Position numbers and translations under genes: made by a program
The notes under the pieces: generated by a model
What the model saw: only the letters and a program-made list of their open reading frames with translations
Told to the model about the DNA's origin: nothing
Database searches by the model: none
In this document: positions 1 through 64,000 of the stretch, piece after piece
Layout of the letters: each line of letters begins with the position of its first letter
Numbering within the stretch: the stretch's first letter is position 1
Origin: Gemmatimonadota bacterium
Lineage (GTDB): Bacteria > Gemmatimonadota > Gemmatimonadetes > Longimicrobiales > Gaopeijiaceae
Assembly: GCA_022560615.1 (NCBI GenBank)
Contig: JADFSR010000018.1
Span: 1 to 64,000 of the forward strand
Reading direction: 5' to 3'
Length of the DNA: 64,000 bases

Positions 1-268
1 ACCGAATGTCAGGCAGGATCCGACCGTACACGCGGCAGTGTTCGGGTGCACCTTCGGATAACGGTTCCATGTGTGCCTCGACGACCGAGAACTGGAAGTT
101 CGTGAGGCTGGAGAGGCTCGTGCATGATCGCATCGGCAGTGTGGTGCCACCGTCTGTCTGAGCCCCAGCAGAGCCGGACAAGGCGAGCAGGCTGACCACC
201 ACCGCCAGTAGAGGAATCCGATTCTGCGAAGATCGCGAGTCGACAAGGTGCCGCGAGAAAGGCTTCAT
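1..268 (-). CDS. Tannase/feruloyl esterase-like protein, N-terminal part (cut by window edge)
   Basis: The first 89 residues of a secreted protein run off the window start. The ATG at 268 has a strong Shine-Dalgarno (GGAGGAG, about 7 nt upstream). A signal peptide ends near residue 36 (LLALSGSAGAQ). The mature start has a Cys (MRSCTSL), then EHCRVYGRILPDIR, which matches the N-terminal signature of the tannase and feruloyl esterase family (Cys, then a CRV.G...P.I block). That family hydrolyses ester bonds of plant phenolics and related esters in the periplasm or outside the cell. The catalytic Ser/Asp/His would lie outside the window. The family call rests on this short segment only. Confidence 0.6.
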   Translation of the reverse strand, partial: MKPFSRHLVDSRSSQNRIPLLAVVVSLLALSGSAGAQTDGGTTLPMRSCTSLSSLTNFQFSVVEAHMEPLSEGAPEHCRVYGRILPDIR

Positions 269-495
269 CGTGTTACTCCTCCTCCGTTCTCCGGCCGAAG
301 CAGTCCGGTCCGTGAGCCGTTTAGACTTCGGCACGAGCATACCTCGTCGCAGACCTCGGCGCTATACAAGTTGAGCGCCAGCCCTTCGGCTCGATGGGCT
401 TCGTAGCCGTAATCATCGTGAGCGTGCTGTTCGCGCTGGGGCTGGCGTTGGTGGATCTGCTCGCGCTCTGCTGACCCGCGCAGCATCTTGAGCGC

Positions 496-579
496 ATGAG
501 CGAAGCCATCACCCGCCTGAACGCAGCCCTAGAAGGCCGCTACCGGATCGAGCGTGAACTGGGTGAGGGCGGCATGGCG
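496..579 (+). pseudogene. Ser/Thr protein kinase, N-terminal fragment
   Basis: The reading frame starts MSEAITRLNAALEGRYRIER and reaches the glycine-rich ATP loop (LGEGGMA). This is the typical start of Pkn2-type kinases that are abundant in Gemmatimonadota. After the Ala codon, where TVY would be expected, similarity stops and the sequence becomes the reverse strand of an unrelated amidohydrolase. Only the first about 28 codons remain, so no kinase can be made. The clean break points to a deletion or insertion junction at about 580. Confidence 0.7.
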
Positions 580-586
580 AACCAGG

Positions 587-842
587 TCAGTTACCCGACG
601 GCGGCCTCAACTCCTCCGGATCGAACACCCACCCGCCCTTGATCACCCGCCAGATGGTCTGCGTGTTGCGAATGTCTTCCAGCGGATTCGCGTCGAGCAA
701 GACGATGTCAGCGAGCTTGCCGACTTCCAGCGTGCCGAGGTCGTCACCGGCACCCACGGCGGCAGCAGCCTCTTGTGTGGCGATGCGCAACACTTCCAGC
801 GGCGGGATGCCGGCTTGAACGAAGAATTCCAGCTCCCAATGA
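587..842 (-). pseudogene. Amidohydrolase (imidazolonepropionase-like), C-terminal fragment
   Basis: The minus strand encodes an intact C-terminal end of a metal-dependent amidohydrolase. It reads from about WELEFFVQAGIPPLEVLRIA through GTLEVGKLADIVLLDANPL to a stop at 587-589. The GxLEVGKLADIVLLD block is the conserved return to the second beta-sandwich domain of this superfamily. The N-terminal two-thirds with the HxH metal site is absent. Upstream of about 842 the sequence becomes an integrase fragment on the other strand. It is non-functional. Confidence 0.75.
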
Positions 843-1152
843 AGGGACGCACCGGGGATTCCGGGCGACGTTGCGGCACACGTACGCGGCCGCCCGGCTA
901 CAGACGACGGACCACGGAGCTCCCGTTAGCATCTTCACAGTGATGCGGGAGCTCGGCCATCGGTCGATCGGGTTGATCGAGAGCACCTACGGGCACCTCC
1001 TGGATGTACGGCACCGTAGCTCGGTTGTAGAATATCGGGTCGCAGAAGTGGTTCGTCTGCCGACCGATCAACCACGCGGAAAGCGCGTAGATGAAGACGC
1101 GACGGCCTTTTCGGTTACCGAAACGTTACCCGAAGCGTTACCCGACGACTAA
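843..1152 (+). pseudogene. Tyrosine recombinase (phage integrase), C-terminal fragment
   Basis: The frame reads TLRHTYAAARLQ, then FTVMRELGHRSIGLIESTYG, which are the box II regions of tyrosine recombinases: the Arg of LRHT, the His of LGH and the nucleophilic Tyr of STYGHL. The N-terminal core-binding domain and box I Arg are missing. The usual His of the HxLR motif is replaced. The fragment lies 45 bp upstream of a tRNA-Leu gene, a common integration target, and is probably what is left of an element that used this locus. Confidence 0.75.
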
Positions 1153-1197
1153 ATGAAGAGAGGGAGAGAGGCAAAAGTCCTTTAGTTTCAGCCCTTT

Positions 1198-1280
1198 GCC
1201 GGGGTGGCGGAACGGTAGACGCGACGGCCTCAAAAGCCGCTGTCCGCAAGGACGTGCGGGTTCGATTCCCGCCCCCGGTA
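1198..1280 (+). tRNA. tRNA-Leu (anticodon CAA)
   Basis: The sequence folds as a class II tRNA. Acceptor arm GCCGGGG (1198-1204) pairs with CCCCGGU, with a G-U closing pair. It has a D-arm with GG, anticodon loop CTCAAAA with CAA in the centre, a long variable arm GTCC-GCAA-GGAC, and the T-arm GGGTTCGATTCCCG. The discriminator is A and CCA is not encoded. The top of the anticodon stem has an A-C mismatch. The extra arm and anticodon identify it as leucine. It is the apparent target site of the neighbouring mobile DNA. Confidence 0.93.
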
Positions 1281-1285
1281 TGCAG

Positions 1286-1314
1286 GCCCCGCAAGGCTTT
1301 TCGGCCTGCGGGGC
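1286..1314 (+). terminator. Hairpin after tRNA-Leu
   Basis: An 11-bp GC-rich stem with one bulged A. GCCCCGCA (1286-1293) pairs with TGCGGGGC (1307-1314), then GGC pairs with GCC around a TTTTCG loop. It begins 5 nt after the tRNA. There is no strong downstream U-tract, so it is either a weak intrinsic terminator or a processing structure. Confidence 0.55.
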
Positions 1315-1315
1315 T

Positions 1316-1931
1316 TCGGCTCCTTTGAACCCTCACTTTCCGCCGGGCTCGCGCCTGACACCTTTCTTGACGCGCGGGTACCCGTCGGTCCTATTGCTCT
1401 TGCCTGGCCCCGTCCACATCGAGGTGGTTCCCACGATGGGAGCCGGGTGGGCCCCACAGTATTGAGGCCTCCTTCTGGAACGGAGGGGCACGATCCCCAG
1501 GAACGCCAGTGGCCTTTCTCCCTTGGGCGGCGAGATCATCTCGCCGGTGTTCTTCGATCTGTTTCAGGCGGCGGACGGCTGGGCGCCTTCCTGGCCGGTG
1601 ATCCGCCCGACAGCGGCTCGAGGCCAATGTTCCAAGAACTCGGCACGTCCCGTCATCCCGCGCAACCGTTCCTCCGCCCCGCCCTGGACGGCCAACGAGG
1701 ACGCCGTGGTGGATACGATCGCACGCCGCCTCAGGCGTGCCGTGCTCGACATTGCGGAGAGAGGGTCGGCATCGTGGCCCCCCAATCAGGAGTTCACCCT
1801 AGTTGAGGATGGGAACATGACCCCGTCAATCGGTCTTACTCAGCCCAAGAGCGTAGCCGTGGTAGACAAGGGTAGCGCGAGATACGTTTAGCCGGTTCAC
1901 GATTCTCGTGCCCGGGAACGGGAGGGAACGG
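1316..1931. other. Gene-poor stretch inside the putative island
   Basis: Open frames exist on both strands, but none shows recognisable motifs, a convincing ribosome-binding site or overlap logic. The longest plus frame (1523-1891) contains a helical stretch around VVDTIARRLRRAVLDIAERG, but I recognise no family. I do not call a gene here. Confidence 0.4.
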
Positions 1932-2235
1932 ATGACCCCGCGGAGGAAAAAACCAGCCACGAAGGCACAGAAGAAAAGCCCGGTGAAGGAAACAAAGCGA
2001 ACGTTCGAATTCGCTCCCGACCACGTGATGTTCTACTCGGACTACGAGCATCGTCTCGACGGAAGCCGAGGTAATGATGGCCCTCTATCAGACTGTGCCG
2101 AACCTTCCGGATCAGACGGGGGCAATAACGGGGGCGACCGGCTACCGGAAGGCGACGGTCACCATGACTCACGCGCACGCACTGCAGATCGGGGAATTAT
2201 TGGTCAAGCAGGGCACCCGAGGCGGCAAGAAATGA
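1932..2235 (+). pseudogene. DUF3467-like small protein, first gene of a four-gene cassette, with a +1 frameshift
   Basis: The ATG at 1932 has a GGAGGGAACG ribosome-binding site. The product begins with a Lys-rich tail (MTPRRKKPATKAQKK), then FEFAPDHVMFYSDY. After Tyr (about 2045) the sensible protein continues in the next frame as SIVSTEAEVMMALYQTVPN, ending VKQGTRGGKK before TGA at 2233-2235. The Y-(S/A)-D/N segment, then a short beta stretch ending in Pro, then a later THAHALQIGELL helix, resembles DUF3467 proteins. Residues on both sides of the shift look coding, so it is either a recent inactivation, a sequencing error or programmed frameshifting. The stop overlaps the next start (ATGA). 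Confidence 0.5.
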
Positions 2236-2402
2236 CACTCGTGACTGTCGATTCGACGACTGAGCCCATGTGGTGTGAGAGCGTGGCCACGGTGCCCTCG
2301 CCCGTGCCCGAGGAGCAGGGCGATGTGACGGCGCCTGACATTGACTTTGAGCAAGTGGATTGGGTGGGCGACATTGTGGGTTCAGCCGTGGCCTATGGTT
2401 GA
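2232..2402 (+). CDS. Small acidic protein, 56 aa, second gene of the cassette
   Basis: It starts at the ATG of an ATGA overlap with the preceding gene and ends at 2402, overlapping the next start by 8 nt. The product is acidic, with a C-terminal segment DIDFEQVDWVGDIVGSAVAYG. I recognise no domain. The tight overlaps on both sides are the main evidence that it is translated as part of a four-gene unit. It could be the remnant of a longer protein, since 56 residues is short for the position it holds in the operon. Confidence 0.5.
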   Translation: MTLVTVDSTTEPMWCESVATVPSPVPEEQGDVTAPDIDFEQVDWVGDIVGSAVAYG

Positions 2403-2700
2403 TCCTGGAGATCCGGCGCAGGTGCAGTTCGACGGGCTTCGGGATGAGTGGCGGTCGGAATCCCAGTTCATGTCCATGGTCCACGACATGGTTATGCTCC
2501 CGTGCTACCAGAGAATCGTCGGCATGGGGATGAGGGCGGTCCCATACATTCTCGAGGATCTTGAGGAGACGGGGGATCACTGGTTCTGGGCGCTCGAGGC
2601 GATCACCGGAGAAGATCCCGTCCCCGAGGAGCATGTTGGGAACATGCCCGCGATGGCGGACGCATGGCTGACGTTGGGCCGAGTTCGCGGCTGGGTGTAG
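2395..2700 (+). CDS. HEAT-like helical small protein, third gene of the cassette
   Basis: 101 residues starting MVDPGDPAQVQF. Conserved-looking core: LRDEWRSES, then LPCYQRIVGMGMRAVPYILE, then DHWFWALEAITGEDPVP and a C-terminal W-L-xx-GRxRGW. From memory this architecture belongs to a widespread uncharacterised family that is usually found beside proteins like the next gene. The helix-turn-helix-like repeats around GMG..AVPYIL resemble a single HEAT repeat, which suggests a protein-binding role. It overlaps the upstream gene by 8 nt and abuts the downstream start directly. Its biochemical function is unknown. Confidence 0.7.
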   Translation: MVDPGDPAQVQFDGLRDEWRSESQFMSMVHDMVMLPCYQRIVGMGMRAVPYILEDLEETGDHWFWALEAITGEDPVPEEHVGNMPAMADAWLTLGRVRGWV

Positions 2701-3183
2701 GTGCCGCGCCGCCGCACGCGAAGGGGTCGAGCAAGTTCGGAGGCTGACATCCGCCAGGCCTTCCCCGGCCTCGCTGGGGTGGGATGGAGGATCACGAGCC
2801 CGGCATCAGTTGACTGCAACTACAACTGCATCGCCTGGGCAGCGGGCCTAACGAATCGATGGATGTTCTATGACGAGGCCTGGCCACCCGGCGTGCCGCG
2901 GTCTCGCCACGTTGATGCTTATCAGAGAGTCTTCGAGTTGCTCGGGTATGCCGTCAGTGGTGACGAATCACACGAGGATGGAGTCGAAAAGGTCGCCCTG
3001 TATGCGGATGCGAACGGCCACTGCAAACACGCGGCCAGGCAACTCAAGACAGGTCACTGGACGAGCAAGCTGGGCAACGGGAAGGACATCCGACACAACA
3101 CCCTGTCCGCCCTCGAGGGCACCGCCTACGGCACCGTACATGTCGTGCTCGAGCGCCAGCGCCAGGAACCGGCGAAGTCGTAA
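2701..3183 (+). CDS. DUF7689-like protein, fourth gene of the cassette
   Basis: GTG start immediately after the upstream stop. The 160-aa protein has the signature CNYNCIAWAAGLTNRW (residues about 41-56), then GVPR, YxRVFELLGY, VEKVALYADANG, HAARQLKTGHWTSKLG and DIRHNTLSALEG..YG. The YNCIAWA Cys, the HAARQL His and WTSKLG/DI.H are arranged like a papain-fold-type active site (inference). The family appears to match uncharacterised DUF7689-type proteins. In my recollection it pairs with the HEAT-like gene just upstream. The first about 25 residues are Arg-rich and may not be native, so the gene could start later. Role unknown; a toxin, protease or defence role is possible. Confidence 0.7.
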   Translation: MPRRRTRRGRASSEADIRQAFPGLAGVGWRITSPASVDCNYNCIAWAAGLTNRWMFYDEAWPPGVPRSRHVDAYQRVFELLGYAVSGDESHEDGVEKVALYADANGHCKHAARQLKTGHWTSKLGNGKDIRHNTLSALEGTAYGTVHVVLERQRQEPAKS

Positions 3184-3211
3184 CACAAGGCCCCGCCCGA
3201 TCTCGGATCTG

Positions 3212-3262
3212 CGGGAGTTTCGCGAACCGGTAAAATAACGGGAGTTTCGCGAACCGGTAAAA
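3212..3262. repeat. Tandem 24-bp direct repeat (two copies)
   Basis: CGGGAGTTTCGCGAACCGG plus TAAAA occurs at 3212-3235 and again at 3239-3262 with a 3-bp spacer TAA (period 27). Each copy has the palindrome TTCGCGAA in its centre. It sits directly after the four-gene cassette and before a decayed phage lysin. It could be a protein-binding iteron, an old attachment site or a duplicated scar. Confidence 0.85.
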
Positions 3263-3310
3263 GAAAAAGACCCCCGATGGTTTACTCCGCACCGTGGGGA
3301 AGTCGGATTG

Positions 3311-3530
3311 TCAGTCGAGCGTAGAGTCGATCCGCTCGTAGAGCTCGTTTTTCCGTGCGACCTAGCCGAGCAGGAACACGCGCTGGCTCCGGTTGCTGGC
3401 GACGAAGTCATGGTAAAAGCGCAGCCGGACGAGCAGATAGTCCCGAGCGAGTTAGGGGCAGGGTCCGCGGCATCGATCGCGGCTTGCGTGATCGGCCCGT
3501 GCGCGCCGTCGTCGTGGCGGGCGGCGGAAC
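3311..3530 (-). pseudogene. Phage endolysin remnant (GH108 N-acetylmuramidase with peptidoglycan-binding tail)
   Basis: Two frames together give a recognisable C-terminal half: HDDGAHGPITQAAIDAADPA, then after a frameshift DYLLVRLRFYHDFVASNRS, QRVFLLG, a UAG where the conserved Trp of GW.NR is expected, and VARKNELYERIDSTLD to a stop at 3311. This order (G..T..AI.A, R..FY, F..GW..R) is that of the secretion-activator/GH108 muramidase family found in phages. The catalytic N-terminal EGG motif is missing. Frameshift plus nonsense codon mean it is dead. It marks former prophage DNA. Confidence 0.65.
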
Positions 3531-3628
3531 CGGGGTAGGGGAGCGGCGGTGGCCCCGTGCGTCCTGAGACCTCGGGGACCCACTGTTAAGTTCAGTCAAT
3601 GCTCCAACGCTCAGACGGGGTTGTGGCG

Positions 3629-3865
3629 ATGCTGAAATCACTGATGGTGCTCGCCGCTGTTTCCCTTCTCCAGCCCCAGCAGGACGCCTATTCGGGCTTG
3701 GCGGTGATGGCTATGGCGGATGTTCGGAACGCCAATCCGAATCTCGAATTGTTGCTCGACTTGGAACCGTTCGAGGGCGTGGCGCGGGAGGCCCATGCGA
3801 CACGCGTCGGCCGTGTGACCACTGCCGCTGGGTCTTCGTGCGGTGTCGCTGCGGCAACCACGTAA
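3629..3865 (+). CDS. Hypothetical secreted small protein
   Basis: Possible 78-aa product starting MLKSLMVLAAVSLLQPQQDA, which looks like a short signal peptide, followed by DVRNANPNLELLLDLEPFEGV. There is no strong ribosome-binding site and no family that I recognise. It ends just before a tRNA-Leu fragment. It may be a truncated leader of a lost gene. Low confidence that it is real. Confidence 0.25.
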   Translation: MLKSLMVLAAVSLLQPQQDAYSGLAVMAMADVRNANPNLELLLDLEPFEGVAREAHATRVGRVTTAAGSSCGVAAATT

Positions 3866-3943
3866 GCGGTCTAGCCGGTCTAGCCTGCCTAGGATTTCAG
3901 CGTCTTTTCAGACGCCCGCTTTCGCCCATAGACGGTGTCCGTC

Positions 3944-3982
3944 GCCTCAAAAGCGGCTGTCCGCAAGAAGGTGCGGGTTCGA
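3944..3982 (+). repeat. Partial tRNA-Leu copy (candidate att scar)
   Basis: 39 bp matches tRNA-Leu(CAA) positions 1227-1265 at 36 of 39 bases, covering the anticodon loop (CTCAAAA), the variable arm and the start of the T-arm (GGGTTCGA). The 5' acceptor half and the 3' end are missing. The two copies are 2717 bp apart in direct orientation and flank the four-gene cassette and the phage lysin remnant. That is the geometry left by a tRNA-targeted integration, although the mismatches say it is old or is a tRNA pseudogene. Confidence 0.7.
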
Positions 3983-4222
3983 GGAGGCGTTGAAGGCCGT
4001 GCTCCGTCGAGCGCTCGCCTACCAGACCAGCTACAGCTAGGAGCGCAAGCGCCACTAGCTCCACGGATGTACCGGATCCAGGACGTGCTGTCGGAGTGGA
4101 AGGGCATCAGGCCGCGGATCGACGACCTGGGCGCCAGGGACATGACGATCGCGCTTTTCGACAGGCCGTCGAGGACGCCCACGGTGAGGATCCCGACAAG
4201 GCACGCCAGGCGTGCCGTGCCC
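3983..4222. other. No recognisable gene between tRNA fragment and gltA promoter
   Basis: Open frames cross this stretch on both strands without motifs or ribosome-binding sites. It holds nothing I can name. The next feature is the citrate synthase promoter. Confidence 0.4.
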
Positions 4223-4251
4223 TTGGGAGGGCTTCGCTGCATGGATATAAT
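4223..4251 (+). promoter_or_regulatory. Sigma-70-type promoter upstream of citrate synthase
   Basis: TTGGGA (4223-4228), a 17-bp spacer, then a perfect TATAAT (4246-4251). Transcription would start at about 4258, giving a leader of roughly 65 nt before the gltA start at 4323. Confidence 0.65.
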
Positions 4252-4322
4252 AAAGGCTGTTGAGCTCATGGACGCCGCGACGACTGCTGGGACCGTCGCT
4301 CGGGGCCCGAAGGATGGATCAT

Positions 4323-5633
4323 ATGGGGGAGAATGGTAACGAGGTGAGGAACACTCTCTCGATCCGAGACAACCGGACGGGCAAGGAGTACGAGGTCGAG
4401 ATCCTCGACGGGGACGTGATCCGGGCGATGGACTTGCGCCAGATCAAGGTCAACGACACGGACTTCGGGATGATGGCGTACGATCCGGCATTCTCGAACA
4501 CGGCGTCAACGCGCAGCACCGTGACGTACATCGATGGCGGGAAGGGGATCCTCCGCTACCGTGGCTATGCGATCGAGCAGTTGGCCGAGCGGAGTTCGCA
4601 TCTCGAGGTATCGTATCTGCTGCTGCATGGCGAACTGCCGACCCAGTCCGAGCTCGACGAGTTCGTGCAGGACGTGACGCTCCACACCTATGTGCACGAA
4701 AACATCACGGAGCTTTTCGAAGCGTTCCGGTACGATGCGCATGCGATGGGCATGGTCATCAGCGGCGTCAGCGCTCTCTCGACCTTCTATCCGGAAGCCA
4801 AGAACATCGAGGATCCGGACAGTCGCTGGCAGCAGATCGTGCGTCTGGTCGCGAAGATGCCAACGCTGGCGGCGTTCGCGTACCGGCACCACCGGGGGCT
4901 CCCGTACGTGTATCCGGAGAATGAGCTCTCCTATACGGCGAACTTCCTCAGCATGCTGTTCCGGATCGGGACGCGGGAGTACAAGCCGAGCCCGGTGCTC
5001 GAGCGGGCGCTGGACGTGCTCTTCATCTTGCACGCGGACCACGAGCAGAACTGCTCAACCACCGCGATGCGCGTCATCGGTTCGTCGCAGGCCGATCCGT
5101 ACTCTGCACTCGCCGGTGCCATGGCCGCGCTGTACGGCCCGCTGCACGGAGGCGCCAACGAGGCTGTGCTACGAATGCTCAATCGAATCGAGCACGTCGA
5201 CAACATCCCGGCGTTCATGGAGGGCGTGAAAAACCAAGAAGAGCGCCTCATGGGCTTCGGCCACCGCGTCTACAAAGCGTACGATCCGCGGGCCAGCATC
5301 ATCAAGCGCACAGCTGATGAAGTGTTCGAAGTAACGGGACGTAACCCGTTACTGGACATCGCTTTGGAGCTAGAGAACATTGCCCTCAACGAAGAGTACT
5401 TCATCGAGCGGAACCTCTATCCGAACGTCGACTTCTATTCGGGCATCATATACCAGGCGATGGGCTTTCCCGTGGAGCTCTTTCCCGTGCTCTTCGCGAT
5501 CCCACGGACGGTCGGATGGCTCGCACAGTGGCAGGAGATGTTGACCGATCCCGAGCAGAGGATTGCGCGACCGCGTCAGGTCTACGTCGGCGAGGATTCT
5601 CGGGATTTCGTACCGATCGGCGAGCGTGGGTAG
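4323..5633 (+). CDS. gltA: Citrate synthase
   Basis: Condenses acetyl-CoA and oxaloacetate to citrate, the entry step of the TCA cycle (cytosol). The 436-aa product has the family landmarks: FSNTASTRSTVTYIDG and ILRYRGYAIEQLAE near the N-terminus, NCSTTAMRVIGSS followed by LYGPLHGGANE (catalytic His), GFGHRVYKAYDPRA (second catalytic His) and the C-terminal Asp region NVDFYSGIIYQAMG. I chose the ATG at 4323 (GAAGGAT 9 nt upstream) over earlier in-frame starts because the extra N-terminus lacks family similarity. It has its own consensus promoter. Length is normal for type II hexameric-family enzymes. Confidence 0.95.
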   Translation: MGENGNEVRNTLSIRDNRTGKEYEVEILDGDVIRAMDLRQIKVNDTDFGMMAYDPAFSNTASTRSTVTYIDGGKGILRYRGYAIEQLAERSSHLEVSYLLLHGELPTQSELDEFVQDVTLHTYVHENITELFEAFRYDAHAMGMVISGVSALSTFYPEAKNIEDPDSRWQQIVRLVAKMPTLAAFAYRHHRGLPYVYPENELSYTANFLSMLFRIGTREYKPSPVLERALDVLFILHADHEQNCSTTAMRVIGSSQADPYSALAGAMAALYGPLHGGANEAVLRMLNRIEHVDNIPAFMEGVKNQEERLMGFGHRVYKAYDPRASIIKRTADEVFEVTGRNPLLDIALELENIALNEEYFIERNLYPNVDFYSGIIYQAMGFPVELFPVLFAIPRTVGWLAQWQEMLTDPEQRIARPRQVYVGEDSRDFVPIGERG

Positions 5634-5654
5634 AGGGATCCTCCCCAGCGGTCG

Positions 5655-6548
5655 TTGGGAGGGATTCTGAGTCAACCGACCTGCATCGACTTGGAGCACC
5701 TCGGACTCCAAGGGGCGATTGCGTGCTACCTCATCGACGCGGAGGAGCCGACCATCATCGATCCGGGTCCGACCACCGCCGTGGAGCGGTTGGTGGCCGA
5801 GCTGCGGTCCCGTGGGGTAGGCCCAAAGGATCTCCGACACATCGCCTTGACCCACATACACCTCGATCACGCCGGCGCGACCGGGCATCTCGTCGAGCTC
5901 TTCCCGAATGCGACCGTGCATGTTCACGAGGACGGTGCGTCTCACATGGTGGATCCGGAGCGGCTCGTTGCGAGCACGCGCCGGTCGTTCGGAGATGCCC
6001 ACGACCGCCTTTGGGGTGAGATGAAGCCAGTTCCCGCGGATCGCATCCATGCATGGCGCTCGGGCGAGCCCGGGCCGTGCCGTGAGCTGCGCCCTGTTGC
6101 GACCCCCGGCCATATCGCGCATCACCTGGCGTATCTGGACGAGCGTGACGGCATACTGTACGCCGGTGATGCCATGGGGATCGTGTTGTCCGGTGGACCT
6201 TCGCACCCTCCGACGCCACCGCCCGCGGTGGACCTGAGAGCGTGGAAGCGGACGCTGGACGAGATCGGTGAGATCGGACCCGAACGGTTCGCGGCGACGC
6301 ACTTCGGGATCCACGGCGATGTCGAGACGCGTCGTGTGCAGCTCCAGTCGCGTCTCGACGCGTTGGAGGCACGCGTGAGGGTGGGGTTGGCCGCAGGTGA
6401 TGAGGAGGACGCGGAGCGTTACAACGACGAGGTCCGTGAGGAATTCGCGCCCTTCATGGGCGAAGATCGTGTCGGTCCGTACTTCGAGATGTTCTCCGCG
6501 GCCGTTGATTGGGCAGGAGTCGCGTTTTATCTGAAAAGGAATCCCTAG
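5655..6548 (+). CDS. MBL-fold metallo-hydrolase
   Basis: 297-residue metallo-beta-lactamase-fold hydrolase. The metal site is visible as LTHIHLDHAG (HxHxDH), with later His residues in TPGHIAHHLAYL and Asp in LYAGDAMG and the last His in ATHFGIHGD. The domain spans about residues 15-220, followed by a helical C-terminal extension that is rich in Glu and Asp. It resembles glyoxalase II-like or lactonase-like MBL proteins of unknown substrate. The start is taken as TTG at 5655 with GGGAGG very close by; a later start is possible. It lies 21 bp after gltA on the same strand, so it is probably co-transcribed. Confidence 0.85.
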   Translation: MGGILSQPTCIDLEHLGLQGAIACYLIDAEEPTIIDPGPTTAVERLVAELRSRGVGPKDLRHIALTHIHLDHAGATGHLVELFPNATVHVHEDGASHMVDPERLVASTRRSFGDAHDRLWGEMKPVPADRIHAWRSGEPGPCRELRPVATPGHIAHHLAYLDERDGILYAGDAMGIVLSGGPSHPPTPPPAVDLRAWKRTLDEIGEIGPERFAATHFGIHGDVETRRVQLQSRLDALEARVRVGLAAGDEEDAERYNDEVREEFAPFMGEDRVGPYFEMFSAAVDWAGVAFYLKRNP

Positions 6549-6589
6549 CGGGCCGACCACGGTCTGCACAGGTAGCTGGAGTCTAGCAA

Positions 6590-8584
6590 ATGAGTCGGGA
6601 ACTATCTCTGTGGCGTGGCATGATGGGCCTCGGCACTTTCGTCGCATTTCTTGGCGGACTCACGCCGGCCGCACTCACGGCGCAAGAGAGCGACGAAGTA
6701 CGCAGGCCGGTGCCGGCGCCCGTCGTCCCCCCCCCGTTCTACCAGCGTTCGCTAGAACGCGGGTGGCGCAGTGAGGACGGCAGCCCTGGACACTCGTACT
6801 GGCAGCAGTGGTCCTCGTATGAGCTCGAGGCACGTCTCGATCCGGAGACCTCGGAGCTGGAAGGCACCGTTCGCATCCTGTACGTGAACAATGCGCCCGC
6901 GAGCTTGCCTACCGTTTGGCTTCATTTACACCAGAACCTGCACCAGGAAGGCTCGCCGAGGAGTGGCTCCGAGGAGATCACGGGCGGTATTCGGCTGACG
7001 AGCGTCTCGGCAGACGGTGAGGAGCTCGAGGAGATCGAGCTCGACGATGGGCCGGGCTACGAGGTGAACGGTACGCTGATGCAGCTTGCCCCGGGCTTCC
7101 CAGTGGAGCAGGGCGATACGCTGGAGCTCGAGATCAGCTGGAGCGAGACGATTCCGCAGAACGGTTCCGGCCGGATGGGGCACTCCGACAAGGAGATGTA
7201 TTTCATCGCGTACTGGTTCCCGAAGATGGCGGTCCTCGACGACCTCCGTCTCTGGGACGCGCAGCCGTATTTGGGAGCTGCGGAGTTCTACGACGGATTC
7301 GGAGACTACACCGTCTCCATTTCCGTGCCCGAGGGCTGGACCGTGATGGCAACCGGCGAGCTCCAGAACCCCGATGAGGTGTTCTCGGCGCTCACGCGCG
7401 ACCGTCTCGAAGAGGCGTCGACCTCCGACGAGCTCGTGATGATCGCGGGGCAGGCGGAACGCGATGCGGGTACGGTGACAGCTTCCGGAACGGACGGCTG
7501 GCTCACCTATCGCTTCGAAGCCGAGAACGTGCGCGACTTCGCTTGGACGACATCGAACGTCCAGCGGTGGGACGCGACGTCGGCGCTCGTGCCGGACCGC
7601 GACGAGGACGGCGAAGACGACCGTGTGCTGATCCATTCATTCTGGCGTCCGGAGCGAGCGCCGCTCTGGGTCCAGCAGTGGGAGTACGCGAAGCAGTCGA
7701 TCGAGCACCACTCGGTGTATACTGGCTTTTCATATCCGTGGTCGCACATGACGTCGGTCGAGGGCGCGGACATCATCAGCGGCGGAATGGAGTTCCCGAT
7801 GCTGACGCTGATCGGGCCGTACGAGGACCGGGACGCGCAGGCGCTGTTCAACGTCACGTCTCACGAGGTCGGACACATGTGGGTGCCGATGATCGTGGGG
7901 ACCAACGAGAAGCGGTACGCGTGGATGGATGAGGGCTCGACCACGTTTCTGGAGGACCAGAGTCGGATGGAGATCTGGCCGGGCGTAGATCACCACCGGA
8001 TCGAGGCAACCAACTACCTCCGGGTCGCTACCGCCGGCTTGGAGCAAAGCATGATGCGGCATGCCGACTGGTACGAGCCGGGGCCTGGTCGTGGCGCCGC
8101 GTCGTATGCGAAGCCTGCCACGCTGATGGTCGCGCTTCGTGAGCTATTGGGGCCGGAGACGTGGGAGGAGGCGTACCGGGCCTTCATCTCGGAGTGGGCG
8201 TACAAGCACCCCACGCCGTGGGACTTCTTCGCCACGTTCGAGCGCTTCGCCGAGCAGGACCTCGATTGGTTCTGGACATCCTTCTACTTCGAGACGTGGA
8301 CGCTCGACCACGCGGTGGGCACGGTCCGCGCGCATGCGGCTGGTGGCGCCACCGTGACCATCGAGGACCGCGGCTTTGCTCCGTTCCCCGCAACGGTTCG
8401 CATCCGGACGTCGACGGGCGAGCAGATCGATGAAACGATCCCGGTCGAACACTGGCTCGACGGCAACAGGACCTTCGAGATCGAGGTCCCGGCGGGCGTG
8501 GGGTCGGTGATCCGAGTCGAGGTCGATCCGTCCGGTTACGTGCCCGACGTGGATCGCAGCAACAACTTTTGGCCACGGGGCTGA
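6590..8584 (+). CDS. Secreted M1-family zinc metallopeptidase
   Basis: 664-aa exported aminopeptidase-type enzyme. A signal peptide is followed by AALTAQES. An N-terminal beta domain precedes the gluzincin domain with HEVGHMW (zinc His, catalytic Glu), WMDEGSTTFLE (third zinc ligand Glu 18 residues later) and a preceding GGMEFPML in place of the classic GAMEN exopeptidase motif. A C-terminal beta-sandwich domain follows. Family members remove N-terminal residues from peptides. The GGMEF variant is common in bacterial exported M1 proteins. It probably acts in the periplasm or outside, feeding peptide uptake. Confidence 0.9.
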   Translation: MSRELSLWRGMMGLGTFVAFLGGLTPAALTAQESDEVRRPVPAPVVPPPFYQRSLERGWRSEDGSPGHSYWQQWSSYELEARLDPETSELEGTVRILYVNNAPASLPTVWLHLHQNLHQEGSPRSGSEEITGGIRLTSVSADGEELEEIELDDGPGYEVNGTLMQLAPGFPVEQGDTLELEISWSETIPQNGSGRMGHSDKEMYFIAYWFPKMAVLDDLRLWDAQPYLGAAEFYDGFGDYTVSISVPEGWTVMATGELQNPDEVFSALTRDRLEEASTSDELVMIAGQAERDAGTVTASGTDGWLTYRFEAENVRDFAWTTSNVQRWDATSALVPDRDEDGEDDRVLIHSFWRPERAPLWVQQWEYAKQSIEHHSVYTGFSYPWSHMTSVEGADIISGGMEFPMLTLIGPYEDRDAQALFNVTSHEVGHMWVPMIVGTNEKRYAWMDEGSTTFLEDQSRMEIWPGVDHHRIEATNYLRVATAGLEQSMMRHADWYEPGPGRGAASYAKPATLMVALRELLGPETWEEAYRAFISEWAYKHPTPWDFFATFERFAEQDLDWFWTSFYFETWTLDHAVGTVRAHAAGGATVTIEDRGFAPFPATVRIRTSTGEQIDETIPVEHWLDGNRTFEIEVPAGVGSVIRVEVDPSGYVPDVDRSNNFWPRG

Positions 8585-8680
8585 CGGGGGCTGAAGACAG
8601 GGGTCGATTCGTTCGACGACGATGATGGGCGTCAGCTTGTTCATTGTGATCGGTCCGTGTTCTGTGTGGGTGGGCCGCTG

Positions 8681-11600
8681 CTACCCCCAGCTCTTGATGT
8701 CTGGAGGGTTCTGGCGTAGCGCCGTGAGGTAGCGAAACGGGCTTGGACCCTGCTGATCCGGGTCGGCCGCGGACGTCTTCGACATCCCCCTCCGCCGTAC
8801 GGGCGTTCCCGGCACCCTCAACGCAGCCACTTCGTACGCGATCACGTTGAGCGTATCGCCGTCCTTCTGCAGCCGGCCGCGCACCGCGAGGAAGGGCTCC
8901 ATGCGCACGGCATTGCGGTCCCGCTTGTAGATATCAGGCTTCACAATAACGTTTATGGGACCGTGCTCATCTTCCATAAGGACAAAGACATAGCCCTTCG
9001 CGGTCCCAGGTCTTTGCCGCGTGGTCACGAGGCCTGCGACGCGCACCGTGCTGTGCTGGCGTAGGTGCGGAAGGCGGTCAGAGGATACGGTTCCGTCGGG
9101 CAGGACACCCTTCAAAAGCGTGAGCGGATGCAGCTCCGCCGAAAAGCGCAACATGCGGTACTCGGCGACCATGCGGTCCGTGGGCCCCAGCTCCGGGAAC
9201 GAGAGGTTCGCATACGGATCCGCGAGCTCCAACTCGGTCTGCGCGTGGTCTTCCCGGCCGCCCGTGCGCTCGTTGTCGGTCTCGGGGCCGAGCCAGAGAC
9301 CCGCCTGCCACAGCAATTCCCGCCTGGTGAGGCCGAAGTCGCTGAATCCGCCCACCCAGATGAGGTTTTCGATGGCAGGCCGCTTCAATGAGGCCGGCGT
9401 ACGGCGCAAAAAATCCGCGAGCGAGGCGTACGGGCCGCTTTTCTCCCGTTCTGCGACGATCCGCTCCGCGATTTCAGTACCCCAACTGCGTACGAAGCCA
9501 AGCCCGATGCGTAAATCGTCCCCTTCCGCGGTGCAAACGACCCGACTCCGGTTCACATCGGGCAGGAGGGTCCGTATACCATTCCTGCGTGCGTCCCGCC
9601 CCAGGGCATCGAGCGAGTAGAAGCCCATGGGCTGGTTATTGAAGAGCCCGACGTAGAATTCGATCGGATAATAGTGGCGTAGCCACGCGGATTGGTACGC
9701 CAGCAAGCCGAACGCGGCTGCGTGGGACTTGGGGAACCCGAATTCGCTGAACGCGGTGACCTGCGTGAAGATTTCCCGCGCGGTGGTCTCATCCACGCCG
9801 TTGGCCATCGCGCCCTTCTGGAAGTCGCCCCAGTGCGCTACGAGCGCCTCTTTCGAGCGTTTCCGACTCATCGCACGGCGTAGCTCCTCCGCTTGACCGT
9901 CCGAGAAGGACGCGAGCGCCTGACAGACTTTGAGCACCTGATCCTGGAAGATGATCACGCCCAGCGTCTCCCCGAGCGCTTCCTTCAGCAGCGGATGGGG
10001 GTAGGGGACCTCGTAGTCTGGGTTCTCACGCAGCATTTCACGGCGTCGCACGTACGGGTTCACCGCGCCACCGACGATGGGACCGGGGCGCACGATGGCT
10101 ACCTGAACGGCCAGATCCTCGAGATTCCGCGGCTTCGTGCGCCGGAGCATCTGGATCTGGGCCCGGCTCTCGATCTGGAAGAGCCCGACGGTGTCTCCCG
10201 AGCAGATGCGGTCGTAGAGGACCTCGTCCTCGAAGTCGATGCGGGACAGGTCGGGGGCCTCTCCGTGCCGTTCCGCGATCAGGTCGATGCTCTCTTCGAC
10301 CAGCGAGAGCATGCCGAGCGCGAGGAAGTCGATCTTGATGAAACCCGCGTCCTCGCAGGAATCCTTGTCCCACTGGCACAGCACTCGGCCTTCCCAGGCG
10401 GCGGGCTCGAGCGGGACGATCTCCACGAGCGGGCGGCTCGAGATGATCATGCCGCCCGGGTGCTGGGAGATATGGCGGGGCAGGCCTGCCACGTCTTCGG
10501 CCAAAGACCCCAATAGGCGCCACAATTGGGCGTCCGCGCGGTCTTTGAACTCCGGCAGCGCCGCGATTTCGTCCGCGAGACCCGCCGCGGAACGGTGCTC
10601 GGAGAGCTTCGAGAGCTTTTCCAGCTCTCCCATCGGCAAGTCGAGCACTTTTCCGATCTCCCGAACCGCCGATTTCAACCGATACGTGGGGAAGGTGCAG
10701 ACGAGCCCGGTGTGCTCGTAGCCGTACTTCTCGTAGACGCGCAGGATGAGCTTTTCCCGGATGTCTCTCGGGAAGTCGAGGTCGATGTCCGGCACGCTGC
10801 GCAGGGCTTCGTTGAGGAATCGGCCGAGGGAGAGGTTGTTCTTCACCGGATCGATGTGCGAGAGCCCGATCAAATAGCAGATGATCGACGATACCGAGGA
10901 ACCACGTCCACGGCCGGGGGGGAGGCCCGAACGGGCCCGCGGGGCGTCTCCGCGAACTTCCCGTGCGACGAGGACAGCCAGGTCCATGATGTCACGGTAG
11001 ACGAGAAAAAATCCCGCGAGCCCGTGGAGATCCACGAGGCTCAACTCCGTGTGCAGACGGTCTTCAGCGTCCTTCTCTTCCGTGCTGCCGGGCTCGTAGA
11101 GCGTAGAGATCTTGGCCAGGCAGATCGCGGCGAGCGTTTCGAGTGCTTCACCTCGCGCCGATCCCTCGAAATTCGGGAACTCGTAGCCGAGATCTTCCGT
11201 CAGATCGAAGGCGGCGCACCGCTCGGCGATGAGCAGCGTGTTCGTGAGCGCTTCGGGTCGGCTCTGGAAGCGGTGACGCATCTCCCACGGCTCGGCGAGG
11301 TGGAAGAGCCGGTTGGCCCGCCGCGCACCGTGCGCGCCGTCGAGCGTCGCTCGCTTCTTGATGGAGACGAGCACGTCCTGGAGCCGATGCCGCTCGGGGC
11401 GATGATAGTGCACGTTTCCGGTCGCCACGACGCCGAGTCCCAAACGCCCGGCGAGGCGAGCGAGCGCCTTGTTGCGCGCCGTATCTCCCTTCACGGCATT
11501 GTCTTGCAGCTCCACGAAGACGCTGCCAGGCCCGAAGGCGTTCACGAGCTGCCGAATCATCTGCTCGGCTTCGGCGACCGATGATGAGAGCGCGGCCGCC

Positions 11601-12022
11601 ACGGGGCTCTTCCCGCACCCGGTCAGCAGGATCAGCCCCTCGCAGAGCTCGAGCAGAGAGGGCAGGGGGAGCCGTGCATCGCCTCGCTCCGAACCCATGT
11701 GAGCCTCGGTGAGCAAGCGGCACAGGTTGGCGTAACCCTGAGGTGTTTCGGCCAAAAGCGTGACGTGATGTCCGCCCTCGGGCTCCTCGAAGCCAGGAAA
11801 GCACTCCCGGAGGGTGACTTCCGCGCCCGTGATCGGCTGGAGATTGGCCCGTTTCGCCGCGTGGGCGAACTCCATGGAGCCGTAGAGTCCGTTGTGGTCC
11901 GTGAGCGCGAGCGCCGGGTAGCCGAGCTCCACCGCGCGCATCGCCAGTTCTTGGGGATGCGATGCGCCGTCCAGGAACGAAAAACCCGAATGGCAGTGCA
12001 GTTCGACGTAGGGCGTTTCCAT
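8681..12022 (-). CDS. dnaE2: Error-prone DNA polymerase III alpha-type subunit DnaE2
   Basis: C-family polymerase used for translesion synthesis and damage-induced mutagenesis. The 1113-aa product starts with the PHP domain (METPYVELHCHSGFSFLDGA), has the polymerase palm with PDIDLDFPRDIR (catalytic Asp triad), the GRGSSVSSIICYLIGLS region and a C-terminal OB fold (STVRVAGLVTTRQRPGTAKG). Length fits DnaE2 rather than replicative DnaE1. The open frame extends further upstream, but I start at 12022 because the family begins at this Met and the promoter -10 (12031-12036) would place transcription at or within 2 nt of this ATG, giving a leaderless message. ImuB, its usual partner, is 37 kb away under a matching operator. 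No imuA/splB neighbour. Confidence 0.93.
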   Translation of the reverse strand: METPYVELHCHSGFSFLDGASHPQELAMRAVELGYPALALTDHNGLYGSMEFAHAAKRANLQPITGAEVTLRECFPGFEEPEGGHHVTLLAETPQGYANLCRLLTEAHMGSERGDARLPLPSLLELCEGLILLTGCGKSPVAAALSSSVAEAEQMIRQLVNAFGPGSVFVELQDNAVKGDTARNKALARLAGRLGLGVVATGNVHYHRPERHRLQDVLVSIKKRATLDGAHGARRANRLFHLAEPWEMRHRFQSRPEALTNTLLIAERCAAFDLTEDLGYEFPNFEGSARGEALETLAAICLAKISTLYEPGSTEEKDAEDRLHTELSLVDLHGLAGFFLVYRDIMDLAVLVAREVRGDAPRARSGLPPGRGRGSSVSSIICYLIGLSHIDPVKNNLSLGRFLNEALRSVPDIDLDFPRDIREKLILRVYEKYGYEHTGLVCTFPTYRLKSAVREIGKVLDLPMGELEKLSKLSEHRSAAGLADEIAALPEFKDRADAQLWRLLGSLAEDVAGLPRHISQHPGGMIISSRPLVEIVPLEPAAWEGRVLCQWDKDSCEDAGFIKIDFLALGMLSLVEESIDLIAERHGEAPDLSRIDFEDEVLYDRICSGDTVGLFQIESRAQIQMLRRTKPRNLEDLAVQVAIVRPGPIVGGAVNPYVRRREMLRENPDYEVPYPHPLLKEALGETLGVIIFQDQVLKVCQALASFSDGQAEELRRAMSRKRSKEALVAHWGDFQKGAMANGVDETTAREIFTQVTAFSEFGFPKSHAAAFGLLAYQSAWLRHYYPIEFYVGLFNNQPMGFYSLDALGRDARRNGIRTLLPDVNRSRVVCTAEGDDLRIGLGFVRSWGTEIAERIVAEREKSGPYASLADFLRRTPASLKRPAIENLIWVGGFSDFGLTRRELLWQAGLWLGPETDNERTGGREDHAQTELELADPYANLSFPELGPTDRMVAEYRMLRFSAELHPLTLLKGVLPDGTVSSDRLPHLRQHSTVRVAGLVTTRQRPGTAKGYVFVLMEDEHGPINVIVKPDIYKRDRNAVRMEPFLAVRGRLQKDGDTLNVIAYEVAALRVPGTPVRRRGMSKTSAADPDQQGPSPFRYLTALRQNPPDIKSWG

Positions 12023-12025
12023 GGA

Positions 12026-12059
12026 AACCGAAGATAAACCGAAAGTCGGGGTCATGCAA
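12026..12059 (-). promoter_or_regulatory. Promoter with candidate SOS-type operator of dnaE2
   Basis: On the minus strand TTGCAT (12059-12054), 17 bp, TATCTT (12036-12031). Overlapping the -10 is the top-strand sequence AACCGAAGATAAACCGAA (12026-12043), a direct repeat of ACCGAA. The same sequence with one change and the same promoter spacing occurs upstream of imuB (49154-49187). A repressor bound here would cover the -10 and the start codon. Confidence 0.75.
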
Positions 12060-12270
12060 TGCTGATCGCAGCTCGCCAGCGGATGAGAACAGTGACCAGG
12101 AAACCAGTCGGATCTGTCTCCTATGGATGACGTCGGGACGCGTTCGCGAACGCCAAGACAACAAGTCCGGCGTGGCACGGGTCCTGCACTCATCCCGTTC
12201 TCGGGCTTGAGCGCCTCAGACCCATCCGGAAGGTCCGACTACATCACATGGGCTCGCGCAAGGAGGTGCC

Positions 12271-12777
12271 GTGGGGGCGACACGCGCTGCTGACTGCGTA
12301 CCCGAGGCAGCTGCTGAGTGGGTAGCCCTCGAGCGGATCATCAAGCTCCAGTTGCGCCGCTGGGTTGTCGACGAGGATGACCTCGCGGACATGACCCAGG
12401 ACTGCCTTGCCAAGGTCTGGCTGAAGGGCGGCACGTTCAGGGGTCAGTCCAAGTTCTCATCCTGGCTCTATCGGGTGGCTCGGAACGAGTTCCTCGATTG
12501 GGTGAGGAAGCGAGACTTGCACGGGCGAGCGGGGCGAGAATGGTCCGCCGAGTATGCGTTACAGCCTCGCCGAGATCTGGCCGAGCTCACGACCGATCGA
12601 TTGGCGGCCACCAAACTCCTGAGTCGACTCGCGGTTCTCGACCGATGCATCCTCGAACTGCACTACCTCGACGATCGCACGTCCGCTGATATCGGCCGCC
12701 AGCTCGACCTCGCGGCATCGTCGGTTCGGTGCCGGATTATGCGAATGCGCTGTGACTGGGCGGCCCTCGAGGCTTGA
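12271..12777 (+). CDS. ECF-type RNA polymerase sigma factor
   Basis: 168 aa with sigma region 2 (residues about 20-85: VDEDDLADMTQDCLAKVW, then FRGQSKFSSWLYRVARNEFLDWVRKR) and region 4 (about 110-160: LAVLDRCILELHYLDDRTSADIGRQLDLAASSVRCRIMRMR). It would direct RNA polymerase to a dedicated promoter set, usually for an envelope or stress response. GTG start with a very strong Shine-Dalgarno (AAGGAGGTG) 5 nt upstream. No anti-sigma factor is recognisable next door. The following exported adaptor-like gene may be part of the same unit. Confidence 0.88.
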   Translation: MGATRAADCVPEAAAEWVALERIIKLQLRRWVVDEDDLADMTQDCLAKVWLKGGTFRGQSKFSSWLYRVARNEFLDWVRKRDLHGRAGREWSAEYALQPRRDLAELTTDRLAATKLLSRLAVLDRCILELHYLDDRTSADIGRQLDLAASSVRCRIMRMRCDWAALEA

Positions 12778-12898
12778 GGAGGCGGCATGACACGCCGGTG
12801 GCTATTCGTGGTTGTCTCCGATCCCAGCTCCTCATTGCACGTTCTTCGCCCCAGCCGCATCATGGGTAGTGACCCTGACTCTGCCGGAAGGAGGGAGG

Positions 12899-13426
12899 AT
12901 GAACAAAGGAGCCATACTGTCCTTGCTGTTTGTGGGGCTCATCACTGGCAGCTACCTCGAGTTCGAAATGAACCTAGCGCGCGTCGCGGACGAGGAGGAC
13001 GGAGACGACCTGACGATCGTGGCCGAGGGTGTCGGATTGCCACCAGGGAGGGGGACGAGCGAGTTCGCAGATAACGTGCCCCAACCTGTTAGAGGCGTAG
13101 CAGTGGAAGCGTCTTTCAACTCAGAAGCGCTCCCGGACCGCCTCATCGTGCCTCGCTCCGCAATCCTCTTACGTGGTAGTGAGGATCGACGCCCGGTGCT
13201 TTTCGTGTATGAGCCGAACGGCAGCTGGGGACTCGCCAAATGGCGTTACGTCAACCTCGGGGAAGAGAACGAAACCCACGTGGAGATCTTGGCGGAAGGC
13301 CCTGAGGAAGGGGCGGTCGAACCGGGCGAGATCGTGCTAGTCGATGGTCACCACTACCTGGCGCATGACACTCCCATCCGGCTGGTGGAGGACGTGGCGG
13401 CGGAGGGGGGCAGACCTGCGCGTTAA
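12899..13426 (+). CDS. RND/HlyD-type membrane-fusion protein, C-terminal domain only
   Basis: 175 aa with a good ribosome-binding site (GGAAGGAGGGAGG) and an N-terminal hydrophobic anchor (KGAILSLLFVGLITGSYLEF). The rest matches only the C-terminal membrane-proximal part of RND adaptor proteins: RLIVPRSAILLRGSEDRRPV, VLFVYEPNGSWGLAKWRYVN and VLVDGHHYLAHDTPIRLVED. The coiled-coil hairpin and lipoyl domains that make a working adaptor are absent. No RND pump follows. It is either a deletion derivative that kept a start signal, or a mini-protein with a different role. It lies 121 bp after the sigma factor gene. Confidence 0.6.
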   Translation: MNKGAILSLLFVGLITGSYLEFEMNLARVADEEDGDDLTIVAEGVGLPPGRGTSEFADNVPQPVRGVAVEASFNSEALPDRLIVPRSAILLRGSEDRRPVLFVYEPNGSWGLAKWRYVNLGEENETHVEILAEGPEEGAVEPGEIVLVDGHHYLAHDTPIRLVEDVAAEGGRPAR

Positions 13427-13558
13427 GGATGGGCGATTCTACCGACCTTATGGGGCGTGCGATCGGAGGCCGGGGTCTGATCCAGGCTGAAATCCCCTTG
13501 GGGTGGCCCACGCGCGGGCGAGATGGGCGGGTCGGTGAGAAAGGAGAGGATCCTCATC

Positions 13559-14029
13559 TCAGCCGCCGATAAGGCCGATCAACTCGTAGAGAATGACAGT
13601 TGCCACGTCTAACTCATCGGTTACGACCGTCGCCAACTGCGAATCCGTGACCGCCAGCAGGCGCTCATCCATCGGAAGCGTGACCAGGCCCACCAACTGG
13701 CCGGCCATGGAAAGGCGATACCAGGCAACCGTTCTCAGTTCGTAGTCGGGATAGTCCTTCAGCCACAAGCGTCCGTCGTCCGAGGACCTCAGTTCAGTGA
13801 ACGCCGGAAGCGTCTCGTGGCCTCGTAGCTGCTCCAGCCGACTCCGCTCGTGTCGGGCGAAGTCAGCCATGACATCGGCGGCGGGAAAATCGGCCGGCAA
13901 CCGTCGATTCGCTTTCCGTTCGATTTCGCGAAGCCGGGCGTCATGTTCGGCGCTCGACGCAGTGCGGGTCGCAGCCCGTCGCGGCCTGCTACGGTGTGTG
14001 CAGGTCCTCGAGCGACCTCCTCCTCCCAA
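13559..14029 (-). pseudogene. C-terminal fragment of a Gemmatimonadota-type beta-propeller protein
   Basis: The last about 130 codons read ERKANRRLPADFPAADVMAD, then DGRLWLKDYPDY, GQLVGLVTLPMDERLLAVTD and DELDVATVILYEL before the stop at 13559. This WLKDY..GxLVGxVxLP..xLLxV...DELDVxxVxxY pattern is, from memory, the end of secreted 6-bladed propeller proteins common in this phylum. The first about 27 residues of the open frame are Arg-rich and unlike the rest, and no signal peptide or propeller body is present. So I read it as a truncated remnant starting near 13948. Confidence 0.5.
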
Positions 14030-14929
14030 CCCATGCTATCGCCGTGTCGCATCCTGATACGTGGCCGTTCGTGAGCGGCGGCGCTGGACCCGGCTGTGTC
14101 TACGTCGCCCGCAGCCCGTTCAACGCTTCCCACATCGTCGTGCCGGAGCCCTGTGCTTCTCTCTGCGGTGGCTTTGTCCGGCCATCTCGCGTGCTTCAGG
14201 CTATCCCGACGCAGTTCGACGACCTCCAATCTCCATAGCCCCACCCACCGCGTAGCGGCTTCGTTCAACGGATCCTTTCCGCACTCGCATGAGCCTCGCC
14301 TTCCGACCCGCCATCCTGTAGAGTGCGGAAACAATCCTTGTTTGTTATGCGAAAGCGGTGTAAGCGGGGGTGGGAAGGGAGCGGTCGAGGAGAGCGACAG
14401 CTGGATCAAGGTCTCTTGATGCGTATGCCCGTTAGTCCCGATCGTCTACCATAACCCGGTTCAAGATCGTGAAAGCCCGATAGCGCGGCAGCTGCCGCGC
14501 GTACGTATCGCAGTGGTCGACCATCGCTACGTCAGGTAACGCCTGATTCACGCTCTCGCTGTAGATCCTACGCAATATCGAGTGCTCCTTAGTGTGGCTT
14601 CGCCACACATGTCGCACTCGCCGACCCGGTGGGTCGGTTTCGCTGTCGTGGCTGCGGTGACCTGCACTCGACATTGACTCATCGGCCCGCTGCGCGGGAA
14701 GACCTTCCGCTCGGCCGCTACGCGGACACTCCGTCAGACGCTCACCTCGCTCGACCCAGAAGCATCGTCCGAAAGCGCAGGTCACGCGCAGCCTGCTAGC
14801 GCCCCGTGACTTGCGTCTGACTCCTTGTCGTGAATCAATTGGGCCGTTACGCGACATCAAACAGGACATTTTGGGAGTTGCCGTCTGAGTTTTCCGAGAG
14901 GAAGCGGGTTCGAGATCGCGCGCCGCAAG
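14030..14929. other. Gene-poor 0.9-kb stretch with an inverted repeat
   Basis: Long frames on the minus strand here are Arg/Ser-rich and look like shadows. The notable structure is an imperfect inverted repeat: GGCTGCGGTGACCTGC (14650-14665) and its near complement at 14777-14793 (one extra base), enclosing about 110 bp that contains several small GC hairpins such as CGACCC-GGT-GGGTCG. It may be a small non-autonomous element or a structured RNA. I see no gene. Confidence 0.4.
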
Positions 14930-15223
14930 GTGACTCACTACCTGTTGGCCACGGCCCATCCGGTGGGTGGATCCAAAGCGCGCTACTTCGAATCCCGTGG
15001 CTATGTCCTGGATCGTCCCGAGGTCTTCGAAGCGAGCCTTGTACAGGCGGCTGAATCTGGCGACGTGCTCAACGCGGAGGCGACGGAGTGGGGAACCAAG
15101 TACTATTTGGTCTCGACCGTGCCTGCCCCCGATGGGAACCCGATGACTCTCGGCACCGTATGGATGGTCGATAATGAAGGAGGCCGTCCGGTGCTGGTGA
15201 CGGCTTACCCGAGTGGAAGATGA
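14930..15223 (+). CDS. DUF6883 domain protein
   Basis: 97 aa matching DUF6883: THYLLATAHPVGGSKARYFE at the start, EWGTKYYLVSTVPAPDGNP and TVWMVDNEGGRPVLVTAYPS at the end. DUF6883 domains occur as stand-alone small proteins and in toxin contexts, and the biochemical activity is unknown. The frame upstream (RGSGFEIARRKV) looks coding too, but has no normal start. The native N-terminus may therefore begin further upstream at a non-standard codon or be truncated; GTG 14930 is the first ordinary start. The stop overlaps the next start as ATGA, so the two are translationally coupled. Confidence 0.7.
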   Translation: MTHYLLATAHPVGGSKARYFESRGYVLDRPEVFEASLVQAAESGDVLNAEATEWGTKYYLVSTVPAPDGNPMTLGTVWMVDNEGGRPVLVTAYPSGR

Positions 15224-15450
15224 CCATGAAAGAACTAGGAACCGTAGTCCTGCGCCGCGACCTGCCCGAGGTGGGGCTTGAGGCCGGTGATGTGGGCGTG
15301 ATCGTTCATAGACATGCCGGGGATTCTTACGAGGTGGAGTTCGTGTCAGGGGAAGGCGCGACTCTCGGGGTTGTAACGCTACCGGCTTCCGATCTTCGCC
15401 CGATCGACGCGAAAGAGATTCTTCACGTGAGAAGCCTCGCACACAGTTAG
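15220..15450 (+). CDS. DUF4926 domain protein
   Basis: 76 aa. KELGTVVLRRDLPEVGLEAG, VGVIVHRHAGDSYEVEF, VTLPASDLRPI is the DUF4926 pattern, a small SH3-like all-beta fold. DUF4926 genes repeatedly follow DUF6883 genes in bacteria (from memory), as here with a 4-nt ATGA overlap. That suggests a toxin-antitoxin or effector-immunity type pair, with this protein as the likely partner or neutraliser. An alternative start is the ATG at 15226. Confidence 0.75.
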   Translation: MTMKELGTVVLRRDLPEVGLEAGDVGVIVHRHAGDSYEVEFVSGEGATLGVVTLPASDLRPIDAKEILHVRSLAHS

Positions 15451-15700
15451 GGCGTTTGACGTCGCGTGACGCCGCTCTCCCGCTCGGGCCCTCAGAAAGC
15501 GCTGTCGCGCCGAGCGTGAATGGCACTATCGTGGGAAGCGACGGGCCCGGCCCCTACGGGGACACTCCGGTGAGCACTGACATGCTCGCCTCCGCGTCGG
15601 GAGCGCCTGTCCGTCCGTTACCTCACACGGCTCATGGAGACATGGCACCGAATTGTCCTGATGCAGTATGATGAAAGGACGCTATGGACCAAGGGATCAA

Positions 15701-15922
15701 ATGACGATTGACGAGCTGGAGCAAGAAGTACTGAAGCTCTCGGCGGAGGAGCGCGCCCGACTCGCCGAGCGCATCATATCCAGCCTAGATAGCGAGGCCG
15801 AGATTGAGCGAGAGTGGCTCGCGGAGGTCCGGCGCCGAGATGCCGAGTTGGACTCGGGTGACGTTGCCGGCATCCCGCTTGAGGACGCCCTCACCTCGAT
15901 ACGCTCGCGCTTCGGGTGGTAG
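15701..15922 (+). CDS. Addiction-module antitoxin (TIGR02574-like)
   Basis: 73-aa acidic protein: MTIDELEQEVLKLSAEERAR, LAERIISSLD, EREWLAEVRRRDAELDSGDV, IPLEDALTSIRSRFGW. This is the standard layout of the putative addiction-module component family, in which a helical dimer domain is followed by a tail that wraps the toxin. A start at 15668 is possible, but 15701 has a better ribosome-binding site (AAGGGA). The stop overlaps the start of the RelE/ParE toxin gene. Predicted to neutralise the toxin and repress the pair. Confidence 0.88.
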   Translation: MTIDELEQEVLKLSAEERARLAERIISSLDSEAEIEREWLAEVRRRDAELDSGDVAGIPLEDALTSIRSRFGW

Positions 15923-16209
15923 AAGTCATCGTCCACCCTGCCGCACTGGCAGAGTTGACGGAAGCATCAGCCTTCTACGAGGAGCGAGCTCCGGGCCTCG
16001 GCCGAGACCTTTTCGAAGAGGCTGTGCGGGTCTTCCAACTCATCGGCGAGAACCCGAGCATCGCAGCGGAGTTCGAAGAGCCGTACCGACGGTATCTGTG
16101 TCGGCGGTTCCCGTTCAGCGTTGTGTATCGGGAAAGTCGCGGAGGTGTCCGTGTGCTTGCCGTGATGCATCAGCGGAGGCGTCCGGGGTACTGGAAGTCA
16201 AGCGACTAG
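15916..16209 (+). CDS. RelE/ParE-family toxin
   Basis: 97 aa, GTG start inside the last codons of the antitoxin gene. The fold signature is VIVHPAALAELTEASAFYEE, LGRDLFEEAVRVFQLIGENP, YRRYLCRRFPFSVVYRES and VRVLAVMHQRRRPGYW. The C-terminal HQRRRPGYW matches the ParE-like subgroup, which usually targets gyrase or ribosome-bound mRNA. Together with the upstream gene it forms a complete type II toxin-antitoxin module. Confidence 0.9.
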   Translation: MVEVIVHPAALAELTEASAFYEERAPGLGRDLFEEAVRVFQLIGENPSIAAEFEEPYRRYLCRRFPFSVVYRESRGGVRVLAVMHQRRRPGYWKSSD

Positions 16210-16463
16210 GACTAAGGAGACAGCACCCAGGCCAATTCTGCACCCGATATTGAGATTTCGCATACTTGCTACTTACGTCGCTTCCCATACTTCATCGGTG
16301 CGGCTCCCTGGTCGAGGACTTCATGTCACATTGAAGCTAGAATCAGGAGCCATGCACCAACGCCACGCTGTGCTAGGAGGGTCACTGTCCACATCGCCGG
16401 CGCCTTGCCGGGCCCCGGACCGTCTCATACGATCGCCACTCACCCTTTAGCGAGCAGAGCACC

Positions 16464-16931
16464 ATGTCCGACGTCATCTACACCGCCGACATCAAGATCA
16501 AGCGTCTCAAGGGTCCGCACCGCCACGCGTGGCTTCCCGCGCACGACGGACCCGTCGAGTTCGGCGTGCACAGCGCGATCGCAGCCCACTACGGGGTCGA
16601 GCCCGAACGCGAGATCACGACCACTCTCGACTATGTGATGGCCGCCACGGGCGGCTGACTAACGGGAACCTTCGGAGGCGCGCTGGAGGCGCGCGGAATC
16701 AATGCGAGTGACGGAGCCCTGACGGCGGATGTGCGGGGCGAGGTCGAGAAGGAAGACGACGGCGTGATCGTGATCCGCCGCATACATGTGACGTATCGGC
16801 TGGAGGCGGGGGAGGAGCACCGGGAGACCATCGAGCGCGTGCACGGCTTCCATGCCGAGAAGTGCCCTGTCTACCGATCGATCCGTAGCTCGATCGACAT
16901 CACGACGGAGTACACGCTGGATGACGCGTAG
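16464..16931 (+). CDS. OsmC-family peroxiredoxin-like protein, candidate selenoprotein (in-frame UGA at 16656-16658)
   Basis: A single frame runs from ATG 16464 to TAG 16929 and is broken only by UGA at codon 65. Before it: PHRHAWLPAHDGPVEFGVHS and TTTLDYVMAATGG. After it: LTGTFGGALEARG, VIRRIHVTYRLEAG and AEKCPVYRSIRSSI. In OsmC/Ohr proteins the peroxidatic Cys lies exactly at the position of this UGA and the resolving Cys in the CP(V/I) motif (here Cys134). A GC-rich hairpin follows 25 nt later. The simplest reading is selenocysteine at the catalytic site, giving a 155-aa thiol/seleno-peroxidase that reduces organic peroxides. The alternative is a nonsense mutation (Cys TGC/TGT to TGA), giving a dead gene. 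It lies upstream of class I aldolase on the same strand. Confidence 0.75.
16671..16698 (+). promoter_or_regulatory. Candidate bacterial SECIS hairpin
   Basis: Upper stem GCGCGC (16678-16683) pairs perfectly with GCGCGC (16689-16694) around the 5-nt loop UGGAG. A lower UUC/GAA helix (16671-16673 with 16696-16698) is separated by an asymmetric internal loop. The apical loop begins 25 nt after the UGA and has G at its second position. This fits the known bacterial SECIS constraints on distance, stem length and loop G. GC-rich coding DNA forms such hairpins by chance, so the position is the main support. Confidence 0.6.
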
Positions 16932-16998
16932 CCCTTAAAGTGGGAGAAGAGACTAACATGGATTCGCGTCAGAACTGTTACCGTTGGAAAGGAATGAG

Positions 16999-18048
16999 GT
17001 GTTGACCGTTACTCAGCCCCCAGCGGCATCGTCGCTCGCAGAGATCGCCCGAGCGCTCGTCGCGGACGGCAAGGGCATCCTTGCCGCGGACGAGAGCCAT
17101 CCAACGATCGAGAAGCGCTTCCGGACGATAGACGTTCGATCAACGGAGGAGGACCGGCGCTCGTACCGCGAATTGCTCTTCACGGCCCCCCAAATCGAGC
17201 AGTATATCAGCGGAGTGATCCTGTTCGATGAGACGACGGACCAGGTCGATGCGTCGGGCACACAGCTGGTCGACCTACTGAAGGCTCGCGGGATTATTCC
17301 AGGCGTGAAGGTCGATCGTGGGGCCAAGCCGCTGGCAAAATCTCCGCGCGAGAAGGTGACCGAAGGTCTGGATGGACTGCGCGAGCGCCTCCATGACTAT
17401 CGCGAGAAAGGTCTTCGTTTCACGAAGTGGCGCGCAGTCATCGCCATTGGCGACGCACTTCCCACGCCCTACTGCATTCGCGCAAACGCAGATGCGCTAG
17501 CTCGATACGCAGCGCTCTCGCAGGACGAGGGGCTGGTCCCGATCGTGGAGCCGGAGGTGCTCATCGACGGCGATCATACGATCGAACAGTGCTACGATGT
17601 GACTGAAGCCACTCTCCACTACGTCTTCGATGTGCTCCACCAACACCGCGTTGATATGGACGCCATGCTTCTCAAACCGAACATGGTGCTGTCGGGAAAG
17701 AGCTGCCCGGATCAGGCAGAGGTCGAGGTCGTCGCGGACCTAACGGTGCGGTGCCTGCTGAACTCGGTCCCGGCGGCGGTTCCCGGCATCGTCTTTCTTT
17801 CGGGTGGGCAGACTTCCGAGCAGGCGACGGAACGGTTGAACGCGATGAACGCTCGCGCGACCGAGGCGCCGTGGCAGTTGAGCTTCTCGTACGGTCGGGC
17901 GCTGCAAGAAGCGCCCCTCAGTGCCTGGCGGGGGGACCCCGCCAACACCGAGGCGGCACAGCGCGCGCTGTGCCACCGAGCGAGGCTCAACGGCGCCGCC
18001 CGGTACGGGCGATACGCGCGGGAGATGGAGAGCGAGGTCGAGGCGTAG
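16999..18048 (+). CDS. Fructose-bisphosphate aldolase, class I
   Basis: Cleaves fructose-1,6-bisphosphate to dihydroxyacetone phosphate and glyceraldehyde-3-phosphate through a Schiff-base lysine. 349 aa with KGILAADESHPTIEKRF, GVILFDETTDQVDASG, PGVKVDRGAKPL, RFTKWRAVI (Lys), the catalytic-Lys segment MLLKPNMVLSGK, and GIVFLSGGQTSEQATERLNA near the end. This is the plant/animal-like class I family, which occurs in scattered bacteria. GTG 16999 has AAGGAATGAG upstream; TTG at 16984 or 17002 are alternatives. It is convergent with the SDR gene, only 4 bp apart. Confidence 0.93.
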   Translation: MLTVTQPPAASSLAEIARALVADGKGILAADESHPTIEKRFRTIDVRSTEEDRRSYRELLFTAPQIEQYISGVILFDETTDQVDASGTQLVDLLKARGIIPGVKVDRGAKPLAKSPREKVTEGLDGLRERLHDYREKGLRFTKWRAVIAIGDALPTPYCIRANADALARYAALSQDEGLVPIVEPEVLIDGDHTIEQCYDVTEATLHYVFDVLHQHRVDMDAMLLKPNMVLSGKSCPDQAEVEVVADLTVRCLLNSVPAAVPGIVFLSGGQTSEQATERLNAMNARATEAPWQLSFSYGRALQEAPLSAWRGDPANTEAAQRALCHRARLNGAARYGRYAREMESEVEA

Positions 18049-18052
18049 CTTC

Positions 18053-18842
18053 TCACATGCCAGGCGGTGTGAACCTACCGTCGATCGCCGTCCACCCACC
18101 GTCGGCGAAGAGGACCGTGCCCGTCACGTAGCTCGCCGCGTCGGACGCCAGAAAGACCGTGGGGCCCGCCATCTCTCGGGCGCTTCCCCAGCGCTTGAAG
18201 ATGTTGCGGTCCCCGTATGCGTTGTACCACTCCGGCTTGTCCTTTATGGGCGCCGTCAGCGGAGTGTCGATGACACCGGGGGCCACAGCGTTCACACGCA
18301 CGCCGTGCCCCCCGAGCTCCGCGGCGGCGGCTCGCACCATCTTGCACGATGCCGGCCTTGGTGGCTGCATACATGCTCTGGCCGGGCTCCACGACCAGAG
18401 CGCGGATCGAGCTGAACAGGATGATGGAGCCCGAGCCTTGCTCGCGCATGATACGGCCGGCCGCCTGGAGCACGTGCGCGTTGCCCTTCAGGTTCACGCC
18501 GAGCACGAGGTCGATTTCCTCGTCGGTGTAGTCCAACAGGGGCTTTCGCACATTGATCGCAGGCGTGCACACCACGACGTCGAGCGAGCCTCGCTCGGCG
18601 GCGACGGCTTCGAAGGCCGCGGTGACGGCGGGGCCGTCGACGATATCAACCCGTCCGGCGTCGGCTTCGCCGCCGGCCTCGCGGATCGTCGCCGCCGTTT
18701 CCGTCGCTGCGTCCAGCTTCACATCGAGGCAACGCACGTACGCGCCCTGCTCGGCGCATCCGATCGCGACGGCCTCACCGATTCCTGAGCCTCCTCCGAC
18801 GACCGCGGCGTTCTTTCCTTCGAGGCTGAACATGGGGGACAT
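18053..18842 (-). pseudogene. Short-chain dehydrogenase/reductase with a 1-nt frameshift
   Basis: NAD(P)-dependent oxidoreductase of the SDR family. It has GGGSGIGEAVA (cofactor loop), TPAINVRKP (NNAG-like), ILFSSIRAL (catalytic Ser) and MYAATKAGIVQ (Tyr and Lys of YxxxK) in one frame. MVRAAAAELGGHGVRVNAVA and VLFADGGWTAIDGRF follow in another. One extra base in CAAG at about 18341-18344 separates them. Everything else is intact, so this is a recent inactivation or a read error. The ATG at 18842 overlaps the stop of the upstream symporter by one base (TGATG), so the gene belongs to the peptidase-symporter operon. Confidence 0.8.
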
Positions 18843-20287
18843 CAAGTGGTCTTTCCTTCGGATGGAGAGGAGGGTGCCCGGCGCCGGACCATGGCTACGA
18901 GCACGAAAGCGGCGGCCGACGCCAAGATGCCGAGCAGCGTGGGATCGAGCAGACGACTCGAGTCCGACAGCGCGTCCAGCCGCATGGTGAAGAGCACGGC
19001 GACGCCCGCGCCCATGCTCGCCAGCGCCTCGGGTACGCCGCCGCGTCTGCTGAAGAGGCCGGCGATGATCGGTACGAAGAGGCTCACGGAGAGTACGGTG
19101 TAGAAGAGGACGAGCGCTCCCAGGACCGTGGGCTGGATGAGCGCGAGCGAGACGCCCAATACTCCGCCCACGACGGCCGCTGCGCGCGCGACACGAAGGA
19201 CTTGCTCGTCCGTCGCCTGTGGTGAGACGAAGCGTTTGTACAGGTCTTTGGAGAGCGAAGTCGACAACATGAAGAGCACTGCGTCTGCAGTGCTGACCTC
19301 GGCCGAGAAGATGGCTGCGAGCCCGAGCGCGCCGATGAGGGGTGGAAGGCCCTGCGTCAACACGACCGGGATCGCGAACTCGGAGTTGGCGCCGAGGTCG
19401 GGCGCGTACACGTGCGCGATCATCCCGAGCAGCACCGGCACGAACGCGAAAACCATGAGCACGAGGCCCTGGATCCCGATGCCCACGCGCAACGCTCTCT
19501 CGTCTCGCGCTCCGTACGACTTCTGGAGCAGCCCCGGTGAGACGACGAAGGCCGGGACGAGAAATGCCATCAGAATCCAGCCCGACTCGGGGCCGGTCCA
19601 GAAGCTGGACCAGTCTGCCTGATTTGGCGCTGCTGCCTGCACCGCCTCCCATCCCCCGGCCGCCGAGAGCGCGAGTGGCACGACGAGGAGCATGCCGGCC
19701 AGCAGCACGACGAGCTGCACCATGTTCACCCAGGCGGACGACCAGAGCCCGCCGGCGGTGAAGTAGACCGTGACGACGAAGCCCCCGAGCAGCGCACCCA
19801 CCCAGCGAGGCGTGCCGAGCACGAACTCGAAGATCTGTGACATCGCGATGAGTTGCGCCGACAGAACGGAGAGCGTGACGATCCAGAGCAGTACCGCGAT
19901 CGTCGCGCGGACCGCACTGCCGTATCGCAGCTCGACGTAGTCACCCGCGGTGTAGAGTCCGTTTTGCGTCGCGACTCGCCAGATCCTGGGTCCGACCCAC
20001 ATGGCGAGGATCAAAGTCCCGATGCCCGCGGACCCAACCCACCACCAGGCGGAGATTCCGTCCCGATATCCAAGGCCAGCAGCCCCGATGAGGGAGCCGG
20101 AGCCGATGTTGGCGGCGAGAAAGGTAGAGAAGATCAGTCCAGGACCGAGGCTCCGGCCTGCGACGAAGAAGCCCTCACTGCCCTTTACGCGCCTGGAGAT
20201 CCACAGCCCGAACGCGATGAGTCCGAGCGCGTAGACGATGAGCGCGCCCAGGTAGAGGCCGACGGGTGCGTTCGGGTTCGGGTTCAC
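18842..20287 (-). CDS. Sodium:solute symporter (SSS family)
   Basis: 481-aa inner-membrane transporter with about 13 predicted helices. Motifs include WISRRVKGSEGFFVAGRSLG, the FSTFLAANIGSGSLIGAAG segment, GDYVELRYGS, and AAIFSAEVSTADAVLFMLST (helix 8 sodium-site Ser/Thr). These are typical of the SSS group that imports amino acids, sugars, urea or carboxylates with sodium. The substrate cannot be read from sequence. GTG start 15 bp after the P1 peptidase stop. The operon order (exported peptidase, symporter, SDR) suggests uptake and oxidation of a peptidase product. Confidence 0.9.
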   Translation of the reverse strand: MNPNPNAPVGLYLGALIVYALGLIAFGLWISRRVKGSEGFFVAGRSLGPGLIFSTFLAANIGSGSLIGAAGLGYRDGISAWWWVGSAGIGTLILAMWVGPRIWRVATQNGLYTAGDYVELRYGSAVRATIAVLLWIVTLSVLSAQLIAMSQIFEFVLGTPRWVGALLGGFVVTVYFTAGGLWSSAWVNMVQLVVLLAGMLLVVPLALSAAGGWEAVQAAAPNQADWSSFWTGPESGWILMAFLVPAFVVSPGLLQKSYGARDERALRVGIGIQGLVLMVFAFVPVLLGMIAHVYAPDLGANSEFAIPVVLTQGLPPLIGALGLAAIFSAEVSTADAVLFMLSTSLSKDLYKRFVSPQATDEQVLRVARAAAVVGGVLGVSLALIQPTVLGALVLFYTVLSVSLFVPIIAGLFSRRGGVPEALASMGAGVAVLFTMRLDALSDSSRLLDPTLLGILASAAAFVLVAMVRRRAPSSPSEGKTT

Positions 20288-20302
20288 GAGGCACCTTGCG
20301 GA

Positions 20303-21385
20303 CTAGTTCCCAAGGTCGCTCACGCTCGGGATGCCCGGCAATCCTTCCGCCAACCTCACCGCTCTGAGAATCGCTTCCGCCATCACGTCGGCAGCCAAGG
20401 CGCCGATCAGCGTCACGTTCGCCGGTCCCTCGAGCACGCCGGTCGCGAGCGCGAAGACCGTGTCCCCGTCGCCCATCGTGTGCGCGGGATAGATCGTGCG
20501 AGCGAGCCCATCCTGCGCCATCTGCGCGACCTTGGTCGCCTGGGCTTTGGTGAGCGTGGCGTTCGTGGCGACCACGCCGATCGTACTATTCGCGCCGGCT
20601 TCGATCTGTGGCTCTTCACCGCTTCCGCCGGAGGCGCGGAGCAGGAGGCGCGCGTCCGCAAAGCCGCTCCCGTCCTCGGTGCGAACACCGGCCACGACCT
20701 CGCCGGTTGCCGGATCGATAATGTCCCCGACCGCGTTCACCGCGACCGCCGCGGCGACGACCAGCCCGTTCTGAAGCATGACCGACGCAGTTCCGAACCC
20801 GCCCTTCATGGCGCGGCCGGAACCGCGCATCTTGCCGACGGTGGCGCCGGCGCCGGCTCCGACGGAGCCTTCGGTGGCGGCCTCGGAGGACGCGGCTTCC
20901 GCCGCGGCGAAGCCACACTCAGGCCCCGGGCGGATCTTGTCATCGCCCTCGAGGCCCAGGTCGAAGAGGATCGCCCCGACGACGATCGGCACGACTTTCC
21001 CCCGTCCGACCGGCCATCCGATGTTACGCTCATCCAGGTAGCGCATGACACCCGACGCGGCGTCGAGGCCGAAGGCGCTCCCTCCCGACAGCACGACCGC
21101 GTGTACCTGATCGACCATGTTGACCGGGTCGAGCAGCGCGATCTCACGGCTTCCCGGCGAGCTGCCGCGCACGTCCACACCGCCAACGGCCCCCTCCCGC
21201 ACCAGGATGACGGTGCACCCCGTAGGCCGTTCGCTCAACGTGTGGTGGCCGAGCTCGATGCCCGGCACCGCCGTGATGCCCCACGCGTCCATGCCGGGTC
21301 CCCCCTGGGCCTCGAGCGGCCCATGCGAGATCGGGGCCCCCACGAGGAGGGCCCCGACCATAAGCATCCGTGACTTCTTCGTCAC
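20303..21385 (-). CDS. P1/S58-family peptidase (DmpA-like aminopeptidase), exported
   Basis: 360 aa with a signal peptide (MVGALLVGAPISHGPLEAQG). The S58 fold is visible as TGCTVILVREGAVGGVDVRG, VVLSGGSAFGLDAASGVMRY, GATVGKMRGSGRAMKGGFG and the autoprocessing site GANSTIGVVATNATL. Family enzymes cleave themselves before this Ser to create an N-terminal nucleophile. DmpA/BapA relatives release N-terminal D- or beta-amino acids from peptides. GTG start at 21385. First gene of the operon with the SSS transporter and SDR. Confidence 0.88.
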   Translation of the reverse strand: MTKKSRMLMVGALLVGAPISHGPLEAQGGPGMDAWGITAVPGIELGHHTLSERPTGCTVILVREGAVGGVDVRGSSPGSREIALLDPVNMVDQVHAVVLSGGSAFGLDAASGVMRYLDERNIGWPVGRGKVVPIVVGAILFDLGLEGDDKIRPGPECGFAAAEAASSEAATEGSVGAGAGATVGKMRGSGRAMKGGFGTASVMLQNGLVVAAAVAVNAVGDIIDPATGEVVAGVRTEDGSGFADARLLLRASGGSGEEPQIEAGANSTIGVVATNATLTKAQATKVAQMAQDGLARTIYPAHTMGDGDTVFALATGVLEGPANVTLIGALAADVMAEAILRAVRLAEGLPGIPSVSDLGN

Positions 21386-21400
21386 GTCAGTCCTTCTGCA

Positions 21401-22087
21401 TCAAAAAGTCTCCGCGCGCGCCGCGGGTTGCTCGGGCGTGTTCGCGTCGATCGCGAAGCAGTAGAAGAACCCGTTCCCACCGGTGGCTTGCAGGTCTTCC
21501 TGGCTGCAGCCACCGGAGCCGTGCGCGGAATTCCACGACTCAGGGTTCTGGCCGCCACCTTGCCGGTCATGGTGACCCACTCGGGTGCTGCCTTCGCCGT
21601 CGCTGGTCCAGTTGTCACAATTGGTGTTGTCCTCACCCTCGAACACGGTCCCGTCGAGGTTGGAACCAGTCAGGATGTCGTGCATGTTCGGATCGTCGCC
21701 CCGGCCGTTCGACTCCATGCCCTTCTCCGACAGGATCGATTGCTTCGTGAGGTTGGCGGCGTCCGAGTGTAGTGCGGTGACGTCCGCCGCGATCATGTCG
21801 CCGGCGTGGTTGTGCCAGGGCCCCGAGCCGATGCGGTCACGAGCGTTCACCGCGGGCTCGCCGTTGCGGGCCAACGCGCTCAGGTACGCGTGCCAGGTGA
21901 GGTCGCTGGACCCTACGGCATCGGCGAGATCGGCGCAGTGCTGATCCGCGCCGTCGAGGCCTCCGAGGTTCGCTCCGTCACCGGGACCTGCGCTGGTGAT
22001 GAAGAAGGTCATGGCGGCGTCCTGCGCGGCGGCGGGAGCCGCCGCGACGAGCGCCAGGGCGGCGAGGGCGGCAATCATCTTTTTCAC
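21401..22087 (-). CDS. Secreted protein with endostatin/lectin-like repeat region
   Basis: 228 aa, GTG start with GGAGAG Shine-Dalgarno. Signal peptide MIAALAALALVAAAPAAAQD. The mature part starts MTFFITSAGPGDGANLGGLD, then HCADLADAVG, TWHAYLSALA, NARDRIGSGPWHN and a C-terminal Cys pair (GGCSQEDLQATG, FFYCFA). From memory these segments belong to a family of secreted proteins annotated as lectin-like or hypothetical, with disulfides and DR.G.GPW motif, whose function is unknown. It is transcribed toward the P1 peptidase (16 bp gap) but has no evident link to it. Confidence 0.75.
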   Translation of the reverse strand: MKKMIAALAALALVAAAPAAAQDAAMTFFITSAGPGDGANLGGLDGADQHCADLADAVGSSDLTWHAYLSALARNGEPAVNARDRIGSGPWHNHAGDMIAADVTALHSDAANLTKQSILSEKGMESNGRGDDPNMHDILTGSNLDGTVFEGEDNTNCDNWTSDGEGSTRVGHHDRQGGGQNPESWNSAHGSGGCSQEDLQATGGNGFFYCFAIDANTPEQPAARAETF

Positions 22088-22280
22088 GGTGCTCTCCTGC
22101 TTCGTTGTGGAGCGGCACGCCGGACCTGCGTCCAGTGTGCCGCCTCTGCAATACGTCCGGGCAATGTCCGGAGGATGGGCGGAACCGGCAATAGGGGAGT
22201 GGCGGATCTTTCGCGGTTCGGGCCGGGGCATAGCTTGACGCCCTTCCGAGCGTTGCATTCTCCCCTGCCGCCCACGCTCC

Positions 22281-23555
22281 ATGTCTCGCTCCGCTTCCGT
22301 CGATCGCGTGCTCGCCGAAGTCGAGCGGGCCCGTGACGAGCTCGTGGACTTCGCCGCGGAGTTGATTCGAATTCCGACGGTGAACCCACCGGGTGAGAAC
22401 TATCGCGAGTGCGCCGAGACCATTGGTGCGCGTTTGGGCGCCTGGGGCATGGAGGTGGAGTACGTGGAAGCGGAAGGACGCGCCGAGCATACCAGCGCCC
22501 ATCCACGCGTGAATGTGATCGGACGGTTGGCTGGCGCCGGTGCGCGGCCGTGCCTGCACCTGAACGGCCACTTCGACGTGGTGCCGGCGGGTGGCGGGTG
22601 GACGGTCGATCCCTTCGGTGGGCTCGTGCGGGAAGGGCGGCTCTTCGGGCGCGGTGCGTCGGACATGAAGTCCGGGTTGGCGGCCGCGGCGTTCGCGGTG
22701 GAGGCGATCCGTCGAGCGGGCGCCGAGCTGCGCGGCAGCATGGAGGTCAGCGGCACCGTGGACGAAGAGAGCGGTGGCTTCGCGGGTGTCGCCTACCTGT
22801 GTGAGGCAGGCCACATCGCTTCGGACCGCATCGACTACGCGATCATCCCCGAGCCGTTCGGGCCCGAGCGCATCTGCGTGGGTCACAAGGGTGTGTACTG
22901 GTTCGACGTCATCGCCCACGGGCAGATCGCCCACGGCAGCATGCCTCACCTGGGACGTAACGCCATCTGCGACATGGCGGCCTTGATCGACGCCGTGGCG
23001 TCACGGCTGGGACCGGAGTTGGCCCAGCGTGTCACCGCGATGCCGGTCGTCCCGGAGGCGTCGCGTCGAGCATCGATCAACGTCAATGCGGTGGCGGGTG
23101 GGCAGGCGGGGCAGGAGCAGCAGAGCTCCTGTGTGGCCGATCGTTGCGTCGCGACGTTCGACCGTCGCTTCATCGCTGAGGAGTCCTACGACGAGGTCCG
23201 CGCGGAGGTGGTGGCCATCGTGCGGCAGCTCGAGGCTGAGCAGCCTGGACGCCGCTATACGATCGAGGACCGCATGGTCGTGAATCCCGTGCAGACGCCG
23301 GACGGCTCACCAGTCGTGGCCGCCCTCTCTCGAGCGGTGGCGCGGGTCAGAGGGTCAGAAGCGTCCTTGGTGGGTAGCCCCGGTACGTACGATCACAAAC
23401 ATTTCGCACGTATTGCGGGCGTCGAGCACTGCGTCGCCTACGGACCCGGCCCGCTCGAGGAGGCGCACCAGCCCGACGAGTCGTGCTCGATCGACGATCT
23501 GGTAGCCTCGAGCCAGGTGATGGCGTTGGCGGCGTTGGAGTTGGTCGGCTGCTAG
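22281..23555 (+). CDS. M20-family peptidase/deacylase (ArgE/DapE-like)
   Basis: 424-aa two-zinc hydrolase. Metal ligands appear in order: LHLNGHFDVVP (His and Asp), GRGASDMKSG (bridging Asp), GTVDEESGG (catalytic Glu and metal Glu), IPEPFGPERI (Glu) and YDHKHFARIAG (His). A dimerisation domain lies at about residues 190-300. Members remove acyl groups from amino acids (acetylornithine, succinyl-diaminopimelate) or hydrolyse dipeptides. The sequence alone does not choose among them, and no arginine or lysine pathway genes are adjacent. Confidence 0.88.
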   Translation: MSRSASVDRVLAEVERARDELVDFAAELIRIPTVNPPGENYRECAETIGARLGAWGMEVEYVEAEGRAEHTSAHPRVNVIGRLAGAGARPCLHLNGHFDVVPAGGGWTVDPFGGLVREGRLFGRGASDMKSGLAAAAFAVEAIRRAGAELRGSMEVSGTVDEESGGFAGVAYLCEAGHIASDRIDYAIIPEPFGPERICVGHKGVYWFDVIAHGQIAHGSMPHLGRNAICDMAALIDAVASRLGPELAQRVTAMPVVPEASRRASINVNAVAGGQAGQEQQSSCVADRCVATFDRRFIAEESYDEVRAEVVAIVRQLEAEQPGRRYTIEDRMVVNPVQTPDGSPVVAALSRAVARVRGSEASLVGSPGTYDHKHFARIAGVEHCVAYGPGPLEEAHQPDESCSIDDLVASSQVMALAALELVGC

Positions 23556-23739
23556 CCTTCCTGCGGCTACCCCACAAGTTGTTCGGACCGTTCTTCCGGA
23601 GGCAGTGAGATGGCGCCGAGCACCGCGCTCGTGAGCCAATACTACGACGTGAAGCCGGCGCTCGGTCTCCTCGCGCCATTGGGCAAGCGAGCCTAGAATC
23701 ATGTCCGGACTGTCACGATTCCGCTGTAAGGAGGGGAGT

Positions 23740-25074
23740 ATGCGCACGCTCAGCGCCAGGTCGGCGTTCCTGGGACCCATCCTGGCGATTACGCTCGTCG
23801 TCTCGGGTTGCGAAGCGTCCCCCGGGGCTGCCGCAGCCGGTACGCCTCCGGCGCTACAGCGCTCGGCGCCGGAAGCCGTGGGCATGTCGTCGGAGCGCCT
23901 CACGAGACTGCACGATGGGATGCAGCAACTCGTGGACGAGGGGCTCCTGGCCGGAATAACGACGATGGTCGCGAGGCGCGGACAGGTCGTGGACTTCCGG
24001 ACCTACGGCTACCAGGACATCGAGGCCGGGGACCCCATGGAGGAGGATGCGATCTTCCGGATCTACTCCATGAGCAAGCCGATCACCGGCGTCGCGCTCA
24101 TGACGCTGTACGAGGAAGGTAAGTTCCGCCTGTCCGATCCGGTGCAACGGCACATCCCGGAGTTCACCGATCTGAAGGTCGCGGCGTCATGGGGGGGCGA
24201 CGGTCCGGTGCTCGAGGACGCCGACCACCCCATGACGATCCGAGAGCTGATGTCGCATACGGCCGGGCTGGCGTACGGCATCGGTGCTCCAGGTCCGACA
24301 GACAGCCTGTATTCCGCGCGGGGCGTTCTCTCCAGGGAGCAGACGCTCCAGGACATGATCGACAAGCTCGGTGCGATGCCGCTTCGGCATCAGCCGGGCA
24401 CCCGCTGGTACTACAGCATCGCGGTCGACGTTCAGGGCTATCTCGTCGAGGTCCTCTCTGGCCAGCCGTTCGACGAGTTCCTCCAGGAGCGGATCTTCGA
24501 TCCGCTCCGCATGGTTGATACCGGGTTCCACGTGCCAGAAGAGAACCACGACCGCCTCGTCCAGTACTATGGCTATGACCGCGAAGGCGATCTCCTCCCG
24601 CCAGCCAATACGGGGGCCGCGCCCGGATCGAGACCATTCCTGGACCCGACGACGTTCTTTTCGGGCGGTGGGGGGCTCGTATCGACCACGACCGATTACA
24701 TGCGCTTCTCACAGATGCTGCTGAACGGCGGCGAACTGGACGGTGTGCGAATCCTCTCGCCCACGACGATCGAGTTGATGACCCGAAACCAGATGCCGCG
24801 CGACAACCCGGAGCGCAGTCCTGGGCAGGGCTTCGGACTCAACTTCAGTGTCGTGTTGGACCCCGTCGCGGCGGAGTTCTACTCGGTGGGCGAGTACTAT
24901 TGGGGCGGAGCAGCCGGCACCTGGTTCTGGATCGACCCGGCCGAAGATCTGATCTTCGTCGGCATGATTCAGCAACGAGGCGGTCCTCGGCGTCCCAACG
25001 TGCGCTCGATTTCGCACCGACTAACGTATCAGGCCATCATCGAGCCGCTGGCCGAGATGCACGAGGACGAGTAG
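23740..25074 (+). CDS. Serine hydrolase lipoprotein (class C beta-lactamase/esterase fold)
   Basis: 444 aa. A lipoprotein signal peptide with lipobox LVVSGC anchors it to a membrane. The catalytic Ser-Lys pair is SMSKPITGVAL (SxxK). The Tyr motif is YYSIAVDVQGYLVE, and the last conserved region is near YYWGGAAGTWFWIDP (in place of KTG). This fold includes penicillin-binding proteins, esterases and D-aminopeptidases, and EstB-like esterase is most likely. Start at 23740 is set by AAGGAGGGGAGT just upstream. It is convergent with the PhoD gene, 16 bp away. Confidence 0.87.
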   Translation: MRTLSARSAFLGPILAITLVVSGCEASPGAAAAGTPPALQRSAPEAVGMSSERLTRLHDGMQQLVDEGLLAGITTMVARRGQVVDFRTYGYQDIEAGDPMEEDAIFRIYSMSKPITGVALMTLYEEGKFRLSDPVQRHIPEFTDLKVAASWGGDGPVLEDADHPMTIRELMSHTAGLAYGIGAPGPTDSLYSARGVLSREQTLQDMIDKLGAMPLRHQPGTRWYYSIAVDVQGYLVEVLSGQPFDEFLQERIFDPLRMVDTGFHVPEENHDRLVQYYGYDREGDLLPPANTGAAPGSRPFLDPTTFFSGGGGLVSTTTDYMRFSQMLLNGGELDGVRILSPTTIELMTRNQMPRDNPERSPGQGFGLNFSVVLDPVAAEFYSVGEYYWGGAAGTWFWIDPAEDLIFVGMIQQRGGPRRPNVRSISHRLTYQAIIEPLAEMHEDE

Positions 25075-25090
25075 GGGCCACCTGACTCGG

Positions 25091-26674
25091 CTAGCCTTCC
25101 TGCGCGCCCGGCCTCCCATTCTCCACCACGAACGTCGCACGCGTCTCAATAGCCGCACCCGGTTCGGTGACCACAGGCACGATCTTGAACTCGCTGGTCC
25201 ACAGATCGGGCGTCACCTCCGCGGTCACGTAGCCTCGCTGGCCGTTGTAGAACTTGATGTGTGGATTGTCCGAGAGTCGGCGCTCGCCGCCGGCTGTCAT
25301 GTCCTGGCCGTCGCCATTGGAGCTGATCGAGGTACCCACGAGCTCGGTTGCGACGACGGGTGACGTCAGGTCGTCGAAGTCCGTGTGCAGGTCGGCCACC
25401 CAGTGCGAGTGGATGTCTCCGGTGAGCACGATGGGGTTGGGCGTGCCGACCTCGGCGAGCAGGCCGAGCAGCGCCTGACGTTCGGCCGGATAGCCGTCCC
25501 ACATGTCCATCGACCACGTCTCATCGCCATCCTCGTTGTTCCCGCGTAGACGGGCCATCATCACCTGCTGGGCGAGCACGTTCCAGCGGGCGTCGGTAGC
25601 CGCCAGACCCTCGAAGAGCCAGTCTCGCTGACGTGCGCCGAGGATCGACTGGTCGCTCGCGATGTGCTGAGCGCAACTCGGTTGCGTGCGGTCACCGCAC
25701 GGTTGGTCGCTCCGGTACTGACGGGTGTCGAGCACGTCCATCTCGATCAGGTTGCCGAAGCGGAGCCGGCGGTACAGCTGCGCGTCCGGACCGACCGGCA
25801 TCGCAGCCCGCCGTAGCGGCATGAACTCGTAAAAGGCCTGGTAGGCGGCCGCGCGGCGCAGAAGTAACTCCTCCACCGTCTGCTCGTCCTCGGCGACGTC
25901 GTCCGCATAGTTGTTGTCGACCTCGTGGTCGTCCCACGTCACCACCCAAGGCGCGGACGCGTGGGCCGCGATGAGATTCGGATCTGAGCGATACATCGTG
26001 TACCGCGCACGATAGTCGTCGAGCGTCATGGGCTCGGGAGCCTCGTGGTGCCGGACGAGGTTCTGACCGTAGGACATCTCGTAGATGTAGTCGCCGAGAT
26101 GCACGATCAGATCGACGTTCTCGTCGGCGAGGTGCCGCAAGGCGGTGAAGAGCCCGTGCTCGTAGTGCTGACACGACGCGAACGCGAACCGGAAGCGATC
26201 GACTGCAGCACCGAAGGCAGGGGCGGTCTTGGTGCGTGCTACCGGGCTCACTTGGCCTCCGGCCATCAGCCGATAGAAGTACTCACGCCCGGGCTCCAAG
26301 CCGGCGACCTCGACGTGGACCGAGTGGCCCAGCTGGGGCGTTGCCGAGGCACTTCCGGACTGCGCGATCCGCCGAAAGCTGTCATCCTCCGCGATCTCCC
26401 AGTCGACCCCGACCGCCTGATCGGCAGCCCCGGCGGCTTCGAGCGCCGAACGTGCCAGGCGGCTCCACAGGACGACACCGTCGGGGGACGGGTCGCCGGA
26501 GGCGACACCCAGCGTGAAGGGATTCGACGAGAGCGCCAACGAGCGCTCGGTCCCGCAGGCGGGAAGAGAGCCCAGCGCGACGAGCCCGGTCACGCCTCCC
26601 GTGAGTCGAAGGAAGTCGCGACGTGTGCCGCGCATGTGAAAGAGGTCGTACCACTCGACGTCGCGTGTTTTCAT
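25091..26674 (-). CDS. phoD: PhoD-type alkaline phosphatase/phosphodiesterase (Tat-exported)
   Basis: 527 aa. A twin-arginine signal (TRRDFLRLTGGVTGLVAL) followed by a Cys. An N-terminal Fn3-like domain with FTLGVASGDPSPDGVVLWSR precedes the metallophosphoesterase core: FAFASCQHYEHG (Cys ligand), VHLGDYIYE (Asp), WVVTWDDHEVDNNYADD (Asp/His) and VLTGDIHSHW (His). PhoD enzymes use Fe/Ca to release phosphate from mono- and diesters outside the cytoplasm. The start overlaps the stop of the upstream unknown gene (ATGA), so the two are coupled. Confidence 0.93.
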   Translation of the reverse strand: MKTRDVEWYDLFHMRGTRRDFLRLTGGVTGLVALGSLPACGTERSLALSSNPFTLGVASGDPSPDGVVLWSRLARSALEAAGAADQAVGVDWEIAEDDSFRRIAQSGSASATPQLGHSVHVEVAGLEPGREYFYRLMAGGQVSPVARTKTAPAFGAAVDRFRFAFASCQHYEHGLFTALRHLADENVDLIVHLGDYIYEMSYGQNLVRHHEAPEPMTLDDYRARYTMYRSDPNLIAAHASAPWVVTWDDHEVDNNYADDVAEDEQTVEELLLRRAAAYQAFYEFMPLRRAAMPVGPDAQLYRRLRFGNLIEMDVLDTRQYRSDQPCGDRTQPSCAQHIASDQSILGARQRDWLFEGLAATDARWNVLAQQVMMARLRGNNEDGDETWSMDMWDGYPAERQALLGLLAEVGTPNPIVLTGDIHSHWVADLHTDFDDLTSPVVATELVGTSISSNGDGQDMTAGGERRLSDNPHIKFYNGQRGYVTAEVTPDLWTSEFKIVPVVTEPGAAIETRATFVVENGRPGAQEG

Positions 26675-27235
26675 CGTGTGCCTTCTCTCAAGACGCGCTC
26701 TGCCCGCGCGGGGTTGAAGCTTCCGCAAACGCAAAAGCGGGCCATGTACGCACATGCCTGTTCGGGCGTTCGTCGTCCCGACCGGACCCACTCGACCATC
26801 TTCTTGGCCAGGGTTCCCGAGACCATGCCGTGCCCGCACATCGTCGCCAGCCGACGTGGCGCGTCGTTCACCGGACCGTATTTCAACGCGGTCTCGAGAA
26901 AGGTCCGTTGTTTCGGTACGCAGTTCTGGTCGTTGTAGCCGCGGGCCGGCATCGCGGTCACGATGTAGTCGTCGGTGAAGTCTGGAAGACGTCCGTAGCG
27001 GTGGAGCGTGTGCCGCATCGGCCTCGTCCATCGCGACCTCGATGATGCACGACATGACCTTCTCGTCGAAGATCTCGGGGTTGAGCAGTCCGAGTGCTCG
27101 GTCGGTCATCAGGCTCGTCACCGGATTGTGTTCCTCGAATCGAACCGGACAGGAGGCGAGCGCGACGGTCACCTTCTGAACGTCGCGAAAGCGCGTGCCT
27201 ACGCCGGGACGGCCCAGCTCGACGGTGAGTCCCAC
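26671..27235 (-). pseudogene. Cys-rich protein of unknown function, probably frameshifted
   Basis: Two adjacent frames read as one protein: an upstream half (VGLTVELGRPGVGTRFRDVQ, SCPVRFEEHNPVTSLMTDRA, VMSCIIEVAMDEADA) and a downstream half from ATG 27018 (MRHTLHRYGRLPDFTDDYIV, NCVPKQRTFLETAL, TMCGHGMVSGTLAKKMVEWV, ARFCVCGSFNPARAERVL). The break is at about 27015-27020. Repeated CxHG and CxCG motifs suggest a metal or Fe-S site. Alternatively the second half alone is a complete 115-aa gene. It sits between the TRAP binding protein and phoD and overlaps phoD by 4 nt. I do not recognise the family. Confidence 0.55.
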
Positions 27236-27277
27236 GGTACCGACGTCGATGCGGCCCGTGACGTCGTTGGTCGATCC

Positions 27278-28252
27278 TCATCGACTTCCCTCGTCTGCCA
27301 GAGCGAGCGCCCTTTCGATCCAGGCTCGGCCACCCGGAACCTGAGCGCCGAAGTCATCGTACACGGGAGCGCTTTCGCGGACAAAGGCATCCCGATCCAC
27401 CTCGTTGATCTGCATGCCCGAGGCGGCCAGCTCGGTGAGAAGTCTCTCGTCGATCGCGCGGGCGGCCTCGAACACGAACGCTTGCGTGTCCCGCGCAACG
27501 GCCGCGAGCAGCTCGCGCACGTCTTCGGGAAGGCGGTCCCACGCGTTGGGTGCGACGATGAGGTACGCGGGACTGTAGACGTGGCCGGTCAGCGACAGGA
27601 ACGGCTGGACGTCGTCGAAGGACGCGGTGGCGATGTTGGTGAGCGGGTTTTCCTGGCCGTCCATGACTCCGGTTTGAAGTGCCATGAACACCTCGGAGAA
27701 GGGCATCGGGGAGGGGTTCGCGCCCCACGCCCGGAAGAGCGCGATCCGCCAGGGGCTGTTCGGAGTTCGGATCTTCATGCCGTCCAGGTCGGCTGGAGAG
27801 ACTATGGGCCGAACGCTGTTGGTCACATGGCGAAAGCCGTTTTCCCAGAGCGCGAGCACGCGATACCCCTCCCGCTCGGCGAGCGGCGCGAGCTCGGGCC
27901 AAAAGAGCGTGCGCTCGATCTCGCGCATCTGTGCGCGGTCACGCACCAGGTACGGCATGTCGAAGAGCGCGAACGCGGGCACTACCGAAGACATGACGGT
28001 CGACGGCACCGAGAGATCGACGGTGCCGAGCTTCAACTTCTGCAGCACCTCGCGGTCGTCGCCGAGTTGGGCGGAACCGTAGACCACGACGGTGGCGCGA
28101 CCCGCCAATCTCTGGTTCGCGATACGCGCGAACTCGTCGGCCGAGATCGCGATGAGTGATTCGGGCGGCGCGGAGTGGGCGAGCTTGAGCTCGAGGTGCC
28201 CGGGCTCAGCACATGCCGTCAGCGCTAGCGTGAGGAAGACGAGGCGACGCAT
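27278..28252 (-). CDS. TRAP transporter solute-binding protein (DctP family)
   Basis: 324-aa lipoprotein (LALTAC lipobox). The DctP fold shows LELKLAHSAPPESLIAISAD, the GSAQLGDDREVLQKLKLGTV segment, PSTVMSSVVPAFALFDMPYL, NGFRHVTNSVRPI, DLDGMKIRTPNSPWRIALFR (conserved Arg that binds a carboxylate), and MDGQENPLTNI. It binds organic acids in the periplasm for TRAP uptake. No DctQ/DctM membrane subunits are in the window, so it either works with a distant permease or has a sensory role. It starts 5 bp after the serine hydrolase stop. Confidence 0.9.
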   Translation of the reverse strand: MRRLVFLTLALTACAEPGHLELKLAHSAPPESLIAISADEFARIANQRLAGRATVVVYGSAQLGDDREVLQKLKLGTVDLSVPSTVMSSVVPAFALFDMPYLVRDRAQMREIERTLFWPELAPLAEREGYRVLALWENGFRHVTNSVRPIVSPADLDGMKIRTPNSPWRIALFRAWGANPSPMPFSEVFMALQTGVMDGQENPLTNIATASFDDVQPFLSLTGHVYSPAYLIVAPNAWDRLPEDVRELLAAVARDTQAFVFEAARAIDERLLTELAASGMQINEVDRDAFVRESAPVYDDFGAQVPGGRAWIERALALADEGSR

Positions 28253-28257
28253 CGACT

Positions 28258-29757
28258 TCAGTCGGACTCGGGGATCGCTTCCATGAGCTTCTCCAACGCC
28301 AGGTTCAGGATCCGACTGCCCGGCCCGCTTCCGCGAAAGTGCCCGAGCCGCACGACCACCAAGTCGTGCGTGGGAATGATGATGGTGCGCTGACCACCGC
28401 CGCCGGACGCGTAGTACGCGCTCTGGGGGACTGGCATGCCGCCGGTTCCGTTCAGCCAGAAGAGGCCCCCGTATATCGGGCTGTCCCATGCGGGAGCGGG
28501 GGAGCTGACGAAGTCGACGTACCCCTCCGGCAACAGGCGCTCCCCGTTCCAAACGCCGTCTTGCAGGTAAAGCATGCCGATGCGGGCCCAGTTCCTGGCG
28601 GTGCCGTAGTCGTAGCCCGTGAGCTGGAAGTTGCCCCACGGGTCGGTCTCGAGCACCTGGCGGCGGATCCCGATCTTGTCGAAGAGCGCTCGCTGTGGGA
28701 AGGTGAGGTACTGCTCGCCTCGCGCCTCGACCGTGCGACGAATGACGTAGCCCAGCGAGAGCGGATCGGAGTTCCGGTACCGGCCCTCGGTGTTCGCGTC
28801 GAACTGCATGGGCCGGTTCACGGAGAAGTCGAAAATGTCGACCGCGCCGGTGTACACGTACATGTGATCAGGGTATCCGCTGTTCGGCCCGTAGTCCGGA
28901 TCACGCGGCGCAGTGAAGTGCAGCCCGCTGCTCATGCGCAGGAGGTCGGAGACGCGGATCGCCCCACGCGGGTCGTCGGGCCGCTCGTGCCACTCGGGCA
29001 CCGGTGCGGGGTCGTCGAGCGCGAACTCCCCTTCGTGAATGAGCAGCCCGATGAGCGTCGCGGTGAGGCTCTTGCCCATGGACCAGCTCTCGAGCTGCGT
29101 ATCGAGTCCGATCCCCTGCATGTACCGCTCGGCGATGATCTTGCCGCGGTGCGTGACCAGGAACGCAGCCGTGTATGCCTCCGGGTCGGAGAACGCCAGA
29201 TCGACCGCTTGCTCGAGCGCGGCTCGGTCGATCTCGGGCCCGAGCGGCTCATCGGGAAGAAGATCCCCCATCGGCCACGGCGTGCTTTCGGCGGGGGGTA
29301 AGGTGGACACGACCGGCACGGGGTCGAAGAACGGCGCTCTCTCACCCGCCGGCAGCAGCACGCACCCCTGGTCGCCCGTATAGACGGCGGTACGCGTGAC
29401 CGAGTCCCCGTAGGACATGCTGAGCGTCTGCGCGTCGCGATCGATCATCGGCCGGGAGACGTTCGGCAGCTCGCTCTCGGGCATCATGAAGTAACCCGAC
29501 GTATACAGCGCTTCATCGATATCGCGGCCCGAGACGAAGACGGCCGAGCACATCACCTTGGTGTAGCCAGCGACTCCCAGCTCGAGGTCGCTGCCCTCGG
29601 GGATGTACCGGAAGTCGCCGGCCGGTGCCGAGACGCCCGCGCCCGCGGGCGCGTCATCCGCGGAGGAGCACGCCAGGAACGCGACTGCCGTGACCGCGAG
29701 GCACGTGCGGCGACGGAAAGCCACCACCGCCTCCGATCTGAGTGTGAACCTTACCAT
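28258..29757 (-). CDS. Serine hydrolase lipoprotein (beta-lactamase family, class C type)
   Basis: 499 aa. Signal peptide with a Cys at FLACSS. A family-specific N-terminal domain (about residues 40-150) is followed by the hydrolase domain with ESWSMGKSLTATLIG (SxxK nucleophile), RYRNSDPLSLGYVIR (YxN/S variant) and YYASGGGGQRTIIIP (end motif with the HxG replaced by SGGGG). Domain order resembles 6-aminohexanoate-dimer hydrolase-like enzymes. First gene of the apparent operon that continues with the TRAP binding protein. Substrate unknown. Confidence 0.88.
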   Translation of the reverse strand: MVRFTLRSEAVVAFRRRTCLAVTAVAFLACSSADDAPAGAGVSAPAGDFRYIPEGSDLELGVAGYTKVMCSAVFVSGRDIDEALYTSGYFMMPESELPNVSRPMIDRDAQTLSMSYGDSVTRTAVYTGDQGCVLLPAGERAPFFDPVPVVSTLPPAESTPWPMGDLLPDEPLGPEIDRAALEQAVDLAFSDPEAYTAAFLVTHRGKIIAERYMQGIGLDTQLESWSMGKSLTATLIGLLIHEGEFALDDPAPVPEWHERPDDPRGAIRVSDLLRMSSGLHFTAPRDPDYGPNSGYPDHMYVYTGAVDIFDFSVNRPMQFDANTEGRYRNSDPLSLGYVIRRTVEARGEQYLTFPQRALFDKIGIRRQVLETDPWGNFQLTGYDYGTARNWARIGMLYLQDGVWNGERLLPEGYVDFVSSPAPAWDSPIYGGLFWLNGTGGMPVPQSAYYASGGGGQRTIIIPTHDLVVVRLGHFRGSGPGSRILNLALEKLMEAIPESD

Positions 29758-29868
29758 CAGGCACAGTACGCCCTGTGGAGAAGCCTGTCCAAGCGGCACT
29801 CGGCGCGACAAGTTGCCGACCCGACCGGACCCGAACGGATCAGCTCCGACCCCAAGTGAGATTCCCTC

Positions 29869-30315
29869 ATGAAGTCGATCACCTTCTAGGACATCGAGTC
29901 CCTGGCCTTCGAGGACGCCGATGACCCGCGCATCGAGTAGCCGACCGACGTGCTCGTCCGGGTTAGCGCCCAGGGTATCTGTGGCTCCGATCTTCATCCG
30001 TATTTCGGTCGCGAACGGGGTCTCGACGTCTGTACGGTCATGGGACACGAGCTCGTCGGTGAGATCGTCGAGGCGGGAGAGCCTCACCTCGTGCTTGCGC
30101 CTGGTGAGATTCACGACCGCAACCTGACGTATTCCGGAGGACGATGCCCGGCACGTCACTACCTGCCGGCATCCCTGCGTTTGGCGCAGCGAGACGCCGA
30201 TCTCATCGGCGCACTGATCTCGCACCGGCTGCTGCTCTGCGAGGGAGTCGAAGCCTATCGGATGTTTGCCGAGTGCCGCGAGGGGTGCAGAAAAGTAGTG
30301 CTCATCCCGAGCTAG
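29869..30315 (+). pseudogene. Zinc-dependent alcohol dehydrogenase, decayed
   Basis: A frame starting MKSITF meets UAG at codon 7, continues DIESLAFEDADDPRIE, meets a second UAG, then reads PTDVLVRVSAQGICGSDLHP (zinc Cys and GxCGSD motif) and VMGHELVGEIVEAGE (catalytic-zinc GHE motif). The middle, including the nucleotide-binding Rossmann GxGxxG, is deleted. The C-terminal end returns as ADLIGALISHRLLLCEGVEA, YRMFAECREGCRKVVLIP. Two stops and a large internal deletion show long-term decay. Confidence 0.8.
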
Positions 30316-30348
30316 AATCGGGATCTGCTGGACTTCTACGGCCGGATG

Positions 30349-30960
30349 CTAGACGCGGACCCACCAGTTCTTCGACTTGCCGCCTTCGACCCGCTTGAAT
30401 CCCACTTCCTTCAAGTCGCCTCGAAGCGCGTCGGTCAGGCGCTCGGCCTCCTTGGCGCTGAGGTCGCCCTCGAGCTTCAGTACGGTTCCTCCGTCGCCGC
30501 CGATGGCGACCTTCACGTCGCGCGCCGGATCGCCGAGCTCACGTAGTTGGCGAGCGAGGTCGTTCGCGAAGGCCCGTCGATCGTCCTTGGTGACGACCCG
30601 GTCCTTGCGCTTCCTCTTTTTCTCTTCGTCCGCGCGTGCGTCCGTCCAGGTGAGCATCACTCCTGGCAGCGACATGGGCAGTCCGATCGCGAGTCCGAAG
30701 AGCAGCATCGCGCCCGCCGAGGCAAGCTCCGGCTGCCCACCGATCGAGTCGAGCATCGAGGTGACCATCCAGTAGGCCGCGCCTCCACCCAGGCCGACGG
30801 ACACGACCGCGAAGACCGCGATGCCCGCGCGTTTCACGTTGAGCAGCATCTCGTGCCCACGAGGCTTGCGCAGCAGCCAAGTGGTGCCGAGTGACGTGCT
30901 CAAGCCGCCGAGCAACATCGCGACGATCTGCGGCGCGTACTGTCCCAGTCCGCTTTCCAT
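30349..30960 (-). CDS. Membrane protein of unknown function
   Basis: 203 aa. The first half has three hydrophobic segments (about residues 9-28, 44-68 and 82-105). The soluble C-terminal half begins with a Lys/Arg-rich linker (EEKKRKRKDRVVTKDD) and is mixed alpha/beta (VKVAIGGDGGTVLKLEGDLS, GFKRVEGGKSKNWWVRV). I recognise no family. It is a plausible gene because of length and normal codon use. It has no operon partners. Confidence 0.7.
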   Translation of the reverse strand: MESGLGQYAPQIVAMLLGGLSTSLGTTWLLRKPRGHEMLLNVKRAGIAVFAVVSVGLGGGAAYWMVTSMLDSIGGQPELASAGAMLLFGLAIGLPMSLPGVMLTWTDARADEEKKRKRKDRVVTKDDRRAFANDLARQLRELGDPARDVKVAIGGDGGTVLKLEGDLSAKEAERLTDALRGDLKEVGFKRVEGGKSKNWWVRV

Positions 30961-31068
30961 GCGGAGAAGCTAGCGGGCGCTTGCGCAGACGTCCCGTTCA
31001 CGCATTCGCTTCGCCCGGCTTGCACTGCACGTTTCTCTGTACGCGTCCTCAATGGATGTGTAGATTAA

Positions 31069-31086
31069 TGTGTGGAGGTACACACA
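31069..31086. promoter_or_regulatory. Palindrome at the vapB start, candidate operator
   Basis: TGTGTG (31069-31074), spacer GAGGTA, CACACA (31081-31086). The palindrome contains the Shine-Dalgarno (GGAGG) in its centre and ends on the A of the vapB ATG. VapBC complexes usually bind such inverted repeats to repress their own operon. As RNA the same arms could hide the ribosome-binding site. Confidence 0.65.
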
Positions 31087-31286
31087 TGGCGACCAACTTA
31101 GCTCTCGACCCGGACTTGCTCGACCGTGCGCTGGCGGTTAGCGGGCAAAAAACGAAGAAAGCAGCGGTGACCAAAGCCCTCGAGGAATTTATCGCCCGCC
31201 GCGAGCAACGGGAGATCCTCGATCTTTTCGGCAAGCTCGACTGGGACCCCGACTACGACTACAAAACGGAGCGCTCACGGGGGTGA
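31086..31286 (+). CDS. vapB: VapB-type antitoxin
   Basis: 66 aa with a ribbon-helix-helix-type start (MATNLALDPDLLDRALAVSG, KTKKAAVTKALEEFIARR) and an acidic C-terminal tail (LDWDPDYDYKTERSRG) that would occupy the toxin active site. This is the VapB subgroup described by TTK.AAV..AL.E.I.RR. The stop is inside the vapC start (GTGA overlap). Likely regulated through the palindrome over its start codon. Confidence 0.92.
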   Translation: MATNLALDPDLLDRALAVSGQKTKKAAVTKALEEFIARREQREILDLFGKLDWDPDYDYKTERSRG

Positions 31287-31699
31287 GGCTATTCGTGGAC
31301 ACGAGCGTGTGGTCGCTGGCGCTGAGGCGGAACGATCCCGCAGCGATCCCCGAAGTGAGGGCCCTGGGCGAGGCCCTCGAGCAGGGCGACCTCGTGTTCA
31401 CCACGGGTCTCGTTCTCCAGGAGTTGCTCCAGGGCTTCCGGGGCCCGAGGGCCCGGGACGCGATCATCCGCCGGTTCGCCTCCCTGCCTTTCCTCGTTCC
31501 CGAGCGGAGCGACTACATCGAGGCGGCCGGAGTACGTAACGAGTGCAGGCGAAAGGGAGTGCAGGTCGGAACGATCGATGCCCTGTTCGCCGAGCTTTGC
31601 CTGAGCAACGACCTGACGATCCTGACTACCGACCACGACTTCCATCGGATCGCCGACATCCTTCCGCTGTCGTGCTGGAGGTCCACAGCAACCGGCTGA
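31283..31699 (+). CDS. vapC: VapC-type PIN-domain ribonuclease toxin
   Basis: 138 aa, GTG start overlapping vapB. The PIN acidic residues are in RLFVDTSVWSLALRRND (first Asp), TTGLVLQELLQGFRGP (Glu), GTIDALFAELC (Asp) and TTDHDFHRIADILPL (Asp). Such toxins cut tRNA or rRNA when free of VapB. It forms a complete type II module with vapB. Confidence 0.93.
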   Translation: MRLFVDTSVWSLALRRNDPAAIPEVRALGEALEQGDLVFTTGLVLQELLQGFRGPRARDAIIRRFASLPFLVPERSDYIEAAGVRNECRRKGVQVGTIDALFAELCLSNDLTILTTDHDFHRIADILPLSCWRSTATG

Positions 31700-31852
31700 C
31701 GCCTTCCTAGCCCTAGCAGCGAGCGTGATCCCGGCACGAGGTGGATCGTCTCGCCAGCGGCCCTAGCAGCTCGCGCGCACCGAGCTGCGTTCTCATCTTG
31801 TGATCGGCATGGGCCGTTCCGCCGATCTCCCGAGCCTCCGTTGGAGATGGAC

Positions 31853-33514
31853 ATGAAGCGATCTCGAAGCCACCGACTTCTCCCTGGCCTAACCGTCGTC
31901 TCGATGCTCGCGGCGCTCGCGACGTGCGGCGACGCTAGGGCCCCCGAGAACGGTTCGATCACGCAGGACAAGCTCTCCGCCGACCTGCACGTGCTCGCAC
32001 ACGATTCGATGGGTGGCCGGTTGGTGGGCTCCGAGCACCTCGGCGCCGCGTCAGAGTGGATTGCCGGGCGGTTCGAAGAGCTGGGCCTCGAGGGCGCGGG
32101 AGACGGAGGAGGGTACTTTCAGCGGTTCGACCTGACGTGGTTCAGCCTGGGCCAGGGCAATCGCTTGACCGTATCTGGTTCTGGTTCGGCGCGCCTGCCC
32201 GGCGACGGGTGGAGCCCTTCCAACGCGAGCGGGACCGGTTCTGTGACGGCGCCTGTCGTCTTCGCCGGCTTCGGCCTCGTGGAGCCCCGGCTCGGCCATG
32301 ACGACTACCTGGGCGAGGACGTGAACGGCCGCATCGTGCTGGTGCTCGATCGCGAGCCCGGGGTGGCCGATCCCGCGAGCCCGTTCGACGGGGTGGTCAC
32401 GACGGAAGCGTCGCGGGAGTGGCGCAAGGTGCTTGCAGCGCAGGAGCGGGGAGCCGTTGGCGTCCTTCTGACGAGGGATATCCACAACCGCACGGCTGTG
32501 GAGGATTGGGATAGGACTCACGCGGCGAATTGGCCCGACGAGCCTCGTCGCATCGAGCGCTTCACGCTCGGGGCCTGGGCGGAGCAGATCACGATCCCCG
32601 CCGCGCGCATCTCGACCGAGCTCGCCGAGGCACTGGTGAACCGGGCGGGGCGATCGCTCGAGGAGCTCGGCATGGAGGCCGAGCGGGCTGAGGGGGGAAT
32701 GGGGTTGCTCGAGCTACCGGGTTCACAGGTCACTATGAACCTGGCAGTGGATCGCCACGACCTTCCAGGCGCCAACGTCATGGCGATGATCGAGGGCTCG
32801 GATCCCGAGCTACGCGACGAGGTCGTGATCATCGGGGCGCACCACGACCACAACGGCGAGACCGAGACCGAGGTCTTCAACGGCGCCGACGACGACGGCT
32901 CCGGCACGGTCGGTGTGATGGCGATCGCCGAGGCGTACGCCCGTGCCGCGGAGCGGGGGGACCGGCCACGTCGAAGCGTGATCTTCGCGATCTGGGATGC
33001 CGAGGAGCGGGGCCTGCTCGGCGCGTGGTACTACACGCTCCGCCCGCTCTTCCCGCTACGGAGCACGGTAGCCAACCTCAACATGGACATGATCGGGCGG
33101 CACGAAGAGGTGCCGCCAGACGGCGGCGGGCGCTTTCGTGGGCTCGAAGTGCAGAGTGCCGAGTCGAACTCCAATGCCACCAACATCCTCGGCTACAGTC
33201 GCACGCCCGAGCTGGCCGCGATGGTGGAGGCCGCGAACCGCTACGACCTCACGCTGCGCATGCGCTACGACAACAACGAGTCGAATCTGTTGCGCCGGTC
33301 GGACCACTGGCCCTTCCTGCAGAACGACGTGCCTGCGGTCTGGTTCCACAACGGTCTGCACCCGGACTACCACACGCCGAACGACACGCCGGAGCGCGTC
33401 GAGTACGAGAAGATGACACGCATCGTCCGGCTTGTGCATCAGACGAGCTGGAACGTGGCGAATGCGGATGGAAGGCCCGCGATCGAAGGGATGGCGTCGA
33501 GGCCGCGGTCGTGA
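31853..33514 (+). CDS. M28-family metallopeptidase with PA domain, lipoprotein
   Basis: 553 aa. Lipobox at LAALATC. Domain order: N-terminal M28 segment (HVLAHDSMGGRLVGSEHLG), a protease-associated insert (about residues 115-260, GTGSVTAPVVFAGFGLV and QERGAVGVLLTRDIHN), then the catalytic core: VVIIGAHHDHNG (zinc His), FNGADDDGSGTVGVMAIAEA (bridging Asp), WDAEERGLLGAWYY (catalytic Glu pair), NLNMDMIGR (Asp) and HPDYHTPNDTPERVEY (His). Members are aminopeptidases or glutaminyl cyclase relatives acting outside the cytoplasm. GGAG 6 nt before ATG 31853 sets the start. Confidence 0.93.
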   Translation: MKRSRSHRLLPGLTVVSMLAALATCGDARAPENGSITQDKLSADLHVLAHDSMGGRLVGSEHLGAASEWIAGRFEELGLEGAGDGGGYFQRFDLTWFSLGQGNRLTVSGSGSARLPGDGWSPSNASGTGSVTAPVVFAGFGLVEPRLGHDDYLGEDVNGRIVLVLDREPGVADPASPFDGVVTTEASREWRKVLAAQERGAVGVLLTRDIHNRTAVEDWDRTHAANWPDEPRRIERFTLGAWAEQITIPAARISTELAEALVNRAGRSLEELGMEAERAEGGMGLLELPGSQVTMNLAVDRHDLPGANVMAMIEGSDPELRDEVVIIGAHHDHNGETETEVFNGADDDGSGTVGVMAIAEAYARAAERGDRPRRSVIFAIWDAEERGLLGAWYYTLRPLFPLRSTVANLNMDMIGRHEEVPPDGGGRFRGLEVQSAESNSNATNILGYSRTPELAAMVEAANRYDLTLRMRYDNNESNLLRRSDHWPFLQNDVPAVWFHNGLHPDYHTPNDTPERVEYEKMTRIVRLVHQTSWNVANADGRPAIEGMASRPRS

Positions 33515-33523
33515 GACCTACGC

Positions 33524-34201
33524 CTACGGGCAGACCCACGTCAGCAAGCGGATCTCGCCGGCTACGTCCCCGCAGTTCTCATCCGTAGACCGGGCCCCGA
33601 TCCCGACCTCGACGAAATCTTCACGACACGCACCGGCGCCCGAGCCGTCGCACTGCACGACATGCCATGGCCCGCCGCTGAGCTGCTGTGACGAATCGAC
33701 CATGGGTACACAAGAGAAGTCGATCGTCGTCTCCGCACGTTGCCCGCGTCGGATCCGGAAATCACCTTCGCTCGGCTCCATCTCGAGGTCCAAGTCGCCG
33801 ATCCCGACCTCCTCGAACTCGCGCTGAGGCACGCCGGGGATGAGCGGCTCTTCCAGGGGGTCCCCGGGCTGGGGGATGCGCCAGTGACCCGTACTCACCG
33901 AGATGTGCGCGCTCAGGATGCCGACGAGCAGGTCGCGGAACTCTCGGTCGATGAAGACCAGACGCAGGCCTTGGGAGACGTATGCGATTGGCGGCTCGGA
34001 CATCGGTGTGACTATGCGGGCGGCGTCTCCGGCGTAAGACCGGACGATCGGGTCCAGGACCGTGCGGCCGGTGGTCGTCGTCGAGGCCCCGCGTTCCGCC
34101 TGGGAGCGATCGGTGCAAGCGACCAGCGCGACGACCGGGGCACCGAGGCCCGCGGCGCCCAGACGTCGCAAGAACGTTCGGCGGTCCCAGGGTTTCGTCA
34201 T
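33524..34201 (-). CDS. Tat-signal secreted protein of unknown function
   Basis: 225 aa. Twin-arginine signal DRRTFLRRLGAAGLGAPVVA followed by LVACTD, so it may be a Tat-exported lipoprotein. The mature part has several Cys (FSCVPMVD, HVVQCDGSGAGACRED, ENCGDVAG, TWVCP) that could form disulfides. I recognise no fold. It is convergent with the M28 gene (10 bp between stops) and follows the transketolase-like gene by 34 bp on the same strand. Confidence 0.75.
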   Translation of the reverse strand: MTKPWDRRTFLRRLGAAGLGAPVVALVACTDRSQAERGASTTTTGRTVLDPIVRSYAGDAARIVTPMSEPPIAYVSQGLRLVFIDREFRDLLVGILSAHISVSTGHWRIPQPGDPLEEPLIPGVPQREFEEVGIGDLDLEMEPSEGDFRIRRGQRAETTIDFSCVPMVDSSQQLSGGPWHVVQCDGSGAGACREDFVEVGIGARSTDENCGDVAGEIRLLTWVCP

Positions 34202-34235
34202 TGGTGCCTTCTGCACGGTCCGAACGAGCGGTCCG

Positions 34236-36803
34236 CTACAGAGCCGCGAGCGCCTGGCGCTGTCGCTCGAGCCGGTTCTCTCGTTCGCGGGCGAAGCGAG
34301 CGACCCCCTGAAAGATGGAGTCCGTGTCGAGCCCGGCTTCCGTGATCACGTCGTCTTCGGTCCCGCCGGTCCGCCAGCGATCGTCGTGGTCCGCGTACAG
34401 CGAGTACTCTTCCGTGAGCGGACCGAAGTCGGGCAGGGGAGGCACCCGCTTGGTCATCGTGCTGACGACCATGCTGTCATAGCGCGAAGCGTCGGGGTAG
34501 ATGTGGTTTCGGTAGTCCGCGCGCTGATCGGCGAAGAGCTCCGGACTGATCACCGCCGCGACCCGCACGTTGATTTCCTCTGCGTCCAACCGATCGAGGC
34601 TGCTCACCAGGTTCACCGTCGAGCTGGAGCCTTGGACCCAGACGGTTCCCATGGGCGGTAGGTGGGCGTCGTAGTCCCGGATCAAGTAGATGCCCTTCGC
34701 GGCCGCCTTGAGGTCGGAGTCGGCGAATTTCGTGCGGTCCGCCACCGGAGAGTCGGGCCGAGCCACGTGGATCGCGATGATCCCGACCTCTTGGGTTCTG
34801 GCCGCCTTCGCGACCGCCGCGAAGTAGCCGGGGGCGACGTCGTTGTAGTCCCAGAAGTACAGGTTGATGATCTGCCCGCGTGGGAAAAGCGTCCAGACCT
34901 GTGGCGCGAAGATCCCGAAGTGGGTGCGCGCGTCGGCGGCCGTTTCGGGTCCCGAGTGACCCGCCAGAATCGTGAGCACGCCCAACCGGAACCGGCTGTC
35001 CTGACTCTGCTGGCTGAACACGCGGGCCGGTGTGTACATGAGAGGGGTGAACGCGCCGTACGTCCCTGAGAGACCCCAAACGCCAGCGTGGACGGACGGA
35101 TCGGCCGATGCGGTCTGATTCACCAACCCGATGATCGTGGACACGTTGACGGCTTCTTGGATCGAGGCCTTGAGGCGTGTCCCGCCCCGGTTGTCCACCG
35201 GATCATAGTGCCCGAAGAAGTGGGACCCCTCCACGTTGATCGAGTTGGAGAGGTCGGCGGCTACCGTCAGGAAGCGACCCCCGGTGACGTAGTTGAGCCA
35301 CCGGCCCACCTCGCTGATCGCGCGGCGTGCACCCTTCTTCTCTCCGGCCGGGAGCAAGAGTTTGATCGTGCTCGACACGGACTCACCAGAGTGCGGGTCG
35401 GTGACCGTGACCTCGGCCGGCTCGGTGGGAAGCCCCTCGGGCGTCAGCCGTTCGTCGAGGAAGGGATCGGTGGTGGTATCGATATCGACGGAAAGCTGCC
35501 GGTTCAGGCCCTCGGCGATGTCCACGAGACGGTCGGCAATCCAATCACCGAGCTCGGACTTCTTGTCCATGACCGACAGCGCGACGTCGACGTTGGTCTT
35601 GAACTGGATGAGCCGCTCGGCTTCGGATTCGGGGGCTCCGTCCCGGATCCCATTGAACTCGACGCCGTACCGTCGCTCGAAGGACTCGGCCAGAGCCACG
35701 AAGTAGGGGGAGTTGATGCCGAAGCCGTACGGGTGGCTCGGAAAACCGACGATCTGGTCACCGACGCCGGCTAGCTTGCCGTTCTCCACCCCCGGCCACC
35801 ACCCCTTCACGGTGGGACCGACCAGGATCATCGGGCGGCGGTCGTCCTCCGGCCACTCCTCCATGAGCGTCAAGGCGGCGAAGATGTCGTCGAAGTCGTT
35901 GCCGTTCTCGACGCGCAGGACGTTCCAGCCGTAGGAGCTCCACTGCTGGGCGATGTCGTAGCCTTCGTACTTCGGCTTGATCACCCCTCCCAGGAGCGAG
36001 TCGTCGATACCCGCATTGTTCAGACTGAGCAGGATGCGGAGGCGCTTGCCGACCTGCTGGGCCAGTGCCGCGGTCTTGAGCTCTTGGGCATGTCCTTCGG
36101 TCAGGGCGAACTCGCCTTCGAAGGCCATCACCTTCAAGCTGGGCGGGGCGCCGATGAAGTCCCAGAACATCGCCTTCCCGGCTGCCGTGGCGATCCCGAT
36201 ACCCGACGGACCCCCATTCACGTCGTTGGTCACGTCGGTGCTCTCGGCGTGCCCCATCAAGGGCCGGATTCCCCGGAGCTTCGCCTGCGCGAAGAGCGGG
36301 TGGTCGGCAAGGCCGTTCTGCTCGAGGATGGTGGCCATGGCCCCCTCGCTCCGGCGGAAGCCGAGAGCGTCGACGGAGAGAATGGCGACCGCCGGGTCAC
36401 AAGCATACCGGTCGTCTCCCGTGGCCGAGTGCCGGCGCGCCATCGCCTCGTACAGGATCATCCAAAGCGCATAGCACGTCGGGACGCAGTGTCCGCCGGC
36501 CAACATGAACTTGTCGCTGAACGGGTGCTTGGGCTCCCGAATGTCGTACGAGAGTCCGCCCATCTCTGGCCCGCCGAGGTGGAGCGCCACGTTGTAAGGC
36601 GTGTACGCCAAGGGGCCGCCGAAGTGGCCGGATCCCCGGTAGTTGCCGAGCAGCGTGAGCAACATCGCCGTCATGAAGGCTACGTCGTCGAAGTACTCAC
36701 GCCGGTAGGCTGGGAGCTCGACGGTGTGAAACGTCTGCTGCTGTCGGGAGCCAATGGTGGTCACGGTGGCCACCTTGGGCCCCGTCGCGACTTCTGGGGT
36801 CAT
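34236..36803 (-). CDS. Transketolase-family protein, large variant
   Basis: 855 aa, longer than the usual about 660. Transketolase-like halves are visible: an N-terminal cofactor domain (GSGHFGGPLAYTPYNVALHL, FSDKFMLAGGHCVPTCYALW, LGFRRSEGAMATIL), the thiamine-diphosphate region and a pyrimidine-binding/C-terminal half (IGLVNQTASADPSVHAGVWG, GVLTILAGHSGPETAADART, VWVQGSSSTVNLVSSLDRL). The ThDP motif is VMAFEGEFALTEGHAQELKT ending in LLSLNNAGID: the final NN is kept but the GDG start is changed to GE. It probably transfers ketol or decarboxylates an unknown keto acid; classical transketolase activity is uncertain. No other pentose pathway genes are adjacent. Confidence 0.8.
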   Translation of the reverse strand: MTPEVATGPKVATVTTIGSRQQQTFHTVELPAYRREYFDDVAFMTAMLLTLLGNYRGSGHFGGPLAYTPYNVALHLGGPEMGGLSYDIREPKHPFSDKFMLAGGHCVPTCYALWMILYEAMARRHSATGDDRYACDPAVAILSVDALGFRRSEGAMATILEQNGLADHPLFAQAKLRGIRPLMGHAESTDVTNDVNGGPSGIGIATAAGKAMFWDFIGAPPSLKVMAFEGEFALTEGHAQELKTAALAQQVGKRLRILLSLNNAGIDDSLLGGVIKPKYEGYDIAQQWSSYGWNVLRVENGNDFDDIFAALTLMEEWPEDDRRPMILVGPTVKGWWPGVENGKLAGVGDQIVGFPSHPYGFGINSPYFVALAESFERRYGVEFNGIRDGAPESEAERLIQFKTNVDVALSVMDKKSELGDWIADRLVDIAEGLNRQLSVDIDTTTDPFLDERLTPEGLPTEPAEVTVTDPHSGESVSSTIKLLLPAGEKKGARRAISEVGRWLNYVTGGRFLTVAADLSNSINVEGSHFFGHYDPVDNRGGTRLKASIQEAVNVSTIIGLVNQTASADPSVHAGVWGLSGTYGAFTPLMYTPARVFSQQSQDSRFRLGVLTILAGHSGPETAADARTHFGIFAPQVWTLFPRGQIINLYFWDYNDVAPGYFAAVAKAARTQEVGIIAIHVARPDSPVADRTKFADSDLKAAAKGIYLIRDYDAHLPPMGTVWVQGSSSTVNLVSSLDRLDAEEINVRVAAVISPELFADQRADYRNHIYPDASRYDSMVVSTMTKRVPPLPDFGPLTEEYSLYADHDDRWRTGGTEDDVITEAGLDTDSIFQGVARFARERENRLERQRQALAAL

Positions 36804-36869
36804 CTTCTTTCGGGTCCCGTCTCGGTCAACGATTAAGAAGGTGCGTCGTCGTGGTCGACGGCGACATGT

Positions 36870-38192
36870 CTACAGCGTGAGTTTTGTGGCCGTTTGAACG
36901 AAGCTCTGGAAGCCGTCGGCGTCCTTGGCCGCGATCGCCATGCGGCGCACGGCCTCCGCGAGCTCGTCATCCGCGTTCGCCGTCGAGATCCGAAGGAAGT
37001 GCTGGCCCTCGCTGCCCAACGCGTTGAACGAGCGCCGATCCATTGTGGCGACGTGGTAGCGGTGCAGGAGGAAGAGCTGGAAGAGCGTCGCCGGGCTCGA
37101 GTCCGAGCGGATACGCTCCGGCAGCCGGTCGTAGGCATCCAGGACCCCGATGCTCTCCAGCGCCCCGCCTACGTTGGGGAAGGCGTAGAAAGCGCCCTTC
37201 GGGTTTTGGCAGGTGATCCCGTCGATCTCGTTCAGACCCGCGACCACGAGGTCGCGGCGGCGTTGGAATGCATCGACCATCTGCTGTATCGCCGGGCCGC
37301 TCTCGGGAGACTCGAGTGCCTCGATCGCACCCCACTGGTTGTACGGCGGGATCGACGCGAAGAAGTTGATCGCCAGCTTGCGGTGGACCTGGGCCTCCTC
37401 CGCCGTGGGGTACACCGCCCAGCCCACGCGGCCTCCTGTCCACGCGTAGGTCTTGGAGCAACCGGAAGCGATGATCGTTCGTGCCTCCATGCCCGGCATC
37501 GACGCGATCGAGACGTGCTCGTCCCCGTCGAAGGTGATCGCCTCGTACGCCTCGTCCGAGTAGACGCGCACGTCGGGACCCGTCTTCTCGAGGATAAGTT
37601 CCGCGATCTCCGCGAGCTGCGCCCGCGTCGCGACACCGCCGGTCGGGTTGGACGGGAAATTCAGGAAGATCAGGCCGGTCTTGTCACTCAGCAGCGGCTC
37701 GAGCGCCGCGCGTGTGAGGCCGAAGCCGTCCTCTTCCTCGAGCACGACCGGGACCGGTATGCACCGGAAGTACGGGATGAACGACTCGAAGAGGGGGTAT
37801 CCCGGCGAGGGGTAGATGACTTCCTCTCCGGCCTCGCTGTACGCCATGTGCGCGAAGCCGATAGGGGGTCGCCCGCCCGGATAAACCACCACGCGCTCCG
37901 GTCCGATGTCGAGCCCGTGCTTCTCGCCGAGTGACCTCGCCACCGCAGCGCGCAGCTCAGGAATTCCTTGCGGGTCGCAGTACGTCGTGAGCCCGGCGTC
38001 CAGCGCGCGTTTGACCGCGTCGGTGATGTGCTTTGGCACCGGGAAGTCCGGTTGCCCCAGGTTGCATCGGATGACGCGCTCACCCTTCGCCTCGACCTCC
38101 GCGATCAACGCTCCCAGCGCGAATGCGGCTTCGGTGCCGATGCGATGGACTCGGTCGGCGAAAAGGGGGACGGGTGGGGCGGCGATGGTCAT
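36870..38192 (-). CDS. PLP-dependent aminotransferase, class I (aspartate/alanine type)
   Basis: 440-aa fold-type I enzyme. Seen: IRCNLGQPDFPVPKHITDAV, TTYCDPQGIPELRAAVARSL, LNFPSNPTGG (Asn), VRVYSDEAYE (Asp), SGCSKTYAWTGGRVGWAVYP (PLP Lys in SKTYAWTG) and FLRISTA (substrate Arg). Transfers amino groups between amino acids and 2-oxoglutarate; aspartate is the likely substrate, but close relatives use alanine or aromatics. The start at 38192 (MTIAAPPVPLFADRV) is preferred over a longer Arg-rich extension. Divergent from the sensor kinase gene 95 bp away. Confidence 0.9.
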   Translation of the reverse strand: MTIAAPPVPLFADRVHRIGTEAAFALGALIAEVEAKGERVIRCNLGQPDFPVPKHITDAVKRALDAGLTTYCDPQGIPELRAAVARSLGEKHGLDIGPERVVVYPGGRPPIGFAHMAYSEAGEEVIYPSPGYPLFESFIPYFRCIPVPVVLEEEDGFGLTRAALEPLLSDKTGLIFLNFPSNPTGGVATRAQLAEIAELILEKTGPDVRVYSDEAYEAITFDGDEHVSIASMPGMEARTIIASGCSKTYAWTGGRVGWAVYPTAEEAQVHRKLAINFFASIPPYNQWGAIEALESPESGPAIQQMVDAFQRRRDLVVAGLNEIDGITCQNPKGAFYAFPNVGGALESIGVLDAYDRLPERIRSDSSPATLFQLFLLHRYHVATMDRRSFNALGSEGQHFLRISTANADDELAEAVRRMAIAAKDADGFQSFVQTATKLTL

Positions 38193-38287
38193 TCGAAATG
38201 ATACCCGGAAGCGTGGGAAACCCCGAAAGATACACGACTTTCTCACTCTTCCGGGGTCGGGATTCGGTGGGGAGGATCGTCAGGAGA

Positions 38288-40096
38288 ATGCCTTCTGGCA
38301 AGCGCATTGCCGGACAGCTCTCGCCGGCGGATCTTCGGATCATGGATCTCTCCGTCCCGGACCTCGCACGCAACGAGCTCGCCGCGGGGTATCTACAGCT
38401 CGTGGTGACACTGGGTCTCGTGGTATTGTGCCTGGTCCTGTCTCGGCGCTACCAGAAGCGGTACTTCGGTCTGTGGGGGCTCGCCTGGGGGCTGTATGCG
38501 CTTCGCCTCGGCGCCATCATTGCGTTCTTGCACACCGGGGTGTCGTGGTGGCTCTTCTGGCATCAGGTAACCACCGGCTGGGCCGCGTTGGCGTTGCTCT
38601 GGGCCGCACTGGTCTTCGCGCAGCGCCTCGAGTGGCGGAACGAGTACGTGCTCTTCCTCGCGATTCCGCTGGTTTGGTCTTTCGTCGCGATCTACATGCT
38701 CGACCAGTTCCTCTGGGCTGCGGGCCCCATGGTCGTCTTCCTCAGCATCACAACCGCCGGAACGGCGTGGGCGTTCTTCCGGTACGACCGTCTGGTCGGC
38801 TCGCCCGCCGCTCGGCTGCTCGTTGTCTTGCTCGCGCTGTGGGCGCTGCATCATCTCGACTATCCGTTGCTGCGCGCGCGTGGGGCTTGGAGTCCATGGG
38901 GCTACTACCTGGACATCGTGTTCGAAGTGGGCATGGGGCTCGGTATCCTCTTTCTCGTCCTCGAGGACCTCGATCAGGGGCTGCGCACGTTGACTGCGCT
39001 GTCGGGCGAGCTGCAAGGGCGAGGAAGGAAGGAAGAGCCGATCGCCGAGGCGATGCTGCGGCGGGCACTCTCGCTGCGCGGGGTGCATGGATCCGCCCTG
39101 TATTTGGCGACTGAAGGGGGTGGCGCCTTCGTGCACGGCGCCGGTGTCGCTGCGCTTTGGCCCTTTGAGGGCCCGCCGACCGCCGCGAGCGAGAGCGCTG
39201 CGCTCGTACAGCGGTCCGGGCTGCCGGCGGTTCGACGCGACGACCGGGCGCGCGACTCGGCAGCTTGGACGCACGCCTATACGGCTGCGCTCCCGGTGAT
39301 CCGCGGAGAGGATGTGGTCGGCGCGCTCGTCGTGGTCGGCGAAGCCCGTGACCCCTTCACGGTGCTCGATAGCCGCTTTCTGGTCGCGTTCGGGCAACAG
39401 GTCGGAGCCGCGCTCGAGAACGAGGATCTGCACCGGAGTCTCGAGGATCGCACCGAGGAGCTCGAGCGGCTGCAGGTGCGCATGGTTCACCAGCACGAGG
39501 AGGAACGGAATCGACTTTGGCGTGAGCTGCACGACGAAACGGCGCAGGTGCTCGCCGCGCTGAACCTGCAACTGGGGCTGCTGCAGGAGCGCAGCGACCC
39601 CGAGTTGGCGCAGGGGCTCGACCGGGCGAAGACACTGGTCGGCGAAGGCATCAAGTCGATCCGCAGCGTGACTCGCAACCTTCGCCCGGGTGCACTCGAT
39701 GACCTGGGACTGGTGCCTGCGCTGCGCGCGCTCGCGCGCGGCTTCGAGGTGCAGGACGCGTTGCAGGTCGTCTTCGAGAGCCCGTCGACGGGAACTGCCG
39801 TCGGGCCAGACGCCGAGCTGGTGCTCTATCGCGCCTTGCAGGAGGCGCTCTCGAATGCGGTCCGCCACGGCGAGTGCACGCGCGTGGACGTGACCCTCTC
39901 CATGGAGTCGGACCACGCGCTGCTCACCGTGCTGGACAATGGCCGCGGACTGCCTGAGGATGCGCTCCAGAATCTACGGAGCCGTGGCGGTCTCGCCGGC
40001 GTGCGGGAACGCGTCACGGCGATACACGGCGACTTCGAGGTAGGAAACGGGGCGAACGGCGGTGCACGTGTTCGCATTCAGGTGCCGCGTGTTTAG
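38288..40096 (+). CDS. Membrane sensor histidine kinase (HisKA_3, NarL-type partner)
   Basis: 602 aa. About seven hydrophobic helices (residues about 35-220) form a 7TM-type sensor. A GAF-like domain follows (about 260-400, AAWTHAYTAALPVIRGEDVV, FGQQVGAALENEDLHRSL), a coiled linker, then the dimerisation/phosphotransfer motif EEERNRLWRELHDETAQVLA with the phospho-His in RELHDE, and a HATPase with EALSNAVRHG (N box), LDNGRGLP and GLAGVRERV. It phosphorylates the response regulator encoded 29 bp downstream. ATG 38342 is an alternative start. The Shine-Dalgarno for 38288 is unusually close. Confidence 0.9.
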   Translation: MPSGKRIAGQLSPADLRIMDLSVPDLARNELAAGYLQLVVTLGLVVLCLVLSRRYQKRYFGLWGLAWGLYALRLGAIIAFLHTGVSWWLFWHQVTTGWAALALLWAALVFAQRLEWRNEYVLFLAIPLVWSFVAIYMLDQFLWAAGPMVVFLSITTAGTAWAFFRYDRLVGSPAARLLVVLLALWALHHLDYPLLRARGAWSPWGYYLDIVFEVGMGLGILFLVLEDLDQGLRTLTALSGELQGRGRKEEPIAEAMLRRALSLRGVHGSALYLATEGGGAFVHGAGVAALWPFEGPPTAASESAALVQRSGLPAVRRDDRARDSAAWTHAYTAALPVIRGEDVVGALVVVGEARDPFTVLDSRFLVAFGQQVGAALENEDLHRSLEDRTEELERLQVRMVHQHEEERNRLWRELHDETAQVLAALNLQLGLLQERSDPELAQGLDRAKTLVGEGIKSIRSVTRNLRPGALDDLGLVPALRALARGFEVQDALQVVFESPSTGTAVGPDAELVLYRALQEALSNAVRHGECTRVDVTLSMESDHALLTVLDNGRGLPEDALQNLRSRGGLAGVRERVTAIHGDFEVGNGANGGARVRIQVPRV

Positions 40097-40124
40097 CACG
40101 GGCTGCTAGGGGGGCTGAGCGGAG

Positions 40125-40784
40125 GTGACCGACGAGCGACTGAGGGTAGTGATTGCGGACGATCATGCGGTAGTGCGAGAGGGCATCCGCATCGTGCTCG
40201 AAGAGATCCCGGGGCTCGAGGTCGTCGGCGAAGCCGCGGACGGTGACGCGGCGCTGAAGCTCACGAAGGAGCACGAGCCGGACGTTGTCGTGCTCGACGT
40301 CACCATGCCGGGCAAGACCGGGCTCGAGGTCGCGAAAGAGCTCCGCGATAGTGGGCAAAAGGTCGGCATCCTGATTCTCTCCATGCACGACGACCCTGAA
40401 TACGTGCTGCAAGCGGTACGTGCCGGTGCGGACGGGTACGTATTGAAGGACGTAGCGCCCGCTGAGCTCCGACGCGCGATCGCGAGCGTGAGTCAGGGGC
40501 GAGAGTTCTTCGCGGAGCGCATCACGCATCAGCTGTCAGTAGGACTGCGGGCCGAGCTCGAGAGGGAGCAGAAGCGGAGCCGCGTTGACAGCCTCACGGC
40601 TCGTGAAGTCGAAGTACTGCTCCGGATCGCCGATGGACACACCAACCGGGAGATCGGTGAGGAGCTCGGCATCAGCCCCCGCACCGTCGAGACTCACCGC
40701 GAGCGAGTCATGACGAAACTGCGCATCCGAACCGTCGCGGGGCTTACGCGGCTCGTGGTCGAGCAGGGGCTCGGCGAGGAGTAG
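40125..40784 (+). CDS. NarL/LuxR-family response regulator
   Basis: 219 aa, GTG start. Receiver domain with VVIADDHAVVREGI (acidic pair), VVVLDVTMPGKTG (phospho-acceptor Asp), LSMHDDPEYVL and YVLKDVAPAEL (Lys). A C-terminal GerE helix-turn-helix follows: LTAREVEVLLRIADGHTNRE and GISPRTVETHRERVMTKLRI. Transcriptional regulator phosphorylated by the preceding kinase. Targets are not evident; no adjacent promoter repeat stands out. Confidence 0.95.
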   Translation: MTDERLRVVIADDHAVVREGIRIVLEEIPGLEVVGEAADGDAALKLTKEHEPDVVVLDVTMPGKTGLEVAKELRDSGQKVGILILSMHDDPEYVLQAVRAGADGYVLKDVAPAELRRAIASVSQGREFFAERITHQLSVGLRAELEREQKRSRVDSLTAREVEVLLRIADGHTNREIGEELGISPRTVETHRERVMTKLRIRTVAGLTRLVVEQGLGEE

Positions 40785-40799
40785 CCAGCCAGCGAAGCC

Positions 40800-40943
40800 C
40801 TATTTCTTGGTAATCAGCTTCAACCACTTGAGCGGATCGGGTCCCAACTTGTCCCAGGGCTTGCTCGGGCCTGGCAGCTTCGGTGACTTCGGCGGTCGCG
40901 GGGCGCCGGTATCAGGCGTTCTGAATACGGGTCTCTTGGCCAT
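40800..40943 (-). CDS. Small basic proline-rich protein, 47 aa
   Basis: The ATG at 40943 has a strong Shine-Dalgarno (AAAGGAGAACTTCTCT before the ATG). The product begins MAKRPVFRTPDTGAPRPPKS and ends PLKWLKLITKK: Lys/Pro-rich N-terminal half and an amphipathic C-terminal helix. I recognise no family. The ribosome-binding site and a clean stop at 40800 make it a credible small gene between the response regulator and the barrel gene. Possible roles are nucleic-acid binding or membrane association (inference). Confidence 0.55.
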   Translation of the reverse strand: MAKRPVFRTPDTGAPRPPKSPKLPGPSKPWDKLGPDPLKWLKLITKK

Positions 40944-40992
40944 AGAGAAGTTCTCCTTTGGCCCAAACTACGCGGTTCGGGCAGGGAAGGGT

Positions 40993-42183
40993 TCAGAAAA
41001 AGCGAGAGACCGCCACATACGCGAGCCCCGGGACCGATCCGTACTCGGACGCTAGGGTGCCCAGCGGCCCGAGTCCAGCTTCTCCGAGCCCCGAGTAGAT
41101 GCCGAGGCGTACCGAGGTGGACCCCGTGGCGGCCCAGGACAGGCCCGGGGCCAAGAGCGCGCTTCCGTCCGCCAGATTCAGCAAGGCCATCGCGTCGAGG
41201 CCGACGAGCGCATGGATCTGGTAGCTCGCCCGCATCACCGCCGTCCATTGTCCCAAAGTCTGTAGCTCACCACGTAGAAATGACTTAGATGATGCTACTT
41301 CTAGTAGATACGAAGCATCGCGGGCACCGAGTCCGTCATATTGCAGCTCGGCGATCAGGTAGAGATCCTTTCTGCCGGGCGTGAAGAACCGGTCGAGTCC
41401 TAGCGTGGCCCGCACGGTCACCTCGCCGGCGTCGTCCTCGCGCAGCGTGGCTTCGCTTCGCACCGCGGTGGCTCCGATCGCGCCGGTAGCGAAGAGCGCC
41501 ATCGCGAGGTCGTCGTGTAGCATCCCTGCCCAGCCGCCGAAGGCCCAGCCCCGGGTCGAGGTTTGCGCACGCGCGAGCGCCGTCACCGTGGTACCGAGGT
41601 CGGTCTCGGCCGCGCGCAGCACTGCCTCCACCTCCGTGAACGGTCCAGGAAAGACACGAAGTCGCACCGCGTCGACCCCGCCGCGATACTCGCGAAAGGG
41701 GTCGGACGGGCCGAAGGGCGCGAAGGGATCGGCAGGGGTCAGAAACAGCGTCGTCGCCCAGGAGATCGCCTGGCGGCCGATCTTCAATTCCACCGGGCCC
41801 TCGGACAAGCCGACGCTGAGCCGGTCGAAGCGATGGCGCCACTGGCCGCGGGACCAGCCATGAAGCTCCCAATCAGTGCCTAGCCAGTCTCCCGCCCCAG
41901 TCCCGGCCGCCGGGGACGTCACCGAGAAGCCGGCGCCCTCAGGCGTGCGCTGAAGCACGTGTTCGTACGCGACATCGAAAGTGAAGCGACCGGACCTGGC
42001 GAGCCCCATCAGACGAGCACGGCCGAGCAGCGCTGTTCCGGATGGTGACAGATCGCCTTCGCTCGTGTGGCTACTCACGCCGAGTGCGTACCCGGTGAGC
42101 TCGACTTGCGCCGTGGCAGGCGTCGGAGGAAACAGCAGGGGGAGGGCCGCGAGCAGGGTCTTTGTATTCGTGACCCGCTTCAC
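40993..42183 (-). CDS. Outer-membrane beta-barrel protein of the LolA-like/ABC operon
   Basis: 396 aa. Signal peptide LLAALPLLFPPTPATAQVEL, then alternating beta strands typical of a barrel (FTFDVAYEHVLQ, VELKIGRQAISWATTLFLTP, VDAVRLRVFPGP, VSRFF at the C-terminus with terminal Phe). It resembles DUF1302-like or uncharacterised outer-membrane barrels. The start overlaps the ATPase stop (ATGA), so it is the last gene of a five-gene unit. A likely partner in moving lipids or lipoproteins across the envelope, or a porin. Confidence 0.75.
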   Translation of the reverse strand: MKRVTNTKTLLAALPLLFPPTPATAQVELTGYALGVSSHTSEGDLSPSGTALLGRARLMGLARSGRFTFDVAYEHVLQRTPEGAGFSVTSPAAGTGAGDWLGTDWELHGWSRGQWRHRFDRLSVGLSEGPVELKIGRQAISWATTLFLTPADPFAPFGPSDPFREYRGGVDAVRLRVFPGPFTEVEAVLRAAETDLGTTVTALARAQTSTRGWAFGGWAGMLHDDLAMALFATGAIGATAVRSEATLREDDAGEVTVRATLGLDRFFTPGRKDLYLIAELQYDGLGARDASYLLEVASSKSFLRGELQTLGQWTAVMRASYQIHALVGLDAMALLNLADGSALLAPGLSWAATGSTSVRLGIYSGLGEAGLGPLGTLASEYGSVPGLAYVAVSRFF

Positions 42184-42905
42184 GCGTCGGAAGTCCCGTG
42201 GTCTCGGCGCACGTCCTCGGAGATCTGGCCATCGACCAGCGTGATGAGTCTGCGAGCGCGTTCCATGACCCGGGGATCGTGAGTAGAGAATACGAACGTC
42301 GTGCCGTGCTCGCGGTTCAGGCGTTCCATAATGTCGAGAAGCGCGGAGCTGGCCACCGAGTCGAGGTTGGCGGTGGGCTCGTCCGCGAGCACCAGCGCCG
42401 GCTCGCCCACCACAGCGCGCGCCACCGCGACGCGCTGTTGTTGCCCGCCCGAGAGCTTCCCCGGGAATCGGTCTTCCAGCCCTTCGAGCCCCATCTGGTC
42501 GAAGAGCTCTCGGACTCTGCGGTGCCGCTCGCTCGAGGGAACTCCACGCAGCAGCAGCGTGAACTCGGCGTTCTCCATGGCCGAGAGTACCGGAAGAAGG
42601 TTGTACGCCTGGAAGACGAAGCCGATGCGCTCGAGCCGCAGGCGCGCGAGCGCCCTGTCGGGCATGTCGGTGATCTCGTCCCCCCCGATCCAGATGCTTC
42701 CATCGGTGGGTCGGGTGAGGCCGCCCAAGAGGTTCAACACGGTGGTCTTGCCCGAGCCCGACGGACCCGCCATCGCGACGAAGTCTCCGGACTCGATCTC
42801 GAGAGACATGCCGCGCACCGCCTTCACCGGGTTCGGTTCCTGGGGATAGATCTTCCAGACGTCTTCGGTCCGGACCGCCAGTTGCGTGCCGTTTGAGGCG
42901 CTCAT
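42180..42905 (-). CDS. ABC transporter ATP-binding protein (LolD/MacB type)
   Basis: 241 aa. Walker A GPSGSGKTTVLNLLGG, Q-loop VFQAYNLLPVLSAMENAEF, signature LSGGQQQRVAVARAVVG, Walker B LVLADEPTANLD, H-loop FSTHDPRVMERA. The Q-loop and D-loop pattern is that of the LolCDE/FtsE/MacB class that powers extracytoplasmic mechanotransmission instead of substrate passage through the membrane. Overlaps the permease upstream and the barrel gene downstream by 4 nt each. Confidence 0.95.
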   Translation of the reverse strand: MSASNGTQLAVRTEDVWKIYPQEPNPVKAVRGMSLEIESGDFVAMAGPSGSGKTTVLNLLGGLTRPTDGSIWIGGDEITDMPDRALARLRLERIGFVFQAYNLLPVLSAMENAEFTLLLRGVPSSERHRRVRELFDQMGLEGLEDRFPGKLSGGQQQRVAVARAVVGEPALVLADEPTANLDSVASSALLDIMERLNREHGTTFVFSTHDPRVMERARRLITLVDGQISEDVRRDHGTSDA

Positions 42906-44167
42906 TGATCGAATTTCATCGCCTCCGCCACGTCGAGTTTCGCCGCTCGAATGGCGGGATAAATGGAAGCCAGGGTTCCGATGATCAGGATGAAGTAGAG
43001 GCTCAGCAGCACCTGACTCGAGTGGAAGATCGGCACGATCACCGGGTCCACGATGCCCCCAGCGCTCGCCCACGCGCCCTCGTTCTCGGCGATCCCACTG
43101 AAGTCGAGTCCGTCACGGAAGAACCCCCAAGTGAACAGGTATCCGAGCACAATGCCGACGCCACCACTCACCGCCGTGAGGAAGAGTCCCTCGCCGAAGA
43201 CCACCCATCCTGTCTCGGCACCGGTCAGACCCAGCGCTTGCAGGAGACCGAATTCACGTCGGCGTCCGAGCACGGACATCATCATCGCGTTCAGGATGGC
43301 GAGCGCCACGATGGCGAACAGGATCGAATGGAAGACGTAGTCGCCATAGTCGTCCATGCGAAGCGCGGAGTCGAGTTCCGGCGCCGTGCGTCGCCACCCG
43401 AGCACACGTAGGTCCGAATCGCCGGCGAGCCTTGCCTGTAGCTCCTCGACCACGGCGTCCGTGTCGCGCGAGGTCGTGAGCAGAACGGCGTGCGTCGTGA
43501 CTGCACCCGGAGTCCGAAGCCACTCTCGTGCGGTCTCGATCGGGATGTGGATCAGCCCCACATCCATTTCCGGGATGGCGGTCCGGAAGATCCCCGCCAC
43601 GCGCACCAGTTGGCCTTCCACGTCGCCCGCCGAGGACTGCGCCGTGAGCACGAAGCGGCTGCCCACCTTCAGGCTGAGTCGGCGCGCGAGCTCCACGCCG
43701 ATGTACGCGTGCAGCCGGTCATCGGGCTGGAGATACCGGCCTTCGTGAATCTTCTCGTCGAGATCGGAGAACGCGCGCTCCCCGTCTGGATCTACGCCCT
43801 CGATGCGAACCGGAAGCGCGGACGAGGCCGAGCTGGCCAGCCCGGTCACCGTGAGACGAGGTGCGTGCGCGACGACCCGTTCGCCGGCCACCGCCTCCAC
43901 CGCATCGAGCGCGCGCTGGTAGGCTTTGGCACCGATCCGATGCTCGAGCTTTCCGGACTCCAGGTATTCAGGCGCCTGGATCGACACATGGCCGCTTCCC
44001 ATCCTGACCGCGGACTCGACCCACTGCTCGTGGGCTCCTTCAGCGAGGCTGCGCGAGAAGATCAGAAGCGCGAGTCCGACGACCATCGCCGCCGCGGTGA
44101 GCGCGCTGCGCCGGGCGTTCCGGCCCACGCTACGCGCCGCGAGCTTGAGCAGAATGCGGAATCTCAT
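42902..44167 (-). CDS. FtsX-like ABC permease (LolC/E-type), subunit 2
   Basis: 421 aa. One N-terminal helix (AARSVGRNARRSALTAAAMV), a large periplasmic MacB-PCD-like domain (about residues 45-265), then three helices in the FtsX domain (ILFAIVALAILNAMMMSVLG, REFGLLQALGLTGAE, ILIIGTLASIYPAIRAAKLD). The motif MMSVLGRRREFGLLQALG is typical of MacB-family permeases. ATG at 44167 overlaps the previous permease stop. It forms a heterodimer with the upstream permease and the ATPase. Confidence 0.9.
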   Translation of the reverse strand: MRFRILLKLAARSVGRNARRSALTAAAMVVGLALLIFSRSLAEGAHEQWVESAVRMGSGHVSIQAPEYLESGKLEHRIGAKAYQRALDAVEAVAGERVVAHAPRLTVTGLASSASSALPVRIEGVDPDGERAFSDLDEKIHEGRYLQPDDRLHAYIGVELARRLSLKVGSRFVLTAQSSAGDVEGQLVRVAGIFRTAIPEMDVGLIHIPIETAREWLRTPGAVTTHAVLLTTSRDTDAVVEELQARLAGDSDLRVLGWRRTAPELDSALRMDDYGDYVFHSILFAIVALAILNAMMMSVLGRRREFGLLQALGLTGAETGWVVFGEGLFLTAVSGGVGIVLGYLFTWGFFRDGLDFSGIAENEGAWASAGGIVDPVIVPIFHSSQVLLSLYFILIIGTLASIYPAIRAAKLDVAEAMKFDQ

Positions 44168-45426
44168 CGGTCTGCGAGCGCGTCCGCAGGCGGCACCCGC
44201 GTCGCTTTCCACGCGGGGTAGACGGCCGCGAGAACGGCGGTCAGGAAGAGCGCCACCGCGCAGATGACTGGCGTGTCATAGGAGTATTCGATGCGCAGGA
44301 TCGGACGCCACTGCGAGCCGCTCACGGTGAAGCCGCCGAGGACCGATGTGAGGTCGGGCGGCGAGTTGTGCCACCACACGACGATGGGCCATGTGATCAA
44401 CGCACCTGCGACGAGCGAGATCGCCCCCAAGATGATGCCCTCGTAGACCACGGTACGGCCGACGCCGAACGCGCTGGTGCCGAGGGCCCGTACAACGGCA
44501 AACTCCCTCCTGCGCTCGAACGTCCCGATCAGCATCGTGTTGGCGACGCCGAAGATCGCCATCGAGAAAATGATTCCGGCGATCAAGTAGTTCACCGCAT
44601 CCATGAGGCCGATCATTTCCGCCAGCTCGGGGCGCAGCTCCGTCCACGGCGTCACCTCGATCGCGGGGCCCGAACTCTCGAGACTCGCGGCGAGCGCTCT
44701 CGCGATCAGCGGAGTGTCCCATGCGCGCGTCACCGTGAGCGCGATTTCGTGGATGCGGCCGGGGTCCATCGCCATCAGGTACTGGAGGTCGGGCAGAGGC
44801 AGTATTGCGTAGTTGGCGTCGATCGCCGGCGTGCCTGTCTCGAACACACCGACGAGCGTGAACAGGTCGTTTCCCATCGAGCCGTCACTCGCTGGCGCCA
44901 CGACCACGACTTCGGCGCCGAGTTCGAGTCCGAGCTGTCGTGCCATCTCGACACCGACGAGGATCTCGTACCGGCCGGGCTCCGGCAGCCGCCCGCTGCT
45001 GAGGCGGGACAGCAGCGTGCTGACTTGCTGCTCGCGGTCCGGATCGACCCCGAACAGCAGACCGGCTTTGGTCTCGTCCCCCGAGGAGAGCAGGCCACCG
45101 CCGTAGAGGCGAGGCGCAGCCGCGGTGATGTCCGGATCGGACTCGATGCGCGCCAGGAACGCGTCCAGATCGACGCCGTCGTATCCGCCGATCGTGTGAT
45201 GCATGTTGCGCTCCGGCAGATACTCGGCGGAGTGCACCTGCACCTGCCCCATCATCAGGCGCGTACCGTTTTCGATGAGCTCGGCCACCATCCCGTCCGT
45301 GAGCCCGACCATCACGACCGCAGCGAGGTATCCGAAGGCGAGCCCCGAGGCCGTGATCAGGGTGCGGCCGCGGTTACGCCAGAGGTTTCGCCAAGCGACC
45401 CTCCACCACACCGCGTCGCTGGACAC
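44164..45426 (-). CDS. FtsX-like ABC permease (LolC/E-type), subunit 1
   Basis: 420 aa, GTG start. Same architecture as its neighbour: N-terminal helix (WRNLWRNRGRTLITASGLAF), periplasmic domain with HSAEYLPERNMHHTIGGYDG, FtsX domain with FSMAIFGVANTMLIGTFERR, REFAVVRALGTSAFGVGR and AVYPAWKATRVPPADALAD. The two permeases have diverged but are paralogous. It starts 5 bp after the LolA-like gene stop, so the complex is made with an outer-membrane lipoprotein-handling partner. Confidence 0.9.
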   Translation of the reverse strand: MSSDAVWWRVAWRNLWRNRGRTLITASGLAFGYLAAVVMVGLTDGMVAELIENGTRLMMGQVQVHSAEYLPERNMHHTIGGYDGVDLDAFLARIESDPDITAAAPRLYGGGLLSSGDETKAGLLFGVDPDREQQVSTLLSRLSSGRLPEPGRYEILVGVEMARQLGLELGAEVVVVAPASDGSMGNDLFTLVGVFETGTPAIDANYAILPLPDLQYLMAMDPGRIHEIALTVTRAWDTPLIARALAASLESSGPAIEVTPWTELRPELAEMIGLMDAVNYLIAGIIFSMAIFGVANTMLIGTFERRREFAVVRALGTSAFGVGRTVVYEGIILGAISLVAGALITWPIVVWWHNSPPDLTSVLGGFTVSGSQWRPILRIEYSYDTPVICAVALFLTAVLAAVYPAWKATRVPPADALADR

Positions 45427-45431
45427 TCCGG

Positions 45432-46214
45432 CTACCGTCGCGCCCGGAGAGTTCTGAGGCTGAAGAAGCTCTCGTCGAGATCGATGTCGAACTCGAGCTC
45501 GTGGTACGTCATCGACGTCTTCTCATCCGGCTTGTCCGCCGGAACGATGAGCATGACGGTGGGCACCAACCGGCCGCCCATCACCTTGTAGTCGGAGAAC
45601 GTCATCGTACGCACGAGCGTGCCGTCGTCGTCGTAGTAGCGCACCCAAGTCGGCATCAGGTCGCGCTTGCGCACCTGCTCCTCGACACGGCCCCACACAA
45701 CCGGGGCCTCCGGTCTGGGGATCATGGTGAACTCGTAGACCTCGACGCCGTCCACCGCCCCCTCGAAGGAGATCTCGAAGTCGTAGTCGTCCACGATGCG
45801 GCTCTCCTTCACGAGGTCGTCGTTCGTGAAGTGTGACCCCATCCACGACCCCATCATCAGCGACGGGGGCACCTTGATCGTCCGGTCCACGCGCGGGAGA
45901 TAGTTCCAGACCTCTTCGCTCGCGCGCAGGGTCGCCGTCCCGGCTTCTCGTGCCGGGGATTGCACGCGCACGAGCGAGTGTTCGGTACCCAGCGACCAGA
46001 CCTCCATGTCGAGCGATCGCGACCAGTGCTCCGTCGTGATGTCCATCGTCACACGGCCATGGCTCGATTCGCCGCGCATCAGGCGATCGACCTGGTCGAT
46101 GATCTCGCGCGCGGTCTGGGCACTCAGGGGAGCCGCTGCAGGCGCACACAGGAGGAAACTGGCCGTGGCCGTGAGCGACATGCGGACGACCCGGTATCTA
46201 AACACGCGAGACAT
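45432..46214 (-). CDS. LolA-like outer-membrane lipoprotein-sorting protein (periplasmic)
   Basis: 260 aa. Signal peptide SLTATASFLLCAPAAAPLSA. The half-barrel pattern is visible in REIIDQVDRLMRGESSHGRV, GTATLRASEEVWNYLPRVDR, IKVPPSLMMGSWMGSHFTND (a strongly conserved block), DLMPTWVRYYDDDG, MTFSDYKVMGGRLVPTVM and YHELEFDIDLDESFFSLRTL. This subgroup of LolA/LolB-fold proteins is typically encoded with MacB-like ABC permeases. It probably carries a lipid-modified or hydrophobic cargo from the ABC complex to the barrel partner. First gene of the operon; TTG 46223 or ATG 46181 are alternative starts. Confidence 0.88.
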   Translation of the reverse strand: MSRVFRYRVVRMSLTATASFLLCAPAAAPLSAQTAREIIDQVDRLMRGESSHGRVTMDITTEHWSRSLDMEVWSLGTEHSLVRVQSPAREAGTATLRASEEVWNYLPRVDRTIKVPPSLMMGSWMGSHFTNDDLVKESRIVDDYDFEISFEGAVDGVEVYEFTMIPRPEAPVVWGRVEEQVRKRDLMPTWVRYYDDDGTLVRTMTFSDYKVMGGRLVPTVMLIVPADKPDEKTSMTYHELEFDIDLDESFFSLRTLRARR

Positions 46215-46431
46215 TCGCGCCAACCTCGGATTCAGGGATCAACCTGCTCTGCAGTTCCTGGGACCACTGCTCTCCGGCGAAGTGGTCTACCGGGAAGCTA
46301 ACCGGTGGTGCCGGCTCATGACCGCCCTCACCCGTCGAGTCGCGCAGGCGAAGCGTTCAGGCGGTCGACCTTGGCGAAGCCCTCGATCCTAAGCAACCTT
46401 TTCTTGAGCGTGTTCGCGGAGGGAGGAGGAC

Positions 46432-47004
46432 GTGGAAGGGATGATTGCGGAAATCGGTCTGTGGCTCGCCGAGCTGGGATTTTGGGCGTACGTCGTCGCG
46501 CCGTTGGTCATGACGGTCGTCGCTGTCTTGCCGGTTCCGGCGGAGGCGCCGGCCATGGCGAACGGCATGATCTTCGGTCCGGTCGTCGGGAGCATCATCT
46601 CGTGGATTGGCGCCATGGCCGGGGCATGGATCAGCTACGAAATCGCCCATTCTTGGGGTCGTCCCCTCGCCGAACGCATGGTCGGCAGGGCGGGACTCGA
46701 GAAGGTCGACCGGGTAGCCGAGGACGCGGGATGGTGGGGCCTGCTCGTGCTCCGGTTGATACCGTTGGTCGCCTTCACGGCGTTGAACTGGGGCGCTGGG
46801 CTGTGCGAGGTGCCCCGCTGGCGCTTCCTGTGGACCACCGCGCTCGGAATCGCGCCGGGCGTGATCATCTTCACGTCAACGGGCGTGGGCCTCGGGGCGT
46901 TGTACCGGCGTTCGCCCACGGTGGCGGTCGGTCTCGTGTTCGCGGTGATCGGCGCCGTGGTCATCTGGGCGCACCGAAGGCGGCAGCGCTTGGCTGGAGG
47001 GTAG
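46432..47004 (+). CDS. VTT/DedA-family (TVP38/TMEM64) membrane protein
   Basis: 190 aa, six hydrophobic segments. The VTT signature is APAMANGMIFGPVVGSIISW, GAWISYEIAHSWGRPLAERM and VLRLIPLVAFTALNWGAGLC ending FLWTTALGIAPGVIIFTSTG. DedA/VTT proteins act as lipid scramblases or flippases (for example for the undecaprenyl carrier) in the inner membrane. GTG start with GGAGGGAGG; ATG 46441 is an alternative. No operon partners. Confidence 0.9.
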   Translation: MEGMIAEIGLWLAELGFWAYVVAPLVMTVVAVLPVPAEAPAMANGMIFGPVVGSIISWIGAMAGAWISYEIAHSWGRPLAERMVGRAGLEKVDRVAEDAGWWGLLVLRLIPLVAFTALNWGAGLCEVPRWRFLWTTALGIAPGVIIFTSTGVGLGALYRRSPTVAVGLVFAVIGAVVIWAHRRRQRLAGG

Positions 47005-47031
47005 GCGGGGCTCGACGCCGGCAGGGCCGCC

Positions 47032-47322
47032 TTAATGGGCTTCCGAAGGGCGTGTGCCAGACAGAAGAGCGCGAGTATCGATATTCTCGTCGAGGTCGGG
47101 CCAATGGATGCCCCGTCCCGAGTGGATGAGGCGCCAGTTAGCCCGCTGCTCGTCCGTGCCGTTCGCGAGTCGAGGGTAGATCTCCACCGGAACGCTTACC
47201 GTCTGGCCGTCTTCGAGATCTACGTAGAGACGCTCGTCGACGATGCGCACGTCTTTCACGCGGTGCCTAGGATCGAGATCCGAAGGTTGCGTTATAGGGG
47301 AGGGATAGGGTTGGCTTGGCAC
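47032..47322 (-). CDS. DUF2442 domain protein
   Basis: 96 aa. RHRVKDVRIVDERLYVDLED, GQTVSVPVEIYPRLANGTDE, NWRLIHSGRGIHWPDLDENI and TRALLSG match DUF2442, a small all-beta DNA- or protein-binding family often encoded beside DUF4160 or in toxin-antitoxin loci. Here no partner gene is adjacent; the DUF6504 gene ends 44 bp upstream on the same strand, so it may be the tail of the imuB operon. Confidence 0.85.
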   Translation of the reverse strand: MPSQPYPSPITQPSDLDPRHRVKDVRIVDERLYVDLEDGQTVSVPVEIYPRLANGTDEQRANWRLIHSGRGIHWPDLDENIDTRALLSGTRPSEAH

Positions 47323-47365
47323 GACGTTGGGATTTGGAGGAGTGGCCTAATTCCCAATGTACCTC

Positions 47366-47632
47366 TCAACCTCGTTGGGCGTACCAATTTTCTTCGAGCA
47401 GGTCGTGGTAAAGTGTGACGTTTCGACCGTCGTCGAGAATGACCACTCGGTATTCTCGTGAAATCGGCTGCCGCCACCACTCGTCGTCGATGCGCCAGCG
47501 CTCGCACACGGCTTCCACGGTGCGGGCCGGTTTGCCGGGCAGGCGCACATGGGTCGGCTCACCGTTTTCGTCGGTGCGAACCGTCACGACCCGCGGTTGG
47601 CCGAGCGGTCGTAGGCGGGGTGCGTCGCTCAT
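47366..47632 (-). CDS. DUF6504 domain protein, imuB operon partner
   Basis: 88 aa. PTHVRLPGKPARTVEAVCER, WRIDDEWWRQPISREYRVVI and NVTLYHDLLEENWYAQRG match DUF6504, a short family that appears immediately after imuB in many genomes. ATG at 47632 overlaps the imuB stop (ATGA), showing translational coupling. The product is probably part of or a regulator of the ImuB-DnaE2 mutasome (inference from gene context; no biochemical role is known to me). Confidence 0.88.
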   Translation of the reverse strand: MSDAPRLRPLGQPRVVTVRTDENGEPTHVRLPGKPARTVEAVCERWRIDDEWWRQPISREYRVVILDDGRNVTLYHDLLEENWYAQRG

Positions 47633-49026
47633 GGATCGAAGCTCAGCAGTGCATGACGCCGTTCGGGGATCCGTGACCAAGGATCGACTTCGACCACGCG
47701 GTAGAGCGGAGAGTGTCCCAGCCGGAGCTTGAGCTCTTTCACGGCATCGCGGAGCGATGGAGGTACCTCGCCTCGAGCCAATTCCCGACCTGCGGCTGCG
47801 CGGCCGCTCTCGTTCTTGCGATCGAACAGATCGGTCTGAGCGCTCGGTGCACCGAACTGCGTGAGCTCGACGATGAGCATGTCGACGGCCTTGGGGGGAG
47901 GTGAGATCGCCATCTTCATGCGCAGTGGTGAAGCGATTCGTTCTCGTTGAGCCGTGGGCTCCCTGAGCACGGTCTCCACGAACCACGATCCCCCCCCTTC
48001 GAGCTGCGCGCCCAAGCGCACACCCGTCACGCTTCGCCCCCGACGTGTGGGACGGGAGAGCGCTCGTTCGATCAACCGGTCGAGCGCTCCGTGCAACGTT
48101 TCGGTGATGCCCACGGGGTTGGGAAAGTCCAGGGACACACGGATCGGCTCGGGACGATGCCATGGCCGAACGGGATCGATGCGTCGCCCCGTAGCCCATG
48201 CCAGTGCACTCCGGCCTTCGTCGCCGAACTGGGAGATGAGTGAGGGTCCCGGGAAGCGTCGAAGCTCTCCGAGTGTGTGCACACCGAGCCGCTCCAGGCG
48301 TTGAACGATGAGCGGATCCACGGGCAGTGAACTCACCGGACAGCGGGCCAGGAACCGAGCGAGATCGCTTTCTCCGACGATCACTGGTTCGCCGGACCGG
48401 GCAGACGCCGCCGCGACCCACGCCCCGAACTTCCCGGGTGCCATGCCTGCTCGGGTTGCAGCGACGAGAGGAGCGGGGAAGATGCGGAAGAGCGAGTGAA
48501 GGGCCCGCTTCGCCTGACGCTCGGGAGAGCCGAAGAGACGGCCCAGGCCGTCCATGCCGAGGAAGACACGTCCGCGACCCGCGGGCTCGAGGATCGGTGA
48601 GATCTCAGCGAGCAGCTCGAGCATCGATTCGACCGCGGCGTCGTAGTGCGCCGGATCGGGTTCGAGCAGCGTGAGAGAAGGGCACAGAGAGACCGCTTGC
48701 GAGACGAGTTGCTCGGGACGCACTCCGGCTTCGTGAGCTCGCTCCGAGACCTGCCAGATCGTGCGCCGAATGCTTTCGCCGGGCGCGAGCAGGGCGATCG
48801 ACGTACTGTCGAGTGCCGGGGAGCGGATGAGCTCGAGGCGCAGCTCGAAGGTGGGTAGCCAAAGGCAGAGCGCTTGGCGACTCCCCGAGGAGACGCGAGG
48901 CGAAGCCGACAGGAACGCCGAGCCGGAGCCCGGGTCCGAAGCCCATCCGGTGGGTTGGTCTGCTAGAGCCCACCCTCCGCCATGGTGGGTGGGAACACCT
49001 TGCAAGCGCGGATGGAGCTCCGACAT
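47629..49026 (-). CDS. imuB: ImuB-like Y-family polymerase homologue of the mutasome
   Basis: 465 aa. The Y-family-like core is visible: ALCLWLPTFELRLELIRSPA, VSERAHEAGVRPEQLVSQAV, LLEPDPAHYDAAVESMLELL, GRVFLGMDGLGRLFGSPERQ, PGKFGAWVAAASARSGEPVI, and the helix-hairpin-helix region LPVDPLIVQRLERLGVHTLG. ImuB lacks working polymerase acidic residues, and here the first position reads CLWLPT instead of the active D-D of DinB. It bridges DnaE2 to the beta clamp. The first about 50 residues (MSELHPRLQ..) precede the normal start and are atypical. No imuA is present; DUF6504 follows. Confidence 0.9.
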   Translation of the reverse strand: MSELHPRLQGVPTHHGGGWALADQPTGWASDPGSGSAFLSASPRVSSGSRQALCLWLPTFELRLELIRSPALDSTSIALLAPGESIRRTIWQVSERAHEAGVRPEQLVSQAVSLCPSLTLLEPDPAHYDAAVESMLELLAEISPILEPAGRGRVFLGMDGLGRLFGSPERQAKRALHSLFRIFPAPLVAATRAGMAPGKFGAWVAAASARSGEPVIVGESDLARFLARCPVSSLPVDPLIVQRLERLGVHTLGELRRFPGPSLISQFGDEGRSALAWATGRRIDPVRPWHRPEPIRVSLDFPNPVGITETLHGALDRLIERALSRPTRRGRSVTGVRLGAQLEGGGSWFVETVLREPTAQRERIASPLRMKMAISPPPKAVDMLIVELTQFGAPSAQTDLFDRKNESGRAAAGRELARGEVPPSLRDAVKELKLRLGHSPLYRVVEVDPWSRIPERRHALLSFDP

Positions 49027-49153
49027 AGCCGTTTGGGCCTAACCGAAAAAGGACAGAGACGACGGCCCCCGGCTCCCGACGCATTCCGCATCACACAGCC
49101 GCTCACCACACGTCAGGTACCGGGGGCACAACCGAATAAACACCGAAAATTAT

Positions 49154-49187
49154 AACCGAAGATAAGCCGAAGATTTTGCAGGTGCAA
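49154..49187 (-). promoter_or_regulatory. Promoter with candidate SOS-type operator of imuB
   Basis: Minus strand TTGCAC (49187-49182), 17 bp, TATCTT (49164-49159). The overlapping top-strand sequence AACCGAAGATAAGCCGAA (49154-49171) differs at one of 18 bases from the dnaE2 operator. Predicted start of transcription near 49151 gives a leader of about 125 nt before imuB. A perfect TATAAT lies 10 bp further downstream (49153-49148), and a further TTTTTCGGTTAG half-site lies near 49039-49050. The rest of 49027-49362 holds no gene that I recognise. Confidence 0.7.
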
Positions 49188-49362
49188 GCAGGGGGGTCGT
49201 GCGTGCGTCTCCGCGGGAACGTCGGAGCACGTCGACTTCGTCATGTGTGCCGATGTCACAGATATGGAGGGGCGCTCGTTCCTGTTGATGGGTGCGAGCG
49301 TCGCGCCTGGCGGCCAGCGTACCGACGTCGGGCCGTAGAACGTCTCGTTCAAACGGGGTGTT

Positions 49363-49731
49363 ATGCAGGGGCGACTCAAGACTCTTCTGGTGATCACGCC
49401 GATATGTCTCAGCGCGTGCGGAACGTTGGACCCCGTCGTCTGCACCCTAGAGTTCAGATTCGGGGTCAGCGTCCAGGTCGTCGATGCCGCGAGCGGCACG
49501 GCGTTGGCCGAGGGCTCGACGATGACGCTCCGCGACGGCGATTACGTAGAGACGACCTCGGAGTCGTTCGACGGGCGTACGTTGGTCGGGGCCGGCGAGC
49601 GAGCTGGGACGTATATCATTACGGTCGCGCGTGAGGGATATCACTCATGGGTCCTGACCGACGTCGAAGTGACCGAAGACGAGTGTCACGTCGATCCGGT
49701 CTCACTCCTCGCCGAACTCGAGGCGATCTAG
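49363..49731 (+). CDS. Small lipoprotein with carboxypeptidase-regulatory-like fold
   Basis: 122 aa. Lipoprotein signal TLLVITPICLSACGT, then a beta-rich domain: GVSVQVVDAASGTALAEGST, GTYIITVAREGYHSWVLTDV, EVTEDECHVDPVSL. This is the CarboxypepD_reg/transthyretin-like pattern used for binding or presentation on the cell surface. No enzymatic motif. It is separated by only 62 bp from the thioredoxin gene, but I see no functional link. Confidence 0.75.
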   Translation: MQGRLKTLLVITPICLSACGTLDPVVCTLEFRFGVSVQVVDAASGTALAEGSTMTLRDGDYVETTSESFDGRTLVGAGERAGTYIITVAREGYHSWVLTDVEVTEDECHVDPVSLLAELEAI

Positions 49732-49793
49732 GTCAAATCGCGGGAATGTGGTACTGTGGCCCAACGCTCGCCTCACCAGTCACGCCCACAGCC

Positions 49794-50162
49794 ATGTTCT
49801 TCAGGAAGCGAAAGCGCCCCGAGGCGCCGATCATCCATGCGGACGACTCTGACTTCACGCATTGCGTCGAAGAACAGCCGGGAGTCACCGTGGTGGACTT
49901 TTGGGCTCCGTGGTGCGGTCCGTGCCGCATGATGGAGCCGATCCTGGAAGAAATCGCCATCGAGCAGGCCGACGCGGGCGTCAGGGTCGTGAAGGTCAAC
50001 GTGGACGAAGCGCCCAAGACATCGAGCGACTTCGGGATCCGCTCAATTCCCACACTGCTGTTCTTTCAGGACGGCGAGCCGCTCTTCGAGATGGTGGGCA
50101 TGGTGCCCAAGCCGGTTCTAGAGCGCGAGCTGGCACAGCTCGTCAGGCCGGGCACCGCGTGA
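49794..50162 (+). CDS. trx: Thioredoxin
   Basis: 122 aa. VTVVDFWAPWCGPCRMMEPI has the redox-active WCGPC, followed by VRVVKVNVDEAPKTSSDFGI, the cis-Pro segment IRSIPTLLFFQDGEPLFEMV and a C-terminal helix VLERELAQLV. The basic N-terminal tail (FFRKRKRPEAP) is longer than in E. coli Trx. Cytosolic disulfide reductase that serves reductases, peroxidases and, possibly, the OsmC protein of this window. Confidence 0.94.
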   Translation: MFFRKRKRPEAPIIHADDSDFTHCVEEQPGVTVVDFWAPWCGPCRMMEPILEEIAIEQADAGVRVVKVNVDEAPKTSSDFGIRSIPTLLFFQDGEPLFEMVGMVPKPVLERELAQLVRPGTA

Positions 50163-50192
50163 GCTGACCGGTTCCCGATGCCCAGAGGCTTC

Positions 50193-51956
50193 CTAGCGTC
50201 CTGACACGCCCCCGCCCCGCCGCCGGTCCGAATACCCCTCCAGGGTGCCGTCGGGCATTACCATGATCGCGTGCGCGTCGCCCTGGTACCCACCGCGCTC
50301 CACCACCGTATGCCCGAGCTTCTCGAGCTCGGAGACGATGTCTGCTGAGAGGCCATCCACCTCGAAGTAGATCTGGTCCGGCAGGTGCTGGTGATGGAGA
50401 CGTGGGGCGTTGACGGCTTGCGCGACGTTCATGCCATAGTCGATCACGTTCGAGATCGTCTGGAAAACGGTGCTGATGATCGTCGGCCCGCCCGGTGTCC
50501 CGCTGACGAAGAAGAGATCCCCGGCGGGATCGAGTACGATGCTTGGGGACATCGATGACAGGGGACGCTTGCCTGGCTCGATCGCGTTCGCCTCCCCCTG
50601 AACGAGCCCGTACTGGTTCGGGAAGCCTGGCTTGGCGGCGAAGTTGTCCATCTCGTTGTTGAGTAGGAACCCCGCCCCGGAGACGGTCACCTTGCTGCCG
50701 TATCCGGAGTTGAGCGTCGTCGTCACCGCTACCGCGTTGCCGTCGGCATCCACAATCGAGTAGTGCGTGGTATGACCAGTCGTATCGGACATCGACAGGC
50801 CTGGTGCTACTTCTTCGGCGGGTGTCGCCCGATCCCGCCTGATCGTCGCCCGGCGCATGTCAGCATACTCCTGGCTGATCATTCTCTCCAGTGGGATTGC
50901 CCGGAAGTCGGGGTCGGCGAGCGCGCTGTTGCGGTCGGCGAAGGCGCGCTTCGATGCCTCGGCGTAGAGGTGGATCATGTCGCTCGACTGCCACCCCATC
51001 GAACCGAGTTTCCAACCCTCGAGGATGTTCCCGATCTCGGCCATCGTCGCTCCGCCGGAGGACGGTGGGTGCATCGAAACCACGGTGTAACCGCGGTAGT
51101 CGAAGCGCACAGGATCTCTCCAGACGGCTTCGTACTGCTGGAGGTCTTCGTGGTCGATGATCCCCCCGCCGCGCTTCATCTCGGCGACGAGGAGCTCCGC
51201 TGTGCGCCCGCGGTAGAACCCGTTAGGGCCTTTCTCCGCGATCCGCCGGAGGGTCTCCGCGAGATCCGGCTGTCTGAACGTCTCACCTACCTTGGGCGGT
51301 TCCCCTCCGGGTAGGAACGTGGCAGCCGAGCCCTCGAATGCGGACAGCGCGCGCTGCGCCCTACCCAGTGACTGAGCGAGAAACGCGTGCGTCGCGAAGC
51401 CGTCGGCGAGCTCGATCGCGGGCTGCACGAGCTCGGACCACTCGAGCGTCCCGAAGCGCTGGTGGGCCTCCCACATTCCGGCGGGAGTCCCGGGCACGCC
51501 CACCGAGAGATGTCCGACCGTCGAGCGACGGCCTACGTCACCGTGCTCGTCGAGGTACATGTCGCGCGTCGAGGCGAGTGGCGCCTTCTCACGGAAGTCG
51601 AGCGCCGCGCTCGTACCGTCGGCCATGCGCACGACCATGAAGCCTCCTCCGCCGATGTTGCCCGCGGTGGGATGCACCACAGCGAGCGCGAAGTGGGTCG
51701 CGATCGCGGCGTCCACGGCGTTTCCGCCTCGCTCCATGATCCCGATTCCCGCTTCGCTCGCCTGAAGCGCTCCCGAAGCCACGATACCGTTCTCGGCCCG
51801 TAGCGGCTCGATCTGCGCCGACCACGGCCATGCCGACGGGAACTCGATGCTCGCGCCGGACGAGGTGCTCGTCGATACGCCGCCGCAGCCGGCCACGACG
51901 AGGCACGCGCCGGCCATGAGGCCGAACCAAGAGCTATGTACGGCATTTCGATTCAT
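50193..51956 (-). CDS. ggt: Gamma-glutamyltransferase, exported lipoprotein
   Basis: 587 aa. Lipobox LVVAGCGG. Family features: SEAGIGIMERGGNAVDAAIA, NIGGGGFMVVRM, the autocleavage and nucleophile region GHTTHYSIVDADGNAVAVTT (Thr), NEMDNFAAKPG, SSMSPSIVLDPAGDLFFVSG and GTPGGPTIISTVFQTI. Hydrolyses or transfers the gamma-glutamyl group of glutathione and gamma-glutamyl peptides in the periplasm. Two chains form after self-cleavage before the Thr. ATG 51956 precedes the signal peptide; the longer frame upstream is Arg-rich and unlikely. Confidence 0.93.
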   Translation of the reverse strand: MNRNAVHSSWFGLMAGACLVVAGCGGVSTSTSSGASIEFPSAWPWSAQIEPLRAENGIVASGALQASEAGIGIMERGGNAVDAAIATHFALAVVHPTAGNIGGGGFMVVRMADGTSAALDFREKAPLASTRDMYLDEHGDVGRRSTVGHLSVGVPGTPAGMWEAHQRFGTLEWSELVQPAIELADGFATHAFLAQSLGRAQRALSAFEGSAATFLPGGEPPKVGETFRQPDLAETLRRIAEKGPNGFYRGRTAELLVAEMKRGGGIIDHEDLQQYEAVWRDPVRFDYRGYTVVSMHPPSSGGATMAEIGNILEGWKLGSMGWQSSDMIHLYAEASKRAFADRNSALADPDFRAIPLERMISQEYADMRRATIRRDRATPAEEVAPGLSMSDTTGHTTHYSIVDADGNAVAVTTTLNSGYGSKVTVSGAGFLLNNEMDNFAAKPGFPNQYGLVQGEANAIEPGKRPLSSMSPSIVLDPAGDLFFVSGTPGGPTIISTVFQTISNVIDYGMNVAQAVNAPRLHHQHLPDQIYFEVDGLSADIVSELEKLGHTVVERGGYQGDAHAIMVMPDGTLEGYSDRRRGGGVSGR

Positions 51957-52154
51957 GAGACCCCCGCTCAATCGTGACCCCCTGCCGTCGACCGGCGGGG
52001 TGGGGGAGAATGGAAGCGTGATCGGCGGCAGGCAAATGGGGCGACGACGCCTTGCCGCTCCCGTTCCAGGTCGGCAAGCTCTTGCGTGCGTTGGAATCGC
52101 GCATCGGGCCAACCGTCCATTTTGACAAGACCGCACCCCGCCGCCCGCGAGTGC

Positions 52155-54380
<2,226 letters not shown>

Positions 54381-54389
54381 CTGAGAGCT

Positions 54390-55499
54390 ATGAAAGCACC
54401 CTCTCTCACGCTCGGAATCGAAGAGGAGTACCAGATCGTCGACCCTGAGACCGGCGAGCTGAAATCCTTTATCACACAGATCCTCAAGGACGGACGTATT
54501 ACCGTCGAGGATATCAAGCCCGAGCTGCATCAGTCCGTCGTCGAGGTCGGCAGCACGGTGTGCCAAACCCCCACGGAGATCCGCTCGGAGATCGTCCGAC
54601 TCCGGCGCGCGGTCATGGACCTGGCGGCCAAGGACGGTCTCAAGATCCTCGCTGCCGGGACTCATCCCTTCTCTTCGTGGATGGATCAGGAGATCACGCC
54701 GCTCGAACGCTACCAGGGGGTGGAGCAGGACCTCCAGGATCTCGCGCGAAAGAATCTGATCTTCGGCATGCACGTGCACGTCGGGATCGAGGATCCGGAG
54801 TTCCTGATCGACGCCATGAAAGTGTCGCGGTACTTCCTGCCGCACATCCTCGCGCTCTCGACCAGCTCGCCCTTCTGGATCGGCCGCCAGACCGGGTTGA
54901 AGTCATACCGGAGCGTGCTGTGGCGCAACTTTCCACGCACGGGTGTGCCGCCGACGTTCGAGACGTTTGCGGACTACGAGAAGATCGTGCGCATGCTCGT
55001 CAACGCGAACGCGATTCCCGACGCATCGAAGATCTGGTGGGACATACGGCCCCACCATCTCTACCCGACGCTCGAGTTCCGGCTGTGCGACATGTGCACG
55101 CGGGTCGACGAGGCGGTGTGCATTGCGGCGATCTTCCAGGCGCTCGTCGCCAAGCTCTGGAGGCTGCGTCGCGACAACATGACGTTCCGCGTTTATCCGC
55201 TCACGCTCATCGAAGAGAACAAGTGGCGGGCGGTTCGCTATGGCGTCGACGGCAACCTGCTCGATCTCGGCCAAGAGGCCGAGCGGCCCGCTCGGCAGGT
55301 GATCCGGGAGTTCCTCGACTGGTTCCTCACGGATGTCGTGGACGAGCTCGGGAGTCGGGAGCAGATCGAGTACGCGTTCAAGATCCTCGAGGAGGGCACG
55401 AGCGCCGACCGGCAGCTCGCGACGTTCGCAGAGACCGGAGATCTCAAGGCGGTCGTGGACCAATTGGTGCTCGAGACGGCAGAGGGCGTCGACCCCTAG
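54390..55499 (+). CDS. ybdK: YbdK-type carboxylate-amine ligase
   Basis: 369 aa. The glutamate-cysteine ligase 2 family pattern is [93 protein letters not shown] and [20 protein letters not shown]. The ATP and metal residues (IEEEY, HVHVG, EFRLCD) are intact. These ligases join an amino acid to another carboxylate; some act as weak gamma-glutamylcysteine synthetase. The gene follows icd by 9 bp. With ggt nearby on the opposite strand, a gamma-glutamyl-peptide theme is possible. Confidence 0.92.
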
Positions 55500-55591
55500 A
55501 AAACCTCCGTAAAAGGATGGAACGAAGCGGCGAATCTCGTGAACTAAGGGTCGCCATTCACCCCACAGGTTCCGCGAGCCAAGGCGACCCC

Positions 55592-57073
55592 ATGCAGCTT
55601 CGTTACGTCGACTCGGACCCGCTGTCGCATGCCACGCCGCTGTTGGCCGTCGGCATCGTCAAAGGGGCCGTCGACGCGGAAGGGTCGCTGGGGCAGTTGG
55701 ACGAAGTCCTGAAGGGGGCCCTCCGTCGGGCGCTGGGCTCAAGCGACATGAGGGGACGTTCGAAGGACGAGGTCGTCCTGTACGGCACCGAGGTTGGTCC
55801 GGAGCGCGTGCTCTTGCTCGGGATCGGTGCCGCTGATGAGGTCGATGGCGAGGCGGTGCGCCGCTTCGGCGCTCGGGCGGTTCGCGTTGCCGAGCGCCTC
55901 GGAATCAACTCCCTGAGCCTGTCATTGGATGGTCTGGGGCAAGTCGATGACGACACGGCAGCTCAGGCTGCGGCCGAGGGAGCGGCGCTCGCCGCGTGGA
56001 AGTTTCGCGAGCTGAAGAGTGGCGACGAGGACGACGACGAAGACGTTACCGCCGTTGACGTGCTCGGGGGTGGTGAGCGTGCTGCGGACTCCGTGGCGCT
56101 TGGCGCTACGATCGGAGCGGCCGAGAACCTCGCACGCACGTTGCAGTCGAGGCCGGGCAACGTCGCGACGCCGTCGCACATCGCCGCCGAAGCCCAGCGG
56201 ATCGGCGAGGACGCGGGCCTGGAAGTCACGGTGTTCGACGAGGCACGAATTCGGGAAGAGGGCATGCACGCGATCCTCGCGGTCTCGCGGGGGTCCGAGG
56301 AGGAAGCCCGGTTCATCATCATGGAGCACAAAGGTGGAGCCGAAGGCGAGGCTCCCCTGGTATTGGTGGGGAAGGGCCTGTCGTTCGACGCGGGTGGAAT
56401 TTCGTTGAAGCCGCCCGGGGGCATGGAGGACATGAAGTTCGACATGTCCGGTGGCGCGGCAGTTATCGGTGCGATGCAGGCGATCGCGCTTCTGGGGCTG
56501 AAGGTGAACGTCGTCGGCATCGTGCCGTCGTCGGAGAATCTGCCGTCGGGCACCGCGCTGAAGCCGGGTGACGTCATCGACACGCTCGCGGGCAAGACCG
56601 TCGAAGTGATCGACACCGACGCCGAGGGGCGCCTCATCCTCGCGGATGCCCTGACGTACGGCGCTCGCCTGAATCCGGCGGCGATGGTCGACTGTGCCAC
56701 GCTCACCGGTGCCGTAGTGATCGCGCTGGGCAACCATGCCGCGGCGGTCTTGGGGAACGACGAAGGCGTCGTCGACGAGCTGATCGCAGCTGGCTCGGAG
56801 TCCGGGGAGCGGTGTTGGCCGCTGCCGCTCTGGAAGGAGTACCGAAAGCAACTCGACAGTGAGACCGCCGACCTGAAGAACGTCGGCGGGCGTCCGGGCG
56901 GCTCGATCACCGCGGCGTGCTTTCTGTCCGAGTTCGTGGGTGATGCCGCGTGGGCGCACCTGGACATCGCGGGCACCGCCTACGGGGATGGCAAGCTCCC
57001 GTATCAGCGAAAAGGCGGGTACGGATTCCCGACCCGGCTACTCGTGCAATGGGTCCGGAGTCGCGCCGGGTGA
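55592..57073 (+). CDS. pepA: Leucyl aminopeptidase (M17)
   Basis: 493 aa. The N-terminal regulatory/macro-like domain (LRYVDSDPLSHATPLLAVGI, VLLLGIGAADE) precedes the catalytic domain: VLVGKGLSFDAGGISLKPPG (Lys and Asp ligands), MEDMKFDMSGGAAVIGAM (Asp ligands), VIDTDAEGRLILADAL (Asp/Glu and catalytic Arg) and VDCATLTGAVVIALGN. The usual NTDAEGRL is DTDAEGRL here. Two-metal cytosolic aminopeptidase. First gene of the cluster that leads to dnaB; its stop overlaps the start of the next gene by GTGA. Confidence 0.95.
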   Translation: MQLRYVDSDPLSHATPLLAVGIVKGAVDAEGSLGQLDEVLKGALRRALGSSDMRGRSKDEVVLYGTEVGPERVLLLGIGAADEVDGEAVRRFGARAVRVAERLGINSLSLSLDGLGQVDDDTAAQAAAEGAALAAWKFRELKSGDEDDDEDVTAVDVLGGGERAADSVALGATIGAAENLARTLQSRPGNVATPSHIAAEAQRIGEDAGLEVTVFDEARIREEGMHAILAVSRGSEEEARFIIMEHKGGAEGEAPLVLVGKGLSFDAGGISLKPPGGMEDMKFDMSGGAAVIGAMQAIALLGLKVNVVGIVPSSENLPSGTALKPGDVIDTLAGKTVEVIDTDAEGRLILADALTYGARLNPAAMVDCATLTGAVVIALGNHAAAVLGNDEGVVDELIAAGSESGERCWPLPLWKEYRKQLDSETADLKNVGGRPGGSITAACFLSEFVGDAAWAHLDIAGTAYGDGKLPYQRKGGYGFPTRLLVQWVRSRAG

Positions 57074-58998
57074 CCGACTCGTGCGGACCGCTCCTCGCGC
57101 CCCGGTCCCCGTCGCGGGTCGGGGCGTTCCTGCGTTCCCTCACGGTGGCGCTCTCACTGTTCCCGCTCGCCCCTCTGTCGGGGCAGGAGCCGCCGGACTC
57201 GCTCGTCGCGCCACCGGACAGCACGGTCGTCGACTCGCTGGCGCTTGGGGCGCTGCCAGACAGCGTGTCGGCAGACACGATCTTCTACAATTTGCCGCGC
57301 TTCGAGGGCGAGGTGCCGGACGGGTGGGGAACCGGCGTCTGGTCGTGGGACCATCGCGGCATCATGGTGTCCGGAGCGAACACTCTCGCAGAGCTGGTGG
57401 CCGAGATCCCCGGCTTGATCGTGCTGGCCGCAGGCGACTACGGCACCCCGTTGGCGATCAGCGCCTTTGGCTCAGGAGGCGGTGGCGTCAGGGTGTTCCG
57501 CGACGGCTTTGAGCTATCCCCGCTCGAGGGCGGGGTCGTCGATCTGGCGCGGATCGGGCTCGCCGGCATCCGGCGTGTTCGACTCGAACGCGGCATGGGC
57601 CAGTTGCGGCTCGAGTTGTGGTCGCTGGAACACGACGACGGGCGGCCCTACTCGCTTGTAGAGGCGGGTACCGGTGACCTCGGTACGAACATCTTCCGTG
57701 GCACCTTTGCCGATCCCACGGCTCTGGGTGGCAGCGTGGGGCTTGGCCTGGAGCGCGTCGATACCCGCGGGCCTCGTGGACAAGAAAAGGGCAACCGGAC
57801 GGGAAGCTGGCTCCGATATCAGTTGCATCGGGGCGACGATGCCGGGTTGGCCTTCGACTTCCGAACCATGGGCACTGAGTCCGAACTATCCGACTTCGCG
57901 TCTCCGATCACTCGTACCGACTGGGCGCTGAGAGGGCGCGTGCGCCTCGCCGAAGGCGTGGTGGGCGAGGCGTACACCGGCAAGTCGTCGCACAAGGTGG
58001 ACGACGTCCGGGAGGCGTACGAGCTGGAGGGAGGAAGCCGGAGCCAGCGCGGGCTCCGTCTCGGACTCAGCCGCTCGGGCCTATGGGCACGCGGGGAATA
58101 CCGGCGTTTCGGCGGAGACGACTTGCCCGCAAGCCGCATCGATCTGACCGGCGGTGCGAGTCGGCCAGGCGTGGGAGGTGTCTCGGCGGACCTGGCACGG
58201 GGATCGTGGGCCGACAAATCGACGTCGAGCACGCGTGTGCGCGCGTGGACCGAGCCGCTGCTGGGTGTCGTCTCACTCTTCGGCTCCTGGGAGTCGGGCA
58301 CGTACGGATCGCGCACGATGCCGCTGCTCGACGTTGTGCCTCCTCCCGATTCAACCGCGGACGAGGGAGCCGACCTCCCCGAAGCCGAAGAGGACGTCAC
58401 CCCCGGGCCACTCTTCGGAATCACGGACCGGCGCGCCACGAGACTCGGTGCGGCATTGTCCTGGCGTGGTGTTTCTCTGTCGGGTGCGGTGCTCGAGGTC
58501 GAGTCGGACTCGCTCATCCCGCTCGGGATCGAGCCGGACCGGGGTTCACCGTTCTTGGCGGGCACCCAGCGGGCGGGGTGGGAAGTGTGGGGTAGGATCC
58601 CAACATTCTGGAAAAGCCTGCGCCTCGAAGGCTCGCTGCAGCAGTGGGACGAGCCCGGTCCGTACCTGCCGGAACAGATCTACAGAGGTGCGCTCGTCTT
58701 CCACCGTACCTATCTCGAGACCGAGAACTTCGAGCTCTGGTGGAAGATCGGCGTGCGCGGGAACAGCCCGATGAGCGTGCACATACTCGGTGAGGAAGAC
58801 GAAGAGGGCCTGCGCTCGCTCGAGATAGTGCCTTTTTACCAGAACTGGTACGGGCGCATCCAGATCCGCATCGTCACGGTCCAGATCTTCATCGGGTGGG
58901 ACAACTTCATCCGCCGGCGGAACCTGCAGAGCTTCCCGGGGCGTGTGCTGCCCATTACCCGCACCTGGTACGGCCTACGCTGGACGATGTGGAACTGA
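57070..58998 (+). CDS. Outer-membrane protein with TonB-dependent receptor plug domain
   Basis: 642 aa. GTG start overlapping pepA. Signal peptide FLRSLTVALSLFPLAPLSGQ. The plug domain is seen at about residues 95-185: VSGANTLAELVAEIPGLIVL, GDYGTPLAISAFGSGGGGVR, VFRDGFELSPLEGGVVDL. The remainder is barrel-like beta sequence to a C-terminal WTMWN. The barrel is shorter than the usual about 600-residue TonB receptor barrel, and no TonB box is obvious. A similar gene sits at this operon position in other members of the phylum (from memory). Role: ligand uptake or secretion through the outer membrane, substrate unknown. A GPES-containing start at 57049 is possible. Confidence 0.8.
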   Translation: MTDSCGPLLAPRSPSRVGAFLRSLTVALSLFPLAPLSGQEPPDSLVAPPDSTVVDSLALGALPDSVSADTIFYNLPRFEGEVPDGWGTGVWSWDHRGIMVSGANTLAELVAEIPGLIVLAAGDYGTPLAISAFGSGGGGVRVFRDGFELSPLEGGVVDLARIGLAGIRRVRLERGMGQLRLELWSLEHDDGRPYSLVEAGTGDLGTNIFRGTFADPTALGGSVGLGLERVDTRGPRGQEKGNRTGSWLRYQLHRGDDAGLAFDFRTMGTESELSDFASPITRTDWALRGRVRLAEGVVGEAYTGKSSHKVDDVREAYELEGGSRSQRGLRLGLSRSGLWARGEYRRFGGDDLPASRIDLTGGASRPGVGGVSADLARGSWADKSTSSTRVRAWTEPLLGVVSLFGSWESGTYGSRTMPLLDVVPPPDSTADEGADLPEAEEDVTPGPLFGITDRRATRLGAALSWRGVSLSGAVLEVESDSLIPLGIEPDRGSPFLAGTQRAGWEVWGRIPTFWKSLRLEGSLQQWDEPGPYLPEQIYRGALVFHRTYLETENFELWWKIGVRGNSPMSVHILGEEDEEGLRSLEIVPFYQNWYGRIQIRIVTVQIFIGWDNFIRRRNLQSFPGRVLPITRTWYGLRWTMWN

Positions 58999-59039
58999 GC
59001 CTACAGGCGTTACCTTTTTCGGCTCTGCGGAGGTCGCCC

Positions 59040-59927
59040 ATGATCCGGAGTATGACCGGGTACGGAGAGGCCGAGCGGGAATCACCCGCGGGTCGTTTGA
59101 GGCTGGAGGTGAAGACGGTCAATCACCGCTTCTTCAATACCAGCATCAAGACACCATCCGGCTTCGACAAATTCGAACGTGAGATCGCTGAAGCGCTGAA
59201 ACGGCATCTTTCGCGGGGCCACGTCAGCGCGTTCTTGACGATCGACCGTTCCGCGACGGAAAGCGGCACGGCACGGCAGATCGACCTCGATCGCGCGCGG
59301 CAGATTCGCGCGTCGCTCGAGTCCCTTCGGTCTGAGCTCGGCGTGCCGGGCGAAGTCGATTTGGGAATGCTAGCGCGCTTCGACGACCTGTTCCGGGCGC
59401 CTGAGCAGGATCGGACAGAGGGCGTCGATGCGGAACTGGTCCGATCGCTTGCAGAGGACGCAGGACGGTCCGTGCGATCCCTTCGCGAAGCTGAGGGCGC
59501 ACGGCTACGCGCAGATCTCGAGGGGCGTCTTTCGGCGATGGCTGAGGCGCTCGACCGAGTGGAAACGCGAGCCCCGGAACGGCTCGTGACGGAGCGGGAC
59601 CGACTGAGGGAGGCGGTGAAGGAGCTTTCCGAGCAGGTTCCGGTCGACGAGGACCGTCTGGCGCGCGAAATCGCCTACCTGGCGGAGAGGTGGGACATCA
59701 ACGAGGAGCTGGTGCGCCTCCGTTCGCATATCGGGCTGTTCCAAGAGGCGCTTTCCGCCGACGGCGAGGAGCCCGTTGGGAAGCGGCTCGGCTTTCTCGT
59801 GCAGGAGATGCACCGCGAAGTGAATACGATCGGATCGAAAGCGAACGACTCCGAGATCTCGCACGACTCCGTGAGACTCAAGGAGGAGGTCGAGCGGATT
59901 CGCGAGCAAGTCGAGAACATCGAGTGA
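59040..59927 (+). CDS. yicC: YicC-family endoribonuclease
   Basis: 295 aa. N-terminal signature MIRSMTGYGEAE, then EVKTVNHRFFNTSIKTP and FEREIAEALKRHLSRGHVSA. The C-terminal DUF1732 part reads DEDRLAREIAYLAERWDINE, ELVRLRSHIGLFQEAL, VGKRLGFLVQEMHREVNTIG and SKANDSEISHDSVRLKEEVE. YicC proteins are endoribonucleases linked to stationary-phase and stress growth. Stop overlaps the gmk start (GTGA), the usual partner. Confidence 0.95.
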   Translation: MIRSMTGYGEAERESPAGRLRLEVKTVNHRFFNTSIKTPSGFDKFEREIAEALKRHLSRGHVSAFLTIDRSATESGTARQIDLDRARQIRASLESLRSELGVPGEVDLGMLARFDDLFRAPEQDRTEGVDAELVRSLAEDAGRSVRSLREAEGARLRADLEGRLSAMAEALDRVETRAPERLVTERDRLREAVKELSEQVPVDEDRLAREIAYLAERWDINEELVRLRSHIGLFQEALSADGEEPVGKRLGFLVQEMHREVNTIGSKANDSEISHDSVRLKEEVERIREQVENIE

Positions 59928-60577
59928 CGCGTGCGGCGCCCGTGGTTTTGTCCGCACCGAGCGGTGCTGGCAAGACAACCCTCGCCCGGCGGCTCGTCGA
60001 CGCTTCGGACCGGTTCGTTTTCTCGATCTCCGCGACGACGCGCGCGCCTCGAGAGGACGAGAAGGACGGGGTCGACTATTTTTTCGTGAGCGAGCGCGAG
60101 TTCGAGGCGATGATCGACGCCGGAGATCTCGTAGAATGGGCCACTGTGCACGGGCGTTTTTACGGGACGCCGCGCGCAGCCCTTGAGGCAGCGGCCTCGC
60201 GAGGTGAACATGTAGTGCTGGACATCGACGTGCAGGGAGCACGTCAGATCCGAGATTCGGTCCCTGACGCGAGATTGATCTTCGTCCTACCACCGTCGGT
60301 TGCGGAGTTGATGAAGCGGCTGACGGGGCGAGGGACGGAAGGAGCACGGGAGGTGGAGCTGCGGCTGCGGTCCGCGCTAGACGAGTTGCAGGCCGCATCC
60401 GAGTTCGACCATCGCGTGGTGAACGACGACCTCGATCGGTGCCTAGAAGAGATCGAGGAGATCGTGACGGGGAAGCAAGGAGATGAGGTCCAAGCCGTTC
60501 CCTTGGAGAACATCGATGTGCTTCGCACAGGTATCGCGCGGATCCTCGAAGAAGAGTACGAGAACGTGGGCAACTAG
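59924..60577 (+). CDS. gmk: Guanylate kinase
   Basis: 217 aa. P-loop LSAPSGAGKTTLARRL, the GMP-binding set SISATTRAPREDEKDGVDYF and FVSEREFEAMIDAGDLVEWA, HGRFYGTP, then EHVVLDIDVQGARQIRDSVP and lid Arg residues. Phosphorylates GMP to GDP with ATP. GTG start in overlap with yicC. The order yicC-gmk-rpoZ-coaBC is common in bacteria. Confidence 0.95.
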   Translation: MTRAAPVVLSAPSGAGKTTLARRLVDASDRFVFSISATTRAPREDEKDGVDYFFVSEREFEAMIDAGDLVEWATVHGRFYGTPRAALEAAASRGEHVVLDIDVQGARQIRDSVPDARLIFVLPPSVAELMKRLTGRGTEGAREVELRLRSALDELQAASEFDHRVVNDDLDRCLEEIEEIVTGKQGDEVQAVPLENIDVLRTGIARILEEEYENVGN

Positions 60578-60598
60578 TAGGTAACTACAGGAGTAGAT

Positions 60599-60829
60599 AT
60601 GAGGGTCTTTACGCCCGACGAAGTCGCCATCGGTACCGAGAGTAAGTACCTCGGTGTGCTTGTCGCCGCGAAATACGCGAGAGAGCTCAACACGCTTCCA
60701 CGTGAATCCATGCCGCTCGGCGAAGAAAAGAAGCTCACAACCCGCGCCCTCGAGGCGTTGACCTCTGGACAGATCGAGTTCCGCTTGGTGAAGCGCCGCC
60801 AGGGCGAGGGCCTCCCGACGACCTCCTGA
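60599..60829 (+). CDS. rpoZ: RNA polymerase omega subunit
   Basis: 76 aa, ATG with TACAGGAGTAGAT upstream. MRVFTPDEVAIGTESKYLGV, LVAAKYARELNTLP and KKLTTRALEALTSGQIEF match the RpoZ core (AaxRAReLN..., KplTxALeEl). Omega helps assembly of beta-prime in RNA polymerase. The MTR start of E. coli omega is replaced, but position and fold support the call. It lies 21 bp after gmk; the next gene in the cluster, coaBC, is pushed away by a palindromic element. Confidence 0.93.
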   Translation: MRVFTPDEVAIGTESKYLGVLVAAKYARELNTLPRESMPLGEEKKLTTRALEALTSGQIEFRLVKRRQGEGLPTTS

Positions 60830-60852
60830 CCGGATCCGGCTGAGGAAGCCAC

Positions 60853-61173
60853 CTAGCAGCCCGTGGTAGAAGTACAGTGGGCCGCCACCCGCAAGCGGGT
60901 ACCCGGGGGTCTCGCGAGGTCAATAGTAGGAAGGACGACGAGTCGTAGCCGTAGCGGGCACCGCCGCGAAGCGGTGGTCGCGCCCAACACCGAGTGTGAC
61001 AATACTACTGGTTCGTGGGTTACGGTGGCACGGCCCCATCTCCGTCGTTGGCGCTCCTACGACGTAGCGACGGCTATGGCGTCGTCGCACCGCGACCCAC
61101 GCATTGCGACGGGTGCCCTCTGGGGCCGTGGCACCGTAACGCGGCCCGCTGTACTTCTACCACGGGCTGCTAG
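60853..61173. repeat. 321-bp palindromic element with 33-bp terminal inverted repeats (MITE-like)
   Basis: The left end CTAGCAGCCCGTGGTAGAAG and following bases (60853-60885) is the reverse complement of 61141-61173 with one mismatch. Inside are nested complementary blocks: the hairpin ACCCGC-AA-GCGGGT (60887-60900), CACCGCCGCGAAGCGGTG, and a 19-bp pair (GTTACGGTGGCACGGCCCC and its complement with one mismatch next to the right end). There is no convincing open frame. It ends 3 bp before the coaBC start codon and takes the place of that gene's ribosome-binding site. It looks like a non-autonomous insertion or a structured RNA; no clear target-site duplication was seen. Confidence 0.85.
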
Positions 61174-61176
61174 AGT

Positions 61177-62427
61177 ATGCCGGACCTCAGACTGACTCCC
61201 CGACGCCCGTGGAAGGATAGGCACGTCGTTCTGGGGGTCACCGGGGGGATCGCGGCGTACAAGTCGATTCAGGTCGCCCGCGATCTGACGCTCCTGGGAG
61301 CCAAGGTCGACTCGGTTCTCACCCGGTCGGCTCAAGAGTTCGTAGCACCCCTCAGTTTCGAGGGTGTCACAGGCCGACCCGCGCTGACAGATCTTTTCTC
61401 CGCAGGTCGAGCTGAAGGAGCCGCGCTCCACATCCGCCTCGCGCGCGAGGCCGATGTGATCTGTGTCGCGCCGGCAACGGCGGATCTTCTGGCACGCGCC
61501 GCCCAGGGCCGCTCCGACGACCTCATCTGTACGACGCTGCTCGCGACGAGGGCGCCGGTCATCCTCTGTCCAGCGATGAACGACAAGATGTTCTCGCATC
61601 CGCAGGTCCAAGCGAACCTGGCACACCTCCGGGACAAGCTCGCTTACACCGTGGCCGGGCCGGCCGAAGGGGCGCTCGCGGTGGGCGAAGGGGAGGGCCC
61701 CGGCCGCATGATCGAGCCGTGGCAGATCGAAGAGCATGTCGGTCGGGCGCTGGCGGGCGAAGGCCCACTCACGGGAAAGCGCGTGTTGGTCACCGCAGGT
61801 CCGACGCGTGAGGCGATCGACCCGGTACGCTACCTGGGCAACCGCTCTTCTGGCCGCATGGGCTTCGCGATCGCGCAGGCGGCCTGGCGGCACGGCGCGG
61901 CGGTCACGCTCGTCTCTGGACCCACCGCGCTCGAGATCCCCGTCGGGGTCGACCTGATTCCAGTAGAGAGCGCGGTCGAAATGCACGATGTCGTCAAGGG
62001 GCTGGTCTCTTCCGCGGATGTGACGGTATTCGCGGCGGCGGTTGCGGACTTCCGGCCCCTCGAGGTGAGAGATCAGAAGGTGAAGCGTGCCGACACCGGC
62101 GATACTCTGACTGTGCGACTGATCGCGAACCCGGACGTGGCGGCCGATACAGTGGGGCTTCGCAAAGAGGGAAGTTTGGCGGTCGGCTTTGCGCTCGAAA
62201 CGAACGACCTGCTGGCGAACGCCCAGAAGAAGCTCGAGGCGAAGGGGTTCGACCTCTTGGTGGCGAACGACGCAACGGAGGCCGGCTCGGGCTTCGAGGT
62301 TCCGACCAATCGCGTCACCATCCTGTCCAGCGATGGCGTTCCGGAAGAACTTCCCCTCATGAGCAAGGAAGCTGTCGCCGAGGAGCTGATCGAGCGCCTG
62401 TTGCACCGCCTGGACGGCGAAGCGTGA
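61177..62427 (+). CDS. coaBC: Bifunctional phosphopantothenoylcysteine decarboxylase / phosphopantothenate-cysteine ligase
   Basis: 416 aa. CoaC half (about residues 1-185): VVLGVTGGIAAYKSIQVARD, ADVICVAPATADLLARAAQG, LLATRAPVILCPAMNDKMF (the PAMN(D/H) motif). CoaB half: RVLVTAGPTREAIDPVRYLG, NRSSGRMGFAIAQAA, AAVADFRP, SLAVGFALETNDL, VANDA and VTILSSDG. Makes 4'-phosphopantetheine from phosphopantothenate and Cys for coenzyme A. The ATG is 3 bp after the palindromic element and has no visible Shine-Dalgarno, so translation may depend on the element or on an upstream signal. Stop overlaps the next start (GTGA). Confidence 0.94.
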   Translation: MPDLRLTPRRPWKDRHVVLGVTGGIAAYKSIQVARDLTLLGAKVDSVLTRSAQEFVAPLSFEGVTGRPALTDLFSAGRAEGAALHIRLAREADVICVAPATADLLARAAQGRSDDLICTTLLATRAPVILCPAMNDKMFSHPQVQANLAHLRDKLAYTVAGPAEGALAVGEGEGPGRMIEPWQIEEHVGRALAGEGPLTGKRVLVTAGPTREAIDPVRYLGNRSSGRMGFAIAQAAWRHGAAVTLVSGPTALEIPVGVDLIPVESAVEMHDVVKGLVSSADVTVFAAAVADFRPLEVRDQKVKRADTGDTLTVRLIANPDVAADTVGLRKEGSLAVGFALETNDLLANAQKKLEAKGFDLLVANDATEAGSGFEVPTNRVTILSSDGVPEELPLMSKEAVAEELIERLLHRLDGEA

Positions 62428-63158
62428 CTGGCCGCCGTTCTCTGCGAACGGAAGCTGCACGACTATTTCGTCAGCGCGCCGAGATCGGCGCGACCGACCT
62501 GTTCCTGGATAGCCTTACGCGGGAAGAGGCGCTCAGGCTCGTGGCAGCCGCCCCGGAAGCCACCGGGTCTCGGGCCGGTGGAGGAGCCCTCCCCGTGCTG
62601 CCGACGTCCTACACGGAGCTGCGGGACGCCGCGATGTCTTGCACACTGTGTCGGCTAGCCGAGGGCCGCACCAACGTCGTGTTCTCGGATGGGTCCCAGA
62701 GTGCGCGACTCATGGTGGTCGGTGAGGCTCCCGGTGCCAACGAGGACAAGACCGGACTTCCGTTCGTCGGCCAGGCGGGCAAGTTCCTGGACCTGTTGCT
62801 GGCCACCGTGGATCTCTCGCGGGAGGACTCGGTCTACATCTGCAACGTGATCAAGTGCAGGCCGCCCGGGAACCGGAATCCGATGCCCGACGAGATCGAG
62901 GCGTGTTCCCCCTACCTGAGAAAGCAGATCGAGCTCATCCAGCCCGAGGTGCTGCTCGCGGTCGGAACGTTCGCGGCGCAGCTTCTCACCGGTCGACAAA
63001 AAATCGCCCTGGGCAAGCTTCGCGGAGAGGTTCACAGCTACCAGGGGGTCCCCCTCGTGGTGACGTATCACCCGGCGGCGCTGTTGCGGAATCCGAAGTG
63101 GACCCGGGCGTTTTGGGACGACCTGCAGCTACTCAGGGGCGTAATGAATGGCGCCTAG
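62424..63158 (+). CDS. Uracil-DNA glycosylase, family 4 type (4Fe-4S)
   Basis: 244 aa, GTG start. Motif A GEAPGANEDKTGLPFVGQAG, then SVYICNVIKCRPPGNRNPMP and motif B VVTYHPAALLRNP. Cys residues in CTLCRLAEG, CNVIKC.., EACSPYL would hold the [4Fe-4S] cluster. Removes uracil from DNA after cytosine deamination. Annotated in many genomes as SPO1-type DNA polymerase-related UDG. The first about 55 residues are a family-typical extension. It precedes dnaB, so replication and repair functions are together. Confidence 0.93.
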   Translation: MTGRRSLRTEAARLFRQRAEIGATDLFLDSLTREEALRLVAAAPEATGSRAGGGALPVLPTSYTELRDAAMSCTLCRLAEGRTNVVFSDGSQSARLMVVGEAPGANEDKTGLPFVGQAGKFLDLLLATVDLSREDSVYICNVIKCRPPGNRNPMPDEIEACSPYLRKQIELIQPEVLLAVGTFAAQLLTGRQKIALGKLRGEVHSYQGVPLVVTYHPAALLRNPKWTRAFWDDLQLLRGVMNGA

Positions 63159-63193
63159 GTTGTGCGCTTGACGGCGTATTTACCTTAGGAGTA

Positions 63194-64000
63194 ATGGAAG
63201 CCTCACCGAACTTCGCCCAGGCCGTATTCGATCGGATCCCTCCGTTCTCGCTCGAGGCGGAGACCGCCGTATTGGGCGGCATGCTGATCGACCGGGACGC
63301 AGTGCCGCGGGCCGTCGAGTTCCTCAACGACTCCATGTTCTATCGGGAGGCGAACCGACGGCTCTACCGGGCCATGGTCCGCCTCTTCGAGCGCGGGGAC
63401 GTGATCGACGTGATCACGGTCTCGGAGGAGCTCAAGAAGACCGGCGAGATGGAAGCGGCCGGGGGGTTCGACTATCTCGCCGCGCTCGTCGATGCCGTGC
63501 CCACGGCGGCCAACCTCGAGTATCACGCGCGCATCGTTCGCGACAAGGCGTTGCTGCGGCGACTCGTCGAGCAATCGTCGCAAATCATCCGCGATGTCTA
63601 TGACCAGGGTGAGCGCGAGGTCGATGAGATCCTCGATCAAGCGGAAGCCCGGATCTTCCAGGTCGCGGAGAGCCACAAGCGAGAGGGCTTCGTCTGGATC
63701 AAAGAGGTCCTTTGGTCGACGTTCGAGCACATCGAGCGGCTTCAGGAGTCCGACAGTGGCATCACGGGCGTGGCCACCGGATTCCGGGACCTCGACCGCA
63801 TGACGACCGGGCTGCAGAAGGGTGACCTGGCGATCGTCGCGGGGCGCCCCTCGATGGGTAAGACGTCGTGGGTGCTCAACGTCACCGCGAATGCCGCGAT
63901 CTCGAACAACATTCCGGTCGCTGTCTTCTCACTCGAGATGTCGGCCGAGCAGCTCGTCCAGCGACTCCTGTGCGCCGAAGGGCGTATCGACGCGCTGAAG
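63194..64000 (+). CDS. dnaB: Replicative DNA helicase DnaB (N-terminal 269 residues, cut by window edge)
   Basis: ATG with TTAGGAGTA upstream. N-terminal domain: RIPPFSLEAETAVLGGMLID, FYREANRRLYRAMVRLFERG, AAGGFDYLAALVDAVPTAAN. The linker helix is followed by the RecA-like domain with GITGVATGFRDLDRMTTGLQ, KGDLAIVAGRPSMGKTSWVL (Walker A, GRPSMGKT) and AVFSLEMSAEQLVQRLLCAE. Hexameric helicase that unwinds DNA at the fork. The rest lies beyond 64000. Confidence 0.96.
   Translation, partial: MEASPNFAQAVFDRIPPFSLEAETAVLGGMLIDRDAVPRAVEFLNDSMFYREANRRLYRAMVRLFERGDVIDVITVSEELKKTGEMEAAGGFDYLAALVDAVPTAANLEYHARIVRDKALLRRLVEQSSQIIRDVYDQGEREVDEILDQAEARIFQVAESHKREGFVWIKEVLWSTFEHIERLQESDSGITGVATGFRDLDRMTTGLQKGDLAIVAGRPSMGKTSWVLNVTANAAISNNIPVAVFSLEMSAEQLVQRLLCAEGRIDALK

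What the first reader, a model, noticed from the sequence alone, without database searches (positions are those of the whole stretch)
16464..16931. OsmC-family gene with one in-frame UGA exactly at the peroxidatic cysteine: probable selenoprotein
Seen: the frame from 16464 to 16931 is continuous except for UGA at codon 65, and protein similarity continues without a frameshift on the far side. Known: in OsmC/Ohr proteins this position is the peroxide-reacting Cys, the second Cys (CPV) is kept here, and Sec replaces catalytic Cys in several redox families; OsmC-like selenoproteins have, to my knowledge, been reported from marine metagenomes. Inference: Sec insertion, helped by a hairpin whose loop starts 25 nt after the UGA with a G in its second position. 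A simple nonsense mutation would be unlikely to hit this codon and leave the downstream 90 codons intact.
Basis: partly seen in the sequence, partly recalled or inferred. Interest (0 to 1): 0.88.

Follow-up and report, generated by a model that had tools for sequence, protein, structure and literature searches.

The report
Selenocysteine-containing OsmC-family redox protein
This gene uses an internal stop codon (UGA) to insert the selenium amino acid selenocysteine at the reactive site of an OsmC-type peroxide-handling protein, and every relative found in its bacterial phylum (Gemmatimonadota) does the same, so it is a real selenoprotein of a little-described OsmC subfamily.

Summary
Confirmed. 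The frame 16464-16931 encodes a 155-aa OsmC-family protein with one in-frame UGA (16656-16658, codon 65) exactly where OsmC proteins carry the peroxide-reacting Cys; the second Cys (C134-P) is kept. The genome has a complete selenocysteine pathway: tRNA-Sec, selA, selB and selD (selD itself contains a UGA). All 89 homologous loci examined, from Gemmatimonadota, Acidobacteria and Actinomycetota records, have TGA at this codon, while the codon of C134 drifts freely between TGC and TGT. Selection on protein continues past the UGA (dN/dS about 0.1-0.3). A 7-bp hairpin with a GGA loop 26 nt after the UGA fits the published bacterial SECIS model. It keeps pairing through two compensating changes and freezes the codons that encode it. 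In 395 Gemmatimonadota genomes the gene goes with selA (108/115 versus 174/280), and the seven exceptions have tRNA-Sec and/or selB. No Cys form of the subfamily was seen. OsmC-like selenoproteins have been known since 2005 (UxxT motif). This one is a separate subfamily (UxxG; far below the NCBIfam OsmC_like_Se cut-off), often with two UGA paralogues per genome. It is a new member of a known kind. Peroxidase activity and actual Sec insertion remain untested.

The parts
16464..16931 (+). OsmC-family selenoprotein gene, 155 aa with Sec at codon 65, ATG to TAG
16656..16658 (+). in-frame UGA read as selenocysteine (position of the OsmC peroxidatic Cys)
   Evidence: TGA in 89 of 89 homologous loci; aligned with the catalytic Cys of 1ukk and the Cys of 1ml8
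16678..16694 (+). bacterial SECIS hairpin: 7-bp stem (16678-16684 with 16688-16694), GGA apical loop 16685-16687
   Evidence: 99.6% of cells paired in 40 sequences, two pairs with compensating changes; codon freezing
16863..16868 (+). second Cys (C134) and Pro135 of the OsmC CP motif, probable resolving Cys
   Evidence: Cys and Pro in 74 of 75 aligned proteins, the remaining row being a truncated fragment; aligned with the CPV of 1ukk

Best explanation
The gene encodes an OsmC-family thiol/selenol redox protein in which selenocysteine is inserted at UGA-65. Shown: a complete Sec pathway in the genome, strict conservation of TGA at this codon, purifying selection on both sides of it, and a conserved, covarying SECIS hairpin just downstream. 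Inferred: SelB carrying Sec-tRNA binds the hairpin at 16678-16694 and decodes UGA-65 as Sec. The protein folds as an OsmC/Ohr domain (predicted). The Sec65 selenolate reacts with an organic or other peroxide to give a selenenic acid, Cys134 then attacks to form a selenenylsulfide, and a cellular dithiol restores the enzyme. The first step (Sec insertion at this codon) is close to certain; the peroxide substrate and the reductant are less so.
For: tRNA-Sec with UCA anticodon; selB 332.9 bits against cut-off 242; selD 386.5 bits with its own in-frame UGA; selA 541.5 bits. TGA at the site in 89/89 loci, while 42 of the same genes use TGA as their terminator and 12 of 26 long ORFs in the window end in TGA, so TGA is not reassigned genome-wide. 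dN/dS mostly 0.1-0.3 both before and after the UGA. Hairpin: C-G to U-A and G-C to A-U swaps, 0 of 500 shuffles reach the observed covariation, all slides lower; relative codon entropy 0.15 inside against 0.72 outside, p 0.001; meets the loop, stem, spacing and energy limits of the bSECIS model. Association with selA: Fisher p 9e-12, odds ratio 9.4; all seven selA-negative carriers have tRNA-Sec and/or selB. AlphaFold2 pLDDT 95 and Foldseek hits to OsmC/Ohr structures.
Against: No direct evidence of Sec in the protein (no mass spectrometry or 75Se). The Glu that is conserved in characterised Ohr/OsmC active sites (my knowledge) aligns with Leu55 here, with an invariant Asp56 next to it, so the peroxide chemistry may be altered. 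The hairpin is not exceptional in energy in the window sequence alone, and a competing fold exists, although it lacks comparative support. The compensating changes represent few evolutionary events (about one each).
Confidence: 0.96

Rival explanations
1. Nonsense mutation or pseudogene: UGA is a real stop and the downstream 90 codons are a decaying remnant.
For: Only that a UGA is present.
Against: The same TGA in 89/89 loci from records of three phyla and in two paralogue clades; dN/dS mostly 0.1-0.3 downstream; C134-P conserved.
Confidence: 0.01
2. Genome-wide reassignment of UGA to an ordinary amino acid (code 4 or 25 type).
For: None beyond the in-frame TGA.
Against: 12 of 26 long ORFs in the window end in TGA, and 42 of the 89 OsmC genes themselves terminate in TGA; a tRNA-Sec and the selA/B/D genes are present; the in-frame UGA sits precisely at the catalytic Cys.
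Confidence: 0.005
3. Regulated read-through or UGA-Cys misreading: the site is decoded mainly as Cys (or termination gives a short functional peptide), the hairpin having another role.
For: In some organisms UGA-Sec codons are partly decoded as Cys when selenium is low (general knowledge); the residue occupying the site in ordinary OsmC proteins is Cys.
Against: No TGC/TGT form was seen in any carrier although the Cys134 codon alternates freely; linkage with selA/selB/tRNA-Sec; the hairpin fits the bacterial SECIS model.
Confidence: 0.02

Closest known systems
OsmC-like selenoprotein of the Sargasso Sea and GOS metagenomes (COG1765/PF02566, motif UxxT; PMC1088965, PMC2398784, PMC13188914)
   Same: OsmC family with Sec in place of Cys and a bacterial SECIS just downstream.
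   Different: The motif here is UxxG (U-L-x-G-T) in all members. The sequences of the earlier family were not available here for direct alignment.
NCBIfam NF041052 OsmC_like_Se, 'OsmC-related (seleno)protein'
   Same: The NCBIfam model matched by most members (20 of 24).
   Different: 20.9 bits for this protein against a cut-off of 95, so outside the family as curated. A third UGA-bearing OsmC group in this phylum (motif UTSM) is nearer to it but also below the cut-off.
OsmC/Ohr organic hydroperoxide reductases (1ukk, E. coli OsmC 1qwi, Ohr 6ebg)
   Same: Predicted fold, two-Cys arrangement with Sec at the first and Cys-Pro at the second.
   Different: Sec instead of Cys; about 12-18% identity in the structural alignments; the usual conserved Glu aligns with Leu55 here.

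Membership tests
Bacterial selenoprotein | In-frame UGA at a redox-active Cys position, conserved in homologues | tested here: met
   89/89 loci TGA; aligned with the catalytic Cys of 1ukk
Bacterial selenoprotein | selA, selB, selC (tRNA-Sec) and selD in the genome | tested here: met
[quoted passage not shown]
   GGA or UGGAG loop, 6-7 bp stem, spacing 25-26 nt, centroid -11.9 kcal/mol; covariation
Bacterial selenoprotein | Selenium present in the protein | not testable with these tools
   needs 75Se labelling or mass spectrometry
OsmC/Ohr superfamily (PF02566) | Profile match above cut-off and OsmC fold | tested here: met
   55.9 bits against 27.5; Foldseek OsmC/Ohr hits with probability 1.00
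OsmC/Ohr peroxidases | Two redox Cys (first replaced by Sec), second in a Cys-Pro motif | tested here: met
   U65 in 75 of 75 and C134-P135 in 74 of 75 proteins, the other being a truncated fragment
OsmC/Ohr peroxidases | Conserved active-site Glu ten residues before the first Cys (family knowledge) | tested here: inconclusive
   Leu55 at that column, invariant Asp56 next to it
NCBIfam NF041052 OsmC_like_Se | Score above the curated cut-off (95 bits) | tested here: not met
   20.9 bits
OsmC-like selenoprotein with UxxT motif | UxxT motif | tested here: not met
   G68, three residues after the Sec, is invariant, giving UxxG; motif quoted from PMC2398784 and PMC13188914
OsmC peroxiredoxin subfamily TIGR03562 | Score above the cut-off (85.8 bits) | tested here: not met
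   21.6 bits

The most novel reading that the evidence does not exclude
An OsmC subfamily that exists only in the selenocysteine form (no Cys counterpart) and has duplicated into two Sec paralogues kept together across Gemmatimonadota. This would make it a selenium-obligate branch with chemistry that Cys cannot support, and a switch from Cys to Sec separate from that of the other OsmC selenoprotein group in the same phylum.
Probability: 0.4. Interest if true: 0.6.

Novelty: new member of a known kind. Interest (0 to 1): 0.45.

Why it matters
Most selenoprotein families have abundant Cys homologues and a sporadic Sec form. Here a whole OsmC subfamily, present in about 30% of the Gemmatimonadota genomes sampled (115 of 395) and also in Acidobacteria and Actinomycetota records, appears to be Sec-only, in two paralogues. 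It is likely to be truncated or missed by annotation, because it lies far below the cut-off of the curated OsmC selenoprotein model. It makes the value of Sec over Cys in an OsmC active site directly testable, and it offers a clean natural case of coding sequence and SECIS structure constraining each other.

Tried and rejected
Rfam at E 1 over the region: no match. phmmer of the single protein against the PDB: none; the alignment profile was needed. Plasmid collection, tblastn: no match. Searching the Acidobacteria and Actinomycetota phyla around L107 and L109 was not possible. Rival helix (columns 14-20 with 28-34), which is part of the lowest-energy fold of the window sequence: only 81% of cells paired and no covariation clearly beyond shuffles, rejected. 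OsmC copies with '2 TGA' in the NF041052 search: the second TGA is the ordinary terminator, not a second Sec. Gene neighbourhood: aldolase synteny holds in the same genus at 90% identity, otherwise only weak matches of about 28-31% to aldolase-like sequences, so context gives no function.

Full report
Observation. The window codes on the + strand for ATG 16464 to TAG 16931, open but for TGA at 16656-16658, codon 65. Read through, it is a 155-aa OsmC protein (PF02566, 55.9 bits, cut-off 27.5), with the match spanning the UGA. In a profile search of the PDB the UGA falls on the first, reactive Cys of T. thermophilus OsmC (1ukk) and on the Cys of 1ml8, and C134-P135 falls on the second Cys-Pro of 1ukk. 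AlphaFold2 on 24 homologues gives mean pLDDT 95, and Foldseek returns OsmC and Ohr structures with probability 1.00.

Machinery. The genome that holds the window has tRNA-Sec (C15; 66 bits, cut-off 47; ARAGORN anticodon tca), selB (C38; 332.9 bits, cut-off 242), selD (C1; 386.5 bits, cut-off 125, with its own in-frame TGA near the N-terminus, in GAG-U-ACK) and selA (C36; 541.5 bits, cut-off 268). The nearest named records are Gemmatimonadetes MAGs, and the family also includes records named Longimicrobiales.

Conservation. In the family search 85 of 121 genomes have a homologue, and every match that covers the codon strongly has one TGA. All 89 loci examined codon by codon, including two Acidobacteria records and one Actinomycetota record, have TGA, never TGC or TGT. 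Across 395 genomes of the phylum, all listed strong matches carry TGA, and follow-up of the weaker ones showed TGA in each true subfamily member that covers the codon. The non-TGA matches are remote ordinary OsmC genes; the one read in full has TGC at this place (L147). In the same alignment the codon of C134 is TGC 42 times and TGT 32 times. dN/dS is mostly 0.1-0.3 on both sides of the UGA. TGA still works as terminator: 42 of these 89 genes end in TGA, as do 12 of 26 long ORFs in the window.

SECIS. The 60 nt after the UGA line up without gaps in 74 distinct sequences. A 7-bp hairpin, 5' GCGCGCU - GGA - GGCGCGC 3' in the window, begins 20 nt after the UGA with its loop starting 26 nt after it. 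In 40 aligned sequences 99.6% of its cells pair. Pair 26-36 switches C-G to U-A and pair 27-35 switches G-C to A-U with no broken intermediate; 0 of 500 shuffles reach the covariation score and every slid control is lower. RNAalifold finds the same helix and nothing else. These swaps accompany protein changes: GALEAR (GCG...GCG), GVLEAR (GTG...GCA) and GALEVR (GCA...GTG); each time one Ala becomes Val, the other Ala takes a synonymous GCA that restores pairing. Near-invariant residues inside the hairpin use almost one codon (relative entropy 0.15) against 0.72 elsewhere, Mann-Whitney p 0.001. The element meets all four published bSECIS limits (PMC13188914). Caveats: energy alone is unremarkable (z -0.76), each swap is probably one event, and the shuffles do not allow for relatedness.

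Co-occurrence. Of 395 Gemmatimonadota genomes, 115 carry the subfamily (strong match). 108 of these have selA, against 174 of 280 without the subfamily (odds ratio 9.4, p 9e-12; relatedness not corrected). The seven carriers without a selA hit are mostly fragmented MAGs, and all seven have tRNA-Sec and/or selB.

What it is. Two UGA paralogue clades occur, commonly together in a genome: A (ATGGULTGTFGG type, the window's gene) and B (AAGULLGTLNGALEVR; in this genome C10:68602-69042). They group together in a tree (92/92), apart from ordinary OsmC and from a third UGA-bearing OsmC group (GAUTSMTIALYARR) found in another family of the class; long branches make the depth unsure. OsmC-like selenoproteins were first reported from the Sargasso Sea (PMC1088965) and are listed with motif UxxT (PMC2398784, PMC9312934, PMC13188914). 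The present clades are UxxG and the window's protein scores 20.9 bits against the 95-bit cut-off of NCBIfam OsmC_like_Se. In the phylum only 1 of 395 genomes has a match over that cut-off, a copy without UGA. No paper found links Gemmatimonadota to OsmC selenoproteins; the library is open-access only.

Mechanism. Established knowledge of Ohr/OsmC: the first Cys reduces a peroxide, the second forms a disulfide with it, and a dithiol resets it. By analogy Sec65 attacks the peroxide and Cys134 resolves a selenenylsulfide. Invariant residues include Y6, G17, R20, G34, H36, D56, U65, L66, G68, T69, R125, C134 and P135. The usual Glu is Leu55 here, with Asp56 next to it, so substrate and catalysis may differ; the peroxidase role is likely but not shown.

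Verdict. It is a new member (a separate, apparently Sec-only subfamily) of a known kind.

Noticed in passing
G000:C10:68602-69042 (L052): Second OsmC selenoprotein (clade B) in the same genome, about 40% identical, UGA at the same codon and its own version of the hairpin.
   Followed up: yes
L018 (G000:C1:137397-138323): selD of this genome is itself a selenoprotein gene with one in-frame UGA near the N-terminus.
   Followed up: partly
L166-L178 (family f4 of the same class): A third, separate group of UGA-bearing OsmC genes (GAUTSMTIALYARR) with a different conserved hairpin (AUCGCGCUGUAUGCGCGA), below the NCBIfam OsmC_like_Se cut-off.
   Followed up: partly
L166 (G332:C47), positions 1003-1380 and 1487-1954: Two different OsmC selenoprotein genes of separate groups sit next to each other in one genome.
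   Followed up: no
window 15668-16209: Type II toxin-antitoxin pair (Unstab_antitox and ParE-like) just upstream on the same strand; not found near the OsmC gene in the 40 relative loci checked.
   Followed up: partly
window 16999-18048: Class I fructose-bisphosphate aldolase directly downstream, synteny kept in the same genus (90% identity).
   Followed up: partly
L108:3060-3713: DsbA-like thioredoxin-fold gene on the same strand right after the OsmC selenoprotein gene in an Acidobacteria record, a possible redox partner.
   Followed up: no
G384, G048 and other fragmented genomes: A few genomes carry the OsmC selenoprotein and tRNA-Sec and/or selB but no selA hit; probably assembly gaps, possibly a divergent SelA.
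   Followed up: partly
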